64,000 bases of DNA from Dechloromonas sp. CZR5 (GTDB lineage Bacteria > Pseudomonadota > Gammaproteobacteria > Burkholderiales > Rhodocyclaceae), in assembly GCF_008711155.1 (NCBI RefSeq), contig NZ_VUYQ01000006.1, positions 248,001 through 312,000 on the forward strand, written 5' to 3'. The stretch's first letter is position 1. Every line of letters begins with the position of its first letter. The position numbers were made by a program, and so were the translations under genes. Shown in pieces: positions 1 to 64,000 of this stretch. The notes beneath the pieces are model-generated. The model worked only from the letters and a program-made list of their open reading frames with translations, was not told the DNA's origin and made no database searches.

Positions 1-1896
1 CACCGGATGCATGACTTCGAAACCGACGCCGTCCCACGCCCAGCGCTGGCCGGCCACGCAACGCCCGCCCTGGCTGCCGGCAATCGATGAGCTAACCTGT
101 TCGACGGAGAGCGCCGACAAGACCGAGGCCGCTCCGCCCGAATGATCGGTATCGCTGTGCGTCACCATCAGGGTATCGATCCGGGAAATCCCCTGCGCCC
201 GCAGGTAGGGCACCACGACCCGCTGGCCGGCATCCGATTCGGCACTGTACAGGGGCCCCGGATCGTAGATCAGGGTGTGCTCCCGAGTCCTGACCACGCT
301 GGCCAGCCCCTGCCCAACATCGAGCACGCTCACCCAGGCTTCGCCGGTTGCCGGTTTGTCGACCGGCCAGAACATGGCCGGCACGAGCAACATGCCCCCC
401 AGCCAACGACCGGGCACGCCGCGCGGCAGGAGACAGATCGCCACCCCCAGACCGGCGGCGGCCGCAGCCCAGACAGGTGGCGCAGGCGCCGCCCAAACCG
501 GCCATCCGGCACACCACGCCAGAAAAACCATCAACCATGCCAGCACCTGGTGCGCCAGCGCGAGTATCGGCCACCAGGGGATCACCGCGGCCAGCAGGGC
601 CAGCGGCGTCACCACGAAGCTGACGACCGGGATGGCGAGCGCATTGGCCAACGGCGAGACCAGCGAAAATTGCTGGAAGACCAGGAGCAGCACGGGCAGC
701 GAAGCCAAGGTCGCCGCCCATTGGACGATTCCCCAGCTACGCAGCCTGTCCCGCCAGCCACGCAACTCGCCGATCTGCGCCGAACCCACATAGAGCAGTG
801 CGCCAACGGCGCCGAAAGAAAGCCAGAATCCGGCCGCCAGGACCGCCCAAGGATCGATGATAACGACGACCAGCAGCGCCAGGGCCAGTATGCGGCTCGC
901 CGCGACGATGCGCCCGGAGAACATCGCCAATCCGGCCACCATCAGCATGTAGAGGGTGCGCTGGGCGGGTACCGCAAAACCGGCCAGCAAGGCATAGACC
1001 AGGGCCGCCAGGCAGCCGGCCAGCAACCCCGCCTTCTGCGCCGGCCAGCGCAGGGCCAGGGCGGGAAGACGGCGCCAGCCGAAAGACACCAGCCAACCGA
1101 CCATGGCCGCCACCATGGTCACATGCAAGCCGCTGATCGACATCAGATGCGTCGTTCCGGTCCGGTTGAACGTCGTCCACAAATCCCCCTGGACAGCTTT
1201 CTGGTCGCCTACCGCCAGGGCAACCAGAACACCGGTGAAGGGATAGGCCGCCTCGGGAAGCATGCGCTCAAACGAATCGCGCACCGACTGGCGAAACCGT
1301 TCGACGACGTAACCGGGGGACCACACCATCCCGGCCAGGCGTTGCGGCGGATTGGCGCGGATATAGCCGGTGGCGCGAATGTTCCGTTCCAGCAGCCAGG
1401 CCTCGTAGTCGAACACGCCCGGGTTGGCATTGCCATGCGGGCGCTTGAGACGCACGGTGAACCGCCAGCGTTCGCCGGCGCGCAGGGCGGGCGGCTCGTC
1501 GGCCTCGCCGGCTTGCCGACCCCGGTACCAGGAAAGCATGATCCTGCCCGGAACAATTGCGCCCGCCTGGACGTCGGACACATCGAACGCGAAGCGCGTG
1601 CCGCCGGCAAACGCCTGCGGCAACCCGGCAACGATGCCGACCACGTCGATATCGCGCCCTTCCCATTCCGCGCCCAGTTGATCGGCCAGCCGGGTTTCGG
1701 CCCGCCATCCGGCCCAAGAGATTCCGATGGCGGCACAGGCCAGCAAGGTCAGTAGCCGTACGGGCCGGTTCCGCCAGAGCAGGCCGGGCAGCGCCAAGAG
1801 CAAGCCGGCGGCCAGCCAGGGCTCCCATCCCGGGAGTGTCGGCTGCAACTGCAGGCAGAGGATACCGGCGGCGAAGGCGAGAATATTCAGGCGCAT
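1..1896 (-). CDS. comEC: ComEC/Rec2 DNA-uptake channel protein (C-terminus outside window)
   Basis: Inner-membrane channel that carries single-stranded DNA into the cytoplasm during natural transformation. The frame is open from an ATG at 1896 to the window edge, 632 codons without a stop, so the last 100-200 residues are missing. In order I see an N-terminal membrane segment, a soluble OB-like region, a Competence-domain core with the family-typical stretch TTHLMSISGLHVTM followed by many hydrophobic helices, and the start of a metallo-beta-lactamase-like domain with the metal motif HSDTDHSGG. Shorter arginine-rich frames across the same DNA are shadows. The gene is divergent from the DUF2062 gene across about 110 bases. 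Family assignment is firm; whether the strain is transformable cannot be judged here. Confidence 0.95.
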   Translation of the reverse strand, partial: MRLNILAFAAGILCLQLQPTLPGWEPWLAAGLLLALPGLLWRNRPVRLLTLLACAAIGISWAGWRAETRLADQLGAEWEGRDIDVVGIVAGLPQAFAGGTRFAFDVSDVQAGAIVPGRIMLSWYRGRQAGEADEPPALRAGERWRFTVRLKRPHGNANPGVFDYEAWLLERNIRATGYIRANPPQRLAGMVWSPGYVVERFRQSVRDSFERMLPEAAYPFTGVLVALAVGDQKAVQGDLWTTFNRTGTTHLMSISGLHVTMVAAMVGWLVSFGWRRLPALALRWPAQKAGLLAGCLAALVYALLAGFAVPAQRTLYMLMVAGLAMFSGRIVAASRILALALLVVVIIDPWAVLAAGFWLSFGAVGALLYVGSAQIGELRGWRDRLRSWGIVQWAATLASLPVLLLVFQQFSLVSPLANALAIPVVSFVVTPLALLAAVIPWWPILALAHQVLAWLMVFLAWCAGWPVWAAPAPPVWAAAAAGLGVAICLLPRGVPGRWLGGMLLVPAMFWPVDKPATGEAWVSVLDVGQGLASVVRTREHTLIYDPGPLYSAESDAGQRVVVPYLRAQGISRIDTLMVTHSDTDHSGGAASVLSALSVEQVSSSIAGSQGGRCVAGQRWAWDGVGFEVMHPV

Positions 1897-2005
1897 ACCG
1901 CAATATTCAGGGAAACCCCGATTATCCGCCAGTCATATTCCCGCACCGGAAAGCAGGGCACGCACGCCAGTATTGTCCGGCCGGCTTATCCGGGATAATG
2001 AGGGC

Positions 2006-2542
2006 ATGCGCCGCTATCTGAAAAAATACCTCCCCGACCACGAAACGATCCGCAACAACCCGTGGCTGCGGCCTTTCGCCTCGTCGCTGCTGCACCCGCG
2101 ACTGTGGCACCTGAACCGCCATTCGGCTGCCGGCGCGGTTGCCGCCGGGCTGTTTTGCGGCCTCATTCCCGGGCCGCTGCAGATGGTCGGCGCGGCGGCA
2201 TGCGCCCTGGTCTTTCGGGTCAACCTGCCGCTGGCCATGCTGGTCACCCTGTACACCAATCCGTTCACCATCGTGCCGCTTTATCTGGTGGCGTATCAGA
2301 TCGGCCGAGCGACCATCGGGGAAAGCAACGGTTTCGTGGCGCCGCCCAATTTCGACGCGACGAATTTCATCGGATGGACCACCGCCATGCAAGAGTGGAT
2401 GTTGGCTGCCGCCAAACCGCTTGGTATCGGCCTGATCCTGCTGGCCTGCGGGCTGGCCGTGGCGGGGTATTTCGCCACGCAGGCAGCGTGGCGGGTATGG
2501 CTGATCGCCGCCTGGCGGCGGCGTAAGACGATCAGGTCTTGA
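2006..2542 (+). CDS. DUF2062 family membrane protein
   Basis: Small protein of 178 aa. The start is the ATG at 2006, because the region upstream of it in the same frame is antisense to the comEC promoter area and does not look like protein. A basic, proline-containing N-terminus precedes a hydrophobic core with the family motif YTNPFT near residue 84, then a second membrane segment and a basic C-terminus. DUF2062 proteins are inner-membrane proteins of unknown role. The last 11 bases overlap the convergent chemoreceptor gene. Function unknown. Confidence 0.85.
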
Positions 2543-4547
2543 AACGGGCGATTGCGCTGGTCAGCGCATGAGCCAGGTTGCGCAGCGTCTCTGCCGTTTG
2601 AGCGTTGCCGGCAACGGCCACATTGTTTTCCTCGGCCATCTGCGCAATCCGTTCGACGCTCTGGGCAATTTCGGTGCTTGCCGCTGTCTGTTCGCGCAGG
2701 GCGACCGAAATTTCCGAGACGGCCTCCAGAACCTGGCGCGACTGCAGCTGTACCTGACCGATGGCTTCACCCGCCAGTTCCGCCTGATGCACGCCTTCGG
2801 CGACACGCCCGACGCCCTCCTTCATGCTCGACACGGCCGTTGCCGTACCGGACTGGATGGCGCCGATCATGCCCGAAATTTCCTGCGTCGACTTGGCAGT
2901 CCGCTCGGCCAGCTTGCGTACTTCGTCGGCCACGACGGCAAACCCACGGCCGGATTCGCCGGCGCGCGCTGCCTCGATGGCCGCATTGAGCGCCAGCAGG
3001 TTGGTCTGATCGGCGATTTCCTTGATGGTGTCGACAATGGCGGAAATCTGCCCCGACTGCTGACCCAGCGCCTCGACCGCCGCCGCCGACTGGTTGACCG
3101 TCTGGGCGATGGCCTGGATTTCATTGACCACGGCATTCACGATCCGTCCGCCTTCCGCCGCCACCTCGTCCGAACGACGCGAGAATTCCTGGGCGTCCTG
3201 GGCATTCTTGGCAATGTGGTCGATGCCCACTGTCGTTTCCTCGACTGCGGCGGCCATGCTCGACGCCGAATCGCTCTGCGCCGAACTGCTGGCCGATATC
3301 TGCTGGCTTGACGATGCGACCTGCTCCGAAGCGTCGTTGATCCGCCGAACGTCGCCTTGCACTCCACCCAGCAAGGCCCGGAACGAAGCGGCCATGTCGT
3401 TGAAGTCCTTGCCGGCCGCATGCAGTTCGTCGGCGCCATGATTGTCGAAATCGACGGTCAGGTCGCCATCGGCAAGACGCCGTGCGCCCTGCGAAAAATT
3501 GTGAACGCTGTTGATGACCGAGAAATAGGTTCCGATGGCCAGATACCCGACGATCAGCACCACCAGGATGGCAATGCCGAAATTGAAGGTGATCACCCGC
3601 TTCGCCTCATCGATACGCTTCTCAAGCTGGTGTTCGAATTGCTGGATCAGCGTGTCGTACATCACCTTGTAGCCGAGATCGATGATTTGAGTGACCTGAT
3701 CGAAATAGACCTGCGACGGCGTCTCGAATTTTTCGCTCAGGACGTCAGCGCGCACCAGGTCAAAAATCCGCTCGGCACCGTCGGAAAACTCCTTGGCAGG
3801 CGCTGCCAGGGAACTCTGCAGGGTCGGGGCATAACGCAGAACCTTCTCGACGTTGGTATTCTGCGCCTGTAGCGTTCCCGACATCTGGGCGAGTTGCGAA
3901 GCAATATCGACGCGCATCTGCGGCGTCAGCTCCTTCTTGGCCAGCACGCCTGTGCCGCGAGCCCGCGTAACGCCCAGCAGTTCCAGAACGGCGGGCATCT
4001 TGGAGACGATGGTATCCATGAAGTAGTAGGTATCCATCGCCGGGTCGAGCGTCATTTCGGTTTCGTCGGCAACATCGACCATGAAGCGCAGCATCTTGGC
4101 CACCATTTGCGAATGGCGCTTGATGTTGTCCGCCGCCGCCCAGGTCAAGCCTTGCGAGCGAATGTCCTCCCAATCCTGACGAATCGCCTTCCAGGCCTGG
4201 CTCTCGCGCAATGTGGGCGACAGCGAGGCTTCGACGGCAGCCAGCGCTTCGACGACCTCTTTTTCCTTGGCCGCCCGTTTGTCCTTCATCGCCTCGTTGC
4301 CGCTCAGGACACCCGACGACAAACCACGGTGTTGCTGCGCGAACTGCGTCATGCGGTTCAAGGGCTTGATCATCTGCAAGCCTTCTAGTTCGTGACGAGC
4401 GGTCACGATATCCCGATTGAGGGACACAAACACCGAGTAGAGCAGTACCGTGACTACAACCCCCACCGCGGCGCCGAGCAACATGAACTTGCTGCGATAG
4501 CGAAGCTTGTTCATCAAGCCAAGAGCAGGCGAAAAAAGTGCTTGCAT
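2532..4547 (-). CDS. Methyl-accepting chemotaxis protein with NIT-like sensor region
   Basis: Transmembrane chemoreceptor of 671 aa signalling to CheA/CheW. Membrane segment 1 lies at about residues 20-42, a periplasmic region of roughly 275 residues follows, then membrane segment 2 at 319-343, a HAMP linker and a C-terminal coiled-coil signalling domain with the conserved hairpin tip ([20 protein letters not shown]). The periplasmic stretch around [13 protein letters not shown] resembles the start of NIT (nitrate/nitrite-sensing) domains; that is inference and the ligand is unknown. Start: the ATG at 4547 is 7 bases after AGGAG, whereas the upstream ATG at 4553 and TTG at 4560-4562 sit on or before that site. 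No CheR-tethering pentapeptide is visible at the C-terminus. It is an isolated gene. Confidence 0.93.
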
Positions 4548-4628
4548 TTCCATACTCCTCAATAGACGGCCCGCATAGTCAATTTTAATAAATTACTGCG
4601 ATTATGCCATATTATCGAGATGCTGTAA

Positions 4629-5306
4629 CTATGTGTCCAAGAGCCCATCGTTCAATCGCAAGACACGATCTGCCTTGGCAGCCAGTTGCAGGTCATGGGT
4701 GACCAGTATCAGGCTCGTCTTTTGCAAGCGAGCCCGCTCGATCAACAATCCGAACACAACTGATGCCGTATGACTATCAAGGTTGCCGGTTGGTTCATCG
4801 GCCAGCAAACACGACGGCTGGCTGACCAGCGCCCGGGCGATCGCCGCCCGCTGGCGTTCGCCGCCAGAAAGCTCGCCCGGCCGGTGCTCCAGGCGGTGCC
4901 CAAGCCCGACGGCAGCCAGCGTTTCCGCAGCCCTCTCCAGCGCCGCCGGGCGCTTTTCGCGACCAATGAGCAAGGGCATGGCAACGTTTTCCAGCGCCGA
5001 AAACTCCGGCAACAGGTGATGAAACTGATACACGAAACCGAGGTGCCGGTTGCGCCAGTCGCCGCGCTGCACCTCGCTGAGTGACGAGAATTCCCGGCCC
5101 ATCAGGGACACGTCGCCCGCCGTCGGCCGGTCCAGGCCACCCAGCAGATGCAGCAAGGTACTCTTGCCCGAGCCGGATGCGCCAACGATGGCGACGGTTT
5201 CGCCCGGCATCACGCTGAGGTCGATGGCGGAAAGAACAGGCACGTCCAGCCCGCCGCCGCGAAACACCTTGGTAACGCCGCGGGCAATCAGAACGGGATC
5301 ACTCAT
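4629..5306 (-). CDS. lolD: Lipoprotein-releasing ABC transporter ATPase LolD
   Basis: ATPase (225 aa) of the inner-membrane machine that releases outer-membrane lipoproteins to the LolA chaperone. Walker [10 protein letters not shown] is at 42-50, the Q-loop glutamine near 94, the signature LSGGE at 146-150 and Walker B LLADE at 167-171 followed by PTGNLD, the MacB/LolD subfamily pattern. The start overlaps the end of the permease gene by 8 bases, so the two are translationally coupled. LolA is encoded elsewhere in the window (28589-29209). Confidence 0.95.
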
Positions 5307-6546
5307 AGCGCAGGGCCTCCGCCGGATTGACGCGGGAAGCCCGCCAGCTGGGGTAAAGGGTGGCCAGCAAGGCGAGCACGAAGGCGATCAGCGTGACGCC
5401 CCAGACATCGCCCCACTGCAGGTCGGATGGCAGGTCGGAAATGTAATAGACCTCCTTGGACAGGAAATGCACACCGAGCAGGCGCTCGATGAAGGGCACC
5501 ACCACATCGATATTCAGCGCCAGTGCCACGCCGCCGGCGATCCCGAGGCCCAGCCCGATGAAGCCGACCAGCGCCCCCTGGATCACGAATACCGCCATGA
5601 TCGACAAGGGCCGCGCGCCCAGCGTGCGCAGGATGGCGATGTCGGCCTGCTTGTCGGTTACCGCCATGACCAGCGTCGATACCAGGTTGAAGGCGGCCAC
5701 TGCAACAATCAGCGAGAGGATGATGAACATCATGTTCTTCTCGATCTGCACGGCACGGAAGAAATTGGCGTGGCTCTTGGTCCAGTCGTTCAGGTAGGCG
5801 TCGGCGTCGATGTAGCGGACCAGTTCGCGGGCGATACGCGGCGCCTGGAACAGGTCGTCGACCTTGAGCCGCACGCCGGTCACCCGGTCGTCCATCTGGT
5901 AGAGCCTTTGCGCATCCTCAAGGTTGATCAGCGCCAGCCCGGAATCGTATTCGTACATGCCGACCTCGAAGATGCCGACCACACGGAACGACTTCAGGCG
6001 CGGCACCACGCCGGCCGGTGTCACCGTGCCCTGCGGCGCGATCAGCGTCACCTTGTCGCCGGTGAAGACGCGCAGCGAGCGAGCCAGGTCGGCACCGAGC
6101 ACGACGCCGAACTCGCCCGGACGCAGGTCGTCCAGGCTGCCGCTCTGGATGGTCTTGCGGAAATCGGCGACCTTGTCCTCCTGGTCGGGCAGGATGCCGC
6201 GCACGATGGTGCCCTTGACCCCCCCATCGACACTGAACATGCCCTGCGACTGCACGAAAGGGGCTGTCGCACGAACTTCCGGATGCTTCATCGCCTGCTC
6301 GGCAATCGCCGGCCAGCCGGTCAGCTCGCCATTGATCCCGGTGATCTGGATATGCGAAGCCACGCCGAGGATGCGCGTGCGCAATTCCTTCTGGAAGCCG
6401 TTCATCACCGAGAGGACGACGATCAGCGCGGCCACGCCGAGCCCGATACCGAGCATCGAGATCAACGAAATGAATGAAATGAAATGGTTGCGTCGCTTGG
6501 CCCGCGTATAGCGCAGGCCGATCAACAGTTCGTAGGGCAATGCCAT
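5299..6546 (-). CDS. lolC: Lipoprotein-releasing system permease, LolC/LolE family
   Basis: Membrane subunit (415 aa from the ATG at 6546; an ATG at 6576 would add ten residues that do not fit the family). The N-terminus ([19 protein letters not shown]) is typical of LolC/E, followed by membrane segment 1, a large periplasmic MacB-core-like domain and three C-terminal membrane segments forming the FtsX domain. It pairs with LolD. Only one permease gene is present here, where enteric bacteria carry separate lolC and lolE; this suggests a homodimeric LolF-type exporter. The second copy could lie elsewhere in the genome. No clear Shine-Dalgarno precedes either candidate start. Confidence 0.92.
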
Positions 6547-6626
6547 TCGTCGGGTACAGGCGTAAAAAGTCGCCATGGTACACTCTTCCGCCTTATCCCA
6601 CCCTGACCGACCCGCGAACGTTTCCC

Positions 6627-7661
6627 GTGCACCTCACCCTGCTTGTCCCCGAACTGATCTGGCCTGAACCGAACGACCAACTGACCCTCGGGAAGCTCTC
6701 GGTGCCGGGCTTCGAATGGCTCGCCAGCCGCGCCCGCTTCGACCGCCAGCCCAAACAGGCTTTTGAAATCACCCTCGCCCGGCTGTTCGGCACCGACGAT
6801 ATGCCGTTCGCCCCCCTGCGCCTGCTCGGCGAATCGCCGGACGATGCGGCGCGCGACGGCCACTGGCTGTGCGCCGACCCGGTCCACCTGCGTTTTCACC
6901 ACGAACGCATCGTGCTCGCCGATGCCGGCGCCTTCGATGTCGACGACGACGAAGCGATTGCCCTCGTCGGTGCGCTGAACGAAACCTTTGCCGACGTCGG
7001 ACGCTTTCACGTCGCCACCTCGTGCCGCTGGTATCTGCGCCTGAACGAAGCGGTCGACCACCCGGCCGAACCGCTGTCGACCATCGCCGGCCGGCGCATG
7101 GATGGCGAACTGTCCGGCAAGGAAAGCCGCCTCACCCGCTGGCTGAACGAGGTGCAGATGTTCCTGCACGGCCACCCGGTCAACGCCAGACGCCAGGCCG
7201 AGGGCAAGCCGGCCATCAACAGCCTGTGGCTATGGGGAGGCGGCACCCTGCCCGTGCTGCAGGCCGCCGCCTGGTCGGCCGTATCGACAAGCAACCCGCT
7301 GGCAACCGGACTGGCCCTGGCATCGGGCATCCCCGCCAGGCCGCTGCCGGCCAACCTGGCCGAACTGCTTCAAGGTGCCGCCGGCGACCGCCAGCTGGTC
7401 GTACTCGACGCCCTGCTGCCGCCCGTGCTGTACGAGGATGGCGAAGGCTGGAAGCGTGCCTGGCAGGCGCTGGACAGCAACTGGTTCGCCCCGCTGCAAG
7501 GCGCCGCGGGCCGCCGCGTCACCAGCCTGAGCATCGTCGCGCCGACCGTTTACGGCTTGCTGACCTGGACCCTGCACGCCACGGATCGCTGGAAATTCTG
7601 GCGCCGCAGCCGTCCGCTGGCCTCTCTCGCCACGGCACTGGCCTCGGGAGAAACGCCATGA
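6627..7661 (+). CDS. RpfE-type conserved protein upstream of recJ
   Basis: Protein of 344 aa if translation begins at the GTG at 6627, just before LTLLVPELIWPEP. An in-frame ATG at 6540 would overlap the divergent lolC gene and add residues that look non-coding. It has no membrane segment, and the middle (LWLWGGGTLP) resembles the family annotated in Xanthomonas and betaproteobacteria as regulatory protein RpfE. Members commonly sit directly before recJ, as here, with a 4-base ATGA overlap. The biochemical role of the family is not established to my knowledge. Confidence 0.75.
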   Translation: MHLTLLVPELIWPEPNDQLTLGKLSVPGFEWLASRARFDRQPKQAFEITLARLFGTDDMPFAPLRLLGESPDDAARDGHWLCADPVHLRFHHERIVLADAGAFDVDDDEAIALVGALNETFADVGRFHVATSCRWYLRLNEAVDHPAEPLSTIAGRRMDGELSGKESRLTRWLNEVQMFLHGHPVNARRQAEGKPAINSLWLWGGGTLPVLQAAAWSAVSTSNPLATGLALASGIPARPLPANLAELLQGAAGDRQLVVLDALLPPVLYEDGEGWKRAWQALDSNWFAPLQGAAGRRVTSLSIVAPTVYGLLTWTLHATDRWKFWRRSRPLASLATALASGETP

Positions 7662-9346
7662 CCCGGATCACCACCCGCAGCGCGGCACCACGCGTCGTCT
7701 GGCAACTGGAGCAGCAAGGCCTGCACCCGCTGCTCGCCCGCCTTTACGCCGCACGCGGCATCAAGGACAAGGCCGAACTCGACTACGAACTGAAGTCGCT
7801 GATCCCGCCGGCCGCCCTGACCCATGCCGGCGACGCCGCGCAACTGCTGGCCGACGCCATCGAGGCCGAGGCCAAACTGCTGATCATCGGCGACTACGAT
7901 TGCGACGGCGCCACCGCCACGGCGGTCGGCATGCGCGCCCTGAAGGCGCTCGGCGCCGATGTCGATTTCCTGCTCCCCGACCGCTTCAAGCTCGGTTACG
8001 GCCTGTCGCCGGAAATCGTGGACGTCGCCGCCGAGCAGTCGCCGGACCTGATCATCACCGTCGACAACGGCATCGCCAGCCTGGAAGGCGTCGCCCGCGC
8101 CCAGCAGCACGGCATCGCCACGCTGATCACTGACCACCACCTGCCGGGCGACACGCTGCCCGACGCCGAATGCATCGTGAATCCCAACCAACCCGGCTGC
8201 GATTTCCCGTCCAAGTGCATAGCCGGCGTCGGCGTCATGTTCTACGTCATGCTCGCCCTGCGCGCCGAACTGCGCGAACGGGGATACTTTTCCGAACGCC
8301 CGGAGCCTAATTTCGCCAACCTGCTCGACCTCGTCGCTCTGGGCACCGTCGCCGACGTGGTCAAGCTCGACCGCAACAACCGCATCCTGGTCAGCCAGGG
8401 CCTCAAGCGCATGCGCGCCGGCCAGATGCAACCGGGCATCGCCGCCCTGTTCAAGGCCGCCGGCCGCGACCCGAAGCGCGCCACCGCCTTCGACCTCGGT
8501 TTCCTGCTCGGCCCGCGCCTCAATGCCGCCGGCCGCCTGGCCGACATGCGCCTCGGGGTCGAATGCCTGTTAACGGACGATCCAGCACGCGCCCTGACCA
8601 TCGCGCAGCAACTCGACAATTTCAATCGCGAACGGCGCGAAATCGAAGCTGGCATGCAGGAACAGGCGCTGCACCTGCTCGACAGCATGGAGGTGGACGG
8701 CACGGCTGCCGGCATCGCGCTCTATGACGAAAGCTGGCACGAAGGCGTGGTCGGCATCCTCGCCTCGCGCATCAAGGACAGGCTGCATCGCCCGGTATTC
8801 GCCTTCGCGCCCGGCGAAGGGGGAATCATCAAGGGCTCCGGCCGCTCCATTCCCGGCCTCCACCTGCGCGACGCGCTCGATCTGGTCGCCAAGCGCCAGC
8901 CGGGCCTGCTGGTGCGCTTCGGCGGCCACGCCATGGCGGCCGGCGCCACCTTGCGCGAAGGCGATTTCGAACGCTTCAACGAGACCTTCGCCGCCGTCGC
9001 CGGAGAACTGCTCGACCCCGCCGACCTGACCCGCACGCTGGAAACCGACGGCAACCTCGAAGGCGGTTACCTGTCGCTGGAAGCCGCCCGCCTGCTGGAA
9101 AACGAAATCTGGGGCCAGGGCTTCCCCGCGCCGCTGTTCGTCGACGAGTTCGATGTCGAACAGCAGCGCGTGCTCAAGGAAAAGCATCTCAAGCTGCGCC
9201 TGCGCAAGGGCAACAGTCGCATCGACGCCATCCAGTTCAATTTCAGCACCCAGCCCGGTGGCCACACGCGGGCCGCCTACCGGCTGGCGATCAACGAATA
9301 CATGGGCGTCGAAAGCCCGCAGCTGATGGTCGAGTATCTGGAGTAA
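7658..9346 (+). CDS. recJ: Single-stranded-DNA-specific exonuclease RecJ
   Basis: 5'-to-3' single-strand exonuclease (562 aa) of the RecF recombination pathway, mismatch repair and base-excision repair. The DHH phosphoesterase signature is complete: GDYDCDG at 78-84, DNG near 136-138, DHH at 159-161, and the later GRLADMRLG and RFGGHAMAAG segments of the DHHA1 domain. A C-terminal OB-like region follows. The ATG overlaps the rpfE stop (ATGA), so the two genes are co-translated. Length matches the family. Confidence 0.96.
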   Translation: MTRITTRSAAPRVVWQLEQQGLHPLLARLYAARGIKDKAELDYELKSLIPPAALTHAGDAAQLLADAIEAEAKLLIIGDYDCDGATATAVGMRALKALGADVDFLLPDRFKLGYGLSPEIVDVAAEQSPDLIITVDNGIASLEGVARAQQHGIATLITDHHLPGDTLPDAECIVNPNQPGCDFPSKCIAGVGVMFYVMLALRAELRERGYFSERPEPNFANLLDLVALGTVADVVKLDRNNRILVSQGLKRMRAGQMQPGIAALFKAAGRDPKRATAFDLGFLLGPRLNAAGRLADMRLGVECLLTDDPARALTIAQQLDNFNRERREIEAGMQEQALHLLDSMEVDGTAAGIALYDESWHEGVVGILASRIKDRLHRPVFAFAPGEGGIIKGSGRSIPGLHLRDALDLVAKRQPGLLVRFGGHAMAAGATLREGDFERFNETFAAVAGELLDPADLTRTLETDGNLEGGYLSLEAARLLENEIWGQGFPAPLFVDEFDVEQQRVLKEKHLKLRLRKGNSRIDAIQFNFSTQPGGHTRAAYRLAINEYMGVESPQLMVEYLE

Positions 9347-9401
9347 AGCAGGCCAGGAGAAGGCAAGCCCGCCACCGCCCCTCTCCTCGCCGCCCGTCCG
9401 C

Positions 9402-9935
9402 TCAATTACCGCCGGCGGCGTCGGGAAATACGAAATCGACGCGGCGCAACAAGCGCCAGCATTCGGACGAGCGGCAGTTGGTCGACTTAACCGCGCCACC
9501 GACCTGCCTTCTGATCTGATAGGTACTGACGCCCTGCTTTTTCAGCGCATTGGCAACGGCACCGATGCGCGCATCGGCAATCGCCAGATTGAAGGAACGG
9601 CTGCCTTGATTGGCGGCGTAACCAACCAGGGTCACGGACTGCCGCCGGTCGTTCAACAGGCGACCGGCCAGCAGCTTGAGCTTGCCTCGCTCGGATGACG
9701 CGATGGCACTGGAGCCCGGCGAAAAAAAGACGCTCTCCTCCGGATTGACCGGCAAGCCCTCGCTTTTCTCCACCGCCTTCGGTTTGTCCTGCGCACCCTG
9801 CCCGGCCCGAGCCTCGACCTGGGGTACCGGCGCGCCCGATGCACCCGGCGTGACCGGCGGCGTTTCCGGCCGGGGTGTGGTGGCACAAGCGGCGAGCAGC
9901 GTGACCAGAAGCGGGATGGCGATGCGCCGTACCAT
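9402..9935 (-). CDS. OmpA-like lipoprotein, co-transcribed with marR
   Basis: Predicted outer-membrane lipoprotein of 177 aa. The start is the ATG at 9935: it has a GGAG 7 bases upstream and gives a short basic leader with lipobox LLAAC (Cys at about residue 16). A Pro/Ala-rich linker (to about 60) is followed by an OmpA C-terminal-like domain whose central segment VTLVGYAANQGSRSFN keeps the fold pattern. The Asp that usually contacts diaminopimelate (in the G-H-T-D position) appears replaced by Ala, while the downstream Arg of ADARIG remains. A pair of cysteines (NCRSSEC) near the C-terminus may form a disulphide. It starts 5 bases after the marR stop codon, so the two form an operon. Confidence 0.8.
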   Translation of the reverse strand: MVRRIAIPLLVTLLAACATTPRPETPPVTPGASGAPVPQVEARAGQGAQDKPKAVEKSEGLPVNPEESVFFSPGSSAIASSERGKLKLLAGRLLNDRRQSVTLVGYAANQGSRSFNLAIADARIGAVANALKKQGVSTYQIRRQVGGAVKSTNCRSSECWRLLRRVDFVFPDAAGGN

Positions 9936-9939
9936 TCGT

Positions 9940-10431
9940 CTACTCCGCATCGCGCACCATGTCGGCCAGGGGAACCCGCGCAAACTGGTCGTCGCTATCC
10001 TGCAGATGCTTGATCAGTTCAGCTAGATTTATATTCAATGTTTTCAAGGCAACCTCTGGCAGGCTGGCGAGCGCCGCCGGCAGCACACCTTCGGCCGGGC
10101 CCGGCAGGCGCGCGATAAGTGCCTGGCCAGACGAGGCGAGGACCAGGCCAACCCGGCGCCGATCGGTTGCCGCCTTCTGCCTTTCCAGATAACCCAGACC
10201 GACCAGCCTTTCAACCAGCTGGCTGCAGGTCGACTGATGTATGCCCAGTCGCTGCGCCAGCTCGGTGACACCGATGGCCGGGGTGCGCTCGACCTCCTGG
10301 AGAATCCACATCTGGCTGCCCGGCAGGCCGCAACACTGCTCGATGAGGCGGAAATACTGCCGCATGGTGCCGTAGATGACACGAAATTGCTGCAGCACGT
10401 CGAGCGGCAGACTGGGAGTAGAAATTTTCAT
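9940..10431 (-). CDS. MarR-family transcriptional regulator
   Basis: Winged-helix repressor of 163 aa. The recognition region (VTELAQRLGIHQSTCSQL, about 55-72) and wing (KAATDRRRVGLVL) are clear. It is divergent from the antiporter operon and directly upstream of the OmpA-like lipoprotein. Its own promoter (-35 TTGTAA, 17-base spacer, -10 TATAAT) overlaps the opposing one, so one bound repressor could control both directions; that is inference. MarR proteins typically respond to small aromatic or oxidising effectors, but none can be named here. Confidence 0.9.
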   Translation of the reverse strand: MKISTPSLPLDVLQQFRVIYGTMRQYFRLIEQCCGLPGSQMWILQEVERTPAIGVTELAQRLGIHQSTCSQLVERLVGLGYLERQKAATDRRRVGLVLASSGQALIARLPGPAEGVLPAALASLPEVALKTLNINLAELIKHLQDSDDQFARVPLADMVRDAE

Positions 10432-10436
10432 AAAAA

Positions 10437-10486
10437 TTGCACGAAACGGGTGCGAGAATTATATTTATAACCAATGTAGTTTACAA
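10437..10486. promoter_or_regulatory. Overlapping divergent promoters and possible MarR operator
   Basis: On the minus strand, TTGTAA (10481-10486) and TATAAT (10458-10463) are separated by exactly 17 bases and point to marR. On the plus strand, TTGCAC (10437-10442) and TATATT (10460-10465), also 17 apart, point to the antiporter gene. The two -10 boxes overlap at an inverted repeat TTATA-N2-TATAA (10459-10470). This geometry suits an autoregulated MarR repressor; binding is inferred. Confidence 0.55.
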
Positions 10487-10550
10487 CCACCCAAAAACAC
10501 TCATTTCCCGGCCTCGTCGGCCCGCCCCGGTGCCAGCAGCTTTTACCCCC

Positions 10551-11762
10551 ATGTTGAATTCCATACAGCTCTTCGGTTTCGTCCTGCTTGGCGGCCTGCT
10601 CGCCGGCGAAACCGCGCGCCGGCTGGCCAGGCTGCCGAGAACGACGGGCTATGTGTTGTTCGGCCTCCTGGTCGGACAGAGCGGCAGCAACTGGGTAACG
10701 CCGCTGCATGTCGAGTCGGCCCAGTTGTTCATCGACCTCGCCCTCGGCCTGATCCTGTTCGAGCTCGGTTATCTGGTACCGGCCGTGAGCCGGACGGAAC
10801 GCCTGGCCCGCCTGCGGGCCGGAACCGCCGTCGCCCTCGCCTCCGGGGGGCTGCTTTTCGCCGGGTTCGTGGTCAACGCGGTACCGGCCACCGTGGCGCT
10901 TTTCGCGGCCGCGCTGTGCCTGGCCACCTCGCCAGCCATCACCATCGCCACCTGCAGCGATGTCGGTGCCCGGGGCGAGCGTACGGGCCTGCTCTACTCG
11001 CTGGTCGCCATCAACGGCGTCATCGCCTTCGCCATCGTCATGCTCACCCTTCCCTTCCTCGACGACGGCCAGTCCCTCGGCACCTTCGGACGCCTGAGCA
11101 CAGGGCTCGGCAGCATTGTCGGCTCTTTCCTGCTCGGCGGGGCGTGCGCCGCAATCGTCCTGCTCGGAGCGGAGCGCCTCGAGCGCCAGGCCGAACACCA
11201 GCACCTGCTGATTCTCGGCACCATCGTGCTCGGCGTCGGCACCGCGATCTATCTCGACATCTCGGTCTTCCTGCCCATGCTCGTCTTCGGCGCCATGGTC
11301 AGGGCAATCGACCACGACAACAAGGTAGTCGCCATCCGCATCGCGAGCGACGCCCGGGTCTTTCTGGTCATCACCTTCGTCCTGGCCGGGGCGGCGCTCG
11401 ATATCGGCCACCTGTTTTCCTATTGGCGCGAAGCACTGCTGATTTCGCTGGTGCGTTTTGTCGGGCAATGGGCTGCCGTCTGGCAATACCGCAAGAGGCT
11501 GGCCCTGAACCCGCGCGAATGCCTGTTGTTCAGCATCGGCCTGCAGCCGATGTCGAGCGTCGCGCTGGTGCTGCTGGTCAACATGCAGATGCTGCACAAC
11601 CAGATGAGCCCGGACCTGATCGGCATGCTGATGGCGACCATCCTGCTCATGCAACTGCTCGGCCCGCTGGCCACGCAAACGGCCATCCTCGGCTTCGGAG
11701 AGGCGACACGGCTGCAGCCCGCCGCCGAGCCGCCGGCAAACCATCGACAAGGAGTCTCATGA
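10551..11762 (+). CDS. CPA2-family cation:proton antiporter-like protein (first copy)
   Basis: Integral membrane protein of 403 aa, almost entirely hydrophobic helices (about 12), belonging to the Kef/CPA2 group. There is no RCK/TrkA nucleotide-binding domain at the C-terminus, unlike KefB/KefC. The start is the ATG at 10551; upstream codons in frame are intergenic. By eye, the segment equivalent to the ion-binding Gln-Asp of KefC reads Asn-Gly (SLVAINGVIAF), so the usual acidic residue seems absent. The stop overlaps the ATG of the next gene. First gene of a five-gene run. Confidence 0.85.
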   Translation: MLNSIQLFGFVLLGGLLAGETARRLARLPRTTGYVLFGLLVGQSGSNWVTPLHVESAQLFIDLALGLILFELGYLVPAVSRTERLARLRAGTAVALASGGLLFAGFVVNAVPATVALFAAALCLATSPAITIATCSDVGARGERTGLLYSLVAINGVIAFAIVMLTLPFLDDGQSLGTFGRLSTGLGSIVGSFLLGGACAAIVLLGAERLERQAEHQHLLILGTIVLGVGTAIYLDISVFLPMLVFGAMVRAIDHDNKVVAIRIASDARVFLVITFVLAGAALDIGHLFSYWREALLISLVRFVGQWAAVWQYRKRLALNPRECLLFSIGLQPMSSVALVLLVNMQMLHNQMSPDLIGMLMATILLMQLLGPLATQTAILGFGEATRLQPAAEPPANHRQGVS

Positions 11763-12544
11763 TGGCAAGACGTCCCTTACGTATCGGCCTCTCGGCCCGG
11801 ATCTACCACCCGCTGCCCGGTGCGACCGGCCTGCAATCCAAGTCGCTGCACTACCTCGAGCAGTCGGTTGCCCACTGGGTCATGTCGCGCGAAGTCATGG
11901 TCTTCATGATTCCCTCGGTGAGCGGCGATGGCCTGGTTCATCGGAGCAGCATCCGTCTCTCCGATTATCCGCAGCATCTCGACGGCCTCGTCCTGCAAGG
12001 CGGCGCCGACATCAGCCCGCAGTCCTACGGCGAGGAGCCGCTGCAGCCCGAGTGGGCGGGCGACCGCCTGCGCGACGCCTACGAGATGGAACTGCTGCAC
12101 GAATTCATGGAAGCCGGCAAGCCGGTGCTCGGCATCTGCCGTGGCGCCCAGCTGATCAACGTCGCGCTCGGCGGTACGCTGTACCAGGATATCGCCACGC
12201 AGTACGAACGCCCCGACATCCACGTCCATGACGATTACGACAAGCACGCCCACGCCGTCGCCTGGGAGGCGGGTGGCAGCCTGGCCAAGCTCTATACCGA
12301 ACAGGCCGGCGGGCGGGTGGTCTCCATTCACCACCAGGCGATCAGGGCCGTCGGCAAGGGCTTGCGGATCGAGGCGCGCAGCACCGAGGACGGACTGATC
12401 GAAGCCATTCGCCTCGATGCCAAATCCTATGTACTCGGCCTGCAGTGGCACCCGGAATTCCACCCGCCGGGCAGCCCGGACCTGCTGAACTGCACGCCTA
12501 TCCTCGACGAATTCCTCAACGCCGCGCGAGGCCGGCGATGGTGA
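11759..12544 (+). CDS. Class I glutamine amidotransferase, gamma-glutamyl-GABA hydrolase type (PuuD-like)
   Basis: Predicted cytoplasmic gamma-glutamyl hydrolase of 261 aa (peptidase C26 family). The nucleophile elbow GICRGAQ places the catalytic Cys at about 127, and QWHPEFH supplies the His and Glu. A GGAG lies 5 bases before the first of two adjacent ATGs. PuuD cleaves gamma-glutamyl-GABA; other members act on folylpoly-glutamate or glutathione-related compounds, so the substrate is open. It is translationally coupled to the first antiporter. Sitting between two antiporters and just upstream of a gamma-glutamyl ligase-type gene, it suggests a role in turnover of a gamma-glutamyl compound. 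Confidence 0.88.
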   Translation: MMARRPLRIGLSARIYHPLPGATGLQSKSLHYLEQSVAHWVMSREVMVFMIPSVSGDGLVHRSSIRLSDYPQHLDGLVLQGGADISPQSYGEEPLQPEWAGDRLRDAYEMELLHEFMEAGKPVLGICRGAQLINVALGGTLYQDIATQYERPDIHVHDDYDKHAHAVAWEAGGSLAKLYTEQAGGRVVSIHHQAIRAVGKGLRIEARSTEDGLIEAIRLDAKSYVLGLQWHPEFHPPGSPDLLNCTPILDEFLNAARGRRW

Positions 12545-12587
12545 GGTCGGGACTGCCCATGGGGTGGCGCACGATGGGAGGGCGGAG

Positions 12588-13856
12588 ATGATCGAACGCC
12601 TCCTCGCTCCGCTGCGCAACGTCTGGGACAGCCTGGTCGAGCGCCTGTTCTTCCTGCCGCCCTTTCCGGAAAGCATCGACTCGCTGGCCCTGTTCAGCCT
12701 GCTGCTGGTCGTCGGACTGCTTATCGGCGAATGGCTGCACGCCCACGCCCGCTGGCCCAAGGTCATCGGCTACGTGCTGGCCGGCATCGTATTCGGGCCA
12801 TCGGCGCTGGGCTGGATCAGCATCGAGGCGCTGGCCCAGGCACGGCCGATTGCCGATGCGGCGCTCGGCCTGCTGATGCTGGAGGTCGGCCGGCGTCTCG
12901 AACTGAAATGGTTGTGGGGCAATGCGGCCTTGCTGCGCGGCACGCTGGCCGACATTTCGCTCTCTTTTGTGCTGATCTTCGCCTTCGCACTCTGGCTGGT
13001 CGGCCTGTCGCCGGCCTGGGCGGCTGCCACCGCGGCCGTCACCATGGCCTCGGCGCCGGCCGTCGTCCTGCTGACCATCGAGGAGTCGAGGGCGCAGGGG
13101 CAGGTCACCGAGCGCATCATCCTGCATACCGCTATCGGTTCGGCCGCTTCCTTCGTCGCTTTTGCCGTCGTCCTTGGCATCGTGCATGCCGAATTGAGCG
13201 CGGACTGGCTGAACGCCATCCTGCATCCGCTCTGGGTAGTAGCCGGGGCGCTGCTCGTCGGCGGCCTCGGCGCCTGGCTGGCGCTGCGCATCGCCCGCAC
13301 CCTGCCCAAGCGTTCGCTGGCCCAGGTTTTCGTACTCATCGCCTGCGCCTTGCTCGCCGTGGGCATCGCCCGCATGCTGGCCGTACCGGTCTTCCTGACC
13401 CTTTTCCTGATGGGCGTGCTGCTCGCTGCAACCGACCGACAGCAGACGCTGCGCTATACCGACCTGCCGGAAGGCCACTGGCTGCTCGCCATCGTGCTTT
13501 TCGTCATCGTCGGCGCCTCCTTGCCATGGCAGGACTTCACCTGGGTGGCCGGCCTGCAGGCACTCGGCCTGCTGCTCGTCCGTGCCACCGCCAAGGCCGC
13601 AGCCCTGGCCTGGTCGGGCGGCAGCCTGCCGCTGTCCAAGCGCTTGCTGGTCGGCGTCGGCATCCAGCCCCTGTCGGCCACGGCCGTGTTCATGGCGTAT
13701 GAGATAGCCGGCCTTTATCCGGAAGTCGGACGCTCCGCACTGACCCTGCCGCTGTTCGCGGCGGCGATGATGGAACTGATCGGCCCGGCGCTCTGCCGCC
13801 TGGCCTTGAGCCGCTCCGGCGAATGCGGCGCCGGCGACAAGGGAGGTATCGCATGA
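12588..13856 (+). CDS. CPA2-family cation:proton antiporter-like protein (second copy)
   Basis: Membrane protein of 422 aa, related to but clearly diverged from the first antiporter. The start is the ATG at 12588, 5 bases after GGGAGG. Roughly 12 membrane helices occupy residues 35-410; there is no cytoplasmic regulatory domain. The helix that carries the ion-binding Asp in KefC reads HTAIGSAASF here, with no acid. The region GYVLAGIVFGPSALGW matches the first broken helix of the family. The stop codon overlaps the ATG of the downstream ligase gene. The pair may work as a heterodimer or have separate cargoes. Confidence 0.85.
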   Translation: MIERLLAPLRNVWDSLVERLFFLPPFPESIDSLALFSLLLVVGLLIGEWLHAHARWPKVIGYVLAGIVFGPSALGWISIEALAQARPIADAALGLLMLEVGRRLELKWLWGNAALLRGTLADISLSFVLIFAFALWLVGLSPAWAAATAAVTMASAPAVVLLTIEESRAQGQVTERIILHTAIGSAASFVAFAVVLGIVHAELSADWLNAILHPLWVVAGALLVGGLGAWLALRIARTLPKRSLAQVFVLIACALLAVGIARMLAVPVFLTLFLMGVLLAATDRQQTLRYTDLPEGHWLLAIVLFVIVGASLPWQDFTWVAGLQALGLLLVRATAKAAALAWSGGSLPLSKRLLVGVGIQPLSATAVFMAYEIAGLYPEVGRSALTLPLFAAAMMELIGPALCRLALSRSGECGAGDKGGIA

Positions 13857-14977
13857 GCGACAAGGGACTGGAAAACTTCAAGGAGAGCGCACCGCTGTCG
13901 CTCGGTGTCGAACTCGAGCTGCAACTCGTTTCCCGACGCGATTTCGATCTGACGCGCGGCGCCACCGACCTACTCGACAGCCTCGATTACGACGGACGCT
14001 TCGGTGAAATCAAGCTGGAAATCACCGAAAGCATGATCGAGATCAGCACCCAGGCGCAATTGACTGTCGACGGCATCGCCGCCGACCTGGCCGGCCTGCG
14101 CGACACGCTGCGTCAGCACGGCGAACGCAACAACATCGGCATCTGCGGCGGCGGCACCCACCCCTTCCATCACTGGCCGGAGCGGCGTATCTGCCCGGGC
14201 GAGCGCTTCAACGGCCTGTACCAGCGCTACGGCTACCTGGCCAAGCAATTCACCGTCTTCGGGCAGCATATCCACGTCGGCTGCACCTCGGCCGACGAAG
14301 CCATCTGGCTGACCCAGGCGCTCGGCGTCCATGTGCCGGCCTTCATCGCCCTGTCAGCCTCGTCGCCCTTTGTCGACGGCGTGGACAGCCTCTACCAGTC
14401 GGCCCGTCTCAACGCGGTATCGGCCTTCCCGCTCAGCGGACAGTGCCCGCCGCTGAACGACTGGCCGGATTTCTGCCGGCATTTCGAATTCCTGCAGGCC
14501 TGCGGCATTGCGCAAGGCATCAAGGACTTGTACTGGGATGTGCGGCCGAAGCCCGAGTTCGGCACGGTCGAGATTCGCGTCTGCGACACCCCGCTCTCCA
14601 TCGAGCAGGCCATCGCCCTGGCCGCCTTCGCCCAGTCGCTGTCGCGCTGGCTGTTGCGCACCCGACCGGCGCTACAGACCGAGAGGCAGGCCCATGTCGC
14701 CCGCTATAACAAGTTCCAGGCTTGCCGCTACGGTCTGGATGCGGAAATTTCCGATCCGTCCGGCCTTTGCCGGCAGCCGCTGCGACAGACCCTGACACCG
14801 CTGCTCGAAGCGATTTCCGAAGACGCCGGTGAACTCGGCTGTCTGCATTGGCTGAGTCCGCTAAAAAACATGCTTGCCGGAGGAACTGGCGATGCCGCCT
14901 GGCTGCGCGAGCGCTTCCGCCAGCATGGCAACCTGAATGATGTGGTGCGCGAAACCGGCGAACGCCTGATGCGCTGA
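13853..14977 (+). CDS. Carboxylate-amine ligase, GCS2/YbdK family
   Basis: ATP-dependent gamma-glutamyl ligase-type enzyme (374 aa) of glutamate-cysteine ligase family 2. Visible landmarks are LGVELELQLV near the N-terminus (substrate and metal-binding glutamates), KLEITESMIEIST, GGGTHPF, GQHIHVG and TVEIRVCDTP. E. coli YbdK has weak glutamate-cysteine ligase activity in vitro; the physiological substrates of most members are unknown. The ATG at 13853 has GGGAGG 6 bases upstream and overlaps the antiporter stop (ATGA). Chemically it is the reverse partner of the upstream gamma-glutamyl hydrolase. Confidence 0.9.
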   Translation: MSDKGLENFKESAPLSLGVELELQLVSRRDFDLTRGATDLLDSLDYDGRFGEIKLEITESMIEISTQAQLTVDGIAADLAGLRDTLRQHGERNNIGICGGGTHPFHHWPERRICPGERFNGLYQRYGYLAKQFTVFGQHIHVGCTSADEAIWLTQALGVHVPAFIALSASSPFVDGVDSLYQSARLNAVSAFPLSGQCPPLNDWPDFCRHFEFLQACGIAQGIKDLYWDVRPKPEFGTVEIRVCDTPLSIEQAIALAAFAQSLSRWLLRTRPALQTERQAHVARYNKFQACRYGLDAEISDPSGLCRQPLRQTLTPLLEAISEDAGELGCLHWLSPLKNMLAGGTGDAAWLRERFRQHGNLNDVVRETGERLMR

Positions 14978-15000
14978 ATAACCCGAGATGGAGAATGAAA

Positions 15001-16254
15001 ATGAGTCGCCGCTGGCCAGTTGTCCTGTTCCTGCTCCTGCTGCCGCCGGCAGCCCCGGCGGTGACGCCGAGCTGTCAGTTCGACAAGCTGCCGGCGGGCG
15101 AGCAGAAGCTCGGTCCCTGGATCGATAAACACAACTGGCTGGATATCGAAAACCAGCGCCTGACCCTGCAGTCCGCCAGCACCTTCATGCCGGCCTGGCG
15201 CATGGCGCCTTCCACCGACCGGCCGGCTGCAGCACCGGCCAGCCGGCTGCTGGAAGACCTGCCGGCAGTCGATCCGCTGGATGGCAAGGCGCGCAGCCTG
15301 GGTTTCCTGCTCGACAGCCGGCTGGCGACCGACGGCATCGTCGTGCTGCGCAACGGAAAAATTGTCGCCGAGCGCTACCGCAACGGCTTGGTATATGACC
15401 GGCCGCGCCCGCTGCTCGAGGCCACCCGCCCGTTGCTCAATCTGCTCGGGGCGATGAGCGTCAACCAGGGCAAGCTCGCCACCGACAAATCGGTTTCCCG
15501 CTATATCCCGGCCTTCGCCAACTCGGGCAGCCTGCGCAAGATATCGATTCACCGCCTGCTCGACGGCGACGAACGCCTCGCCTGGAGCCCGGAGGAACTT
15601 GCCGACTGGCGGCAGGCCGCCGGCTGGACCGGGAACGAAACCGGCAAGGGCGTCCGGACCTGGCTTGCCCAGCCGAATCTCTGGGACAAGCCGCTGCGCA
15701 CGGGGCTGGATACCGGCGCCACGGCAACGCCCGAAGACGACCTGCTGGCCTGGGCCCTGGCCGAAAGCAACGGCCGGCCGCTGGCCCGACTCTTCTGCGA
15801 GCAACTGCTGCTCCCCGCCCAGCCGGAGCACGAGGTGCTGTGGCTGAGCGATGCCCAGGGTGTCGAACTGGCGAATGGCCTCAGCCTCTCGCCACGCGAT
15901 TTCGCCAGGCTCGGACAACTGCTCGTCGAGGCGCGCAGCAGCCGCAAGCGGGCCAGGATACCCGGCTGGTTCATCGAAACCCTGCTGGCCTCGTCCGGTA
16001 TCCGTGCAGGCGACATCCAGGGCTTGCCCAAGGGCAGCGAGCGACGCTACGGCTTCGTCCATTTGGGCGGCGCCCCCAATCGCGTCGCCCTCATCGGCAC
16101 GCACGGCACCAGCCTCTACCTGGATTTCGACAAACGCCTCGTCATCGCCAGCTTTGCCAGCTACCCGCAGGCACATACGCCGGCCATGCTGGCCTTGCTC
16201 GAACAGGTCTGGCTGTCCATCGAACGCGGACTGAAACCCACCGGAAAGCGCTGA
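15001..16254 (+). CDS. Beta-lactamase-fold serine-hydrolase homologue lacking catalytic residues
   Basis: Exported protein of 417 aa with a signal peptide (basic start, hydrophobic LFLLLLPPAAPA, predicted cleavage near residue 20). The body follows the layout of class C/6-aminohexanoate-dimer hydrolase proteins: GIVVLRNGKIVAERY, then the position of the S-x-T-K motif, then the HRLLDGDERLAW segment, then the region of the active-site Tyr. At the S-x-T-K position I read EATR, and the usual Tyr-Ser-Ser segment reads LDTGATA, so Ser, Lys and Tyr all appear lost. The second ATG (15001) is chosen because GGAG lies 7 bases upstream; the ATG at 14995 is too close. It follows the ligase by 23 bases and probably belongs to that operon. 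Confidence 0.75.
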   Translation: MSRRWPVVLFLLLLPPAAPAVTPSCQFDKLPAGEQKLGPWIDKHNWLDIENQRLTLQSASTFMPAWRMAPSTDRPAAAPASRLLEDLPAVDPLDGKARSLGFLLDSRLATDGIVVLRNGKIVAERYRNGLVYDRPRPLLEATRPLLNLLGAMSVNQGKLATDKSVSRYIPAFANSGSLRKISIHRLLDGDERLAWSPEELADWRQAAGWTGNETGKGVRTWLAQPNLWDKPLRTGLDTGATATPEDDLLAWALAESNGRPLARLFCEQLLLPAQPEHEVLWLSDAQGVELANGLSLSPRDFARLGQLLVEARSSRKRARIPGWFIETLLASSGIRAGDIQGLPKGSERRYGFVHLGGAPNRVALIGTHGTSLYLDFDKRLVIASFASYPQAHTPAMLALLEQVWLSIERGLKPTGKR

Positions 16255-16314
16255 TCGACCTGCGCCGGGCGGCGCGCCCGGAAAGTGCATCCGGATGCCG
16301 CCGTGCCCACCGGC

Positions 16315-16320
16315 TATAAT
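16315..16320 (+). promoter_or_regulatory. -10 box of the prfB promoter
   Basis: A perfect TATAAT lies 31 bases before the prfB ATG, just after the upstream gene ends. No convincing -35 hexamer is found at 16-18 bases. Confidence 0.5.
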
Positions 16321-16351
16321 TGAGGTTTTGCCACGCACCGAGAAGAACGTC

Positions 16352-17456
16352 ATGGAAGCCGAACAACTCAACAGCATCTCCAACAAGCTCGACGATCTGG
16401 CGCAGCGCGCCGCCGAGCTTCGGAGGTATCTTTGACTACGATCACAAGCGCGAACGCCTGACCCTCCTCAACCAGGAGATGGAAGATCCCAAGATTTGGG
16501 ACGATCCGAAACGCGCCCAGGAACTGGGCAAGGAAAAGAAATCGCTGGAAGATATCGTGCTCGTCCTCGAAGCCGTCGATAACGGCGTCAACGACGGCCG
16601 CGAGCTGTTCGCCATGGGCAAGGACGACAACGACGACGACACGCTGCTCGCCGTCGAGGCCGACAACGCCGAGCTGGAAAGCAAGCTCGCCGCCCTCGAA
16701 TTCCGCCGCATGTTCAACAACCCGTCCGACCCGATGCCCTGCTTCCTGGAAATCCAGGCCGGCGCAGGCGGTACGGAAGCCCAGGACTGGGCCTCGATGC
16801 TGCTGCGCATGTACCTGAAATACGGTGAAAAGAAGGGCTTCTCGGTCGAGGTCATGGAAGAATCCGAAGGCGACGTGGCCGGCATCAAGAGCGCCACCGT
16901 CAAGTTCTCCGGTGACTACGCCTACGGCACGCTGCGCACCGAAACCGGCATCCACCGCCTGGTCCGCAAGTCGCCGTTCGACTCCAACGCGCGCCGCCAC
17001 ACCAGCTTCACGTCGGTGTTCGTCTTCCCGGAAGTGGACGACTCGATCGAAATCGCCATCAACCCGGCCGACGTGCGTACCGACACCTACCGCGCCTCCG
17101 GCGCCGGCGGTCAGCACATCAACAAGACCGACTCCGCCGTCCGTCTGACCCACGTGCCGACCGGCATCGTCGTGCAGTGCCAGAACGACCGTTCGCAGCA
17201 CCGCAACCGCGATGAAGCCTGGCAGATGCTGCGCGCCCGTCTCTACGAGTTCGAACTGCGCAAGCAGCAGGCCGAACAACAGAAGCTGGAAGATGCCAAG
17301 TCCGATATCGGCTGGGGGCACCAGATCCGTTCCTACGTGCTCGACCAGTCGCGCATCAAGGATCTGCGCACCAGCTTCGAAACCGGCAACACCCAGGCCG
17401 TGCTCGACGGCGACCTCGACGGCTTCATCGAAGCCAGCCTGAAACAAGGCGTCTGA
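16352..17456 (+). CDS. prfB: Peptide chain release factor 2 (programmed +1 frameshift)
   Basis: Releases completed proteins at UGA and UAA. Translation begins at the ATG at 16352 and reads 27 codons to an in-frame TGA (16433-16435). The sequence AGGTATCTTTGAC with an internal Shine-Dalgarno-like GGAGG is the classical RF2 slippage site: the ribosome slips forward one base at CTT and continues from GAC at 16434 to the stop at 17454-17456, giving 367 aa. The anticodon-like SPF tripeptide is at 207-209 and the catalytic GGQ at 252-254, as in E. coli. The frameshift is autoregulatory (low RF2 favours slippage). The gene is intact, not a pseudogene. In many proteobacteria lysS follows directly; here four genes intervene. 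Confidence 0.97.
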
Positions 17457-17475
17457 GGCCCGGGGTGAGTCAGCC

Positions 17476-18729
17476 ATGACTCGCCTCTTCGTCTGGCTGA
17501 CCGGCGCGCTGCTCCTGCTCGTGCTGGCCGCCGGCGGCCTGTTTCTGGCGGCGCTGGAGGATGCGCCGCTGGTGGAGCGCGACGAGAACATCTCGCCGGC
17601 TGCCATCGACCAGGCACGCCGGCTGTTCCACACCAACGATCCTCGTCGTCTGCAGCGTGGCGAGGCCCGCCACACCGCAATCCCGGCCACGCTGATCGAC
17701 GAAGGCGTCAACGCCCTGGCCAGTCGCGGCCTGAAAGCACGGGGCGCTTTCATCCTGACCGGGGAAATGGCCGAAATCCGGCTCACTCGCCGCATTCCCC
17801 TGATTCCCGACGGACCTTTCCTCAATCTGAAAGCGAGCATTCGCCCAGGCAGCGGCGAGCCGAAGATCGACACCGCGTCGATCGGGCAGACCCGGATTCC
17901 CCCCGCCGTTCTCGAAGCCCTCCTGAACATCGCCGCCGATGCAAGGGGTTACGGCCCGGAATGGCAACTGGCCCGCAAGGCGGTCCATGAGCTGGCCTTC
18001 GATCCGGCGCACCGACTGGTCATCGTCGGCTATACCTGGGAACCCTCCCTGCTCGACCACGCGCGAGCCATCGCCTTCTCGCCCGACGACCTGGTGCGCA
18101 TTCGCTCCGCCCAGGAATCGCTGGCGGGATATCTCGACCACTACGCGTCGGGCCGGCGCATACCGTTCGCCGGGGTGTTGCAGGCCATGCTGGATGTGAA
18201 CGGCAGCGACCAGCGGGAAAACCGGCGGGCCGCCTTGCTCGTCCTCGGCATTTATCTCGCCGAGAAAAACATCTCGTCGCTGATACCTGAAGCCCGCGGC
18301 TGGCCGCCATTGCGGCCGGTCGTCATGATGCTCGCCGGCCGCAACGACAGTGCCCAGCATTTTGCGGTTTCCGCCATGCTCGCCGCCTGGGCCGGCGAGC
18401 CTGTCGCCGACGCCATCGGCCTGTACAAGGAACTGGCCGATGCCCGCCACGGCAGCGGATTTTCCTTTGCCGACCTGGCCGCCGACCGTGCCGGCACCCG
18501 CTTCGGGGAACTGATCAACCGGCGCGACCAGCGGCTGATCACCTTGTTGAACCGCGAAATCCAAGACCACGACATGGTACCGCCGCTTGGCGATCTGCCG
18601 GAATCGATCAGTGCCATTGCGTTCCAGCGCCGCTTCGGTAGCACGTCCAGTCCCGCCTATCGCCAACTGACAGCCGAAATCGAGCGGCGCCTCGACGGCA
18701 TGCCCCTTTACCAGCCAGCGCAACGATGA
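17476..18729 (+). CDS. Conserved hypothetical membrane-anchored protein
   Basis: Protein of 417 aa with one N-terminal membrane anchor (about residues 5-27) and a long periplasmic-facing region. I recognise no domain with confidence. It is rich in short alpha-helical segments and contains one hydrophobic stretch (RPVVMMLAGRN) near residue 280, with HFAVSAMLAAWAGEP following it. It starts 19 bases after prfB and overlaps the next gene by 4 bases, so it is probably co-transcribed with both. Function unknown. Confidence 0.75.
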   Translation: MTRLFVWLTGALLLLVLAAGGLFLAALEDAPLVERDENISPAAIDQARRLFHTNDPRRLQRGEARHTAIPATLIDEGVNALASRGLKARGAFILTGEMAEIRLTRRIPLIPDGPFLNLKASIRPGSGEPKIDTASIGQTRIPPAVLEALLNIAADARGYGPEWQLARKAVHELAFDPAHRLVIVGYTWEPSLLDHARAIAFSPDDLVRIRSAQESLAGYLDHYASGRRIPFAGVLQAMLDVNGSDQRENRRAALLVLGIYLAEKNISSLIPEARGWPPLRPVVMMLAGRNDSAQHFAVSAMLAAWAGEPVADAIGLYKELADARHGSGFSFADLAADRAGTRFGELINRRDQRLITLLNREIQDHDMVPPLGDLPESISAIAFQRRFGSTSSPAYRQLTAEIERRLDGMPLYQPAQR

Positions 18730-19052
18730 TCGACAATCTGTACTCCGACCTTCCCGCTTCGCCCCGACAGGACGAACTGTTCCGGGAACTGCTCAAGCGC
18801 CCCGGATTGCGTATCGAACGCATCGTCTCCACCGGCCAGGCTAGCCCGAGCGGATTCTGGTACGACCAGCCGGAAGGCGAGTGGGTGCTGCTCCTGCAGG
18901 GTGAGGCGGGAATCCGCTTCGAGGACACAGCGGAAGCGCTGGCGCTGCTACCCGGTGATTTCCTGGAGATCGCCCCGCATCGACGGCATCGGGTGGAATG
19001 GACTCATCCGGACCTGACGACCGTCTGGCTTGCCATCCACTACGCGGCCTGA
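18726..19052 (+). CDS. Small cupin-domain protein
   Basis: A 108-aa single-domain cupin. The beta-barrel pattern is visible: GEWVLLLQGEAGIRF (cupin motif 1, lacking the usual pair of histidines) and LLPGDFLEIAPHRRHRVEW (motif 2 region, His-rich). Metal binding is possible through the HRRHRVEW and TVWLAIHY segments. The ATG overlaps the upstream stop (ATGA). Substrate unknown; small cupins often act as sensors, isomerases or binding proteins. Confidence 0.8.
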   Translation: MIDNLYSDLPASPRQDELFRELLKRPGLRIERIVSTGQASPSGFWYDQPEGEWVLLLQGEAGIRFEDTAEALALLPGDFLEIAPHRRHRVEWTHPDLTTVWLAIHYAA

Positions 19053-19110
19053 GACCCGAAAAGCGCGATTGCCCGTGCCGGGCGGCCCCGCGACAACCCT
19101 GCCGGGCTTG

Positions 19111-21435
19111 TCAGATCTCGGAAAGGAAAGTCCTGGCCAAAGGATGGCCGGTCGCTTTCCGACCGATCCGGAGCCATCGCAAGAGCACGGAATGCAGCAC
19201 CCGAGCCTGAATCGGCTTCGGGATGAAATCGTTCATGCCGGCGTCGAAGCAACGCTGCCGGTCACCCTCGAAGGCATTGGCGGTCACCGCGATGACGGGA
19301 AGTCCCGCCCTGTCCGGCATGGTCCGTATCAGACGGGTAGCCTGCATGCCGTCCATATACGGCATCTGAACATCCATCAGGACCGCCGCGTAGTCACGCT
19401 CGCGAACAGCCCGCACCGCCTCGAGGCCGTTCTCCGCCATATCGACCTGCAGACCGGTGCCTGCCAGCATCGCCAGTGCCACCTCCCGGTTGACCTGGTC
19501 GTCGTCGACCAGCAGCAAGCGCTTGCCGGCAAAGTGCCAGGCAATATCGTCCAGCGGCAATTCAACCGGTGCCGGAAGCGCGGCACACGGCACGCCGGCC
19601 CTCGCCAGCTTGACGACAAACCAGAAGGTGCTGCCCGTTCCGGGAGTGCTGGTCACCCCGACCTCGCCCCCCATCAATCCGACCAGTTCGCGCGTAATGG
19701 CCAGGCCGAGTCCGGTACCGCCGTAACGGCGGGTGCTTGAGCCATCGGCCTGGCAGAAAGAGTCGAAGATGCTGTAGAGGTATTCCGGGGCAATGCCGAT
19801 CCCGGTGTCGCGCACTTCAAAACGCAGCTGACAGAACGATTCGGAATCTTCGATGACCGACGCGCTCAACGTGACGCTGCCGCGCTCGGTAAACTTGACG
19901 GCATTCGAAGCGTAATTGAGCAAAGCCTGGCTCAGGCGAACCGGGTCGCCAAGCAAATCGGACGGCAACGCAACGGCCTCGACCCGGAAGCTGAGGCCTT
20001 TGCCAGCCGCGCGGTTCTCGACGGCCGCGGCAACGCCGGCCAAGAGGCTGTCGATGGAGACAGGCACCGACTCCAGTTCCAGCTTCCCGGACTCGAGCTT
20101 TGAAAAATCCAGAATCTCGTCGATCAAGCCGACCAACCGGTGTCCCGCCGCATCGATATGCTCGACCTGTTCGCGGGCGTCGCCGGTCAGCCCCCTTTGC
20201 TTGAGCAGGAAGGACATCCCGACGATGGCGTTCAACGGAGTCAGGATTTCATGGCTGACATTGGCCAGGAGTTCGGATTTCATTCGGCCGAGCCGGGCAG
20301 CCGAATCCCTGGCCACCTCCAGTTGATCGGCCAGCGCCTGTTCGTCGCTGACATCTCGCGTCAGCAGGGCAAAGCGGCGCCCGCCATCGGCCGGTTCGAT
20401 TTCGAGGGACGACAGTTGCAGCGGGAAAACACGCCCATCGACTCGCCGCCCGGTGAAGCGCAAACGCTGGATATCCTGCTCGCCAATCAGCCAGCACAAC
20501 GACTCCATGCATTTGGCGCCGTCCCGCTCGTTCATCAGAAAATTGGCAAAATTGCGCCCCCCCGGATCGCCCGCAATGCCGAACATGCTTGCGGCATTGT
20601 GATCCATGGACAGCACGAAGCCTTCCTCATCGACTACCGTCACCCCGAGTTCGGTTGCCTGCAGGAGCTTGTGGCTGCGCTCCTCGGCGCGCTCCCTGGC
20701 GACCAGATTGCTTATCCGGGCGCGCAACTCGACCGGAAAAACCGGCTTCGCCACGTAGTCGTCGATACCCAGGTGAAACAGTTCGACACGCCGCTGCGGC
20801 GTATCGAAAGCGGTCAGCGCGACAATCGGAATTTCACCTTTTGGCGCGGATTGCCGCCTGATCCGGTTGATCAGGCGCGATCCGGTCATGTGCCCGCCAA
20901 GCACGATGTCGGTCACCACCAGATCGTAATCCGCCCTCAGGAACGCAGGCCAGGCTTCATCGGCGGAAGCGAAGGCATCCACCTCCGCTCCCCATTCGCG
21001 TAGCTGCGCGGCAAGCGCCAGACGCTGCTCCGGTGCATCCTCGACATAGAGAATCCGGCAACGCAACGGCTGTTGCGCATCGAGAAAATGGCGCGAAAAG
21101 GCCACCAACTCATCCAGATCCTGCTTGCGAAAAATCTCCGTAATGCCCGCACGCTCGGCATCCATGGCCATTTCAGCGCTGGGGCTGCCGGTCAGCAGCA
21201 CGATCGGCGCTATCGGCACCAGGCCATCGCAGCGCAACTGCCGGCCAAGCGATACCCCGTCGGAGTCGCTCAACTGACCGGAGATCACCACGAAATCCGG
21301 CATTTGTGCGGCCGCCTCGGCAAGCGCCTCCATCCGGGTCGCCGACAACACGAAGTCGACACCACGGAATCGATTGAAGCTTTGCTGAAGTATCTCCCGG
21401 TACAAGGGAGAACTCTCGACGATCAGAACTCGCAC
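19111..21435 (-). CDS. Hybrid sensor histidine kinase with three receiver domains
   Basis: Cytoplasmic signalling protein (774 aa) with no membrane segment. Order: receiver 1 (1-115), receiver 2 (about 127-245, phospho-acceptor D176 in VVTDIV), PAS (about 255-365), HisKA with H395 in NVSHEIL, HATPase with N/G boxes (DTGIGI, GGTGLGL), and C-terminal receiver 3 (D688 in LMDVQMP). In receiver 1 the acceptor position reads Ser (VVISGQ), so it is probably not phosphorylated. No Hpt domain is present; phosphate must go to a separate protein or stay in cis. The gene is convergent with the cupin gene and lies between prfB and lysS. Input and output unknown. Confidence 0.92.
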
Positions 21436-21700
21436 AAAACACCTTTTCTGCCAATATCGTTAAGAATAATACCATCCCGCACAAAGTTTTACAGTGTTTC
21501 ATGCAGCCTGAATTTCGATCTTTTCATATGGTTGCTTTGGAAATCCCGCCGGACACCGTGGCGAGATGCCAACACTCACCAAAGCGGCTTCGCCCAGCAC
21601 GGCCACGCGCATCGCCGGCCTTGTCCTTAGGTAGCGAAATCGGCGAAAATTCAGGGTTTTAGCGGTAGCCCGCAGCAAACCCAATTTTCAAGGATTCCCC

Positions 21701-23209
21701 ATGTCCCAAACCGACAACGCCGAACAGCCCGTCCAGCAGGACGAGAACCACATCATCGCCGAGCGCCGTGCCAAGCTCGCCGAGTGGCGCAAGACGGGCC
21801 AGGCCTTCCCGAACGACTTCCAGCGCGAGAACACCGCCGCCAAGTTGCACGAAGGCTACGGTGAGAAATCCGCTGAAGAACTGGAAGGCCTGCCGGTCGA
21901 GGTCAAGGTCGGCGGCCGCATGATGCTCAAGCGCGTCATGGGCAAGGCTTCCTTCGCCGCGCTGCAGGACGTCTCCGGCCGTATCCAGGTTTACGTCGCC
22001 CGCGACAAGGTCGGCGAAGACGTCTATGCCGCCTTCAAGGGCTGGGACCTCGGCGACATTCTCGGCGTCGTCGGCACGCTGATGAAGACCCGCACCGGTG
22101 AACTGACCATCCAGGCCACCGAAATCCGCCTGCTGACCAAGTCGATCCGCCCGCTACCCGACAAGTTCCACGGCCTGTCCGACCAGGAACTGAAATATCG
22201 TCAGCGTTATGTCGACCTGATCATGAACGAGGAAACGCGCTTCACCTTCCGCGCCCGCTCGGCCATCGTCCAGTCGATCCGCAACTACATGACCGGCCAC
22301 GGCTTCATGGAAGTCGAGACGCCGATGATGCATCCGATCCCCGGCGGCGCCTCGGCCAAGCCCTTCGTCACGCACCACAACGCGCTCGACATGCAGCAGT
22401 TCCTGCGCATCGCCCCCGAGCTGTACCTGAAGCGTCTGGTGGTCGGCGGTTTCGAGAAGGTTTTCGAAATCAACCGCAACTTCCGTAACGAAGGCCTGAG
22501 CCCGCGCCACAACCCCGAATTCACGATGATGGAGTTCTATGAGGCGTACGCGAACTACCACACGCTGATGGACTTCACCGAAGGCCTGCTCCGCCATGCC
22601 GCGCGCGAAGCGCTGGGCAAGGAGGTCTTCATCTATCAGGGTCGCGAACTCGACCTGTCCAAGCCCTTCCACCGCCTGACCATCAATCAGGCCATCCAGC
22701 GCCAGCATCCGGAATTCTCCGATGCCGAACTGGCCGATACCGACTTCCTCAAGGCCAAGATCAAGCACTTCGGCGAGCCGGTCAAGCCGGGCGGCCTAGG
22801 CAGCCTGCAACTGCAGTTGTTCGAAGCCTGCGCCGAAGCCCAGTGCTGGGAGCCGACCTTCATCATCGATTACCCGGTCGAAGTCAGCCCGCTGGCCCGC
22901 GCTTCCGACAGCAACCCGGAAATCACCGAACGTTTCGAGCTGTTCATCGTCGGCCGCGAAATCGCCAACGGCTTCTCCGAGCTGAACGACGCCGAAGACC
23001 AGGCCGCCCGCTTCATGGATCAGGCCAAGGCCAAGGATGCCGGCGACGAGGAGGCGATGTATTACGACGCCGATTTCATCCGCGCGCTGGAATACGGGCT
23101 GCCGCCGACCGGTGGCTGCGGCATCGGCATCGATCGCCTGATCATGTTGCTGACCGACAGCCCGGCGATTCGCGATGTGATTCTTTTCCCCTCCATGCGC
23201 CCCGAATGA
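21701..23209 (+). CDS. lysS: Lysyl-tRNA synthetase, class II
   Basis: Charges tRNA-Lys with lysine (502 aa). An N-terminal OB-fold anticodon-binding domain ([15 protein letters not shown]...) precedes the class II catalytic core: motif 2 in [20 protein letters not shown] and motif 3 in [16 protein letters not shown]. The ATG at 21701 follows AAGGA at a suitable distance. The 265 bases upstream contain nothing I can assign. A long hairpin follows the stop codon. Confidence 0.97.
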
Positions 23210-23232
23210 TGCGCGGCTGCGCTTGCCAACTC

Positions 23233-23283
23233 GGCGTTGCCGGTAGCCTTGCATAGCGCTGCTATGCGGCGGCTGCCGGCGCC
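23233..23283. repeat. Long imperfect palindrome downstream of lysS
   Basis: Nested hairpin: inner stem GCATAGC/GCTATGC (23251-23257, 23261-23267, 3-base loop), outer stem GCCGGTAGCC/GGCTGCCGGC (23239-23248, 23271-23280) pairing with one G-U wobble, and an extra GGC/GCC clamp. There is no T-run, so it is not a typical intrinsic terminator; it resembles a REP-type dispersed element or a processing/stability signal. Confidence 0.6.
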
Positions 23284-23326
23284 TTGATTTGGCGGCGCTC
23301 GCTCACGCATCGGTTGAAATCCGAGC

Positions 23327-23824
23327 ATGCAAATCCGCCAACTGCAGATCGCCCATGACGCCCTGCAGGATCGCCTGATCCTGCGGGTATCGACGCAGGC
23401 GGACGAGGAGTTCCGGGTCTGGCTGACCCGGCGCTTCCTGCGCGAATTGTGGCCGCACCTGACCAAGCTGCTGGCGCAGCCGCAAAACAGCATCCAGCTC
23501 GTTCCAGGCGCCGAGGCCATGCCGACACCGCCCAGTTTCGAACAGCCGTTCCTTGATGACAAGGCAACCTACCCGCTCGGCTCCAATCCTCTGCTGACCA
23601 GCGAAATCAAGGTCGATACCCTGGCTGACGGCAGTTTCCACCTGACTTTCCGTGAAGGCCGCGAGCGCAGCTTCGATCTCGGCCTGACGCCCGACCTGCT
23701 GCAGGCGCTGTGCGCCATGCTGAGGGCGGCTGCCGACCAGGCCCAATGGAGCCTCGATATGGCTTACGCCACGCCCGCCGCGACCCAGGCCTCCGCAGGC
23801 AAAATCGCGCCCCACCTCCATTAA
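23327..23824 (+). CDS. Conserved hypothetical protein
   Basis: A 165-aa soluble protein with no signal or membrane segment. It begins MQIRQLQIAHDALQDRL, followed by EEFRVWLTRRFLRELWP, and a central DGSFHLTFREGRERSF region; I recognise no domain. Its stop lies three bases before the GTG of mnmC, so both are probably translated from one message. Function unknown. Confidence 0.7.
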   Translation: MQIRQLQIAHDALQDRLILRVSTQADEEFRVWLTRRFLRELWPHLTKLLAQPQNSIQLVPGAEAMPTPPSFEQPFLDDKATYPLGSNPLLTSEIKVDTLADGSFHLTFREGRERSFDLGLTPDLLQALCAMLRAAADQAQWSLDMAYATPAATQASAGKIAPHLH

Positions 23825-23827
23825 GCG

Positions 23828-25738
23828 GTGGACAAGCTGCAGCCGGCCCGTCTCGCACTCACCCCGGACGGCATTCCCATTTCCGCGGCCGGCGGCCCCC
23901 TGCCACCGGCGGCCTATGGCAATCCGGCGCTGGCACGCCACGTGTTCATGGGCGGCAACGACCTGCCCGGACGCTGGCAAGACCGGGACCGTTTCGTCGT
24001 TCTCGCAACCGGCTTCGGTCTTGGCCTCAATTTCCTGAGCACCTGGCAAGCCTGGCGCAATGATCCTCTGCGTTGCCGGCGCCTGCATTTCGTCGCCATC
24101 GAAAGCCATCCCTTCACTGTCGCCGACCTCGCCTCCGCCCATGCCGCCTGGCCCGAGTTCGCCGCGCTGGCCCGCGCGCTGCAAGAACACTGGCCGCCGC
24201 TCACCCCCGGTATCCACCGCCTGCATCTCGACGCCGGCCAAGTCATCCTGACCCTGGTTTTCGGCGATACCGGCACACAACTGCGCGCGCTCGACGCTGC
24301 TGCGGATGCTTTCTACCTTGACGATCACCCGCCAGGCCAGCCTCCGGAACCCTGGACGCCGGCGCTGTGCCATACCCTCGCCCGTCTTGCCGCGCCCGGC
24401 GCCACACTAGCTTGCAGCAACGCCGATGAACAGCTTGGCGCAGCGCTGCGTAGCGCCGAATTTGACACCGAGACCCACCAGGGTGCCGCCGGCCAGGCAC
24501 CGATACTGACCGCCCGCTTCCGCTCGCGACGTCCGAACCGCCATGCGCCGCCCGCAGAACGCCGTGCCATCGTCATCGGCGCCGGGATTGCCGGCAGTAC
24601 CGCGGCCCATGCCTTGGCCGGCGCCGGTTGGCGCGTCACGGTATTCGAGCAGGCCGACGCCCCCGCTACCGGCGCATCCGCCAACCTGGCCGGCGTGCTG
24701 CGTCCGCTCCCGTCCGCCGACGACAACCGCCTGTCGCGCCTGACGAGGGCAGGCTACCAGGCTACCCGCGCCTTGCTGGAGCAGCTTCCGGCGGTACGCT
24801 GGGATGCCTGCGGCGTCCTGCATCTCGGCCGCGAACCGGTCCACGAAGCACAGCAACGGCGTGCCGTCGAACAGCTGGGCTGGCCGCCGGAGGTGCTGCA
24901 GTTCATCGACCGCGACGAGGTCAGCCGTCGCCTCGGCTGGCCGGTCGACACCGGCGGCTGGTGGTTTCCAAATGGTGGCTGGGTACGCCCTTCCAGCCTT
25001 TGCCAGGCTGCGTTGGCCGCCTTTCCGGAACGCATCGTGGTGCGCTACGGAACCGCCGTGGAACGACTGAACCGGGTATCCGCAGGCTGGCAGGCCCTGG
25101 CAGCCGATGGTACGGTCATCGCCGAGGCGCCTGTGCTGATCATGGCCAGCGGCCATGCCGCACCGCGTTTCGAGCAATTCGCGTGGCTGCCGCAGCGCGC
25201 CGCACGCGGGCAGGTCAGTCATCTGCCGGCCGGCGCCACTCCGGATTTGCCGCACGTGGTCTGCAAGCTGGGCTACGCCATGCCGGCCATCGACAGCCTG
25301 CGCCTGATCGGCGCCACCTTGCAATCCGGCGATCAGGACACCGCGCTGCGCACCATCGACCATCAGGAAAACCTTGCCCGGCTCAACCTTAGCCTGCCCG
25401 GTTTTGCCCAAGGCGTGGATCCATCCACCCTCAGCGGCCGCGTCGGATTCCGCCCGATGTCGCCGGACCGTCTGCCCATCGTCGGCCAGCTGCCCGACCC
25501 CGCGGCAACGACCCCGAATGCCCGCCTGCACAGCCTGCCGCGCCAGCCGGGGCTATGGTGCGTCCAGGGCTACGGCGCACGCGGCATCGTCTGGTCGGCA
25601 CTGATGGCCGACCTGCTTGTCTCCCGCCTGGAAGGCGAGCCGCTGCCCCTGGAAAACGACCTCGTGGACGCCGTCGATCCCGGCCGCTTCCTCCTGGCAC
25701 CCCGGCGTCGCGCGATACCCTCCGGCGACAATGCGTAA
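23828..25738 (+). CDS. mnmC: Bifunctional tRNA wobble-uridine modification enzyme MnmC
   Basis: Completes mnm5s2U at position 34 of tRNAs (636 aa). The N-terminal MnmD half is a SAM methyltransferase ([13 protein letters not shown] near 58-70, catalytic-region [11 protein letters not shown] near 157-167); the C-terminal MnmC1 half is an FAD oxidoreductase of the DAO family ([16 protein letters not shown], about 247-262). The substrate comes from MnmE/MnmG elsewhere. The start is GTG (23828). The usual D-G in the DxFxxDGF motif of the methyltransferase reads DDH here, a mild departure. Confidence 0.92.
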
Positions 25739-25825
25739 GCACTTGTAAGGGTTTGTTTCGGGCGTCGTCGTCCTCCATCGAGCCGCGTTATTCGGTTTAA
25801 CCAAGCCCCACGACGAGGACAACCG

Positions 25826-26554
25826 ATGAAACCCAGCACTCACACCACCCACCCGATGGTCATTGTTGCGGCAACCGCCGCCACCATCGCCAGCCTTGCC
25901 GCCACCGCCCATTACGCCGGGCTGCTGCCCCGAACGTCAGCCGAGCCGGTGTCGCCATCCGCACTGGTTGCTGCGCCGGCCCAGACCGCCGCGCCGATGC
26001 AGGCGACAGCCCCGGAAACGAAGCCGGCACAGCGCCCCTATTCCGCCGTGACGCCGAAACCGCGCCAGAGAGCCGAGGATGTACCGCCCGTCGCGCTGAC
26101 CGGCGCCCCCGCCCGGAATGCCGGCGACTGGCGCCGCGTCAGTGAGCGGACCACGACCGCCTACCCCGCCCCCAACGACGTCGGCATCGACGTCATTCCC
26201 GCCCGCCCTTCGGCACCGGCATGCAGCGATTGCGGCATCGTCGAATCGGTGCGCGAAGTCAGCACGCCGGCGGACGGCAGCGGTCTTGGCGCCATCGCCG
26301 GCGGTGTCGTCGGCGGGCTGCTCGGCAAACAGGTCGGCAAGGGCAACGGCAGCAACGTAGCGGCCATCGTCGGCGCGCTGGGCGGCGCCTACGCCGGCAA
26401 CCAGGCGGAAAAGCACTACCGTGCCGAGAAGCATTACGAGATCACGCTGCGCCTGGACGACGGAACGACCCGGACCATCACGCAGGAAACGGCACCGCGC
26501 TGGCGGGGTGGCGAACGCATCCGTCTGAGCAACGGCAACCTCCTGCCGGTCTGA
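25826..26554 (+). CDS. Glycine-zipper 2TM-domain envelope protein
   Basis: Protein of 242 aa. A single N-terminal membrane segment (about 10-30) and a long Ala/Pro-rich linker precede a glycine-zipper double-helix region (GAIAGGVVGGLLGKQVGKG, then IVGALGGAYAGNQAEKH, about 155-192) related to SlyB/PcP and the rickettsial 17-kDa antigen family. Then comes a basic beta-strand C-terminus (ITLRLDDGTTRTI). There is no lipobox, unlike SlyB, so it is inner-membrane anchored or cleaved by signal peptidase I. GAGGA lies 6 bases before the ATG. It is probably monocistronic; a hairpin follows. Confidence 0.82.
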   Translation: MKPSTHTTHPMVIVAATAATIASLAATAHYAGLLPRTSAEPVSPSALVAAPAQTAAPMQATAPETKPAQRPYSAVTPKPRQRAEDVPPVALTGAPARNAGDWRRVSERTTTAYPAPNDVGIDVIPARPSAPACSDCGIVESVREVSTPADGSGLGAIAGGVVGGLLGKQVGKGNGSNVAAIVGALGGAYAGNQAEKHYRAEKHYEITLRLDDGTTRTITQETAPRWRGGERIRLSNGNLLPV

Positions 26555-26577
26555 ACCCCCGCGTCCGATGATCGAAC

Positions 26578-26612
26578 ATCAGGGCCACCGCCCACAAAGC
26601 GGTGGCCCTGAT
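26578..26612 (+). terminator. Perfect 14-bp hairpin between the glycine-zipper gene and metY
   Basis: ATCAGGGCCACCGC (26578-26591) pairs fully with 26599-26612 around a 7-base loop. Only a broken T-run follows, so it may be a weak terminator or a leader structure for metY, which starts 47 bases downstream. Confidence 0.6.
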
Positions 26613-26658
26613 ACACTTTGCGTTTTCACTCCACCAAACAAAAGAGAGAGACGCACGC

Positions 26659-27930
26659 ATGAAGATCGAAACCATTGCCGTCCACGGCGGCTACTCGCCG
26701 GACCCGACCACCAAGGCCGTCGCCGTCCCGATCTACCAGACAACCTCCTACGCTTTCGACAGCACCCAGCACGGTGCCGACCTGTTCGACCTGAAAGTCG
26801 CGGGCAACATCTACACGCGCATCATGAACCCGACGCAGGACGTGCTGGAAAAGCGCGTCGCCGAAATGGAAGGCGGCATTGCCGCGCTGTGCATGGCTTC
26901 CGGCATGGCCGCCATCACCGCCGCGATCCAGACCATTGCCGAAGCCGGCGACAACATCGTCACTTCCAGCACCCTGTACGGCGGCACCTACAACCTGTTC
27001 GCCCACACCCTGCCGCAGTACGGCATCGAGGTGCGCTTCGCCGACTACCGCGATCCGCAGGCTTTCGAGAAGCTGATCGACGGCAAGACCAAGGCTGTGT
27101 TCTGCGAATCCGTCGGCAACCCGCTCGGCAACGTCACCGACTTCGAAAAGCTGGCCGAGGTCGCCCACAAGCACGGCGTACCGGTCATCGTCGACAACAC
27201 CGTGCCGTCGCCCTATCTGTGCCGCCCCTTCGAGCACGGCGCCGACATCGTCGTCCATGCGCTGACCAAGTACCTCGGCGGCCACGGCAACTCCATCGGC
27301 GGCATCATCGTCGATAGCGGCAAGTTCCCATGGGCCGAGCACAAGCAGAAGTTCAAGCGCCTCAACGAGCCGGACGTTTCCTACCACGGCGTCGTCTACA
27401 CCGAAGCCCTCGGTCCGGCCGCCTACATCGGCCGCGCCCGCGTGGTACCGCTGCGCAACATGGGTGCCGCCATCTCGCCGTTCAACGCCTTCCTGATCCT
27501 GCAAGGCATCGAAACCCTCGCCCTGCGCATGGACCGCATCTGTGCCAACTCGATCAAGATCGCCCGTTTCCTCAAGGATCATCCGAAGGTCAGCTGGGTC
27601 AACTATGCCGGCCTGGAAGATCACAAGGACCACGCGCTGGTACAGAAGTACATGGGCGGCCGCGCTTCCGGCATCCTCAACTTCGGCGTCAAAGGTGGCC
27701 GCGACGGCGGCGGCAAGTTCCAGGATGCGCTGAAGCTGGTCACCCGCCTGGTCAACATCGGCGACTGCAAGACCCTGGCCTGCCATCCGGCTTCGACCAC
27801 GCACCGCCAGCTGTCGCCGGAAGAACTGGCCAAGGCCGGCGTGTCGGAAGACATGATCCGTCTGTCGGTTGGCATCGAACACGTCGACGACCTGATCGCC
27901 GACCTGGATCAGGCACTCAACGCCGCCTGA
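26659..27930 (+). CDS. metY: O-acetylhomoserine sulfhydrylase / aminocarboxypropyltransferase
   Basis: PLP enzyme (423 aa) that makes homocysteine from O-acetylhomoserine and sulfide. The N-terminus ETIAVHGGYSPDP and TTSYAF, the phosphate-binding GNIYTRIMNPT, the PLP-lysine segment HALTKYLGGHG and the C-terminal CHPASTTHRQ are all typical of the Cys/Met-metabolism family, MetY branch. The ATG at 26659 follows a GA-rich site (AAGAGAGAG). It has its own strong terminator. No SAM riboswitch is seen upstream. MetZ is the alternative, but length and motifs favour MetY. Confidence 0.92.
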   Translation: MKIETIAVHGGYSPDPTTKAVAVPIYQTTSYAFDSTQHGADLFDLKVAGNIYTRIMNPTQDVLEKRVAEMEGGIAALCMASGMAAITAAIQTIAEAGDNIVTSSTLYGGTYNLFAHTLPQYGIEVRFADYRDPQAFEKLIDGKTKAVFCESVGNPLGNVTDFEKLAEVAHKHGVPVIVDNTVPSPYLCRPFEHGADIVVHALTKYLGGHGNSIGGIIVDSGKFPWAEHKQKFKRLNEPDVSYHGVVYTEALGPAAYIGRARVVPLRNMGAAISPFNAFLILQGIETLALRMDRICANSIKIARFLKDHPKVSWVNYAGLEDHKDHALVQKYMGGRASGILNFGVKGGRDGGGKFQDALKLVTRLVNIGDCKTLACHPASTTHRQLSPEELAKAGVSEDMIRLSVGIEHVDDLIADLDQALNAA

Positions 27931-27972
27931 CAACGGACCTTCCGCCCGGCAGGCACCGCGGGCACATGACCG

Positions 27973-28004
27973 AAATGCCGATCACGGTGGTGATCGGCAT
28001 TTTT
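27973..28004 (+). terminator. Rho-independent terminator of metY
   Basis: A 13-bp perfect stem (AAATGCCGATCAC, 27973-27985, with 27990-28002), loop GGTG, ending in a run of five T. Confidence 0.9.
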
Positions 28005-28045
28005 CATGCTGCTGGCGCGGCCTCGGAACGCCCCCTACGCTTCAC

Positions 28046-28585
28046 ATGACAGATACGCGACAACCTTTACCTCACCAGCCCCGGAATAGCCATGAATGGG
28101 TGCTCCGGCACATGACGCCATCGGACCTGCCGGCGGTGCTGAGCGTCCAGCAACGCTGCTATCCGCCATCCATGAACGAAACGGCCATCGCGATAAGCGA
28201 TCGCCTGGCGTGTGCGCCAGACTTTGCCTGGGTTGCGCTGCTGGATGAAACCCCCGCCGCCTATCTGATGACCTATCCATCGACCACGGGTAAGGTCACG
28301 CCGCTGGGTGGCGCCTTCGACATCCCGAAAAATCCGGATTGCCTGTATTTCCACGATCTGGCCGTATGCCCGACGGCGAGCGGAAAGGGGCTGGGTGCCG
28401 CACTGGTGCGCCATGCCCTGGCATCATCCCGGTGGCGCACGGCGGCGCTGGTCTGCGTTCAGGACGCCCGCAGGTTCTGGATGCAACAGGGATTCACCGA
28501 CATCGAAACGCTCGAGGCGCAGCAGGCTGCGCACCTGGCCACCTATCCCGGCACGGCCCGCTACATGCTCAGGCGCCTGGACTGA
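28046..28585 (+). CDS. GNAT-family N-acetyltransferase
   Basis: Predicted acyl-CoA-dependent acetyltransferase of 179 aa. The N-terminal strand WVLRHMTPSDLPAVLSVQ, the beta-4 LYFHDLAVCPTASGKGLGAALV (acetyl-CoA-binding Q/R-x-x-G-x-G/A equivalent reads SGKGLG) and the C-terminal QGFTDIETL segment fit the fold. Substrate unknown. It lies directly after the metY terminator and is convergent with lolA, stops 3 bases apart. Confidence 0.85.
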   Translation: MTDTRQPLPHQPRNSHEWVLRHMTPSDLPAVLSVQQRCYPPSMNETAIAISDRLACAPDFAWVALLDETPAAYLMTYPSTTGKVTPLGGAFDIPKNPDCLYFHDLAVCPTASGKGLGAALVRHALASSRWRTAALVCVQDARRFWMQQGFTDIETLEAQQAAHLATYPGTARYMLRRLD

Positions 28586-28588
28586 GGG

Positions 28589-29209
28589 TCACTCGCCGAC
28601 CACGTCGGCACCCGCCGGCGGCGTGAATCGGAAGGTCGAAGCCGGCAGCGCGGGGTTCTTCTCGAGCCGCGAGAAACGAACCAGGGTCGTCTGACCAAAG
28701 CTGTCGAGCAATTCCATGGCTTTCAGGTCGCTACCGGAAAAGCCGAGCCGCACCCGTTCGAAACCGCTGTCATTGGCCTTGGGCGTCGCCTCGACCCAGG
28801 TCATGCCATCGGATTCGCCGGCTTCCTTGAGCGTGAAATTCCTTTCCAGCTCGTTGCTGCCCGACAGCAAGGCCGCCGGCGAACCGCCAATCGCTTGCCC
28901 GGCCTTGCGCACCGTCACCTGCTGCAACTCGGGATCGTGGATCCAGATTTTCTCGCCATCACCCACCACCAGTTGAGGATAGGGTTTCTGGATTTCCCAA
29001 CGCAATTTGCCCGGTCGCGAAATGGCGACGATACCCGAGGACTGCTGCGGCTTGCGACCGCTTTTGGCGATCACTGCCTGGGCGAACTCGGCCCTCAGGG
29101 TTTTCGTGTTCCGGAGAAAATCGTGCAACTGATCGATCGCACCGGCCGTAGCCAGCCCCGGAGCAAGTGCAAGGATGGCGGCCGACAGGGTTCTTTGGAA
29201 AATATTCAT
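28589..29209 (-). CDS. lolA: Outer-membrane lipoprotein carrier protein LolA
   Basis: Periplasmic chaperone (206 aa) that ferries lipoproteins from the Lol ABC exporter to the outer membrane. A signal peptide (cleavage after ATAGA, about residue 22) precedes the conserved LRAEFAQ segment, SRPGKLRWEIQKPYPQLVVGDG and WIHDPELQQVTV strands of the open beta-barrel. It lies 62 bases after ftsK, as in many proteobacteria (ftsK-lolA). It partners with the LolD/permease at 4629-6546. Confidence 0.95.
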   Translation of the reverse strand: MNIFQRTLSAAILALAPGLATAGAIDQLHDFLRNTKTLRAEFAQAVIAKSGRKPQQSSGIVAISRPGKLRWEIQKPYPQLVVGDGEKIWIHDPELQQVTVRKAGQAIGGSPAALLSGSNELERNFTLKEAGESDGMTWVEATPKANDSGFERVRLGFSGSDLKAMELLDSFGQTTLVRFSRLEKNPALPASTFRFTPPAGADVVGE

Positions 29210-29271
29210 ATGCCTAGCTTAACGCGCCGCTTTCCGGCGCGCTGTTTCAGGGTGTAACGGTTTGCAGCCGC

Positions 29272-31590
29272 TTATTCGGCCGGCTTCTTCATCAGCACTT
29301 CGCGCCCGCCGCGACCGTCCATGGCGGAAACCAGCCCGGCCTTCTCCATGGCTTCGATGAGGCGCGCCGAGCGGTTGTAGCCGATGCGCAGGTGGCGCTG
29401 GACGAGCGAGATCGATGCCCGCTGGTTCTTGAGTACGATATCGACGGCCTGGTCGTAGAGCGGATCGCTTTCGGCATCCCCGCCCTCGCCTGCCTCGCCG
29501 CCGCCTTCCTCGTCATCACCGGCCGCACCGGAAAGGATATCCTCGACATACTCCGGCGCACCGCTGGCCTTGAGATGCTCGACGACACGATGCACTTCGT
29601 CGTCCGATACAAAGGCACCATGCACCCGTGTCGGATAACCGGTGCCGGGTGCCAGATAAAGCATGTCACCCATGCCGAGCAAGGCTTCGGCCCCCATCTG
29701 GTCGAGGATGGTGCGCGAATCGATCTTGCTGGAAACCTGGAAGGCGATGCGGGTCGGGATGTTGGCCTTGATCAGGCCGGTGATCACATCGACCGACGGG
29801 CGCTGCGTGGCGAGAACCAGGTGGATGCCTGCGGCGCGGGCTTTCTGCGCGAGGCGGGCAATCTGCTCCTCGACCTTCTTGCCGACCACCATCATCAAGT
29901 CGGCCAGCTCGTCGATGATGACCACGATGTAAGGCATGGTCTTCAGCGGCTCGGGCGTTTCCGGGGTCAGGGTGAGCGGATTGGGGATGTTCTCCCCCTT
30001 TTTCTCCGCATCCTTGATCTTGGTATTGAGGCCGGCAATATTGCGCACCCCCATCGCCGACATCAGCTTGTAGCGCTTTTCCATCTCGGTGACGCACCAA
30101 TGCAGCGCGTTGGCCGCCTGCTTCATGTCGGTGACGACCGGCGCCAGCAGGTGCGGAATGCCCTCGTAGATCGACAGTTCCAGCATCTTCGGGTCGACCA
30201 TGATCAGGCGCACCTGATCCGGCTCGGACTTGTAGAGCATGGAAAGAATCATCGCATTGACACCGACCGACTTGCCTGAACCGGTCGTACCCGCCACCAG
30301 CAGGTGCGGTGTCTTGGCCAGATCGGCGACGATCGGCTGGCCGCCGATATCCTTGCCCAGACAGACGGTCAGCGGGCTGTGCATGTCGTTGTACGGCTTG
30401 CTGGAGATAATCTCCGACAGCTTGACCGTCTGCCGTTTGGGATTCGGCAACTCCAGTGCCATGCACGACTTGCCGGGCACCGTCTCGACCACGCGGATGG
30501 AGACCATGGCCAGCGCCCGTGCCAGATCGCGCGCCAGATTGACGATCTGTGCGCCCTTGACGCCGACCGCCGGCTCGATTTCGTAGCGGGTGATGACCGG
30601 GCCGGGCATCGCTGCCAGCACCTTGACCTGCACGCCGAAGTCGGCCAGTTTGCGCTCGATCAGCCGCGAGGTGTATTCCAGGGTTTCGGCACTCACCGTC
30701 TCGGTGGCGGGCGGTGCCGGATCGAGCAGGTGCAGCGGCGGCAACTGGCCGCCAACGATGGCCTCGGGGAAGAGCATGGCCTGCTTTTCACGCTCGACGC
30801 GCGCCTCCGCCTTCTTCGACACCGGAACAGCCGGCGGGGCGGGGGTTTCGATGATGATCGGCTCGTGCAGCTCGACGCGGCGCTTTTCCTCCTCGACCAC
30901 GACTTCGCGCTGTTGCGCGACTTCTTTGCCGATCTGGCGGTCGCGCCATGCATCGACCCGTCCGTAGAAGAAGCCGACAAAGGTTTCCAGCAGCAGCCCC
31001 AGCTTCTCGAAAGCCCACAGCCACGACATGCCTGAAAAGATGCTCCAGCCCACGGCCATGGCCGCCAGCAGGAAAAGCGTGGAACCGGTATAGCCCAATT
31101 GCGTCGACAGAACACGTCCCAACTCGATGCCCAGCATGCCTCCCGGAGCCAGCGGCAACTGTGCGTGCGACGAATAGAAACGCAGGGCTTCCAGCGACGA
31201 GCTCCCCATCAGCAGGAAGGCAAACCCCCCCAGCGCAATGAACAGCGGATGCTGCTTGTGCTCGTCCGGTGCGTTGAACTTGCGGATGCCCCACCAGACG
31301 AACATGCCCATCAGCACGATCCACCACCAGGCCGAGAGGCCGAACAGGTAGAGCATCAGATCGGCGATCCACGCACCTGCGCGTCCGGTCGGATTATGCA
31401 GGGTCGTCGACACCACCGAATGCGACCAACCCGGATCATTCTTGTTGAAGCCCCACAAGGCCATGGTCAGGAACAAGGCAACGGCGCCGACACCCAGCCA
31501 GCGCGACTCCTGCAGCAGATTGCCGATCTTCTCCGGCAGCGGGCTGGCGCTCGTGCCTGCAGCCCCCCGACTCGCCATGCGACCCGCCAT
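29272..31590 (-). CDS. ftsK: DNA translocase FtsK
   Basis: Septal DNA pump (772 aa) that segregates chromosome termini and activates XerCD at dif. Four N-terminal membrane helices (to about 190) and a linker shorter than in E. coli precede the alpha/beta RecA motor with Walker [13 protein letters not shown] (about 410-421) and Walker [14 protein letters not shown], and the C-terminal gamma winged helix ([20 protein letters not shown]) that reads KOPS. The start is the ATG at 31590, 2 bases after the regulator's stop; an ATG 12 bases further in is also possible. It is co-transcribed with the Crp/Fnr gene. Confidence 0.96.
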
Positions 31591-31592
31591 CC

Positions 31593-32255
31593 TTACGCCC
31601 CGGGGATGACCAGCACGTCATCCTCATAGCGGATATAACCGCTCAATTCCAGATCGCGCATGACCTTGCTGACCATTTCACGCGATGCACCAATCATTTT
31701 CGCCATATCCTGTTTCGACATCTTCTTCTTGACCACGCGCCGCCCGTCGGCCACTTCCGACATATCCAGCAGCAAGCGGGCAACACGACCGTAAACGTCC
31801 AGCAAGGCCAGGCTTTCGATCTTGCGGTCCGCCTCACGCAGCCGCAGCACCAGCGTCTTCATCAGCTTCTGGGCCACCTGGAAATTGTCCTGCAGGCAGC
31901 GCTGGAAGGCTTCCTTGCTCAGGAACAGCAACTCGCAGGGCTCCGCAGCGACCACGTTGGCCGACCGCGGGCTGCCGTCGATCAGGCCCATCTCGCCAAA
32001 AAATTCGCCCGGACCGAGCCAGGCCAGGATGATCTCGCGCCCCTCTTCGTCGGTGTTGGTCACCTTGGCCCGCCCGGCCAGCAAGACGTAGAGCGAATCC
32101 GTGCTTTCACCGGCCCGGACAATGAATGCGCCGCGCTCGGCGCGTTTCCGGCCGGAGACCTTGGAAAGCTTCTCCAGCTCCCCGTCGTCCAGTCCGGAAA
32201 ACAAGGCGACGTTACGCAACACAACCAGGCTAAATCCGACAGGGGTAGTTGCCAT
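31593..32255 (-). CDS. Crp/Fnr-family transcriptional regulator
   Basis: Regulator of 220 aa: an N-terminal cyclic-nucleotide-binding-type beta-roll ([19 protein letters not shown], about 85-105), a dimer helix and a C-terminal HTH ([20 protein letters not shown]). The phosphate-binding cassette resembles cAMP-type proteins (FGEMGL..RSA). No Fe-S cysteine cluster of the Fnr type is present. It is divergent from trxB and upstream of ftsK. Effector and targets unknown. Confidence 0.9.
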
Positions 32256-32287
32256 AATTCAGTTTCCGTTCATGGGGTTACGAGACG

Positions 32288-32293
32288 ATTATA
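32288..32293 (-). promoter_or_regulatory. -10 box of the Crp/Fnr-ftsK promoter
   Basis: A TATAAT reading on the minus strand lies 33 bases before the regulator's ATG. No good -35 box is seen, which may mean an activator-dependent promoter. Confidence 0.4.
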
Positions 32294-32349
32294 AACCTGA
32301 TTCCCAAATTACATAGGAACTTCGGGAAAATTGGAAGCTCAGACAACGC

Positions 32350-33347
<998 letters not shown>

Positions 33348-33352
33348 TCAGG

Positions 33353-34105
33353 TTGACCGACGCGGATGACCTTGCCGCCTTCCGGGCGGCGGTGGCCGAT
33401 GTTCAGCCGCTGCCGCCGGTTGACCGCGTCCAGCTTGTCAAGCCCCAGCCGGCAGCCAACAGGCTGCCCCGCCCCAGCGCACCACAATCCGCAACCATAA
33501 ATCGCACGCTGCGCCACGAGCCGGCCTTGCCGGCACACTGGCACACGGCAGGCGACATCCGCCCCGTTCATGCCGACCCGGACCAGCAGGCTTTTTACGT
33601 CGCCATGGCTGGCGTCCAGCCCATGCCATCGCCTAACCGCGTCCAGCTGGGCACCCCGACACCGCCACCCCGTCCGCAGCAGTCGATCAACGACGAACGC
33701 GCCGCCCTGCACGAAAGCCTGCACGGCCAAATCGGCTTGCAGGACAGACTGGAAGGGGGCGACGAACCGCACTATCTACGCGGCGGATTGGCGATGACTG
33801 TCCTCCGCGACCTGCGGCGCGGCCGCTGGGTCGTTCAGGCCGAACTCGACCTGCATGGGATGAATCGCAATGAAGCCCGGCACCAGCTGGCCATATTTCT
33901 GGCCGAATGTCTGCACCATGGCCAGCGCTGCGTGCGGGTCATCCACGGCAAAGGGCATGGCTCGCCGCAAAAGCTGTCGATCCTGCGCCAGTTGGTGCGC
34001 GGCTGGCTGGCCCAGCGCCAGGAAATCCTGGCGTATTGCCAGGCTCAGCCGCACGACGGTGGCGAAGGTGCATTGATCGTCCTGCTGCGTGCCGCAAAAA
34101 AATAA
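33353..34105 (+). CDS. Smr-domain protein with a duplicated N-terminal motif
   Basis: A 250-aa Smr protein. The C-terminal Smr domain (about 160-245) contains LDLHGMNRNEARHQL and the loop HGKGHGSP, typical of Smr endonucleases acting on stalled ribosomes or branched DNA. The N-terminus holds the conserved FRAAVADVQPLPPVDRVQL segment twice (about residues 9-27 and again 80-98 as FYVAMAGVQPMPSPNRVQL). Start: a TTG at 33353, needed to include the first motif; the site is weak (CAGG). It lies 5 bases after trxB and probably shares its message. Confidence 0.82.
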   Translation: MTDADDLAAFRAAVADVQPLPPVDRVQLVKPQPAANRLPRPSAPQSATINRTLRHEPALPAHWHTAGDIRPVHADPDQQAFYVAMAGVQPMPSPNRVQLGTPTPPPRPQQSINDERAALHESLHGQIGLQDRLEGGDEPHYLRGGLAMTVLRDLRRGRWVVQAELDLHGMNRNEARHQLAIFLAECLHHGQRCVRVIHGKGHGSPQKLSILRQLVRGWLAQRQEILAYCQAQPHDGGEGALIVLLRAAKK

Positions 34106-34127
34106 AAAGGGCAGCTTTCGCTGCCCT
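34095..34127 (-). terminator. Rho-independent terminator of ppa-nadE-glnB
   Basis: Stem AGGGCAGC/GCTGCCCT (34108-34115 with 34120-34127), 4-base loop, followed on the minus strand by an almost unbroken T-run (34095-34107). The run lies inside the last codons of smr, so it is a clear terminator in the minus direction; it may also act weakly for smr. Confidence 0.85.
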
Positions 34128-34167
34128 CGTCATGGCCTGATTGCAGGCCGTTGCCATACCGCCCGGA

Positions 34168-36143
<1,976 letters not shown>

Positions 36144-36148
36144 GTGAC

Positions 36149-36697
36149 TTAGTAGGCCGGCTTGTCCTTGGCGTCGTTGTAACGCTGGACACCTTCCTGG
36201 ATTTCCTTGTGGGCGGCATCAATGCCTTCCCAGCCGTTGACCTTGACCCACTTGCCCGGTTCCAGATCCTTATAGCGCTCGAAGAAGTGAGCGATCTGCT
36301 TGCGCAGCAATTCCGGCATGTCTTCGAAGGTCTTGACGTCCTTGTACAGCGGCGTCAGCTTGTCGACCGGCACAGCCAGCAATTTGGCATCGTTGCCGCC
36401 CTCATCGGTCATCGACAGCTGGCCAAGCGGGCGGCAGCGCACGACAACACCCGGCGGCAGGGAGAACGGTGCCACGACCAGCACGTCGACCGGGTCGCCA
36501 TCGCCGGCGATGGTGTGCGGGATGTAGCCGTAGTTGCACGGATAGTGCATGGCGGTGGACATGAAGCGATCGACGAAGATCGCACCGCTTTCCTTGTCAA
36601 CTTCGTACTTGACCGGCTCGGAATGAGCGGAAATTTCGATGATGACATTGAAATCGTCGGGGAGGGACTTGCCGGAAGGAACGTTGTTAAGTGCCAT
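36149..36697 (-). CDS. ppa: Inorganic pyrophosphatase
   Basis: Soluble family I pyrophosphatase (182 aa) that hydrolyses PPi from biosynthesis. Metal-binding DGDPVDVLV and the upstream EIDKE-like [16 protein letters not shown] are present. An AGAGAGAT site precedes the ATG at 36697. First gene of the ppa-nadE-glnB operon; NadE makes PPi, which gives a metabolic reason for the pairing. Confidence 0.96.
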
Positions 36698-36734
36698 GTT
36701 TTATCTCTCTGCGTTCAGGTTTTGAGAACTTGCG

Positions 36735-36740
36735 ATTATA
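36735..36740 (-). promoter_or_regulatory. -10 box of the ppa-nadE-glnB promoter
   Basis: A minus-strand TATAAT sits in the 62-base gap between the exonuclease stop and the ppa ATG, giving a short leader. The -35 (around CTGATG, 36758-36763) is weak. Confidence 0.5.
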
Positions 36741-36759
36741 ACGCCGCCCCTGGCCGACA

Positions 36760-37545
36760 TCAGCCCCAGGCGGCGAGAAACTCCTGCCAGTGCGGTGCGC
36801 TGATGCGGGCCAGCTGGGCCTTGACGAATTCGCCCTCGGCGACCTCCTCCTCGGCCGTGAGTTCGCCGCGCAGACGACGAAAACGGTTATAGACCAGATA
36901 GGTATTGATGACGTCGGTTTCGCAGTAGTCGCGAATATCGGCAATCTGGCCAGCCTGCCATGCCTCCCATACCTTGCCGCCGTCCATGCCGAGCTTGCCG
37001 GGAAAGCCAAACAGCTTGGCCAGATCGTCGAGCGGCGCGTTGGCACGGCCGTTGTACAGTGCCAGCAGGTCCATCAGGTCGAGGTGACGGGTGTGGTAGC
37101 GACTGATGTAGTTGTTCCACTTGAAGTCACGGGAATCGGCGTAGTCGCCATCCCCCATGTCCCAGTAACGCGGCGCCGACACGCCATGCAGCATGCCACG
37201 GTAGTGCAGCACCGGCAGATCGAAGCCGCCGCCGTTCCATGACACGATTTGCGGCGTGAATTTCTCGATGCCGTCGAAAAAGCGCTGGATGATGGCGCCT
37301 TCGCTCAAGTCCGGCTCGGACAGGGACCAGACCTTCAGCCCTTCGCTGGTCCGCAACACGCAGGAGATGGTCACCACCCGCTGCAGATGCAGTTGCAGGA
37401 AGTCGTTGCCTGTCTTGGCGCGGCGTTGCTGGAAGGCCAGTTCGGCGACCTCGTCGTCCGACAGTTCGCCGGGCAGATCGTTGAGCCGGCGCAGGCCGGG
37501 CACATCGGGAATGGTCTCGATATCGAAGACGAGAACCGGTTTCAT
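36760..37545 (-). CDS. Predicted 3'-5' exonuclease related to the PolB exonuclease domain
   Basis: Protein of 261 aa with DnaQ/PolB-like exonuclease motifs: I in FDIETIPD, II in SWNGGGFDLPVL, III in YCETDVINTYLVY, giving the DEDD metal-binding set. This matches the DNA_pol_B_exo2 family (Pfam PF10108). No polymerase domain. The ATG at 37545 overlaps the cysM stop (ATGA). It is the last gene of the lapA-to-exonuclease operon; its cellular role is not known. Confidence 0.85.
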   Translation of the reverse strand: MKPVLVFDIETIPDVPGLRRLNDLPGELSDDEVAELAFQQRRAKTGNDFLQLHLQRVVTISCVLRTSEGLKVWSLSEPDLSEGAIIQRFFDGIEKFTPQIVSWNGGGFDLPVLHYRGMLHGVSAPRYWDMGDGDYADSRDFKWNNYISRYHTRHLDLMDLLALYNGRANAPLDDLAKLFGFPGKLGMDGGKVWEAWQAGQIADIRDYCETDVINTYLVYNRFRRLRGELTAEEEVAEGEFVKAQLARISAPHWQEFLAAWG

Positions 37546-38441
37546 GCCGGGAAAACGCCCGTCGACAGATAGCGGTCGCCACGATCGCAGATGATCGACA
37601 CGATGACCGCGTTCTCCAGTTGCTGCGACAGGCGCAGCGCCACGGCCAATGCACCGCCTGAGGAGATGCCGGCGAAGATGCCCTCTTCCATGGCCAGACG
37701 GCGGGTCATCGCCTCGGCTTCGGCCTGGCTGACATACTCGATACGGTCGACGTTGGTCTTGTCGTAAATCTTCGGCAAGTAGGCTTCCGGCCACTTGCGG
37801 ATACCGGGAATCTGGCTCCCCTCTTCCGGCTGGCAGCCGACGATCTGGATAGCCGGACTCTGCTCCTTCAGGAAGCGGCTGGTGCCCATGATGGTGCCGG
37901 TCGTCCCCATGCTGGATACGAAATGCGTGATCTTGCCGTCAGTATCGCGCCAGATTTCTGGGCCGGTACCTTCGTAGTGGGCCAGCGGGTTGTCCGGGTT
38001 GCCGAACTGGTCGAGGATGATGCCTTTGCCCTCGTCGCGCATTTTTTCGGCGACGTCGCGACACAGCTCCATGCCGCCATCCTTGGGCGTCAGCACCAGC
38101 TCGGCACCGAAGGCACGCATGCTCTGGCGGCGTTCGACACTCTGGTTTTCCGGCATGACGAGGATCATCCGGTAACCCTTCATGGCCGCCGCCATGGCCA
38201 GCGCGATGCCGGTATTGCCGGAAGTCGCCTCGATCAGCGTGTCGCCCGGCTTGATGTCGCCGCGCGCCTCGGCCCGCATGATCATCGAAAGCGCCGGCCT
38301 ATCCTTGACCGAGCCGGCCGGGTTGTTGCCTTCGAGCTTGGCCAGGATGACGTTGCCGCGCTTGTCGTTATCCGCGCCCGGGATACGCACCAGGCGCACC
38401 AGCGGCGTGTTTCCGACAAAATCCTGCAGGGTTTTATACAT
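37542..38441 (-). CDS. cysM: O-acetylserine sulfhydrylase B / cysteine synthase
   Basis: PLP enzyme (299 aa) that makes cysteine from O-acetylserine and sulfide or thiosulfate. The PLP lysine is in [12 protein letters not shown] (about K46), the substrate loop in [12 protein letters not shown] and the phosphate loop in [11 protein letters not shown]. The [12 protein letters not shown] segment favours CysM over CysK. Start and stop overlap both neighbours (8 and 4 bases), showing tight coupling. Confidence 0.93.
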
Positions 38442-39432
38442 GGCGGTGCAGCCACTCGATATATTGGGAGACGCCTTCCTCCACCGTAGCCATCGGCGCT
38501 TCGTAGCCGGCTTCGCGCAGTTTGGTCAGATCGCCCTGCGTAAAGGCTTGGTACTTGCCCTTCAGTGCATCGGGGAAAGCAATGTATTCGAGCAAGCCTT
38601 GCGCCCGGAGTTCAGCCAGCGACAGCGGGGCCTCCCCTTTGGCCTGGCGGCAGCCATTGGCGGCCGCGACGGCGACATCGTTGAAGCTCTGCGCCCGGCC
38701 GGAACCCAAATTGAAGATGCCGGATTTCTCGGGATGATCGAGGAAATACAGATTGACCTTGGCAACATCGCCAACGAAGACGAAGTCGCGCATCTGGCCG
38801 CCGTTCTCGTAGCCGTGCGAGCCTTCGAACAGCTTGACCTTGCCCTCGGCCTTGAACTGGTTGTAGTTGTGGAAGGCGACCGAAGCCATGCGCCCCTTGT
38901 GGGTTTCGCGCGGCCCATAGACGTTGAAGTAACGGAAGCCGACGATCTGCGACGAAGGATTCTTGGCGAGGCGCTGGCGGACGATCTGGTCGAACAGGAA
39001 CTTGGAATAGCCGTAGACGTTGAGCGGCCCTTCGTACTGGCGCTCTTCCTTGAAGATGCTGCTGGCGCCGTAAGTGGCGGCCGACGAGGCGTACAGGAAC
39101 TGCACGTCCTGATCCTGACACCAGTCGAGCAGGATCAGCGAGTAGCGATAGTTGTTCTCCATCATGTAGCGGCCATCCGTCTCCATGGTGTCGGAGCAGG
39201 CGCCTTCATGCAGGATGGCCTCGATCTCGCCGTCGTAATGACCGGCCTGGATGCGCTCGATGAAATCGTGCTTGTCGAGGTAGTCGGCGATTTCGCAGTC
39301 GATCAGGTTCTTGAACTTGTCGGCCTTGGTCAGGTTATCGACGGCGATGATGTTGGTGATGCCGCGCTCGTTCAGCGCCTTCACAATGTTGGAGCCAATG
39401 AAGCCGGCAGCGCCGGTGACGACGTAGTACAT
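38434..39432 (-). CDS. hldD: ADP-L-glycero-D-manno-heptose-6-epimerase
   Basis: Last enzyme of the ADP-heptose pathway (also called RfaD, 332 aa), supplying heptose for the LPS inner core. NADP-binding [14 protein letters not shown] at 7-20 and catalytic YGYSK (Y/K) are present; the C-terminal [17 protein letters not shown] is diagnostic. The ATG at 39432 is preceded by AGGAG. It lies directly downstream of the kinase hldE, and its end overlaps the cysM start by 8 bases. Confidence 0.95.
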
Positions 39433-39442
39433 GGAATTCTCC

Positions 39443-40366
39443 TTACAGGGCGGCGAGCAGTTCCTGGCGGGTAACGACCGCAGTTCCCAGTTTGCCGACG
39501 ACGATGCCGGCGGCGATGTTGGCGACGCGAATGGCTTCGGCCCAGTCGGCGCCCGCAGCGAGCATGACGGCCAGCGTGGCAATGACGGTATCGCCGGCAC
39601 CGGAGACATCGAACACCTCGCGCGCCAGGGCCGGTTGATGGTGGACCTCGTCGGCAAACAGGGTCATGCCCTCCTCGCTGCGGGTGACGAGCAAGGCCTC
39701 CAGGCCCAGTTCACCGCGCAGCCTAGTGGCCTTGGCAAACAGTTCTTCTTCGTCTCTCCAGCTGCCGACGACCTGCTTCAGTTCGGAGCGATTCGGCGTG
39801 ATCACCGTCGCACCGGCATACTTGCCCCATTCGTCGCCCTTGGGATCGACCAGAACGGGTTTGTCGGCCGCGCGGGCAATGCGGATCATCTCGGAAATGT
39901 GGGTCAGGCCGCCCTTGCCGTAATCGGACAGGATGACCACGTCGGCATCGGCCACCCGGCGCTCGAAATCGGCCAGCTTGGCCTGCAGGATCTCGTGTGA
40001 CGGAGGTGTCTCGAAGTCGATACGCAACAATTGCTGCTGGCGGCCGATGACGCGCAACTTGACGATGGTGTCGATATCGTCATCGATGTGCAGGCCGGCG
40101 TCGATCAGCCCCTCGTCGAGCAGGCGAGCAAGCGAACGGCCGGCGTCGTCATCGCCGACGACGGACAGCAAGGCCGTCACGGCGCCGAGCGAGGCCGCAT
40201 TGCGCGCCACGTTGGCTGCACCGCCGAGGCGTTCTTCCTGGCGCTCGACCTTGACCACCGGCACCGGCGCCTCCGGCGAAATCCGGCTCACGTCGCCGAA
40301 CCAGTAGCGATCCAGCATCACGTCACCGACCACGAGCAGGCGAACCTGCGAAACCTTTTCCAGCAT
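39443..40366 (-). CDS. rfaE1: D-glycero-beta-D-manno-heptose-7-phosphate kinase (HldE/RfaE kinase domain only)
   Basis: PfkB-fold kinase (307 aa) acting early in ADP-heptose synthesis. Visible: [21 protein letters not shown] near the N-terminus, [19 protein letters not shown], and the catalytic [14 protein letters not shown]. The protein ends where the kinase domain ends; the nucleotidyltransferase half of the E. coli bifunctional HldE is absent, so a separate RfaE2/HldC should be encoded elsewhere. It is 10 bases upstream of hldD. Confidence 0.93.
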
Positions 40367-40378
40367 GTTGCGATTCTC

Positions 40379-41698
40379 TCAGCGGCCGATGGCGAAATAG
40401 TCGATGCCCGAATTGCGCACGAACTTCGGGTCGTAGAGATTGCGGCCATCGAAAATGACCGGATTCTTCAGCGTCGCCTTGATCGCTTCGAAATCCGGGC
40501 TGCGGAACTCTTTCCACTCGGTAGCGATGACCAGGGCATCCGCACCGTCCAGCGCCGCCATCGGGCTGTCGGCGTAGGTCAGGCGCGCTTCGTCGCCGAA
40601 GATGCGCTGCGTTTCGTGCATGGCGACCGGGTCGTAGGCAGAAACCGTGGCGCCTGCAGCGAACAGGTCGGCGATCAGCTCACGGCTCGGGGCTTCGCGC
40701 ATGTCGTCGGTGTTCGGCTTGAAGGCAAGGCCCCACAGGGCGAAGTGCTTGCCCTTGAGATCGCCGAACTTCTGCTGGATCTTCTTGGTCAGCACATGCT
40801 TCTGCGCATCATTGGCTTCCTCGACGGCAGTCAGCACCTTGAGGGTGATATTGGCATCATCCTGCGCAGTCTTGATCAGTGCCTTGACGTCCTTGGGGAA
40901 GCAGGACCCACCGTAGCCGCAGCCCGGGTACAGGAAGTGATAGCCGATACGCGGGTCGGAACCAATGCCCTGGCGGACCATCTCGATGTCGGCACCCAGC
41001 ACTTCGGCCAGATTGGCCAGTTCGTTCATGAAGCTGATACGCGTCGCCAGCATGGCGTTGGCGGCGTACTTGGTCAGTTCGGCACTCTTGATATCGGTGA
41101 CGATCAGGCGTTCGTGGTTGCGCTGGAACGGCGCGTACAGGGCGCGCATCAGGTGGATGGCCTGCTCGTCTTCGGCACCGACGACGATACGATCAGGACG
41201 CATGAAGTCCTCGACGGCAGCGCCTTCCTTGAGAAATTCGGGATTCGACACGACGCTGTACGGCGTACTGACGCCGCGCTTCTGCAACTCGTCGGCGATG
41301 GCGGCATGGACTTTGGCGCCGGTACCGACCGGCACCGTGCTCTTGTCGACGACGACCTTGTAGTCGGTCATCAGGCGGCCAATATTGCGGGCGGCAGCAA
41401 GCACGTACTGCAGGTCGGCCGAGCCGTCTTCATCGGGCGGCGTACCGACCGCAATGAACTGGACGGTGCCATGCTGGACGGCCTTTTCGATATCGGTGGT
41501 GAAATGCAGGCGGCCAGCCGCAACGTTGCGACGGACCATTTCCTGCAAACCCGGTTCGTAGATCGGGATGCCGCCCTCTTCAAGGATACGGATCTTTTCC
41601 GGATCGACATCCAGGCAAAGCACGTCATTGCCTACTTCCGCCAGGCAGGTACCACTGACCAGACCGACATAACCGGTACCGACAACCGTAATTTTCAT
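40379..41698 (-). CDS. udg: UDP-glucose 6-dehydrogenase
   Basis: Oxidises UDP-glucose to UDP-glucuronate with NAD+ (439 aa). The Rossmann motif [19 protein letters not shown] is at 4-22, the catalytic Cys is in [12 protein letters not shown], and the C-terminal domain contains [18 protein letters not shown]. The ATG at 41698 lies 8 bases after the lapB stop. UDP-glucuronate can feed capsule, O-antigen or lipid A sugars; the adjacent polysaccharide locus is the probable user. Symbol also written ugd. Confidence 0.95.
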
Positions 41699-41706
41699 GA
41701 AATTTC

Positions 41707-42879
41707 CTACAGGGATTGATCGAATTCTTCGCCACGACGCGGCGGATAGGTTTCCCAGCCACCGCAGGCGGGACAGCGCCAGTAGAACTGGCGAGCCTTG
41801 AAGCCGCAATTATCGCACCGATAGCGCGACAGGCGCTTGGTATAGCCCTGGATGATGGTCTTCGCCAGTTCGACATCCGGCCTGACTTCGGGCGCCGCCA
41901 GCGGCAGGCGCGCGCTCATCAGCTTCTCGAGGCCAAGCAGGGTGGGATTGCGCTGCAATTCGGCACGCACCAGACGATAAGCCGCCTCGGTCCCTTCGCT
42001 CTCCAGCACCAGTTGATAGACGACATCGAGAAGGTCCAACGACGGATAACGCTCAAGGTAACCGCTTAATAGGGCTACGCCTTCCGCCAGGCGCCCCTGC
42101 TTGCGATAGGCCTCCAGCAAACGCTGGGCAACCAGTGCCAGATAGGCCGGATCCTGCTGTTCGATGCGCTGCCAAGCCTCGATGGCCTCCAGCGGTTTCC
42201 CCTCCTGAAGGAGGAGATCGCCTTGGAGCAGGCTGGCCCGCACGCACTTGCGGTTTTCCTGCATGGCGACATCAAGATACTGGCGCGCTTCGTCGGGACG
42301 CGAGCGCATGATTTCGTTGGCCGCCAACTCGCAGTAGTACTCGGCAATTTCGCGATGGGAGGCGACATCGGGCAGTTCGCGGGCGATCTCGACGGCTTTC
42401 AGCCACTCCTTCCCAACCTGGTAAATCTCCAGCAGGTTGCGCTTGGCCTCCTCTTCGAACGAGGTGCCCAGCAGCTTGTTGAAGATTTCCTCGGCACGAT
42501 CGAGCAAGCCAGCCTTGAGGTAATCCTGCCCCAATTCCAAGAGTGCCTGCAGGCGGACGCGCTCGTCGAGGTCGGGAAGATCGATCAGGTTCTGATGCAT
42601 GCGGATGGCCCGCTCGGTTTCACCGCGACGGCGAAAAAGATTACCCAACGCGAAATGCAGTTCGACGGTTTGGGAATCAACCTTGGCAACCTCGAGGAAG
42701 GAATCGATAGCCTTGTCGGGCTGCTCGTTGAGCAGGAAATTCAAGCCCTGGAAATATGATCGCGGCAATGCCCGCGACTCGTGAATGACCTGCCGCATGT
42801 CAACGCGCGCCGCAGCCCAGCCCAAGCCGAAAAAAACCGGAATCAGCAGCAACTGCCAGTAATCGACAACGTCACTCAT
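41707..42879 (-). CDS. lapB: LPS assembly regulator LapB (YciM)
   Basis: Inner-membrane-anchored TPR protein (390 aa) that with FtsH limits LpxC and so lipid A synthesis. N-terminal anchor (about residues 7-24, [15 protein letters not shown]), roughly nine TPR units from about 40 to 330, then a rubredoxin-type metal knuckle with two CxxC pairs ([22 protein letters not shown]). The start overlaps the lapA stop by 4 bases. It heads, with lapA, an operon of LPS precursor genes, which is functionally coherent. Confidence 0.95.
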
Positions 42880-43157
42880 ACGGCGGGTGGCGTTTCAATG
42901 CTGGGTGCTTGCGGCTGGCGCGTAGCCGCCTTTTTCAATCGGGAAATCTCGCGCCGCTGACGAAAGAGCACACCGAGCAACGAAAGTGCCCCAATGACTA
43001 TGCCGCCAACAAAAAAAGCGAGCAAGGCAAGCACCAGCGGCGCCTGCCAGATCTGCCCAGGCAAAAGCCTCAGGCTGACCGGATCGGTGTTCTGTGCAGC
43101 AAACACCACCAGGAAAATGAAGATGATGAGCCGGATGGCCCAAGTCAATGCTGTCAT
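42876..43157 (-). CDS. lapA: LapA-family inner-membrane protein
   Basis: Small protein of 93 aa with two membrane helices (about 5-20 and 38-60) and a basic, coiled-coil-like cytosolic tail (RQRREISRLKKAATRQPQ). LapA acts with LapB in LPS assembly. The start is the ATG at 43157; a TTG nine bases upstream is inside the ihfB terminator's T-run. It is translationally coupled to lapB (ATGA overlap). Confidence 0.88.
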   Translation of the reverse strand: MTALTWAIRLIIFIFLVVFAAQNTDPVSLRLLPGQIWQAPLVLALLAFFVGGIVIGALSLLGVLFRQRREISRLKKAATRQPQAPSIETPPAV

Positions 43158-43164
43158 GACATTC

Positions 43165-43198
43165 AATAAAAAGGGGCAGTGAAATCATTCACCGCCCC
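43165..43198 (-). terminator. Rho-independent terminator after ihfB
   Basis: On the minus strand, GGGGCGGTGAA pairs with TTCACTGCCCC (one G-U) around a 4-base loop, followed by TTTTTATT. The T-run ends 8 bases before the lapA ATG, so lapA-lapB must rely on readthrough or on a promoter inside this region. Confidence 0.8.
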
Positions 43199-43227
43199 AA
43201 ATCTACCACATTGAGCCAAGCCCGGCG

Positions 43228-43512
43228 TCAGATCATCTGATCGACCCGTTCGCGCAACTCTTTTCCGGCCTTGAAATGGGGAACCCATTTGGCCGGCACA
43301 CTGACCTTCTCCCCCGACTTGGGGTTGCGTCCAACACGCGGCGGCCGGTAGTTGAGCGCAAAGCTGCCGAATCCGCGGATCTCGATGCGATCTCCGCGCA
43401 CCAGCGCTTCGGACATCGCATCGAGAATCATCTTGACCGCAAAATCAGCATCCTTCGCCACCAACTGCGGAAACCGCTCCGCCAGTCGGGCGATGAGCTC
43501 GGATTTGGTCAT
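43228..43512 (-). CDS. ihfB: Integration host factor, beta subunit
   Basis: DNA-bending subunit (94 aa) that pairs with IhfA. The HU/IHF fold is clear, with [26 protein letters not shown] containing the minor-groove-intercalating proline, and the beta-subunit C-terminus [19 protein letters not shown]. It lies 12 bases downstream of rpsA, the common rpsA-ihfB order. Confidence 0.95.
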
Positions 43513-43524
43513 GCTAGTGCCTTA

Positions 43525-45204
43525 TCAGCCTTGTTGGTTGAGTTTGGCCTTCAGCAGGGCGCCCAGGTTGGTCGTACCGGAAGCAGCGGAGGCGGAGTCA
43601 GAAGCCAGCTTCTGCATCGCTTCGTGCTGTTCGGCATTGTCCTTGGCCTTGATGGACAGGTTGATGCCACGGGTCTTACGATCCACGTTGATGATCATGG
43701 CTTCGACTTCGTCGCCCACCTTCAGGTGTTGCGACAGGTCGTCGATACGATCACGCGAGAACTCCGAAGCACGCAGGTAACCTTCGTTCTCGCCATCCAG
43801 GGTCAGCACGGCGCCGCGGGCATCCACCGTCTTGACGGTAGCGCGCACGATGCTGTTCTTCTCGTGGGTAGCGATGAAGTTGGTGTACGGGTCACCTTCG
43901 AGCTGCTTGATGCCCAGGGAGATACGCTCCTTCTCGACGTCGATGCCGAGCACGACTGCCTCGACTTCGTCGCCCTTCTTGAAGTTGCGGATGGCTTCTT
44001 CGCCGGTCGCAGACCAGGACAGGTCGGACAGGTGAACCAGGCCATCGATACCGCCAGGCAGACCGATGAAGATGCCGAAGTCGGTGATCGACTTGATGGC
44101 ACCGCGGACCTTGTCGCCCTTCTTGTGGTTCATGGCGAAATCGTCCCACGGGTTCGGCAGGCACTGCTTCATGCCCAGGGAGATACGCCGACGCTCTTCG
44201 TCGATTTCCAGGATCATGACTTCGACTTCGTCGCCCAGGGAAACGACCTTGGACGGATGGACGTTCTTGTTGGTCCAGTCCATTTCGGAGACGTGCACCA
44301 GGCCTTCGATGCCTTGTTCGATTTCAACGAAGGAACCGTAGTCGGTCAGGTTGGTGACCTTGCCGAACAGGCGGGTACCGGCCGGGTAACGGCGGGCAAT
44401 GCCAACCCACGGATCGTCGCCCAGCTGCTTCATGCCCAGGGAGACGCGGTTCTTCTCGGCGTCGAACTTGAGGATCTTGGCGGTAACTTCGTCACCAACG
44501 TTGAGCACTTCGCTCGGGTGACGGACACGGCGCCAGGCCAGGTCGGTGATGTGCAGCAGGCCATCGATGCCGCCCAAATCGACGAACGCGCCGTAGTCGG
44601 TGATGTTCTTGACGATACCCTTGACGGTGGTGCCTTCCTTGAGGTTCTCAAGCAGCTTTTCGCGATCCTTGTCAGCGGTGGCTTCGAGCACGGCACGGCG
44701 GGACATCACGACGTTGTTGCGCTTGCGATCCAGCTTGATGACCTTGAATTCGAGGGTCTTGCCTTCGTACGGCGTGGTGTCCTTGACCGGACGCATGTCG
44801 ACCAGGGAACCCGGCAGGAACGCACGGACGCCGTTGGACATGACGGTGAGACCACCCTTGACCTTGCCGGTGATGGTACCGGTGACCAGGGTGTTGTTGT
44901 TCAGGGCTTCTTCCAGGAAGTTCCAGGCGGCGATGCGCTTGGCGCGATCGCGCGACAGGCGCGTGGCGCCGTAGCCGTCTTCCAGCATTTCGATGGCAAC
45001 TTGAACGAAGTCGCCTTCCTTGACTTCGATCTCGCCCTGATCATTCAGGAATTCTTCGAGCGGAACATAGGATTCTGATTTCAGGCCGGCATTGACCACG
45101 ACGAAATTGTGATCGATGGCCACCACTTCGGCAGTGATGACTTCGCCTTGACGCATTTCCTGGCGAGCCAGGGATTCTTCAAAAAGTTGAGCAAAAGATT
45201 CCAT
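43525..45204 (-). CDS. rpsA: 30S ribosomal protein S1
   Basis: mRNA-binding ribosomal protein (559 aa) that helps initiate translation on structured or SD-poor mRNAs. Six S1 domains in tandem are visible, each with a KVxxxxxFGxFV-like segment (for example [35 protein letters not shown]). The N-terminal [10 protein letters not shown] binds S2. The ATG at 45204 has no recognisable Shine-Dalgarno in its 30-base leader, as in other rpsA genes that are autoregulated. Confidence 0.97.
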
Positions 45205-45268
45205 TACGGACAGACTTTCATGCCACGAATCGAGCCAGGGTCGGTACGAAAAGCAGCGGGTTGAGGTT

Positions 45269-45297
45269 AAAAAAATGCGCCGGCCATTGCAGCCGGC
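45269..45297 (-). terminator. Rho-independent terminator of aroA-cmk
   Basis: GCCGGC inverted repeat (45279-45284 with 45292-45297, 7-base loop) followed on the minus strand, after GCA, by seven T (45269-45275). It lies 8 bases past the aroA-cmk stop and leaves about 60 bases for a separate rpsA promoter. Confidence 0.75.
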
Positions 45298-45304
45298 AAC
45301 ACCG

Positions 45305-47236
45305 TTACAGCGACACTTCCCTGCTCCATGCCAGCACCTGGTTCACCGCCTGTTCGATGGTGAGATGCGTGGTATCGAGCAGCCTTGCATCAGCCTCCTG
45401 CCTGAGCGGCGCCACGCTGCGCTGCGAATCGCGCGCATCACGTTGCTGCAGGTCAGCCAGAAGGTCCGGGAGATTAGCAGAGAATCCTTTTTCGATCAAC
45501 TGCTTATAGCGGCGTTCGGCACGCGCCTCCGCACTCGCCGTCAGGAACACCTTGAGCTGGGCTTTCGGGAAGATCACCGAACCCATGTCGCGTCCGTCAC
45601 CCACCAGGCCCGGTAGCGTATTGAAGGCCCGCTGGCGGAATAACAGCGCCTCGCGAACAGCCGGCAGGGCGGCCACTTTCGAGGCGCCGGCCGACATTTC
45701 CTCGGTACGGATGGCATCGCCGACCAAGCTGCCGTTGAGACGGATGTCGCTACCGGAAAATTCAACATCGAGAACTGCAGCCAAGTTGGCAACACCGGCT
45801 TCATCGGCCCAATCGACACCAGCCTGCTTGGCAGCCAAGGCCGTCAGGCGATAGAGCGCCCCGGAATCGAGGTAGGCGAACCCCAAGGCCTCGGCAACCC
45901 GCGCCGCCACCGTCCCCTTTCCTGAAGCCGATGGGCCGTCGATGGCTATGACCGGAGCCGCCCGGGTAACCGCTGCGAAACGTTCGAAATAGTCCGGAAA
46001 GGTCTTGGCGACGCATTTCGGATCATTGATGCGCAGCGGCGTGCCGAAGGCTGCCAGCGAGAAGCACATCGCCATGCGATGATCGTCGTAGGTATCGATG
46101 GCGGCCGGATGCAGGACTGCCGGCGTCACGCAGAGGTAGTCCGCCCCCTCTTCCACTTCGGCGCCCAGCTTGCACAATTCAGTCGCCATCGCTGCGATGC
46201 GGTCAGTTTCCTTGACTCGCCAGCTGGCGATATTGCGCAGGGTGGTCTTGCCCTTGGCGAACAAGGCAGCCGTGGCCAGCGTCATCGCGGCATCGGGAAT
46301 ATGGTTGCAATCGAGATCGACGGCAACCAGCCCCCCTTCCGGTGCACGTGCCTCCATCCAGTTTGGACCCATCTCGATGCGTGCGCCCATTTTTGCCAAC
46401 GCCTCGGCAAACCTCACATCACCCTGGATCGAATCCTGGCCGACGCCTTCGACACGCACCGGGCCACCGCCAATGGCGCCCAGTGCGAGAAAATAGGAAG
46501 CAGAGGAGGCATCGCCCTCGACGTAGATCGTTCCCGGCGAGACATATCGGCTGCCGGCCTTGATGGTAAAGCGCTGCCAGCCATCGCGCTCGACGACTAC
46601 ACCGAAGCGTGCCATGGTCGCCAGCGTGATCTCGATGTAGGGCTTGGAAATAAGCTCGCCGACCACTTCGACAACAACCTCCTGCCCGGTCAACGGCAAC
46701 GCCATCAGCAAACCCGTCAGGAATTGACTGGAAACATCGCCACGCACCTTGACCACGCCACCCGGCTGAATGTTGGCCGGTTTCAGATGTAACGGCGGAT
46801 AGCCCTCGTTCGCCAGATAGGTGATGTCGGCACCCAATTGGCGTAGACCATCGACCAGATCGCCAATCGGCCGCTCATGCATGCGGGCGACGCCCTTGAG
46901 AACATAGTCGCCACCGGCCAGCGCCAACGCAGCGGTTAGCGGACGAAAGGCTGTGCCGGCATTGCCGAGGAAGAGTTCCGCCTGCTTGACCGGAAAGCGC
47001 CCGCCGCTTCCGGTGATACGCCAGTTTTCGCCTCCTAGATGGACAACGCCCAGGCCCAGTGCTTTGAGCGCATCGAGCATGCGCTCGGTATCGTCGGAAG
47101 CCAACAGGTCGCGAACCTCGGTTTCACCTTCAGAGAGGGCTGCCAGCAACAGGACACGGTTGGAGATACTCTTTGAACCGGGCAGTCGAACACTACCGCT
47201 GGCTGAACACAATTGGGGAAGATCGAGAAATTCCAT
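45305..47236 (-). CDS. aroA-cmk: Fused 3-phosphoshikimate 1-carboxyvinyltransferase / cytidylate kinase
   Basis: One 643-aa reading frame joins two enzymes. Residues 1-424 are EPSP synthase (AroA): [34 protein letters not shown], the [19 protein letters not shown] end segment. Residues about 430-643 are cytidylate kinase (Cmk): the P-loop [20 protein letters not shown] and [10 protein letters not shown]. The linker is only about five residues. In most proteobacteria these are two adjacent genes. Catalytic residues of both halves look intact. It is followed by a terminator, then rpsA; upstream lies the polysaccharide locus rather than the usual pheA/hisC/tyrA genes. Confidence 0.95.
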
Positions 47237-47304
47237 GTCCGGATGACCGCTGAAAAACAGTGGAGTTTACCCCGGTCCGGCCAAGTCAGAAACCTGTCGA
47301 TTCC

Positions 47305-49158
47305 TCAGCAACCCAAATCGGCAACGTATTCAGGCACATATTTTTTCAATCCTGCCTTCACATCGGCGGAGGGGCGAATCGACGAGTGAAGCCAACCCAA
47401 CAATTCCTCATATTCGGCAATCGATAATTCATCCGAAAGGCGCGCTATCCGCAGCTTGGGATGGGGCGTCAGCAATGTCGCCTCATCGTCGGCCAGCAAT
47501 TCTTCATATAGTTTCTCGCCTGGCCGCAGACCGGTGAATTCGATTTTCACCTCGTCTTCGGAAAACCCTGAAAGGCGAATCATGTCGCGTGCCAGATCGA
47601 CAATTTTCACCGGATCACCCATTTCCAGAACGAATATCTCGCCCCCCTGCCCCATCAGCCCAGCCTGCAAAACCAACTGCGCCGCTTCGGGAATGGTCAT
47701 GAAATAGCGCACGATATCGGGATGCGTTACGGTCACCGGGCCACCTTGGGCGATCTGCTCCCGGAATTTTGGTATGACGCTACCATTGCTACCCAGCACA
47801 TTGCCAAAACGGACAATCACAAAACGCGTTGCACCGCAATTGTTGACTGCAAGACAAAGTCTTTCAGCCAATCGCTTGGTCGCCCCCATGACATTGGTTG
47901 GATTGACGGCCTTGTCCGTGGAAATCAACACGAACTTCCTGACCTGTGCTTCCTGGGCGGCCCGCGCTACGGTCAGCGTACCAAGGGCATTGGTCCGCAC
48001 GGCCTGCCAGGCATTGACGCTTTCCATCAAGGGTACGTGTTTGTAAGCAGCCGCATGGAAAACGACAACGGGCTGCTCGCCAGCAAAAATCTCGGCGATC
48101 CGCTCCTTATCACGAACATCGGCAGCCCATGACCGACAATCCATCGATGGATGACTGGTACTCAACTCCTCACCAATGCTGTAAAGCGCGAATTCGGAGG
48201 AATCGACCAACACCAGTCGTGATGGCTTGAAACGGGCAATTTGTCGACAAAGCTCCGAACCGATGGACCCTCCCGCCCCAGTCACCAGCACGACATTGCC
48301 TCCGAGCAAATCGTGTACGCCGTTGTCGTCCAGCGAGACCGCTTCGCGTCCGAGCAAATCCTCCAACTCGACCTTACGGATACTGGATACGGATAGCCGC
48401 CCTGACAACAGATCATCGTATGAGGGCACGGTCAAAACCGTAAGTCCGGCCGCCGAAGCCAGTTCAGTAGCTCGCCTACGCTGGGCTGGACGGGCAGTCG
48501 GCATGGCGATGATGGCATGCTTGGCACCCAGATTTTCCGCAACCGACCCGATGTTCCCAATCGGCGACAGGATGGGCAGCCCTCTCAGACGACGCCCGGC
48601 TCTTCCCGGATTGTCATCAATGATGGCAACCGCATACCACTGACCGCTGCGATGAATTTCCCGCAGCAAGGAATCGGCCGCCTCACCCGCCCCGATGATG
48701 AGGACAGGCTGCCCACGGAGCTTGGCAGGTCCATAAAGGCGATGCTCTTTCCAACTACGATAGGCAAAACGTGTTCCGCCCATAATGACCGCGAGGAGAA
48801 GCGGGTGCAGGACCAGCACCGAGCGTGGAATCAGAGGCACCTTGAAAATGGCAACCACTGTCGTGGTCAGCAATGCACCAACGAAGACCGCACTGAGCAA
48901 ATGCTGCAGGTCGGCGATGCTGGCAAAGCGCCAAAGCCCTTGGTACAGACCGAAAAAAAAGAACAATGCTGCAAATAGCGGCAAAACCCAGAGCAAAGCA
49001 CCAACAGCAACCCCCTGAAACTCGGCCGGCGTATCGAAATTAAAGCGCAGCCAGAATGCCAGTAACCAAGCCCCCCCGGCAGCGCACACATCGAATGTAA
49101 AAGCGGCCAGCGTCCGGGGGTTAAGGCTGAAGAGCATCGATTTTGTAGTCTTTTTCAT
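47305..49158 (-). CDS. Membrane nucleoside-diphosphate-sugar 4,6-dehydratase (WbpM/PglF/CapD family)
   Basis: A 617-aa protein with four N-terminal membrane helices (to about 125), a first Rossmann-like domain (VLIIGAGEAADSLL) and a C-terminal SDR dehydratase (VTGAGGSIGSELCRQIA near 293, and ISTDKAVNPTNVMGATKR). Family members convert UDP-GlcNAc to the 4-keto-6-deoxy sugar used for QuiNAc, FucNAc or bacillosamine. It is directly upstream of aroA-cmk and next to the initiating transferase, as in many O-antigen loci. No dedicated aminotransferase is nearby. Confidence 0.93.
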   Translation of the reverse strand: MKKTTKSMLFSLNPRTLAAFTFDVCAAGGAWLLAFWLRFNFDTPAEFQGVAVGALLWVLPLFAALFFFFGLYQGLWRFASIADLQHLLSAVFVGALLTTTVVAIFKVPLIPRSVLVLHPLLLAVIMGGTRFAYRSWKEHRLYGPAKLRGQPVLIIGAGEAADSLLREIHRSGQWYAVAIIDDNPGRAGRRLRGLPILSPIGNIGSVAENLGAKHAIIAMPTARPAQRRRATELASAAGLTVLTVPSYDDLLSGRLSVSSIRKVELEDLLGREAVSLDDNGVHDLLGGNVVLVTGAGGSIGSELCRQIARFKPSRLVLVDSSEFALYSIGEELSTSHPSMDCRSWAADVRDKERIAEIFAGEQPVVVFHAAAYKHVPLMESVNAWQAVRTNALGTLTVARAAQEAQVRKFVLISTDKAVNPTNVMGATKRLAERLCLAVNNCGATRFVIVRFGNVLGSNGSVIPKFREQIAQGGPVTVTHPDIVRYFMTIPEAAQLVLQAGLMGQGGEIFVLEMGDPVKIVDLARDMIRLSGFSEDEVKIEFTGLRPGEKLYEELLADDEATLLTPHPKLRIARLSDELSIAEYEELLGWLHSSIRPSADVKAGLKKYVPEYVADLGC

Positions 49159-49164
49159 ACTGCT

Positions 49165-49725
49165 TTAATGCGAAACGCCATCACTTTTCACAACCTTCAG
49201 GGCCGTCAGCCAAATGATCCTGAGATCGAACCAGAAGCTCTGTTGCCGAAGATACTCGGCATCAAGCGCCACCTTTTGCGGAATGGGCAATTCGTCCCGG
49301 CCGTTGATTTGCGCCCATCCGGTCAGGCCCGGCTGCAATTCGTCCACGCCTGCCTTGGTGCGCAAGGCAATGAGGTCGTCTTGATTGAACAAAGCGGGAC
49401 GAGGACCGACGAAACTCATGTCGCCGACCAATATACTCCAAACCTGCGGCAACTCATCCAGGCTTGAACGGCGCAGGAACGAGCCTATCGGGGTCAGATG
49501 GGCAGCCGGGTTACTCAGCAGATGGGTAGCGACCGCCGGCGTACCCACGCGCATGCTGCGGAATTTCGGCATACGAAAAATCCGGTTACGCCGCCCGACA
49601 CGATCCGACCAATACAGTACCGGTCCCGGCGAGGTCACCTTGACCAACACGGCCACCACCAGCAACGGGATGGTGAAGATGCAAACAACTGCCAGCGCCA
49701 GAAAAAAATCGAAAAGCCGCTTCAT
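49165..49725 (-). CDS. Undecaprenyl-phosphate sugar-1-phosphate transferase (short PglC-like)
   Basis: Initiating enzyme (186 aa) that puts the first sugar phosphate on the lipid carrier at the inner membrane. Re-entrant membrane helix at about 8-32; catalytic and conserved KFRSM (about 54-58), SLDELPQVW and DMSFVGPRPAL; GLTGWAQINGRDELP follows. The size is that of the minimal monotopic PGT core, without the WbaP N-terminal domain. It lies between a glycosyltransferase (4-base overlap) and the dehydratase, which presumably makes its substrate. Confidence 0.93.
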   Translation of the reverse strand: MKRLFDFFLALAVVCIFTIPLLVVAVLVKVTSPGPVLYWSDRVGRRNRIFRMPKFRSMRVGTPAVATHLLSNPAAHLTPIGSFLRRSSLDELPQVWSILVGDMSFVGPRPALFNQDDLIALRTKAGVDELQPGLTGWAQINGRDELPIPQKVALDAEYLRQQSFWFDLRIIWLTALKVVKSDGVSH

Positions 49726-50885
49726 ACCGAACTATTTTCTTTTGTGAGGAATTGCTCGATGCGCCGGATCTGCAAGGCGACCACCTGCGCTTCGTCATAA
49801 AATGCCAAGGCTCTTTCCCTACCCTTGGCCCCCATCGAGGCCACCTTGGCACGATCACCGGCCAATGTCAGAAAGGCTTCGGCCAGCGCTTTTGGCGACC
49901 GGGTCGGCACCAGCAAACCTGTTTCACCAGGCACGACCTCCTCCCGGGAACCACGGATATCCGTGGCAATCACCGCCTTGCCCATCATCATGGCCTCGAT
50001 GATGGTACGAGGCATACCTTCCCTCCATGACGGAAGGCAGAACACATCCATGGCAGCGAGCAGTTCCGGAATGTCCTTGCGCGCGCCGGTCACCACCAGG
50101 CGCTTGCCGAGAGCAGCTCCCGCACGCTCCAGTTCTGCCTCCACATCACCGGCGTGATCGCTCGCCAGACGCTCACCCACCATCAGAATCACCATCTCGG
50201 AATGATTCCCGGCGGCCTCAATGGCGGCCTCGAGAAACTCCATGATTCCCTTTTCGACTACCTGACGGGCGATGATACCGATCACGAAGGCATCGCTGGC
50301 AATGCCCAGAGCCTTGCGCAATACTGCACCATCGCCGATCACCGCAGGATTGAAGCGTCGGGCATCGACGCCGTTACCGATGGCGAGCGTACACGCAGCC
50401 GGCGAAATACCTTCCTGCACCGCTGTCTCGGCATCTTCGGCGCTCTGTGTGAAAAGCAGATTGGTAAAAAGGCCGGCAAGCCGCTCCAGCCAGACGAACA
50501 GGCGACGCTTCCAGGCTGGCATTTCGTCATGAAAGTAAAAGCCGTGCGCCGTGTAGATGACAACCGGCACGCGCGCAATAAACGCCGCCACCCTGGCCAC
50601 CAGAGCGGCAACCGGCGTGTGCACGTGGAGGATGTCGAAACGCTCGCGTCGAAAGTATGCCGCCAGCCGGACGACAGAAACCGCATGCTTGAAGACATTG
50701 AGGCTACGTGAAATCGGGATGGTATCGATGGCATAGCCCCGTTCACGCATCCCGGGAATCTCCGGACCATCCGAGCACACGGAGGTGACTCTCCAGCCGT
50801 GATCCTGCATCCCGTCGATCAGCGGCAGCAAAAAATGCTTGAGCGTGAAATCGACTGCGCAAAGTTGGCAAACCCTCAAGCCCAT
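49722..50885 (-). CDS. Glycosyltransferase, GT4 family
   Basis: GT-B-fold transferase (387 aa from the ATG at 50885). N-terminal domain contains HVHTPVAALVARVAAFIA and TAHGFYFHDEM; C-terminal domain has the nucleotide-binding GxxxRQVVEKGIMEFLEA and the acid motif PSWREGMPRTIIEAM (E-x7-E), which fixes GT4. It overlaps the asnB end by 10 bases. Donor and acceptor unknown; the adjacency to the PGT suggests the second sugar of the repeat unit. Confidence 0.9.
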   Translation of the reverse strand: MGLRVCQLCAVDFTLKHFLLPLIDGMQDHGWRVTSVCSDGPEIPGMRERGYAIDTIPISRSLNVFKHAVSVVRLAAYFRRERFDILHVHTPVAALVARVAAFIARVPVVIYTAHGFYFHDEMPAWKRRLFVWLERLAGLFTNLLFTQSAEDAETAVQEGISPAACTLAIGNGVDARRFNPAVIGDGAVLRKALGIASDAFVIGIIARQVVEKGIMEFLEAAIEAAGNHSEMVILMVGERLASDHAGDVEAELERAGAALGKRLVVTGARKDIPELLAAMDVFCLPSWREGMPRTIIEAMMMGKAVIATDIRGSREEVVPGETGLLVPTRSPKALAEAFLTLAGDRAKVASMGAKGRERALAFYDEAQVVALQIRRIEQFLTKENSSV

Positions 50886-52825
50886 CGTCTTCTCCAGGCT
50901 TGGTACATCAACACATTCCAGAGGGCGTATTGCACATTTCGTCCCGATAGATGCCTTTGCCACATTGCCCTGATCGGCACGGGATCCAGGAGGCCATCCG
51001 AGCCGAGCTGATCCGGTGACAACAGGTCTTCCGCCCAATCGCGCAGCGGCCCACGCAACCAATGCTCAATGGGAACACCGAAGCCCTGCTTCGGACGATC
51101 GACCATTGCCTGCGGCACGTAGCGGTACAGCAACTGTCTGAGCAACCATTTACCCTGTCCGTTACGGACCTTCTGCTCGAAAGGCAGACCCCAGGCAAAG
51201 GAAATCACCCTTTCATCCAGGAAGGGCACGCGGGTTTCCAGGCTTGCCGCCATCGCAGCCCGATCCACCTTGACCAGAATGTCGTCTGGCAAGTAAGTCA
51301 GCGTGTCGACAGCCATCATCCGCTCTGCATAACACGGCATGCCGGGCCACGTGGCCGGATCGGCCACCAGCGTTTTCGGCTCGCCAGGAGTTCGCAGTGG
51401 TAGTACACCGCGCCACTGGCTGACCAACTCACGATAAAGCGCTTCTTCGGAATCCGCTCCCATCACCTCGGCCAGTTTGTGCAGCTTGTCCCCGGGATTG
51501 CTGACCCGCAGTCGGCCGGGCATCGCCCACGACAATGCACCCAAAGCGTTGTTCCAGGCCCCGGCCGAAATCGAGGAGAAAAGTCCAGCCGCCCGGCGCC
51601 GAAGCCCGAGGGGTAGCTTGCCAAAGCGCTGCCACAGGGAAGTCGCCCAAAAATAGCGGTTGTAACCGCCGAATAGCTCGTCACCCGCATCACCAGAAAG
51701 ACAAACCGTAACGTGCTGACGGGTCAGCGCGCAGACGAGAGCGGTCGGAATCTGTGAGGAATCTGCAAATGGCTCGTCATACATATCCGGCAAACGAGGA
51801 ATGATGGCTCGAGCCTGATCCGGCGACACGTAGAGTTCGGTGTGCTCCGTGCCTAAATGGGCGGCCACAACCTTGGCATGCGCCGCCTCGTCGTATGCCC
51901 CTTCGGCAAAACCGATCGTAAAGGTACGAACCGGCTTGGCACTTCTCGACTGCATCAGGGCAACTACCATAGACGAGTCGAGCCCGCCGGAAAGCAAGGC
52001 CCCCAAGGGAACATCCGCCTCCATCTGCTCACCGATGGCTGAGCCGAGCACCTCATCCAGCGCATCCAGTGCCTTGGCATCGGACATCGGCGAACGAGCG
52101 GCGGCACGCTGCCGTGCAGTTTCGGCAAAAGACCACCAAGCCTCCGGTTCGCCAAATTCGCCCCGAGCGTTCACTCGCAGCAAGGTACCCGGTGGCAACT
52201 TGAAGATATTCCGGTAAATGGACAACGGCGTCGGCACGTAGCCATAACGCAGCATCAAGGCCAACGCGCCAGGGTCAGTTTGAAAATCCCCCCCGGGAAT
52301 CGCCCTCAACGACTTCAACTCCGAAGAAAAGGCAAAAGCATTGCCAACCCGGCCGTAGTACAAGGGCTTTTCGCCTATGCGGTCACGGACAAGCGAAAGC
52401 ATCCGCTCCCGGCTATCCCATACGGCGATGGCGAACATGCCGCGCGCCCGCTTCAAGGTCGCTTCCAACCCCCAGGCAACGATGCCAGCCAGCAAAACCT
52501 CGGTATCCGAATAGCCACGCCACGCCGGGGCCTTGCCAGACTGTTCCAGCTCAGTACGGATACTCACCCAATTGTAGATTTCGCCATTGAAAACGACGAC
52601 ATAGCGACCACAGGCCGAAGACATCGGCTGATGACCAGCCGGTGACAGATCGAGAATCGACAGGCGGCGATGGGCAAGCACGACGCCCACATCCGCTCCG
52701 ACCCATACGTCGCCATCATCCGGCCCGCGATGGATGATGGCATCAGCCATTTGCTCGCCCGTACGACGCAAACGGTCGCCATCGGCAAATTCAGTGTGAA
52801 GTTTGAGCCCCGCTATCCCGCACAC
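50876..52825 (-). CDS. Asparagine-synthetase-like amidotransferase in a polysaccharide locus
   Basis: A 649-aa AsnB-family protein. The N-terminal class II glutaminase begins with catalytic Cys immediately after the start codon (GTG at 52825, CGIAG), which is why I prefer this start to the GTG nine bases upstream. HRGPDDGDVW, NGEIYNW and the ATP-binding LLSGGLDSSMVV are intact. In polysaccharide clusters such proteins (for example WbpS) are proposed to amidate uronic acids, and others belong to exosortase clusters; a plain asparagine synthetase remains possible. udg could supply the uronate. Confidence 0.88.
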   Translation of the reverse strand: MCGIAGLKLHTEFADGDRLRRTGEQMADAIIHRGPDDGDVWVGADVGVVLAHRRLSILDLSPAGHQPMSSACGRYVVVFNGEIYNWVSIRTELEQSGKAPAWRGYSDTEVLLAGIVAWGLEATLKRARGMFAIAVWDSRERMLSLVRDRIGEKPLYYGRVGNAFAFSSELKSLRAIPGGDFQTDPGALALMLRYGYVPTPLSIYRNIFKLPPGTLLRVNARGEFGEPEAWWSFAETARQRAAARSPMSDAKALDALDEVLGSAIGEQMEADVPLGALLSGGLDSSMVVALMQSRSAKPVRTFTIGFAEGAYDEAAHAKVVAAHLGTEHTELYVSPDQARAIIPRLPDMYDEPFADSSQIPTALVCALTRQHVTVCLSGDAGDELFGGYNRYFWATSLWQRFGKLPLGLRRRAAGLFSSISAGAWNNALGALSWAMPGRLRVSNPGDKLHKLAEVMGADSEEALYRELVSQWRGVLPLRTPGEPKTLVADPATWPGMPCYAERMMAVDTLTYLPDDILVKVDRAAMAASLETRVPFLDERVISFAWGLPFEQKVRNGQGKWLLRQLLYRYVPQAMVDRPKQGFGVPIEHWLRGPLRDWAEDLLSPDQLGSDGLLDPVPIRAMWQRHLSGRNVQYALWNVLMYQAWRRRWA

Positions 52826-53014
52826 CCTGATCACCCATCCTTAAATTCTTGTTATTGCGAAAATCCGCGAGCTTCGAGGCCCGATGTCCAGAAATAACTC
52901 TGCTCACCAGCCGTATACCCTACAACGGGCTGGCACGCCGGGGACGGAGTCTATTGGCAAACGCCAACAATTGCCACCAGTCACCGTGCATGCAATACAT
53001 CGAAACTCAGCACA

Positions 53015-54139
53015 TCAACACTTTTCTTCGAACACGACCAGATAGCGGCTAGCGACAACTCCAATCTCATACTCTTCCACGATGCGCTGACGGGCAAGCT
53101 GCTTGAGGGCAAGAAAATCCTTCTCAGGCATCGCCAACAGTGACTGCCAAGCCGCCGCCATCGCCTCATCATCTCCCGCTTGAACGACAACACCGGCCTG
53201 CCCCACGATGCAGGAGCTGTCGCCAACATCTGTGACCGCACAAGGAATTCCGCAGGACATTGCCTCGCCGATGACGTTCGGAAATCCCTCGCTGGTCGAC
53301 GTACTGGCCAAGATATCGAAGGCATTCATGATCGCAGGAACGTCACGACGCGGCCCAAGCAATGCCACCTTACCCAGAATTCCTTCTGCTTCCAACATAC
53401 CCTTCAGTTCAGTGTTGTCTTCTGTAACATCGGTTCCGACGAGAACGAAACGTGCTCGCTTTTCCTTTTTCGCCAGCAACCCTGCGGCTCTGACAAAGGT
53501 ATCGAAACCCTTCATCGCGTGGTAGCGCCCCACCATGCCGATAACAAAGTCACCGTCGGAGACGCCGAACTGCTGGCGCATCGCCGAGCGTGCCTCGGCA
53601 TCCGGTGCAAACGCTGCAACATCAAAACCATTGGGTAAGACCTTCCAGCATTGAGCACTGTACCCCATCCGGATATGCTCCTCCATGCCGAACCGGGCAT
53701 TGGCCACGATCACAGCAGGAATGAAAGACAGGCGGGCTAGCAGTTTGACAAGCAGTATATTCGAGCGGGGAAGCTCTTCCGGCGAAAGACGGGAACAGCG
53801 GAGATTCCAGATCAGGCGGATTGATGGTGCCAAGCATTTGAGTGCCACGCCAAATAAATCTGCATGATGCAACCAAGTCATCACGGCATCGGGCCTGAAT
53901 CGACCTACCATGCAACGCGCGCGCCACAACGCACACACGCTGCTCGGGCCGCCGGCCACTCCCAACGACTGTACTTGAACCCCCAGAGCGCGGATATCCG
54001 GTGCAAGGATATCGAGGTCGGTCAGGGTCAGGACCACATGCTCTGTTGCCACGCGATCTGACGCCTGTAGCAGTTTGAGCAGCATCATTTCGGCCCCGCC
54101 CAGGCCGAGCCCGGTAATGATGTGGAGAACGCGGGTCAT
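53015..54139 (-). CDS. Glycosyltransferase, GT4 family
   Basis: GT-B transferase of 374 aa. IITGLGLGGAEMMLLKLL near the N-terminus is the donor-loop pattern of GT4, and the C-terminal domain contains VGRYHAMKGFDTFVRAAG and STSEGFPNVIGEAMSCG with the two conserved glutamates. The ATG at 54139 is chosen over a preceding TTG. About 190 bases separate it from the amidotransferase gene, in which I see nothing else. Its base composition is that of the core genome, so the shift to AT-rich DNA lies just upstream. Confidence 0.9.
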   Translation of the reverse strand: MTRVLHIITGLGLGGAEMMLLKLLQASDRVATEHVVLTLTDLDILAPDIRALGVQVQSLGVAGGPSSVCALWRARCMVGRFRPDAVMTWLHHADLFGVALKCLAPSIRLIWNLRCSRLSPEELPRSNILLVKLLARLSFIPAVIVANARFGMEEHIRMGYSAQCWKVLPNGFDVAAFAPDAEARSAMRQQFGVSDGDFVIGMVGRYHAMKGFDTFVRAAGLLAKKEKRARFVLVGTDVTEDNTELKGMLEAEGILGKVALLGPRRDVPAIMNAFDILASTSTSEGFPNVIGEAMSCGIPCAVTDVGDSSCIVGQAGVVVQAGDDEAMAAAWQSLLAMPEKDFLALKQLARQRIVEEYEIGVVASRYLVVFEEKC

Positions 54140-54269
54140 CAATACCAGCGTATTGATAAAGAGAACAATCGAACCGATACCCCCACATGTTTACCGAAGA
54201 TATCGCTCCCACATTTTTCCTGGCACCACATTTGTTGAGAAAAGTTGAGAGAGGATGCATCAGAGCCAG

Positions 54270-55349
54270 TCATTTTGTTTCGATCTTGTCTTTTTTGGAG
54301 AAATCAAAACCCATCGAAGCGAAAACACCATCCCAACGAGCCAACGTTGCCTCTTTGCTGCATTCAACTTCGGTAAATCCTCTTCCGCGAATTCCCGCAT
54401 CCCGACGTAGCGACTCATCGGCAATCATGTCCTCCAGGGCTGCACGCCACTCATCTTGAGTGCAACACGCCAATCTATCCATGCCGACATCTCGCATAGC
54501 GCGTTGATAAGCAGGTGTGGCAGAGGTCACCACTGGCATACCCATCCGCCACAACAGCAACAATTTATTTTCAGGTTTACCAACAACAAACGGATCAGTG
54601 AGATCTATTGGGATGACAGCCAAATCACAACTCTGAATCACTCGAGAGCATGTTGCCTCATCCCAAATATGAAACCGCACTGAATCAAAAATCTCGCGCG
54701 CCAAATCCGAGCTATGCACACGGCCAAAGCGCCCAAGTAAGCGGGGCTGATCTGGATCCGTGACAATGTTGAGCACCAACGGACGACGCCCATGGATATC
54801 TCGCAAAACATCCCGAATTTGTTTTAATTGCGAGAGATTGCTAGGCAAACCCTCCCAAACCAAATTAAACGGTTCACCGCAACGGTAGCTCTCCTTGACC
54901 GCGTGGACTACCGAACTATGTATATCTAAAACAATGTGCGTGTTTGTGCAGTAGCTTTTAATATCTTTCTGCTGGCCTTGGGTTGTGCAGACCACAGCAT
55001 CAGCTCGACGACACATATCTTGATAGGCGGCCCATAGACTCCAGCGCAACTTACGATGTCGCCCCGTTGCATACCATAGCCCACCCCGTAACCACTGCTT
55101 GAGATTTGTACGAGGGATTGCGAGATACGAGTCAATCAAGTCGAAAACTACTTTCCCGTGAGGATATTGAGCCCAGACGCTGACATCCGCCACCTCACTC
55201 AAAACAACCAGATCATAGCGTTCCTCAGGACGAGCCAATTCAAAAGCAAGATTCCGCGCATTTGCATAAGCAACAAAACGACGCCGATCACCCGGCCTAT
55301 CCAAAGACACACTGTAAGGCACGTAGCCAATACGAACTTTATCAGGCAT
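54270..55349 (-). CDS. Putative glycosyltransferase, GT-B type
   Basis: A 359-aa soluble protein in AT-rich DNA. The N-terminal domain (IGYVPYSVSLDRPGDRRRFV) and the C-terminal CDLAVIPIDLTDPFVVGKPENKLLLLWRMGMPVV segment follow the pattern of GT-B transferases, with a Lys-Pro-Glu-Asn-Lys loop where nucleotide sugar would bind. The classic E-x7-E motif is replaced, so the family within GT-B is unclear. It starts 16 bases after the flippase gene and is probably co-transcribed. Function inferred mainly from location and fold pattern. Confidence 0.6.
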   Translation of the reverse strand: MPDKVRIGYVPYSVSLDRPGDRRRFVAYANARNLAFELARPEERYDLVVLSEVADVSVWAQYPHGKVVFDLIDSYLAIPRTNLKQWLRGGLWYATGRHRKLRWSLWAAYQDMCRRADAVVCTTQGQQKDIKSYCTNTHIVLDIHSSVVHAVKESYRCGEPFNLVWEGLPSNLSQLKQIRDVLRDIHGRRPLVLNIVTDPDQPRLLGRFGRVHSSDLAREIFDSVRFHIWDEATCSRVIQSCDLAVIPIDLTDPFVVGKPENKLLLLWRMGMPVVTSATPAYQRAMRDVGMDRLACCTQDEWRAALEDMIADESLRRDAGIRGRGFTEVECSKEATLARWDGVFASMGFDFSKKDKIETK

Positions 55350-55364
55350 TACCCGCCCGCCTTA

Positions 55365-56888
55365 TCATTTAACACCACCAGAAAACATCAAGCCCTTGAT
55401 TTTTTCAATTACGATAGAGCGAGTAAAGGGCAAAACCAACAATATAACTAATAGATCCACAACCGAAGCTAAAAATGCAAAGAACACACTGAACCAAGAT
55501 GACAAATTTTTTGGAAAAATATAATTGGCCGCAGAAAAAACAACAGCCGTAATCAACGCAGGAATAAATGTGTCAATTACCCACCAGGACCACATCTCAT
55601 TTTTTAAAAGGCGGCGGTGCATAATTGGTATCTCTACAAAATAATAACCAACATTAATCGCCAGCCAGCACCACCCTCCAACTATAGCCCCATATTTTGG
55701 AACAGCAAAAATCAACGTAGGAACGAATAAAAAAAGAAGAAATATATTCTTATAGATCGACAATCGAACCCAACCTGATGCAACTTGCAAAAAATATGGA
55801 ACCATCATTAGGGTATTAAATAACGTACCCAGCAAGACCCATGGCAGAATCACTATCAAATCAGAAACGAGCTTAGAATTTGAATGAAGCCATAGATTGC
55901 TGAATGAGTCTCCAAATGTTAGTAGCGCTCCAACCATTGGCAGAGAAAACGCTGCCACAAGTTGGCTCCAGCGGTGATACTCAATGGACAGATTTTTGTT
56001 ATCCCCTATTGCACAAAGCCTGGAAAACAACGGAAAGACAGCAGAGCCAGCCGGAAGCGCCACCAAAATCGTGATGGGTGAAACCATGGTAAAGGTCAGC
56101 ACATATGCAGAAAACTGATCAAGAGGAACATATTTTGAGATGATCCACTTATCAGTCTGCGTAAGTAACGATGACGTTAATCCGATCATCAAGTTACCTA
56201 GTGAGAATCTCCAAGTCGACCGCAGAAAACCAACATCAAATCGCGGAGAATTACCAATCGGCATTATCCGCCACAAATCTCGACGAAGCCAAAAAGTCAG
56301 CGACAAAAATGTTAATGCTTGCCATATTAATAACAAATTAACACTTGGAAACACCAGCCAAAGAATGGCTGCCGCACCAACCCATTGAAAAGTTGTTATA
56401 AAAACCCGAATTTTCGTGGCTAAATCTTGACGATGCAGGCCAGCAAACCCACTCCCATAGAGACTAGTTAGCCACTGACAAGCGATGACTAGACCCATCA
56501 ACCGTATCGCATCGGTCACTTCCTCGACAGGCAAACTTCCCGAGTGAATCCAATGAGTTGCTAACCATGGCGCGCTACAGACAACGATTGCGCTTACAAA
56601 AGCAGCCATTCCTAGCGAAATCATTTCCATGCTGCGCAGTAAGTTGCGCATTCTGTTCGCTGAATCCTGACGCTCTGCCAAACGGCCAAACTCACGCCCA
56701 AGTACAGGACTAATACACAAATCAAGAAACGTTAGACTAAGCAACAAGGTGGTGTAAAAACCAACTAATCCATATTCTTCTGGTCCAAGCAATTTCACAT
56801 ATACAGGAACAAAAACAAATTGCAGACCAGCTGACCAGAAACGCCCAACTGCATTCGCGACTGCATTAGAAAAAACAGACAATCTCAT
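55365..56888 (-). CDS. wzx: Polysaccharide repeat-unit flippase (Wzx-like)
   Basis: Integral membrane protein of 507 aa with about 14 predicted helices across its length, in the MOP superfamily. N-terminal NAVGRFWSAGLQFVFVPVYVKLLGPEEYGLVGFY is the typical first repeat. Such proteins flip undecaprenyl-linked repeat units across the inner membrane. Codon and base use are clearly AT-rich compared with genes before 54000. No Wzy-type polymerase accompanies it within the window. Confidence 0.88.
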   Translation of the reverse strand: MRLSVFSNAVANAVGRFWSAGLQFVFVPVYVKLLGPEEYGLVGFYTTLLLSLTFLDLCISPVLGREFGRLAERQDSANRMRNLLRSMEMISLGMAAFVSAIVVCSAPWLATHWIHSGSLPVEEVTDAIRLMGLVIACQWLTSLYGSGFAGLHRQDLATKIRVFITTFQWVGAAAILWLVFPSVNLLLIWQALTFLSLTFWLRRDLWRIMPIGNSPRFDVGFLRSTWRFSLGNLMIGLTSSLLTQTDKWIISKYVPLDQFSAYVLTFTMVSPITILVALPAGSAVFPLFSRLCAIGDNKNLSIEYHRWSQLVAAFSLPMVGALLTFGDSFSNLWLHSNSKLVSDLIVILPWVLLGTLFNTLMMVPYFLQVASGWVRLSIYKNIFLLFLFVPTLIFAVPKYGAIVGGWCWLAINVGYYFVEIPIMHRRLLKNEMWSWWVIDTFIPALITAVVFSAANYIFPKNLSSWFSVFFAFLASVVDLLVILLVLPFTRSIVIEKIKGLMFSGGVK

Positions 56889-57067
56889 TGTATATGCGCT
56901 CTTTCACGCCATCGCCGCAGCAAACGCATCGATATCTTCGTAGTAGAAGCAGTTCTCAAGACGTCTAATTGAATCAGTTTGCAAATCCCACTATTTCGAA
57001 TCAAGTAGTCGAGAATTATTATATTAAGCAAATATGATAGCCAATTACAAATTGGAACATCGCAATA

Positions 57068-57952
57068 CTAAACTGGCGCTCGAAAAGTTGCTGTAAGCCC
57101 GGCCCCCCTCCCCATTTTCTGAGAAAATTTCGCGAGTATTGGTGCTACCAAACCCACAAACGCTCCGCGGATATATTTTATTTTTATGAACTCCTCAAAA
57201 AAGTGTTGCCACGCACCGACTGCAAGCAAGTCACTAAGCCTGTCATTAGTTTCAAGCTTTTCCGTTACCAAACCAAGTCGATTTACAAGTCGCTCTAGAT
57301 CATTCGGTGACCAGAAATATAAATGTCTAGGCGCGTCTAAATGCCACCAGTATTTTTGCATTAGTTTTGCCTGCAAACTATCAACGTTGGGTATCGCAAT
57401 GAGCAATTTCCCGTCTGGTTTGAGGCGCTTTGCCGCTGCCTCCAAGACCTCCCATGGCTTAGGCAAGTGTTCAAGACTGTGCCAAAGTGCAATCACGTCG
57501 TAGCGTTTTTCTGAGTCAATGAGCGCAGAACGAGGGTCGTTAGTGTTGGTAACCTTAATACCAACGATGTCACGCAGGAAGTTGGATGCTCCAGCGTTCA
57601 TTTCTATTACTTCCACGTTGAAGCCTGCATCTTTAGCATTTAGGCTGAATATTCCAATCCATGGACCTATCTCCAACAAATCCCCACCGCATTTATCCAA
57701 AACAGGAGCAAGTCGGTAGCGTTCTTTAGCTGCGAGTTCTCGAAGTTGATCAATCGATTCCGGAATGCCTTGGTAGCCGCCCTCATAGTATTGAGCAAGG
57801 GCTTCTGGAATTGGGTCGATGAAAACTAGCCCGCAATTCACACACCGGTAGTAACCAAATTCTTCGTCTGAAATATTACGATTTCGATCGTTGGTCGATA
57901 ACCAAAGAGAAGAGTCAGCCCCACAACAAGGGCATGATGTGCATTGATTCAT
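57068..57952 (-). CDS. SAM-dependent methyltransferase with N-terminal zinc ribbon
   Basis: A 294-aa class I methyltransferase. The N-terminus has two cysteine pairs (CPCC and CVNCGLVF) in a zinc-ribbon arrangement, then SAM motif I LLEIGPWIGIFSLNAK near 93 and motif IV VIALWHSLEHLPKPWEVL. This architecture occurs in polysaccharide and secondary-metabolite loci. The acceptor (sugar O- or N-methylation) is unknown. AT-rich composition. About 180 bases without a gene separate it from the flippase, and I see nothing in them. Confidence 0.85.
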   Translation of the reverse strand: MNQCTSCPCCGADSSLWLSTNDRNRNISDEEFGYYRCVNCGLVFIDPIPEALAQYYEGGYQGIPESIDQLRELAAKERYRLAPVLDKCGGDLLEIGPWIGIFSLNAKDAGFNVEVIEMNAGASNFLRDIVGIKVTNTNDPRSALIDSEKRYDVIALWHSLEHLPKPWEVLEAAAKRLKPDGKLLIAIPNVDSLQAKLMQKYWWHLDAPRHLYFWSPNDLERLVNRLGLVTEKLETNDRLSDLLAVGAWQHFFEEFIKIKYIRGAFVGLVAPILAKFSQKMGRGAGLTATFRAPV

Positions 57953-58017
57953 AATCTTAAAATATATTTAATAGAGCAGAGTTAATAATCAAAAAAAATT
58001 CCAACCCCCACAATCCA

Positions 58018-58839
58018 TTATTCAAAAGTCTTACCCCACGCGCTTTCTTCCATTACAAATTTCATTTTTCTATCAGCCAAGCTATAGTTTTCCGTCTGAT
58101 TATCTTTTATTAGCAAATTTCTTTGCCCCGGCACTCTGAAGGTTTCGCTCTCTATCCATGATTCAATCTCAAACGAGCGCCCATTTTTGCCGACTACAAC
58201 AGGTCTTAAGCCACGCCGCATCAAATAACTTGTAAAGCCAGCTCGACCGCTTTCTAAGGCGTGTGCATCTCTCTTCGCTCGGGGAAATATACTTTGTGCG
58301 GCAAATGCCAAGAATACTTCTCTCCTGACCACGAACGCATTTGAACGTAAATGTGGATTAGGAAATGATGGAAACCGCTTGATCGAGCCAAAATATCGCG
58401 GGGGGTAGAGCAACATTCCCGGTCTAAGTAAATGACGAAGGTAAAACTGAGGGACCAACGTACCCCATGAGCCAGTTGCCCCCGCAGCACCAACCCCGGG
58501 ACTCTCCGCAGCATGAAGCAAAAGCTCAAGCCAACGATCACCATCAATTTTAGTGTGCGTATTAAAAAAGCATAGCCAATCATGTTTTAGATACCAGGCC
58601 AATCGGAAATATGCGCCCCAGTCATACCCATCATCTGGCATGGCAATAATGTTTCCAGACATATTGGCAACCAACTTTGTCACTAGGTCTAATTCAGCCC
58701 CGCTCTGCCAGCCTTTTGAAATGACGAATAATTCATGCTCCCTACCTGCCGGAAACCTTCGGTATGTTTCAAAAAAGGCCTCTGCAGATGCTCGCCCCCC
58801 CCCCAAGCCCCGCGACAAATAAACAACTGCTACCGACAT
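58018..58839 (-). CDS. Putative polysaccharide glycosyltransferase, RgpF-like
   Basis: A 273-aa protein of uncertain family. The segment MPDDGYDWGAYFRLAWYL followed by WLCFFNTHTKI resembles the middle of rhamnan synthesis protein RgpF-type transferases (GYDFGAY...). HLRSNAFVVRREVFL suggests a GT-A-like nucleotide-sugar site. No membrane helices. It lies between a methyltransferase and a reductase of the CDP-sugar block. Confidence is moderate; it could be another sugar-acting enzyme. Confidence 0.6.
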   Translation of the reverse strand: MSVAVVYLSRGLGGGRASAEAFFETYRRFPAGREHELFVISKGWQSGAELDLVTKLVANMSGNIIAMPDDGYDWGAYFRLAWYLKHDWLCFFNTHTKIDGDRWLELLLHAAESPGVGAAGATGSWGTLVPQFYLRHLLRPGMLLYPPRYFGSIKRFPSFPNPHLRSNAFVVRREVFLAFAAQSIFPRAKRDAHALESGRAGFTSYLMRRGLRPVVVGKNGRSFEIESWIESETFRVPGQRNLLIKDNQTENYSLADRKMKFVMEESAWGKTFE

Positions 58840-58854
58840 TGCCGTTACTCTTTT

Positions 58855-59775
58855 CTATAGAGAGTTACAACGCCACCAGCGAATTGCACGATCCAACCCA
58901 TCCTCAAGTGGAATCGTAGGGTTCCATGAGAGTTCATCATTGAGCCTTCTGACATCTGCGAGTATTACTGGTGGATCTCCAACTGGGACAGCACGGCTTC
59001 CCAGCTTCAATAACTCAGGACGGCCAAGTTTTAACGATATTTTATTAACCACATCCTTTATTTTTACAGGCTCACCAGAAGCTATGTTAACAGGCCCTTG
59101 CACTTCCGAATCCAGTAAGGCAATAAAGGCAGAAGCCACGTCCTCCACGTGCAAAAAATCTCGCACCTGCTCGCCACTGGAACATAGTGCAGGCTCCCCT
59201 ATTAGCAGCGAACGAATCACCGATGAAACCAACCGCGAAGGGTGCTCGTAGGAGCCGTAAAGAAAGAATACTCTTCCCCACGCACTACTTAACCCATACT
59301 CCCGACTGTACGCTGCAAGCATGCTTTGCAACGAGTTTTTGCAAACGCCATAGACTGTCGCAGGTACCAAAGGGGTCACGCCTTCAGAACACCAGCCATA
59401 ATCCCAATTATATTCGGCGCACGTTCCCGCCATTACTACACGCTGCCCGCCCTGTGCGGCAAAAGCCTGGAGCAGCGCGAGGCTTGCTTTTACGCATTGA
59501 AAATTTTCCGTAGCCGTCCAGTAACGGCCAGGCTCGGCGTACCAAGCCAGATGCAGCAGGTGCGTAGGTTGCACCTCGGCTAGAAGCCTATCGGGCACTC
59601 CTTCATCGAACAAATCTGCCTTATGCCACCTCACACCCTGCACTGTTTCGCCACCGGAACGCGACAGCGCATGAACCTCATATCCCGCATCACGCAGAAT
59701 TGGTAGGCAATGCCTACCAATAAAACCGCTAGCCCCGGTCAGCAAAACTTTTTTCAGGGGAAGTTGGGTCGTCAT
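58855..59775 (-). CDS. NAD(P)-dependent sugar epimerase/reductase (SDR family)
   Basis: An extended SDR of 306 aa: GASGFIGRHCLPILRDAG near residue 14, the active-site Thr in GTCAEYNWDYG and the Tyr-Lys pair in YGVCKNSLQ. It probably reduces a 4-keto-6-deoxy nucleotide sugar (for example CDP-4-keto) to the final hexose. Its ATG overlaps the stop of the short ORF just upstream (ATGA). It belongs with rfbF, rfbG, the epimerase and the C-methyltransferase in a CDP-sugar pathway. Confidence 0.85.
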   Translation of the reverse strand: MTTQLPLKKVLLTGASGFIGRHCLPILRDAGYEVHALSRSGGETVQGVRWHKADLFDEGVPDRLLAEVQPTHLLHLAWYAEPGRYWTATENFQCVKASLALLQAFAAQGGQRVVMAGTCAEYNWDYGWCSEGVTPLVPATVYGVCKNSLQSMLAAYSREYGLSSAWGRVFFLYGSYEHPSRLVSSVIRSLLIGEPALCSSGEQVRDFLHVEDVASAFIALLDSEVQGPVNIASGEPVKIKDVVNKISLKLGRPELLKLGSRAVPVGDPPVILADVRRLNDELSWNPTIPLEDGLDRAIRWWRCNSL

Positions 59776-59873
59776 GCAACTTGCTCCAGGGATTTTTTGA
59801 TGACCATTGCCAATTCTTGGGGTGACAAGAAATAGTCACTCTTGCCCCCCACTTCATATCGCAATATGAACAT
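59772..59873 (-). CDS. Short ORF translationally coupled to the reductase gene
   Basis: A 33-codon frame (ATG at 59873; an in-frame TTG five codons earlier is also possible) in the 109-base gap between the C-methyltransferase and reductase genes. Its stop overlaps the reductase ATG as ATGA, the same coupling used elsewhere in the window. The peptide contains LSPQELAMVIKKSLE, which reads like a folded amphipathic helix rather than random sequence. It could be a small real protein, the remnant of a larger domain, or a coupling leader. Confidence 0.4.
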   Translation of the reverse strand: MFILRYEVGGKSDYFLSPQELAMVIKKSLEQVA

Positions 59874-59884
59874 CAACAGGCGAG

Positions 59885-61108
59885 TCAAATGATTGTTAGT
59901 CTAGGTACCGCCACTACAAATTTTGCACCGTACTCGGCAAGTTGTGCATTTTGATGTTTGACCTCATCAGCAATGTTCCAAGGCAGGATCACCACATAGT
60001 CCGGACGCCTCTCCCCCAATACTGAGGGTAAAAGAATGGGAATGTGACTACCTGGCATGAATTTACCCTGTTTTGCTTCGGCGGCATCACAAACATAAGG
60101 CAACAAGTCGGTTTTTATTCCGGCGTAGTTCAATAGGGTATTGCCTTTGGCGGCGGCACCATAGGCAGCCACTTTTTTGCCTGCACGCTTTTGCTCGATA
60201 AGGAAAGTCAACAAGTCATCTTTGACCCGATCCGCCTTTAACTGAAAGCCTTGATAGATGGACAGACTTTGCAACCCACGTCGCACCTCCTCGGCTAGTA
60301 GTTCAACACAGGCTGGAGTTTCCCGACGCTCATCCTCTGCATGACAACCATAGATACGCAAACTACCCCCATGGGTAGGCAACTCCTCAACATCCCATAT
60401 GCGCAACCCAGCTGCCTTGAAAATACGTTCTACAGTGTAAAGCGACAGATAAGAAAAATGCTCGTGATAGACGGTATCGAACTGGGTATTTTCGATCAAC
60501 CGCATGAGGTGTGGAAACTCCAAGGTGATTGTGCCACCAGGTTTCAGAGCAGCTTTAAGACCGCGGGTGAAGTCGTTAATATCAGGAACATGGGCGTAAA
60601 CATTGTTGCCAGCAATCAGATCAGCCTGCTTTCCGGCCAGAGAGAGTCTCTTAGCGAGCTGCTCGCCAAAAAACTCTCGCGTAACAGGAATACCCAAACT
60701 TTCGGCTGCAGTAGCGGTACTGGCCGTAGGTTCAATCCCCAGGCAAGGAATTCCTGCAGCAACGAAGTTCTTGAGGAGATAACCATCGTTAGAGGCCACC
60801 TCGATGACCAAGCTGTCTTTAGTTAATTGCAGCAAGCCCGTCATTTTTTCTGCATATTTCGCTGCATGTGCGAGCCAACCACTGGATGTACTAGAAAAGT
60901 AAGCGTAGTCAGGGCTAAACAGTTCGTCAGCTTGAGCATAATCTTCAGTCTGTACCAACCAGCACCGATCACAGACTTTGATTTTCAGTGGATAGTATTT
61001 CTCCGGCTTGGTAAGGTCTTCGCTTGTCAGATAAGCATTGGATGGAGGAGCAAAGCCGAGATCAAGAAAAGTGTACTCAAGCGGGGCATCACAATGACGG
61101 CATTTCAC
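59885..61108 (-). CDS. Sugar C-methyltransferase, TylC3/NovU-like
   Basis: A 407-aa enzyme with the three-part build of NDP-sugar C-methyltransferases: N-terminal zinc site (CRHC and CDRC, Methyltransf_13), central SAM fold with VIEVASNDGYLLKNF near 86, and C-terminal Methyltransf_14 with VAAYGAAAKGNTLLNYAGI. Relatives add a methyl to carbon of 4-keto-6-deoxy sugars (C-3 in TylC3, C-5 in NovU). The ATG lies beside the RmlC-like epimerase (4-base overlap). Position of methylation is inference. Confidence 0.9.
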   Translation of the reverse strand: MKCRHCDAPLEYTFLDLGFAPPSNAYLTSEDLTKPEKYYPLKIKVCDRCWLVQTEDYAQADELFSPDYAYFSSTSSGWLAHAAKYAEKMTGLLQLTKDSLVIEVASNDGYLLKNFVAAGIPCLGIEPTASTATAAESLGIPVTREFFGEQLAKRLSLAGKQADLIAGNNVYAHVPDINDFTRGLKAALKPGGTITLEFPHLMRLIENTQFDTVYHEHFSYLSLYTVERIFKAAGLRIWDVEELPTHGGSLRIYGCHAEDERRETPACVELLAEEVRRGLQSLSIYQGFQLKADRVKDDLLTFLIEQKRAGKKVAAYGAAAKGNTLLNYAGIKTDLLPYVCDAAEAKQGKFMPGSHIPILLPSVLGERRPDYVVILPWNIADEVKHQNAQLAEYGAKFVVAVPRLTII

Positions 61109-61665
61109 AAAATCACTCCTTTGAATTGATTGTCCAGCATGGGATGCTGTGCATCTCTAGCAGAAAGTTCGGCAATGGCCAAAGGCCAACCTATAGAAAG
61201 TTGGGGATCCTCCGCATTAAGTCCAGCTTCGAATTCCGCCGAGTAAGCCGCTGAATGCAGATAGAGAAGTTCACAATTGTCTGAAAGCGTCTGAAAACCA
61301 TGAGCGAAGCCTTCCGGGATCAACAGCGCTCGATGATTGGATGAGGAAAGTGTTTCAGCATGCCACTTGAGAAATGTTGGCGACCCTACGCGGAGATCGA
61401 CAGCCACATCCCAAATTTCGCCCTGCAAACATGTGACAAGCTTCATCTCGGCATGTGGCTGTTTCTGAAAATGCATGCCTCTTATCGTGCCACGACGTTG
61501 AGTGAAAGTTTGATTTACCTGAATGATTGGTTTAGACCAACCTGCAGCAGCGAGCTCTTCAGCACAAAACAGGCGCGATAGAAAACCTCGACTATCCCCC
61601 ATTAGCTGACGTTCAACTACTTTCAAACCGTCAATAGGCGTATCAAGAACAATAAAACGACTCAT
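61105..61665 (-). CDS. RmlC-like dTDP-4-keto-6-deoxy-sugar 3,5-epimerase family protein
   Basis: Cupin-type epimerase of 186 aa. RGTIRGMHFQ (catalytic His), LVTCLQGEIWDVAVDLR, IPEGFAHGFQTLSDNCELLY (Tyr region) and AEDPQLSIGWP match RmlC. Despite the family name it is set in a CDP-sugar context, so the substrate is probably CDP-4-keto-6-deoxyhexose. Some relatives act only at C-3. It overlaps the methyltransferase by 4 bases and lies five bases after rfbG. Confidence 0.9.
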   Translation of the reverse strand: MSRFIVLDTPIDGLKVVERQLMGDSRGFLSRLFCAEELAAAGWSKPIIQVNQTFTQRRGTIRGMHFQKQPHAEMKLVTCLQGEIWDVAVDLRVGSPTFLKWHAETLSSSNHRALLIPEGFAHGFQTLSDNCELLYLHSAAYSAEFEAGLNAEDPQLSIGWPLAIAELSARDAQHPMLDNQFKGVIL

Positions 61666-61670
61666 GCCAT

Positions 61671-62732
61671 TTACCCCGGCATATATGCTTTTTCATAGGC
61701 CGCAATATCCGAGAGACACAACGCCATCGCGTCAGCACCTTCGCGCATTTGCCGATACCATGAAATTGTTCGTTGCACCGATTCAGCCAGGGGCCAGCGC
61801 GCCTTAACCCCCAATAATGTACGAGCTTTTGCGATCTCAAGCGCTAGCCACCCAGCCTCATGAGGCCCTTCCGTACCATCCCCCCAAGAAACATCTCCTG
61901 TCCCATAGGCAACCTGTGCGAGTTGAATCACTTCACGTACGCTTGCCGCCTCGTTAGTTTCCGGGCCAAAGTTATAAGCACCGGCCAAACCAGGCCTCTC
62001 CCAAAGTTGCTGGGCAAGTTGTATATAACCAGAAAGAGGCTCTAATACGTGCTGCCATGGCCGGATAGCTTGTGGACGACGAATTTGCAAAGGCCGCCCT
62101 AAATTCCAAGCACGAATAGCATCAGGAATCAGGCGATCTTCCGACCAATCGCCACCACCGATCACATTACCTGCACGAGCAGAAGCTATCGCGATATTCC
62201 TTTCAGCAAGATAGGAATCACGGTAGCTAGCGATAATTATTTCTGCAGCAGCCTTGCTAGCACTGTATGGATCATGACCGCCAAGTGTATCGGTTTCACG
62301 GTACGGATAAGATTGCTCGATATTTTTGTATACCTTGTCGGTAGTAACTACAACGACAGCCTTAACCGAATCAACCGAGCGCAAAGCATCAAGTACGTTT
62401 GCTGTCCCCTGAACATTCGTAGCGAATGTCGTCAGTGGCTCACGGTAGCTGGCGCGAACCAATGCTTGAGCTGCCAGATGAAATACAATTTCCGGCTGTG
62501 CTTTATTGATCAGGGGCGCCAAAGAGTCGGTATCACAAATATCACAAAAATTACTATCCGTGATCTGATGAATCCCAAGCAGTGTATATAAATTAGGCTC
62601 AGTAGCTGGAGCTAGGCTAACCCCAGTAACTTTCGCCCCCAGCCGGTGTAACCATAAGGCCATCCAAGCCCCTTTAAACCCTGTATGGCCGGTAAGTAGA
62701 ACGCGCTTGCCACGCCAAAATTCCTCTGTCAT
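61671..62732 (-). CDS. rfbG: CDP-glucose 4,6-dehydratase
   Basis: Converts CDP-glucose to CDP-4-keto-6-deoxyglucose (353 aa). The RfbG/DdhB N-terminal motif [19 protein letters not shown] and catalytic TTDKVY and YSASK are present; the C-terminal TISWYRQM is typical. The ATG at 62732 overlaps the rfbF stop (ATGA); an earlier in-frame ATG lies within rfbF and is unlikely. It is followed by epimerase, C-methyltransferase and reductase genes. Confidence 0.95.
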
Positions 62733-63502
62733 TGCCAGACTTTCCATGGTGCCCTGCCATTGGCCCACAATTCTTCAAGATGTACCTTGTCGCGTAACGT
62801 ATCCATTGGTTGCCAAAAGCCCTCATGCATAAAGGCATTCAGTTGCCCTTCTTTAGCCAACCTTTCAAGAGGCTCACGCTCCCAGACAGTATTATCATCC
62901 TCAATTAGCCGAATAACTTCTGGCGACAATACAAAGAATCCTCCATTAATCATTGCACCATCACCTTTAGGCTTTTCTTTGAAGTTACGAATCTTGCACC
63001 CATCAAAATCAAGTGCGCCAAAACGCCCAGGAGGCAGAGTCGCTGTAAGTGTTGCCAACAACTTCTGTGACTTATGAAATGCGATAAGCTCGCCAATGTT
63101 AACATCACTAACACCATCTCCATAGGTGAAGCAAAATGCTTCCTCTCCTTTCAGGTATGGCGCAACCCGTTTCAAACGCCCCCCTGTCATGGTTTCATCA
63201 CCGGTATCTACAAGAGTCACTCTCCAAGGTTCTGCTTTTTGATGGAGAACCTCCATGCGGTTGTTCGCCATGTCAAAAGTAACATCAGACATATGCAGAA
63301 AGTAGTTTGCAAAATACTCCTTGATTACGTATCCCTTATAACCACAGCAAATCACGAAATCGTTAATCCCATAATGGGAATAAATTTTCATGATATGCCA
63401 GAGTATTGGTTTTCCACCAATTTCAATCATCGGCTTGGGTTTAAGATGGGTTTCCTCTGATATTCTGGTTCCTAATCCACCCGCAAGAATGACAGCTTTC
63501 AT
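62729..63502 (-). CDS. rfbF: Glucose-1-phosphate cytidylyltransferase
   Basis: Makes CDP-glucose from CTP and glucose-1-phosphate (257 aa), committing carbon to CDP-linked 6-deoxysugars. [18 protein letters not shown] is the nucleotide-binding signature; [16 protein letters not shown] and [11 protein letters not shown] are characteristic of RfbF/DdhA. First gene of the CDP-sugar block. Its name in enteric systems is rfbF or ddhA. Confidence 0.96.
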
Positions 63503-63589
63503 TATGTATCCTTAATAAATAAAATTCGTTAACTTGAATACTTACTATGTAGTGATGATTACCAGAAGCCAATACTTACAACTGCATAC

Positions 63590-64000
63590 TTAAGATAAAA
63601 ATCCAAGCGGGTTATTGCCTTGCCAGCGCCACGTATCCGCACACATGGCATCAAGACCACGCTCAGCCCGCCACCCCAGCAAGGCAGCAGCAAAAGCGGG
63701 ATCGGCATAGCACAACGCCACATCGCCGGGACGACGCGGCGCCAATTCGTAGCGAACGGGATTGCCGCTTGCCCCTTCAAATGCCTTGATGACATCCAGA
63801 ACGCTGTAACCGATCCCCGTACCCAGATTCACTTCGAAGCACTGAGGTTCCTTCAATCGCCCCAAGGCTTTGAGGTGACCCAATGCCAGATCGACAACAT
63901 GGATATAGTCACGCACTCCGGTACCATCTGCCGTCGGGTAATCGCTGCCCCACACCTTGAGGCAATCCCGGCGACCAATGGCCACCTGAGCGACAAATGG
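63590..64000 (-). CDS. galE: UDP-glucose 4-epimerase, C-terminal part (N-terminus outside window)
   Basis: The reading frame runs from the right edge to a stop at 63590, 136 codons. Visible: [18 protein letters not shown], the conserved [32 protein letters not shown] and [13 protein letters not shown], all typical of GalE. Interconverts UDP-glucose and UDP-galactose. GC content returns to the genome average here, marking the end of the AT-rich stretch. Confidence 0.9.

Follow-up and report, generated by a model that had tools for sequence, protein, structure and literature searches.

In Escherichia coli, the puuP, puuA and puuD genes bring together a transporter, a gamma-glutamyl ligase and a hydrolase, and PuuA has the glutamine synthetase (GS) fold. 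In the metabolism of aniline, a ligase and a glutamine amidotransferase (GAT)-like hydrolase are described, in the excerpted text of the report, as jointly holding the gamma-glutamyl amine at a tolerable level (PMC11335346). Among the cation/proton antiporters (CPAs), the transmembrane helix 5 (TM5) aspartate is present in 94% of 6537 proteins, and its essentiality has been shown repeatedly (PMC6181914). In KefC, according to excerpts of the structural report, glutathione is bound in the RCK domain and the D156N variant contains no bound K+ (PMC11150392). The locus described here is compared with these systems.

Gene layout of the locus

The window, that is, the whole 64,000-nucleotide stretch of Dechloromonas sp. 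CZR5 DNA that was analysed, contains the following features.

9940..10431, − strand: MarR-family regulator gene, divergent from the operon (Pfam MarR_2, 1.2e-14; alternative start at 10398)
10437..10475, + strand: conserved promoter/operator-like site, consisting of TTGC(AC), 17 nt, TATATT and then CCAAT
10551..11762, + strand: CPA2-A, a CPA2-fold membrane protein of 403 aa (PF00999, 5.6e-21)
11759..12544, + strand: C26 gamma-glutamyl hydrolase-type enzyme (PF07722, 1.9e-53)
12588..13856, + strand: CPA2-B, a CPA2-fold membrane protein (PF00999, 2.4e-25; scanned as 430 aa; GTG start at 12564 possible)
13853..14977, + strand: GCS2/YbdK-family carboxylate-amine (gamma-glutamyl) ligase (PF04107, 6.5e-53)
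14995..16254, + strand: pseudo-hydrolase with the NylB/class C beta-lactamase fold (PF00144, 2.6e-6; ATG at 15001 a possible start)

All five open reading frames that the initial annotation had placed on one strand were recovered on the + strand, together with both of its 4-base overlaps (at 11759 and 13853); its 43-base and 23-base gaps are obtained with starts at 12588 and 15001. Compared with two relatives, the five genes had dN/dS values of 0.10–0.45. No oxidising enzyme was identified with Pfam among the five operon genes and the four neighbours scanned.

Conservation of the gene neighbourhood

In the sampled genomes of Burkholderiales type, the CPA2-fold gene and the YbdK-type ligase gene were almost invariably linked. 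They adjoined each other in all 47 hits from a family sample of 121 genomes. They were also linked in 18/18 hits from the same taxonomic order in a phylum sample of 349 genomes and in 80/80 named-genome loci (the top 80 among at least 585 relatives). With duplicates removed from the 116 called ligase genes and the window excluded, 110 unique loci remained, and in 109 of these the CPA2 gene was the next gene upstream of the ligase. In the remaining locus (L247), which a contig end truncates, the end of a CPA2 gene is visible. L264 is absent from the 110 since its ligase ORF was uncalled, and tblastn places a CPA2 gene beside the ligase there. With a strict gap rule, adjacency was found in 115/118 loci. 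L149, L155 and L159, represented by tblastn fragments, fail this rule, and the gene calls put a CPA2-cluster gene beside the ligase in each. Outside the order, none of the other 78 GCS2 hits had a CPA2 gene (E ≤ 1e-20) within 5 kb when positions were compared, and E. coli ybdK has no CPA2 partner. A chance neighbourhood was rejected on the basis of the 47/47 and 109/110 linkage, so the proposal that the genes form one system, in which a gamma-glutamyl make/break pair is tied to membrane proteins, was upheld.

The other members were less constant. In 63 of the 110 unique loci, a C26 gene was at most five genes away from the ligase; none was found at that distance in 47, some of them truncated by contig ends. 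The pseudo-hydrolase gene was equally close in 22. The complete five-gene order occurred in seven distinct loci (the window, L135, L138, L139, L185, L188 and L189). L135 belongs to the same genome as L190, L185 is cut by a contig start, and L188 has one extra gene inside. The test set by the initial annotation, whether the genes are neighbours in other genomes, thus favours the core CPA2–ligase pair; it does not favour all five genes as a unit of general occurrence. Among the open PMC papers listed by the literature searches, none was seen to describe this combination of genes.

Annotations were obtained for 25 of the 26 commonest neighbour clusters outside the core. The oxidoreductases among them, a short-chain dehydrogenase/reductase cluster (SDR, 15 members) and an aldehyde dehydrogenase cluster (5 members), recurred at scattered positions with no fixed place. 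These neighbours bear on a scheme of uptake and trapping, in which the CPA2 protein imports a compound X, the ligase traps it as gamma-Glu-X, and the C26 enzyme frees X when needed, as in PuuP-PuuA-PuuD but with no oxidation steps. Although the same three activities are grouped in E. coli and the transporter and ligase form a fixed pair with an optional hydrolase, none of the 25 annotated clusters represents a catabolic gene with a constant position next to the cassette, and we regard this scheme as unlikely, if a serious contender.

Genes connected with osmotic stress were also present near some cassettes. As raw counts among related, non-independent genomes, genes for MscS (10 loci), OtsA (6 loci) and OtsB (7 loci) lay within six genes, amounting to 12 of the 110 loci and mostly on the same strand; cation ATPases were near 5 and other Na+/H+ exchangers near 9 and 4. 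The gamma-Glu-X might therefore be made and retained to serve as a compatible solute or counter-anion, which the C26 enzyme removes and the CPA2 protein releases on downshift. However, 98/110 loci have no MscS, OtsA or OtsB nearby, none was found among the scanned window proteins, and C26 is absent from many loci, which makes such a role rather improbable, though a genuine competitor. For part of the distribution, the 12 loci point to a link with osmotic stress and not with detoxification.

Ligase, hydrolase and pseudo-hydrolase

The ligase scored 469.2 bits against the NCBIfam YbdK equivalog NF010040 (cut-off 425) and matched the YbdK structures 1tt4 (6.5e-91) and 1r8g (8.2e-90) with conserved motifs, and invariant residues were present across 37 aligned sequences. 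It is thus predicted to be active as a YbdK-type carboxylate-amine ligase. E. coli YbdK is said, in the title of a 2004 paper by Lehmann (cited in PMC2588565), to be a gamma-glutamyl:cysteine ligase, and a glutathione S-transferase cluster (5 members) occurred among the neighbours of the cassettes, which would fit a second gamma-glutamylcysteine synthetase in an operon handling cysteine or glutathione precursors. This is very improbable, because a dedicated GshA-type ligase gene for glutathione synthesis (TIGR02049) is encoded elsewhere in the same genome; glutathione synthesis as the main role of the operon ligase was rejected on the same grounds.

The hydrolase belongs to peptidase family C26, with a match to the PF07722 profile and an intact triad (Cys127, His231 and Glu233) that is invariant in 26/26 aligned sequences, including PuuD. 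It is 31% identical to PuuD and, at 96.8 bits, falls far below the cut-off of the PuuD equivalog (266). With YbdK-matching motifs in the ligase and this triad in the hydrolase, the two enzymes would probably make and break a gamma-glutamyl bond, as had been supposed.

The last protein scored 27.3 bits against PF00144, barely above the cut-off of 27, and matched NylB structures (best 3e-16), relative to which its SxxK signature is replaced. This signature was lost in 24/24 aligned pseudo-hydrolases, including that of the window: R or H replaces the lysine in all 24, and the serine is kept in L193 only. The suggestion that the gene encodes an inactive serine-hydrolase homologue therefore agrees with the motif, by which the protein is predicted to be dead. 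Simple decay was rejected, given the identical motif loss in 24 proteins and dN/dS values of 0.34 (against L189) and 0.45 (against L190). By eye, a signal-like stretch is present at its N-terminus.

CPA2-fold membrane proteins

The TM5 motif of CPA2-A is N-G, and that of CPA2-B, which is directly coupled to the ligase, is G-S, rather than (N/D/Q/E)-D; in CPA2-A, the TM10 lysine is replaced by glutamine. In an alignment of 133 of the 136 cluster members (340–480 aa, including genomes represented twice and three proteins without an adjoining ligase, L151, L153 and L162), the position-7 aspartate (NapA D157, KefC D156), to which Na+, K+ and H+ bind in characterised proteins of this type, was found in none, whereas it was present in 6/6 controls, among which the three cassette proteins of the window's own genome were not counted, and in 13/14 sister-clade proteins. 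The exception in the sister clade, L272, has also lost the aspartate. Profile alignments to PaNhaP and SOS1 placed TSP opposite TDP and NS opposite ND. The TM5 motifs of KefC, YbaL and two Kef/YbaL types of the window's own genome were read from the alignment by eye. Within the clade, TM10 Arg was found in 133/133 proteins and TM3 Glu in 121/133. TM10 Arg as an innovation of the cassette clade was rejected, as 14/14 sister-clade proteins carry it. The tree of the CPA2 proteins, which excludes L283 and three duplicate rows of the window's own genome, has weakly supported deep nodes (0.43–0.86). CPA2 proteins that lack the aspartate and have no ligase nearby also exist (L151, L153, L162 and L265–L268), indicating that gamma-glutamyl transport alone is insufficient to explain the loss.

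Despite the missing residue, confident predicted models indicate that the NapA/NHA2 fold is retained, including the broken TM4 and TM11 helices typical of NapA/NhaA-type antiporters. Single-sequence searches against solved structures gave no match for either protein; with alignments as queries, KefC was the best match (D156N variant chain, 5.5e-14; wild type, 1.1e-13). A Pfam scan identified PF00999 only in both proteins, with no RCK domain. The earlier designation of these proteins as antiporters thus stands for their fold and family, but as a family name only, because the residue that defines antiport is absent. Together, the missing aspartate, the missing RCK domain and the separate GshA leave both the antiporter label and Kef-style gating unsupported.

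In such gating, which the initial annotation had entertained, a gamma-glutamyl metabolite would open or close an antiporter for K+ or Na+, in the way that KefB and KefC respond to glutathione adducts. The CPA2 fold, the match to KefC, the adjoining ligase and the ion-transport genes near some cassettes are consistent with it. However, it was rejected as highly unlikely, and we give it the least weight of all, as the part corresponding to the glutathione site of KefC is missing from the operon proteins and the cation-binding aspartate from all 133 aligned cluster members. The CPA2-fold proteins might instead carry out no transport and work as membrane receptors, binding the gamma-glutamyl compound and passing on a signal, or might tether the ligase to the membrane. 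The loss of the proton/cation aspartate is compatible with such roles, as is the fact that the operon also encodes the catalytically dead hydrolase homologue, but the retention of the broken helices and of the entire elevator fold in the models, and the absence of an attached signalling domain in Pfam, make these roles quite improbable. The evidence suggests that the CPA2 proteins would handle a glutamate-tagged molecule or its parent, not metal ions.

Regulator and upstream site

Apart from the window, 14/110 unique loci have a gene of the same MarR cluster at most five genes from the ligase. From 18 MarR genes, 12 unique divergent MarR–cassette intergenic regions were obtained after one duplicate and five non-divergent cases were omitted, and 11 of these 12, including that of the window, contained the core ATTATATT. 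The extended site pattern occurred once in the window versus not at all in 100 shuffles, and, with one mismatch allowed, once in the 4.29 Mb genome. An opposing promoter-like match (10486–10458, − strand) overlaps the site at 10437..10475, and such a match was present in 10/12 regions. MarR regulators more commonly govern efflux, which argues against uptake and trapping.

Proposed mechanism and its meaning

Our preferred reading, which we hold tentatively and at somewhat less than even probability, is a MarR-linked module for gamma-glutamylation, with a carrier for an organic substrate rather than for Na+ or K+; we infer its substrate, its direction and transport itself. In an ATP-dependent reaction, the ligase would link X, an amine or amino acid, to the gamma-carboxyl group of glutamate, and the anionic gamma-Glu-X (or X) would be carried by CPA2-B, or by a CPA2-A/CPA2-B heterodimer, in an elevator movement. 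In the cytoplasm, the C26 enzyme would return gamma-Glu-X to X, preventing build-up, and the dead NylB-like protein may act in the periplasm by binding this compound or an amide related to it. We favour export of the conjugate as the most likely direction, by which X would be tagged and excreted under a MarR signal.

This module is supported by the CPA2–ligase linkage, the lost cation site in an intact fold, the ligase and hydrolase motifs, the dN/dS values across the operon, the separate GshA, the lack of an RCK domain, the MarR gene with its conserved site, and the aniline precedent. It is weakened by the aspartate-less CPA2 proteins without a ligase, the weak deep nodes, L272, the TM10 Arg of the sister clade, the loci without C26, the partnerless E. 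coli ybdK and 78/78 GCS2 hits outside the order, the 12 loci with osmotic-stress genes, and the low frequency of MarR.

The operon would represent a variant of the ligase/hydrolase/transporter kind, as in the Puu and aniline systems. Family models class its CPA2 proteins as cation/proton antiporters despite the missing antiport residue, which raises, for the CPA field, the question of what a NapA/NHA2-type elevator without the aspartate carries. The pairing gives two orphan families partners: the substrate of the YbdK protein would reveal the cargo, and vice versa.

Comparison with known systems

The operon resembles the Puu pathway of E. coli in its clustered transporter, gamma-glutamyl ligase and C26 hydrolase and in the shared C26 triad. 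However, its ligase is of the GCS2/YbdK and not the GS family, PuuB and PuuC have no counterparts in the operon, and PuuP, an H+ symporter, differs in type from the CPA2 proteins. The aniline and 1-naphthylamine systems (AtdA1/A2 and NpaA1/A2) likewise have a ligase and a reversing GAT-like hydrolase that keep the conjugate low, but, in the excerpted text (PMC11335346), the ligase is GS-like, a dioxygenase follows, and a CPA2 protein is unmentioned. A second "new CAL" ligase family is associated with a GAT-like peptidase (Iyer 2008, PMC2588565), but it is a different ligase family and an antiporter is not mentioned. KefB and KefC have both a C-terminal RCK/KTN domain that binds glutathione and the binding aspartate, whereas the operon proteins lack both. 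NHA2, of the animal-NHA-like CPA2 clade, carries both TM5 aspartates, in contrast to the operon clade, all 133 aligned members of which have another residue at position 7.

Gene content of the operon

Rechecking of the ORFs in the window upheld the initial annotation of the five genes, their common strand, and their overlaps. The domains were assigned with Pfam and NCBIfam, and the upstream regulator and site are included:

9940–10431 (−), MarR gene
10437–10475, upstream site
10551–11762 (+), CPA2-A, CPA2-fold membrane protein (PF00999)
11759–12544 (+), C26 hydrolase (PF07722)
12588–13856 (+), CPA2-B, CPA2-fold membrane protein (PF00999)
13853–14977 (+), YbdK-type ligase (PF04107)
14995–16254 (+), pseudo-hydrolase (PF00144, borderline match)

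The ligase scored above the YbdK equivalog cut-off of NCBIfam, and the sequence motifs of both the ligase and the hydrolase were intact. Both CPA2-fold proteins lacked the cation-binding aspartate of TM5 (hereafter, Asp-less) and retained the fold. The dN/dS values of the operon genes were below 0.5.

Linkage of the ligase and CPA2 genes

The ligase matched 47 times, in 44 of 121 genomes sampled from the window's family (E ≤ 1e-30); C26 matched in 36 of the 121 (E ≤ 1e-30), and CPA2-B-like proteins in 39 (E ≤ 1e-25). A CPA2 match lay beside the ligase in all 37 ligase-holding regions, from 40 family regions retrieved, and CPA2 adjoined each of the remaining ten ligase matches (one from the window itself, the other nine assessed from their positions). 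Outside the window's lineage, the most frequent order was CPA2, ligase, C26. The window's genome carries a second cassette on contig 1 (locus L134, 616000–632000; 6876–10065 within it), in which the ligase, 42% identical to that of the window, and CPA2 occur together and C26 is divergent. A second CPA2 gene, with an NN motif in TM5, was observed beside the cassette at L259, from an Acidovorax MAG, and at L167, from another family member; as aligned in the search, the L167 match was interrupted by a single in-frame stop.

In 349 phylum genomes, the ligase profile gave 96 matches in 93 genomes. All 18 matches from the window's order, spread over 16 genomes with the window's among them, had a CPA2 match within about 160 bp; by position, none of the remaining 78 had one (E ≤ 1e-20) within 5 kb. 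Such neighbours were also absent beside E. coli ybdK. In a scan of named-species genomes, which samples close relatives because it retained the 80 best-matching among at least 585, a CPA2 match was located directly upstream on the same strand in 80 of 80. By record title, these genomes extend from Dechloromonas, Azonexus, Accumulibacter, and Zoogloea to Duganella, Massilia, Cupriavidus, Polaromonas, and Nitrosospira. When the loci were pooled, with duplicates removed and the window left out, a CPA2-cluster gene was next upstream of 109 of 110 ligase genes. Within five genes of these ligases lay a C26 gene at 63 loci and a pseudo-hydrolase gene at 22; 14 loci had two CPA2 genes, and 14 had MarR. 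Several of the compared loci end at contig ends. Genes at unannotated loci were called with a purpose-built codon model and checked by tblastn.

Evolution and variants of the cassette

In a FastTree phylogeny of 158 proteins, the Asp-less proteins formed 137 tips beside 14 free-standing CPA2s, whose TM5 motifs were DD in 12 and ND and NI in one each. Because Asp-less CPA2s also exist without a ligase (L151, L153, L162, and L265–L268), the loss of the aspartate may be older than the pairing with the ligase. The CPA2-A clade (support 1.0) consisted of 13 proteins, made up of the window's type, L151, and three Zoogloea copies; all except L151 sit in a ligase operon.

Judging from the compared sequences, the C26 slot can be lost: L191 (Accumulibacter conexus) retained only a 189-bp C26 match between CPA2-A and CPA2-B (5471–5659), and L192 had no C26 match above 60 bits. 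At some loci, further genes lie in or next to the cassette:

L186, 4982–5737, and L188, 4982–5737: extra gene between C26 and CPA2-B, one shared cluster; at L186 it matches dihydrodipicolinate reductase (DapB)
L152, 8278–8766, and L163, 8350–8838: gene after the ligase with a 4-base overlap, one cluster, no C26 found at either locus; the L152 copy is DUF456

The fifth protein aligned to structures of NylB (6-aminohexanoate-dimer hydrolase; from 3e-16), with E and R at the positions of the SxxK serine and lysine. The lysine was replaced by R or H in 24 of 24 cluster proteins, and the serine was kept in one (L193). On this alignment, the fifth protein is a conserved pseudo-enzyme, as anticipated when the hydrolase was first described as dead. 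At E ≤ 0.001 it matched in 14 of the 121 family genomes, and in six of these the match reached E ≤ 1e-70; the weaker matches may instead be other serine hydrolases. Pseudo-hydrolase loci accounted for 18 of the best 80 named-species relatives, whose record titles name Dechloromonas, Azonexus, Accumulibacter, Propionivibrio, Zoogloea, or Rhodocyclales, except for two that name a class or phylum.

Wider gene neighbourhood

Of the 26 commonest non-core neighbour clusters, 25 were annotated from one representative each. MscS channels occurred in 10 loci, OtsA in 6, and OtsB in 7, within six genes of the cassette, with most of these genes on the same strand; OtsA and OtsB are trehalose-synthesis proteins. 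Together they account for 12 of the 110 loci (L147, L149, L155, L159, L173, L207, L209, L211, L217, L219, L228, and L246), which are interrelated and counted without a background rate. A cluster near four loci included a trehalase-like GH15 enzyme at L149; cation ATPases were near five loci, and other Na+/H+ exchangers near nine and four. None of these families was detected among the window proteins scanned. A small cupin protein (18726–19052) is encoded downstream of a gene that we take, from its ORF, to be prfB; it approached a Nif11/cupin model below the cut-off (97.6 vs 159.45 bits).

Regulation

The MarR cluster contained 18 genes, window included, adjoining cassettes that start with CPA2-A, C26, or CPA2-B alike. 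Of the 12 unique divergent MarR–cassette intergenic regions, 11 contained the core ATTATATT, which occurred 12 times when both strands of the loci (177 kb) were counted. The window held a single copy of the extended upstream pattern, against none in 100 shuffles, and the genome as a whole likewise had one. By eye, the conserved site fits an operon-directed promoter (TTGCAC, 17 nt, TATATT), not reported by the promoter scan, and a marR-directed promoter-like match overlapping it was present in 10 of the 12 regions. The site may be a promoter, an operator, or both. No terminator-like sites were found between genes inside the operon; across the region there were five matches vs 4.0 expected. An OmpA-like gene (9402–9983, −) follows marR, and members of its cluster are also present at several related loci.

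Proposed mechanism and comparison with known systems

In the mechanism that we propose, the ligase would make gamma-Glu-X, a gamma-glutamyl conjugate of an amine or amino acid X, C26 would reverse its formation, and CPA2 would carry an organic substrate, with export running under MarR control. The nearest working likenesses are the aniline ligase and GAT-like hydrolase, which are reported to keep the conjugate tolerable (PMC11335346), and the Puu set. The operon would share with both a make-and-break logic; however, its ligase belongs to a different family from theirs, and it is therefore not a member of the Puu or aniline systems.
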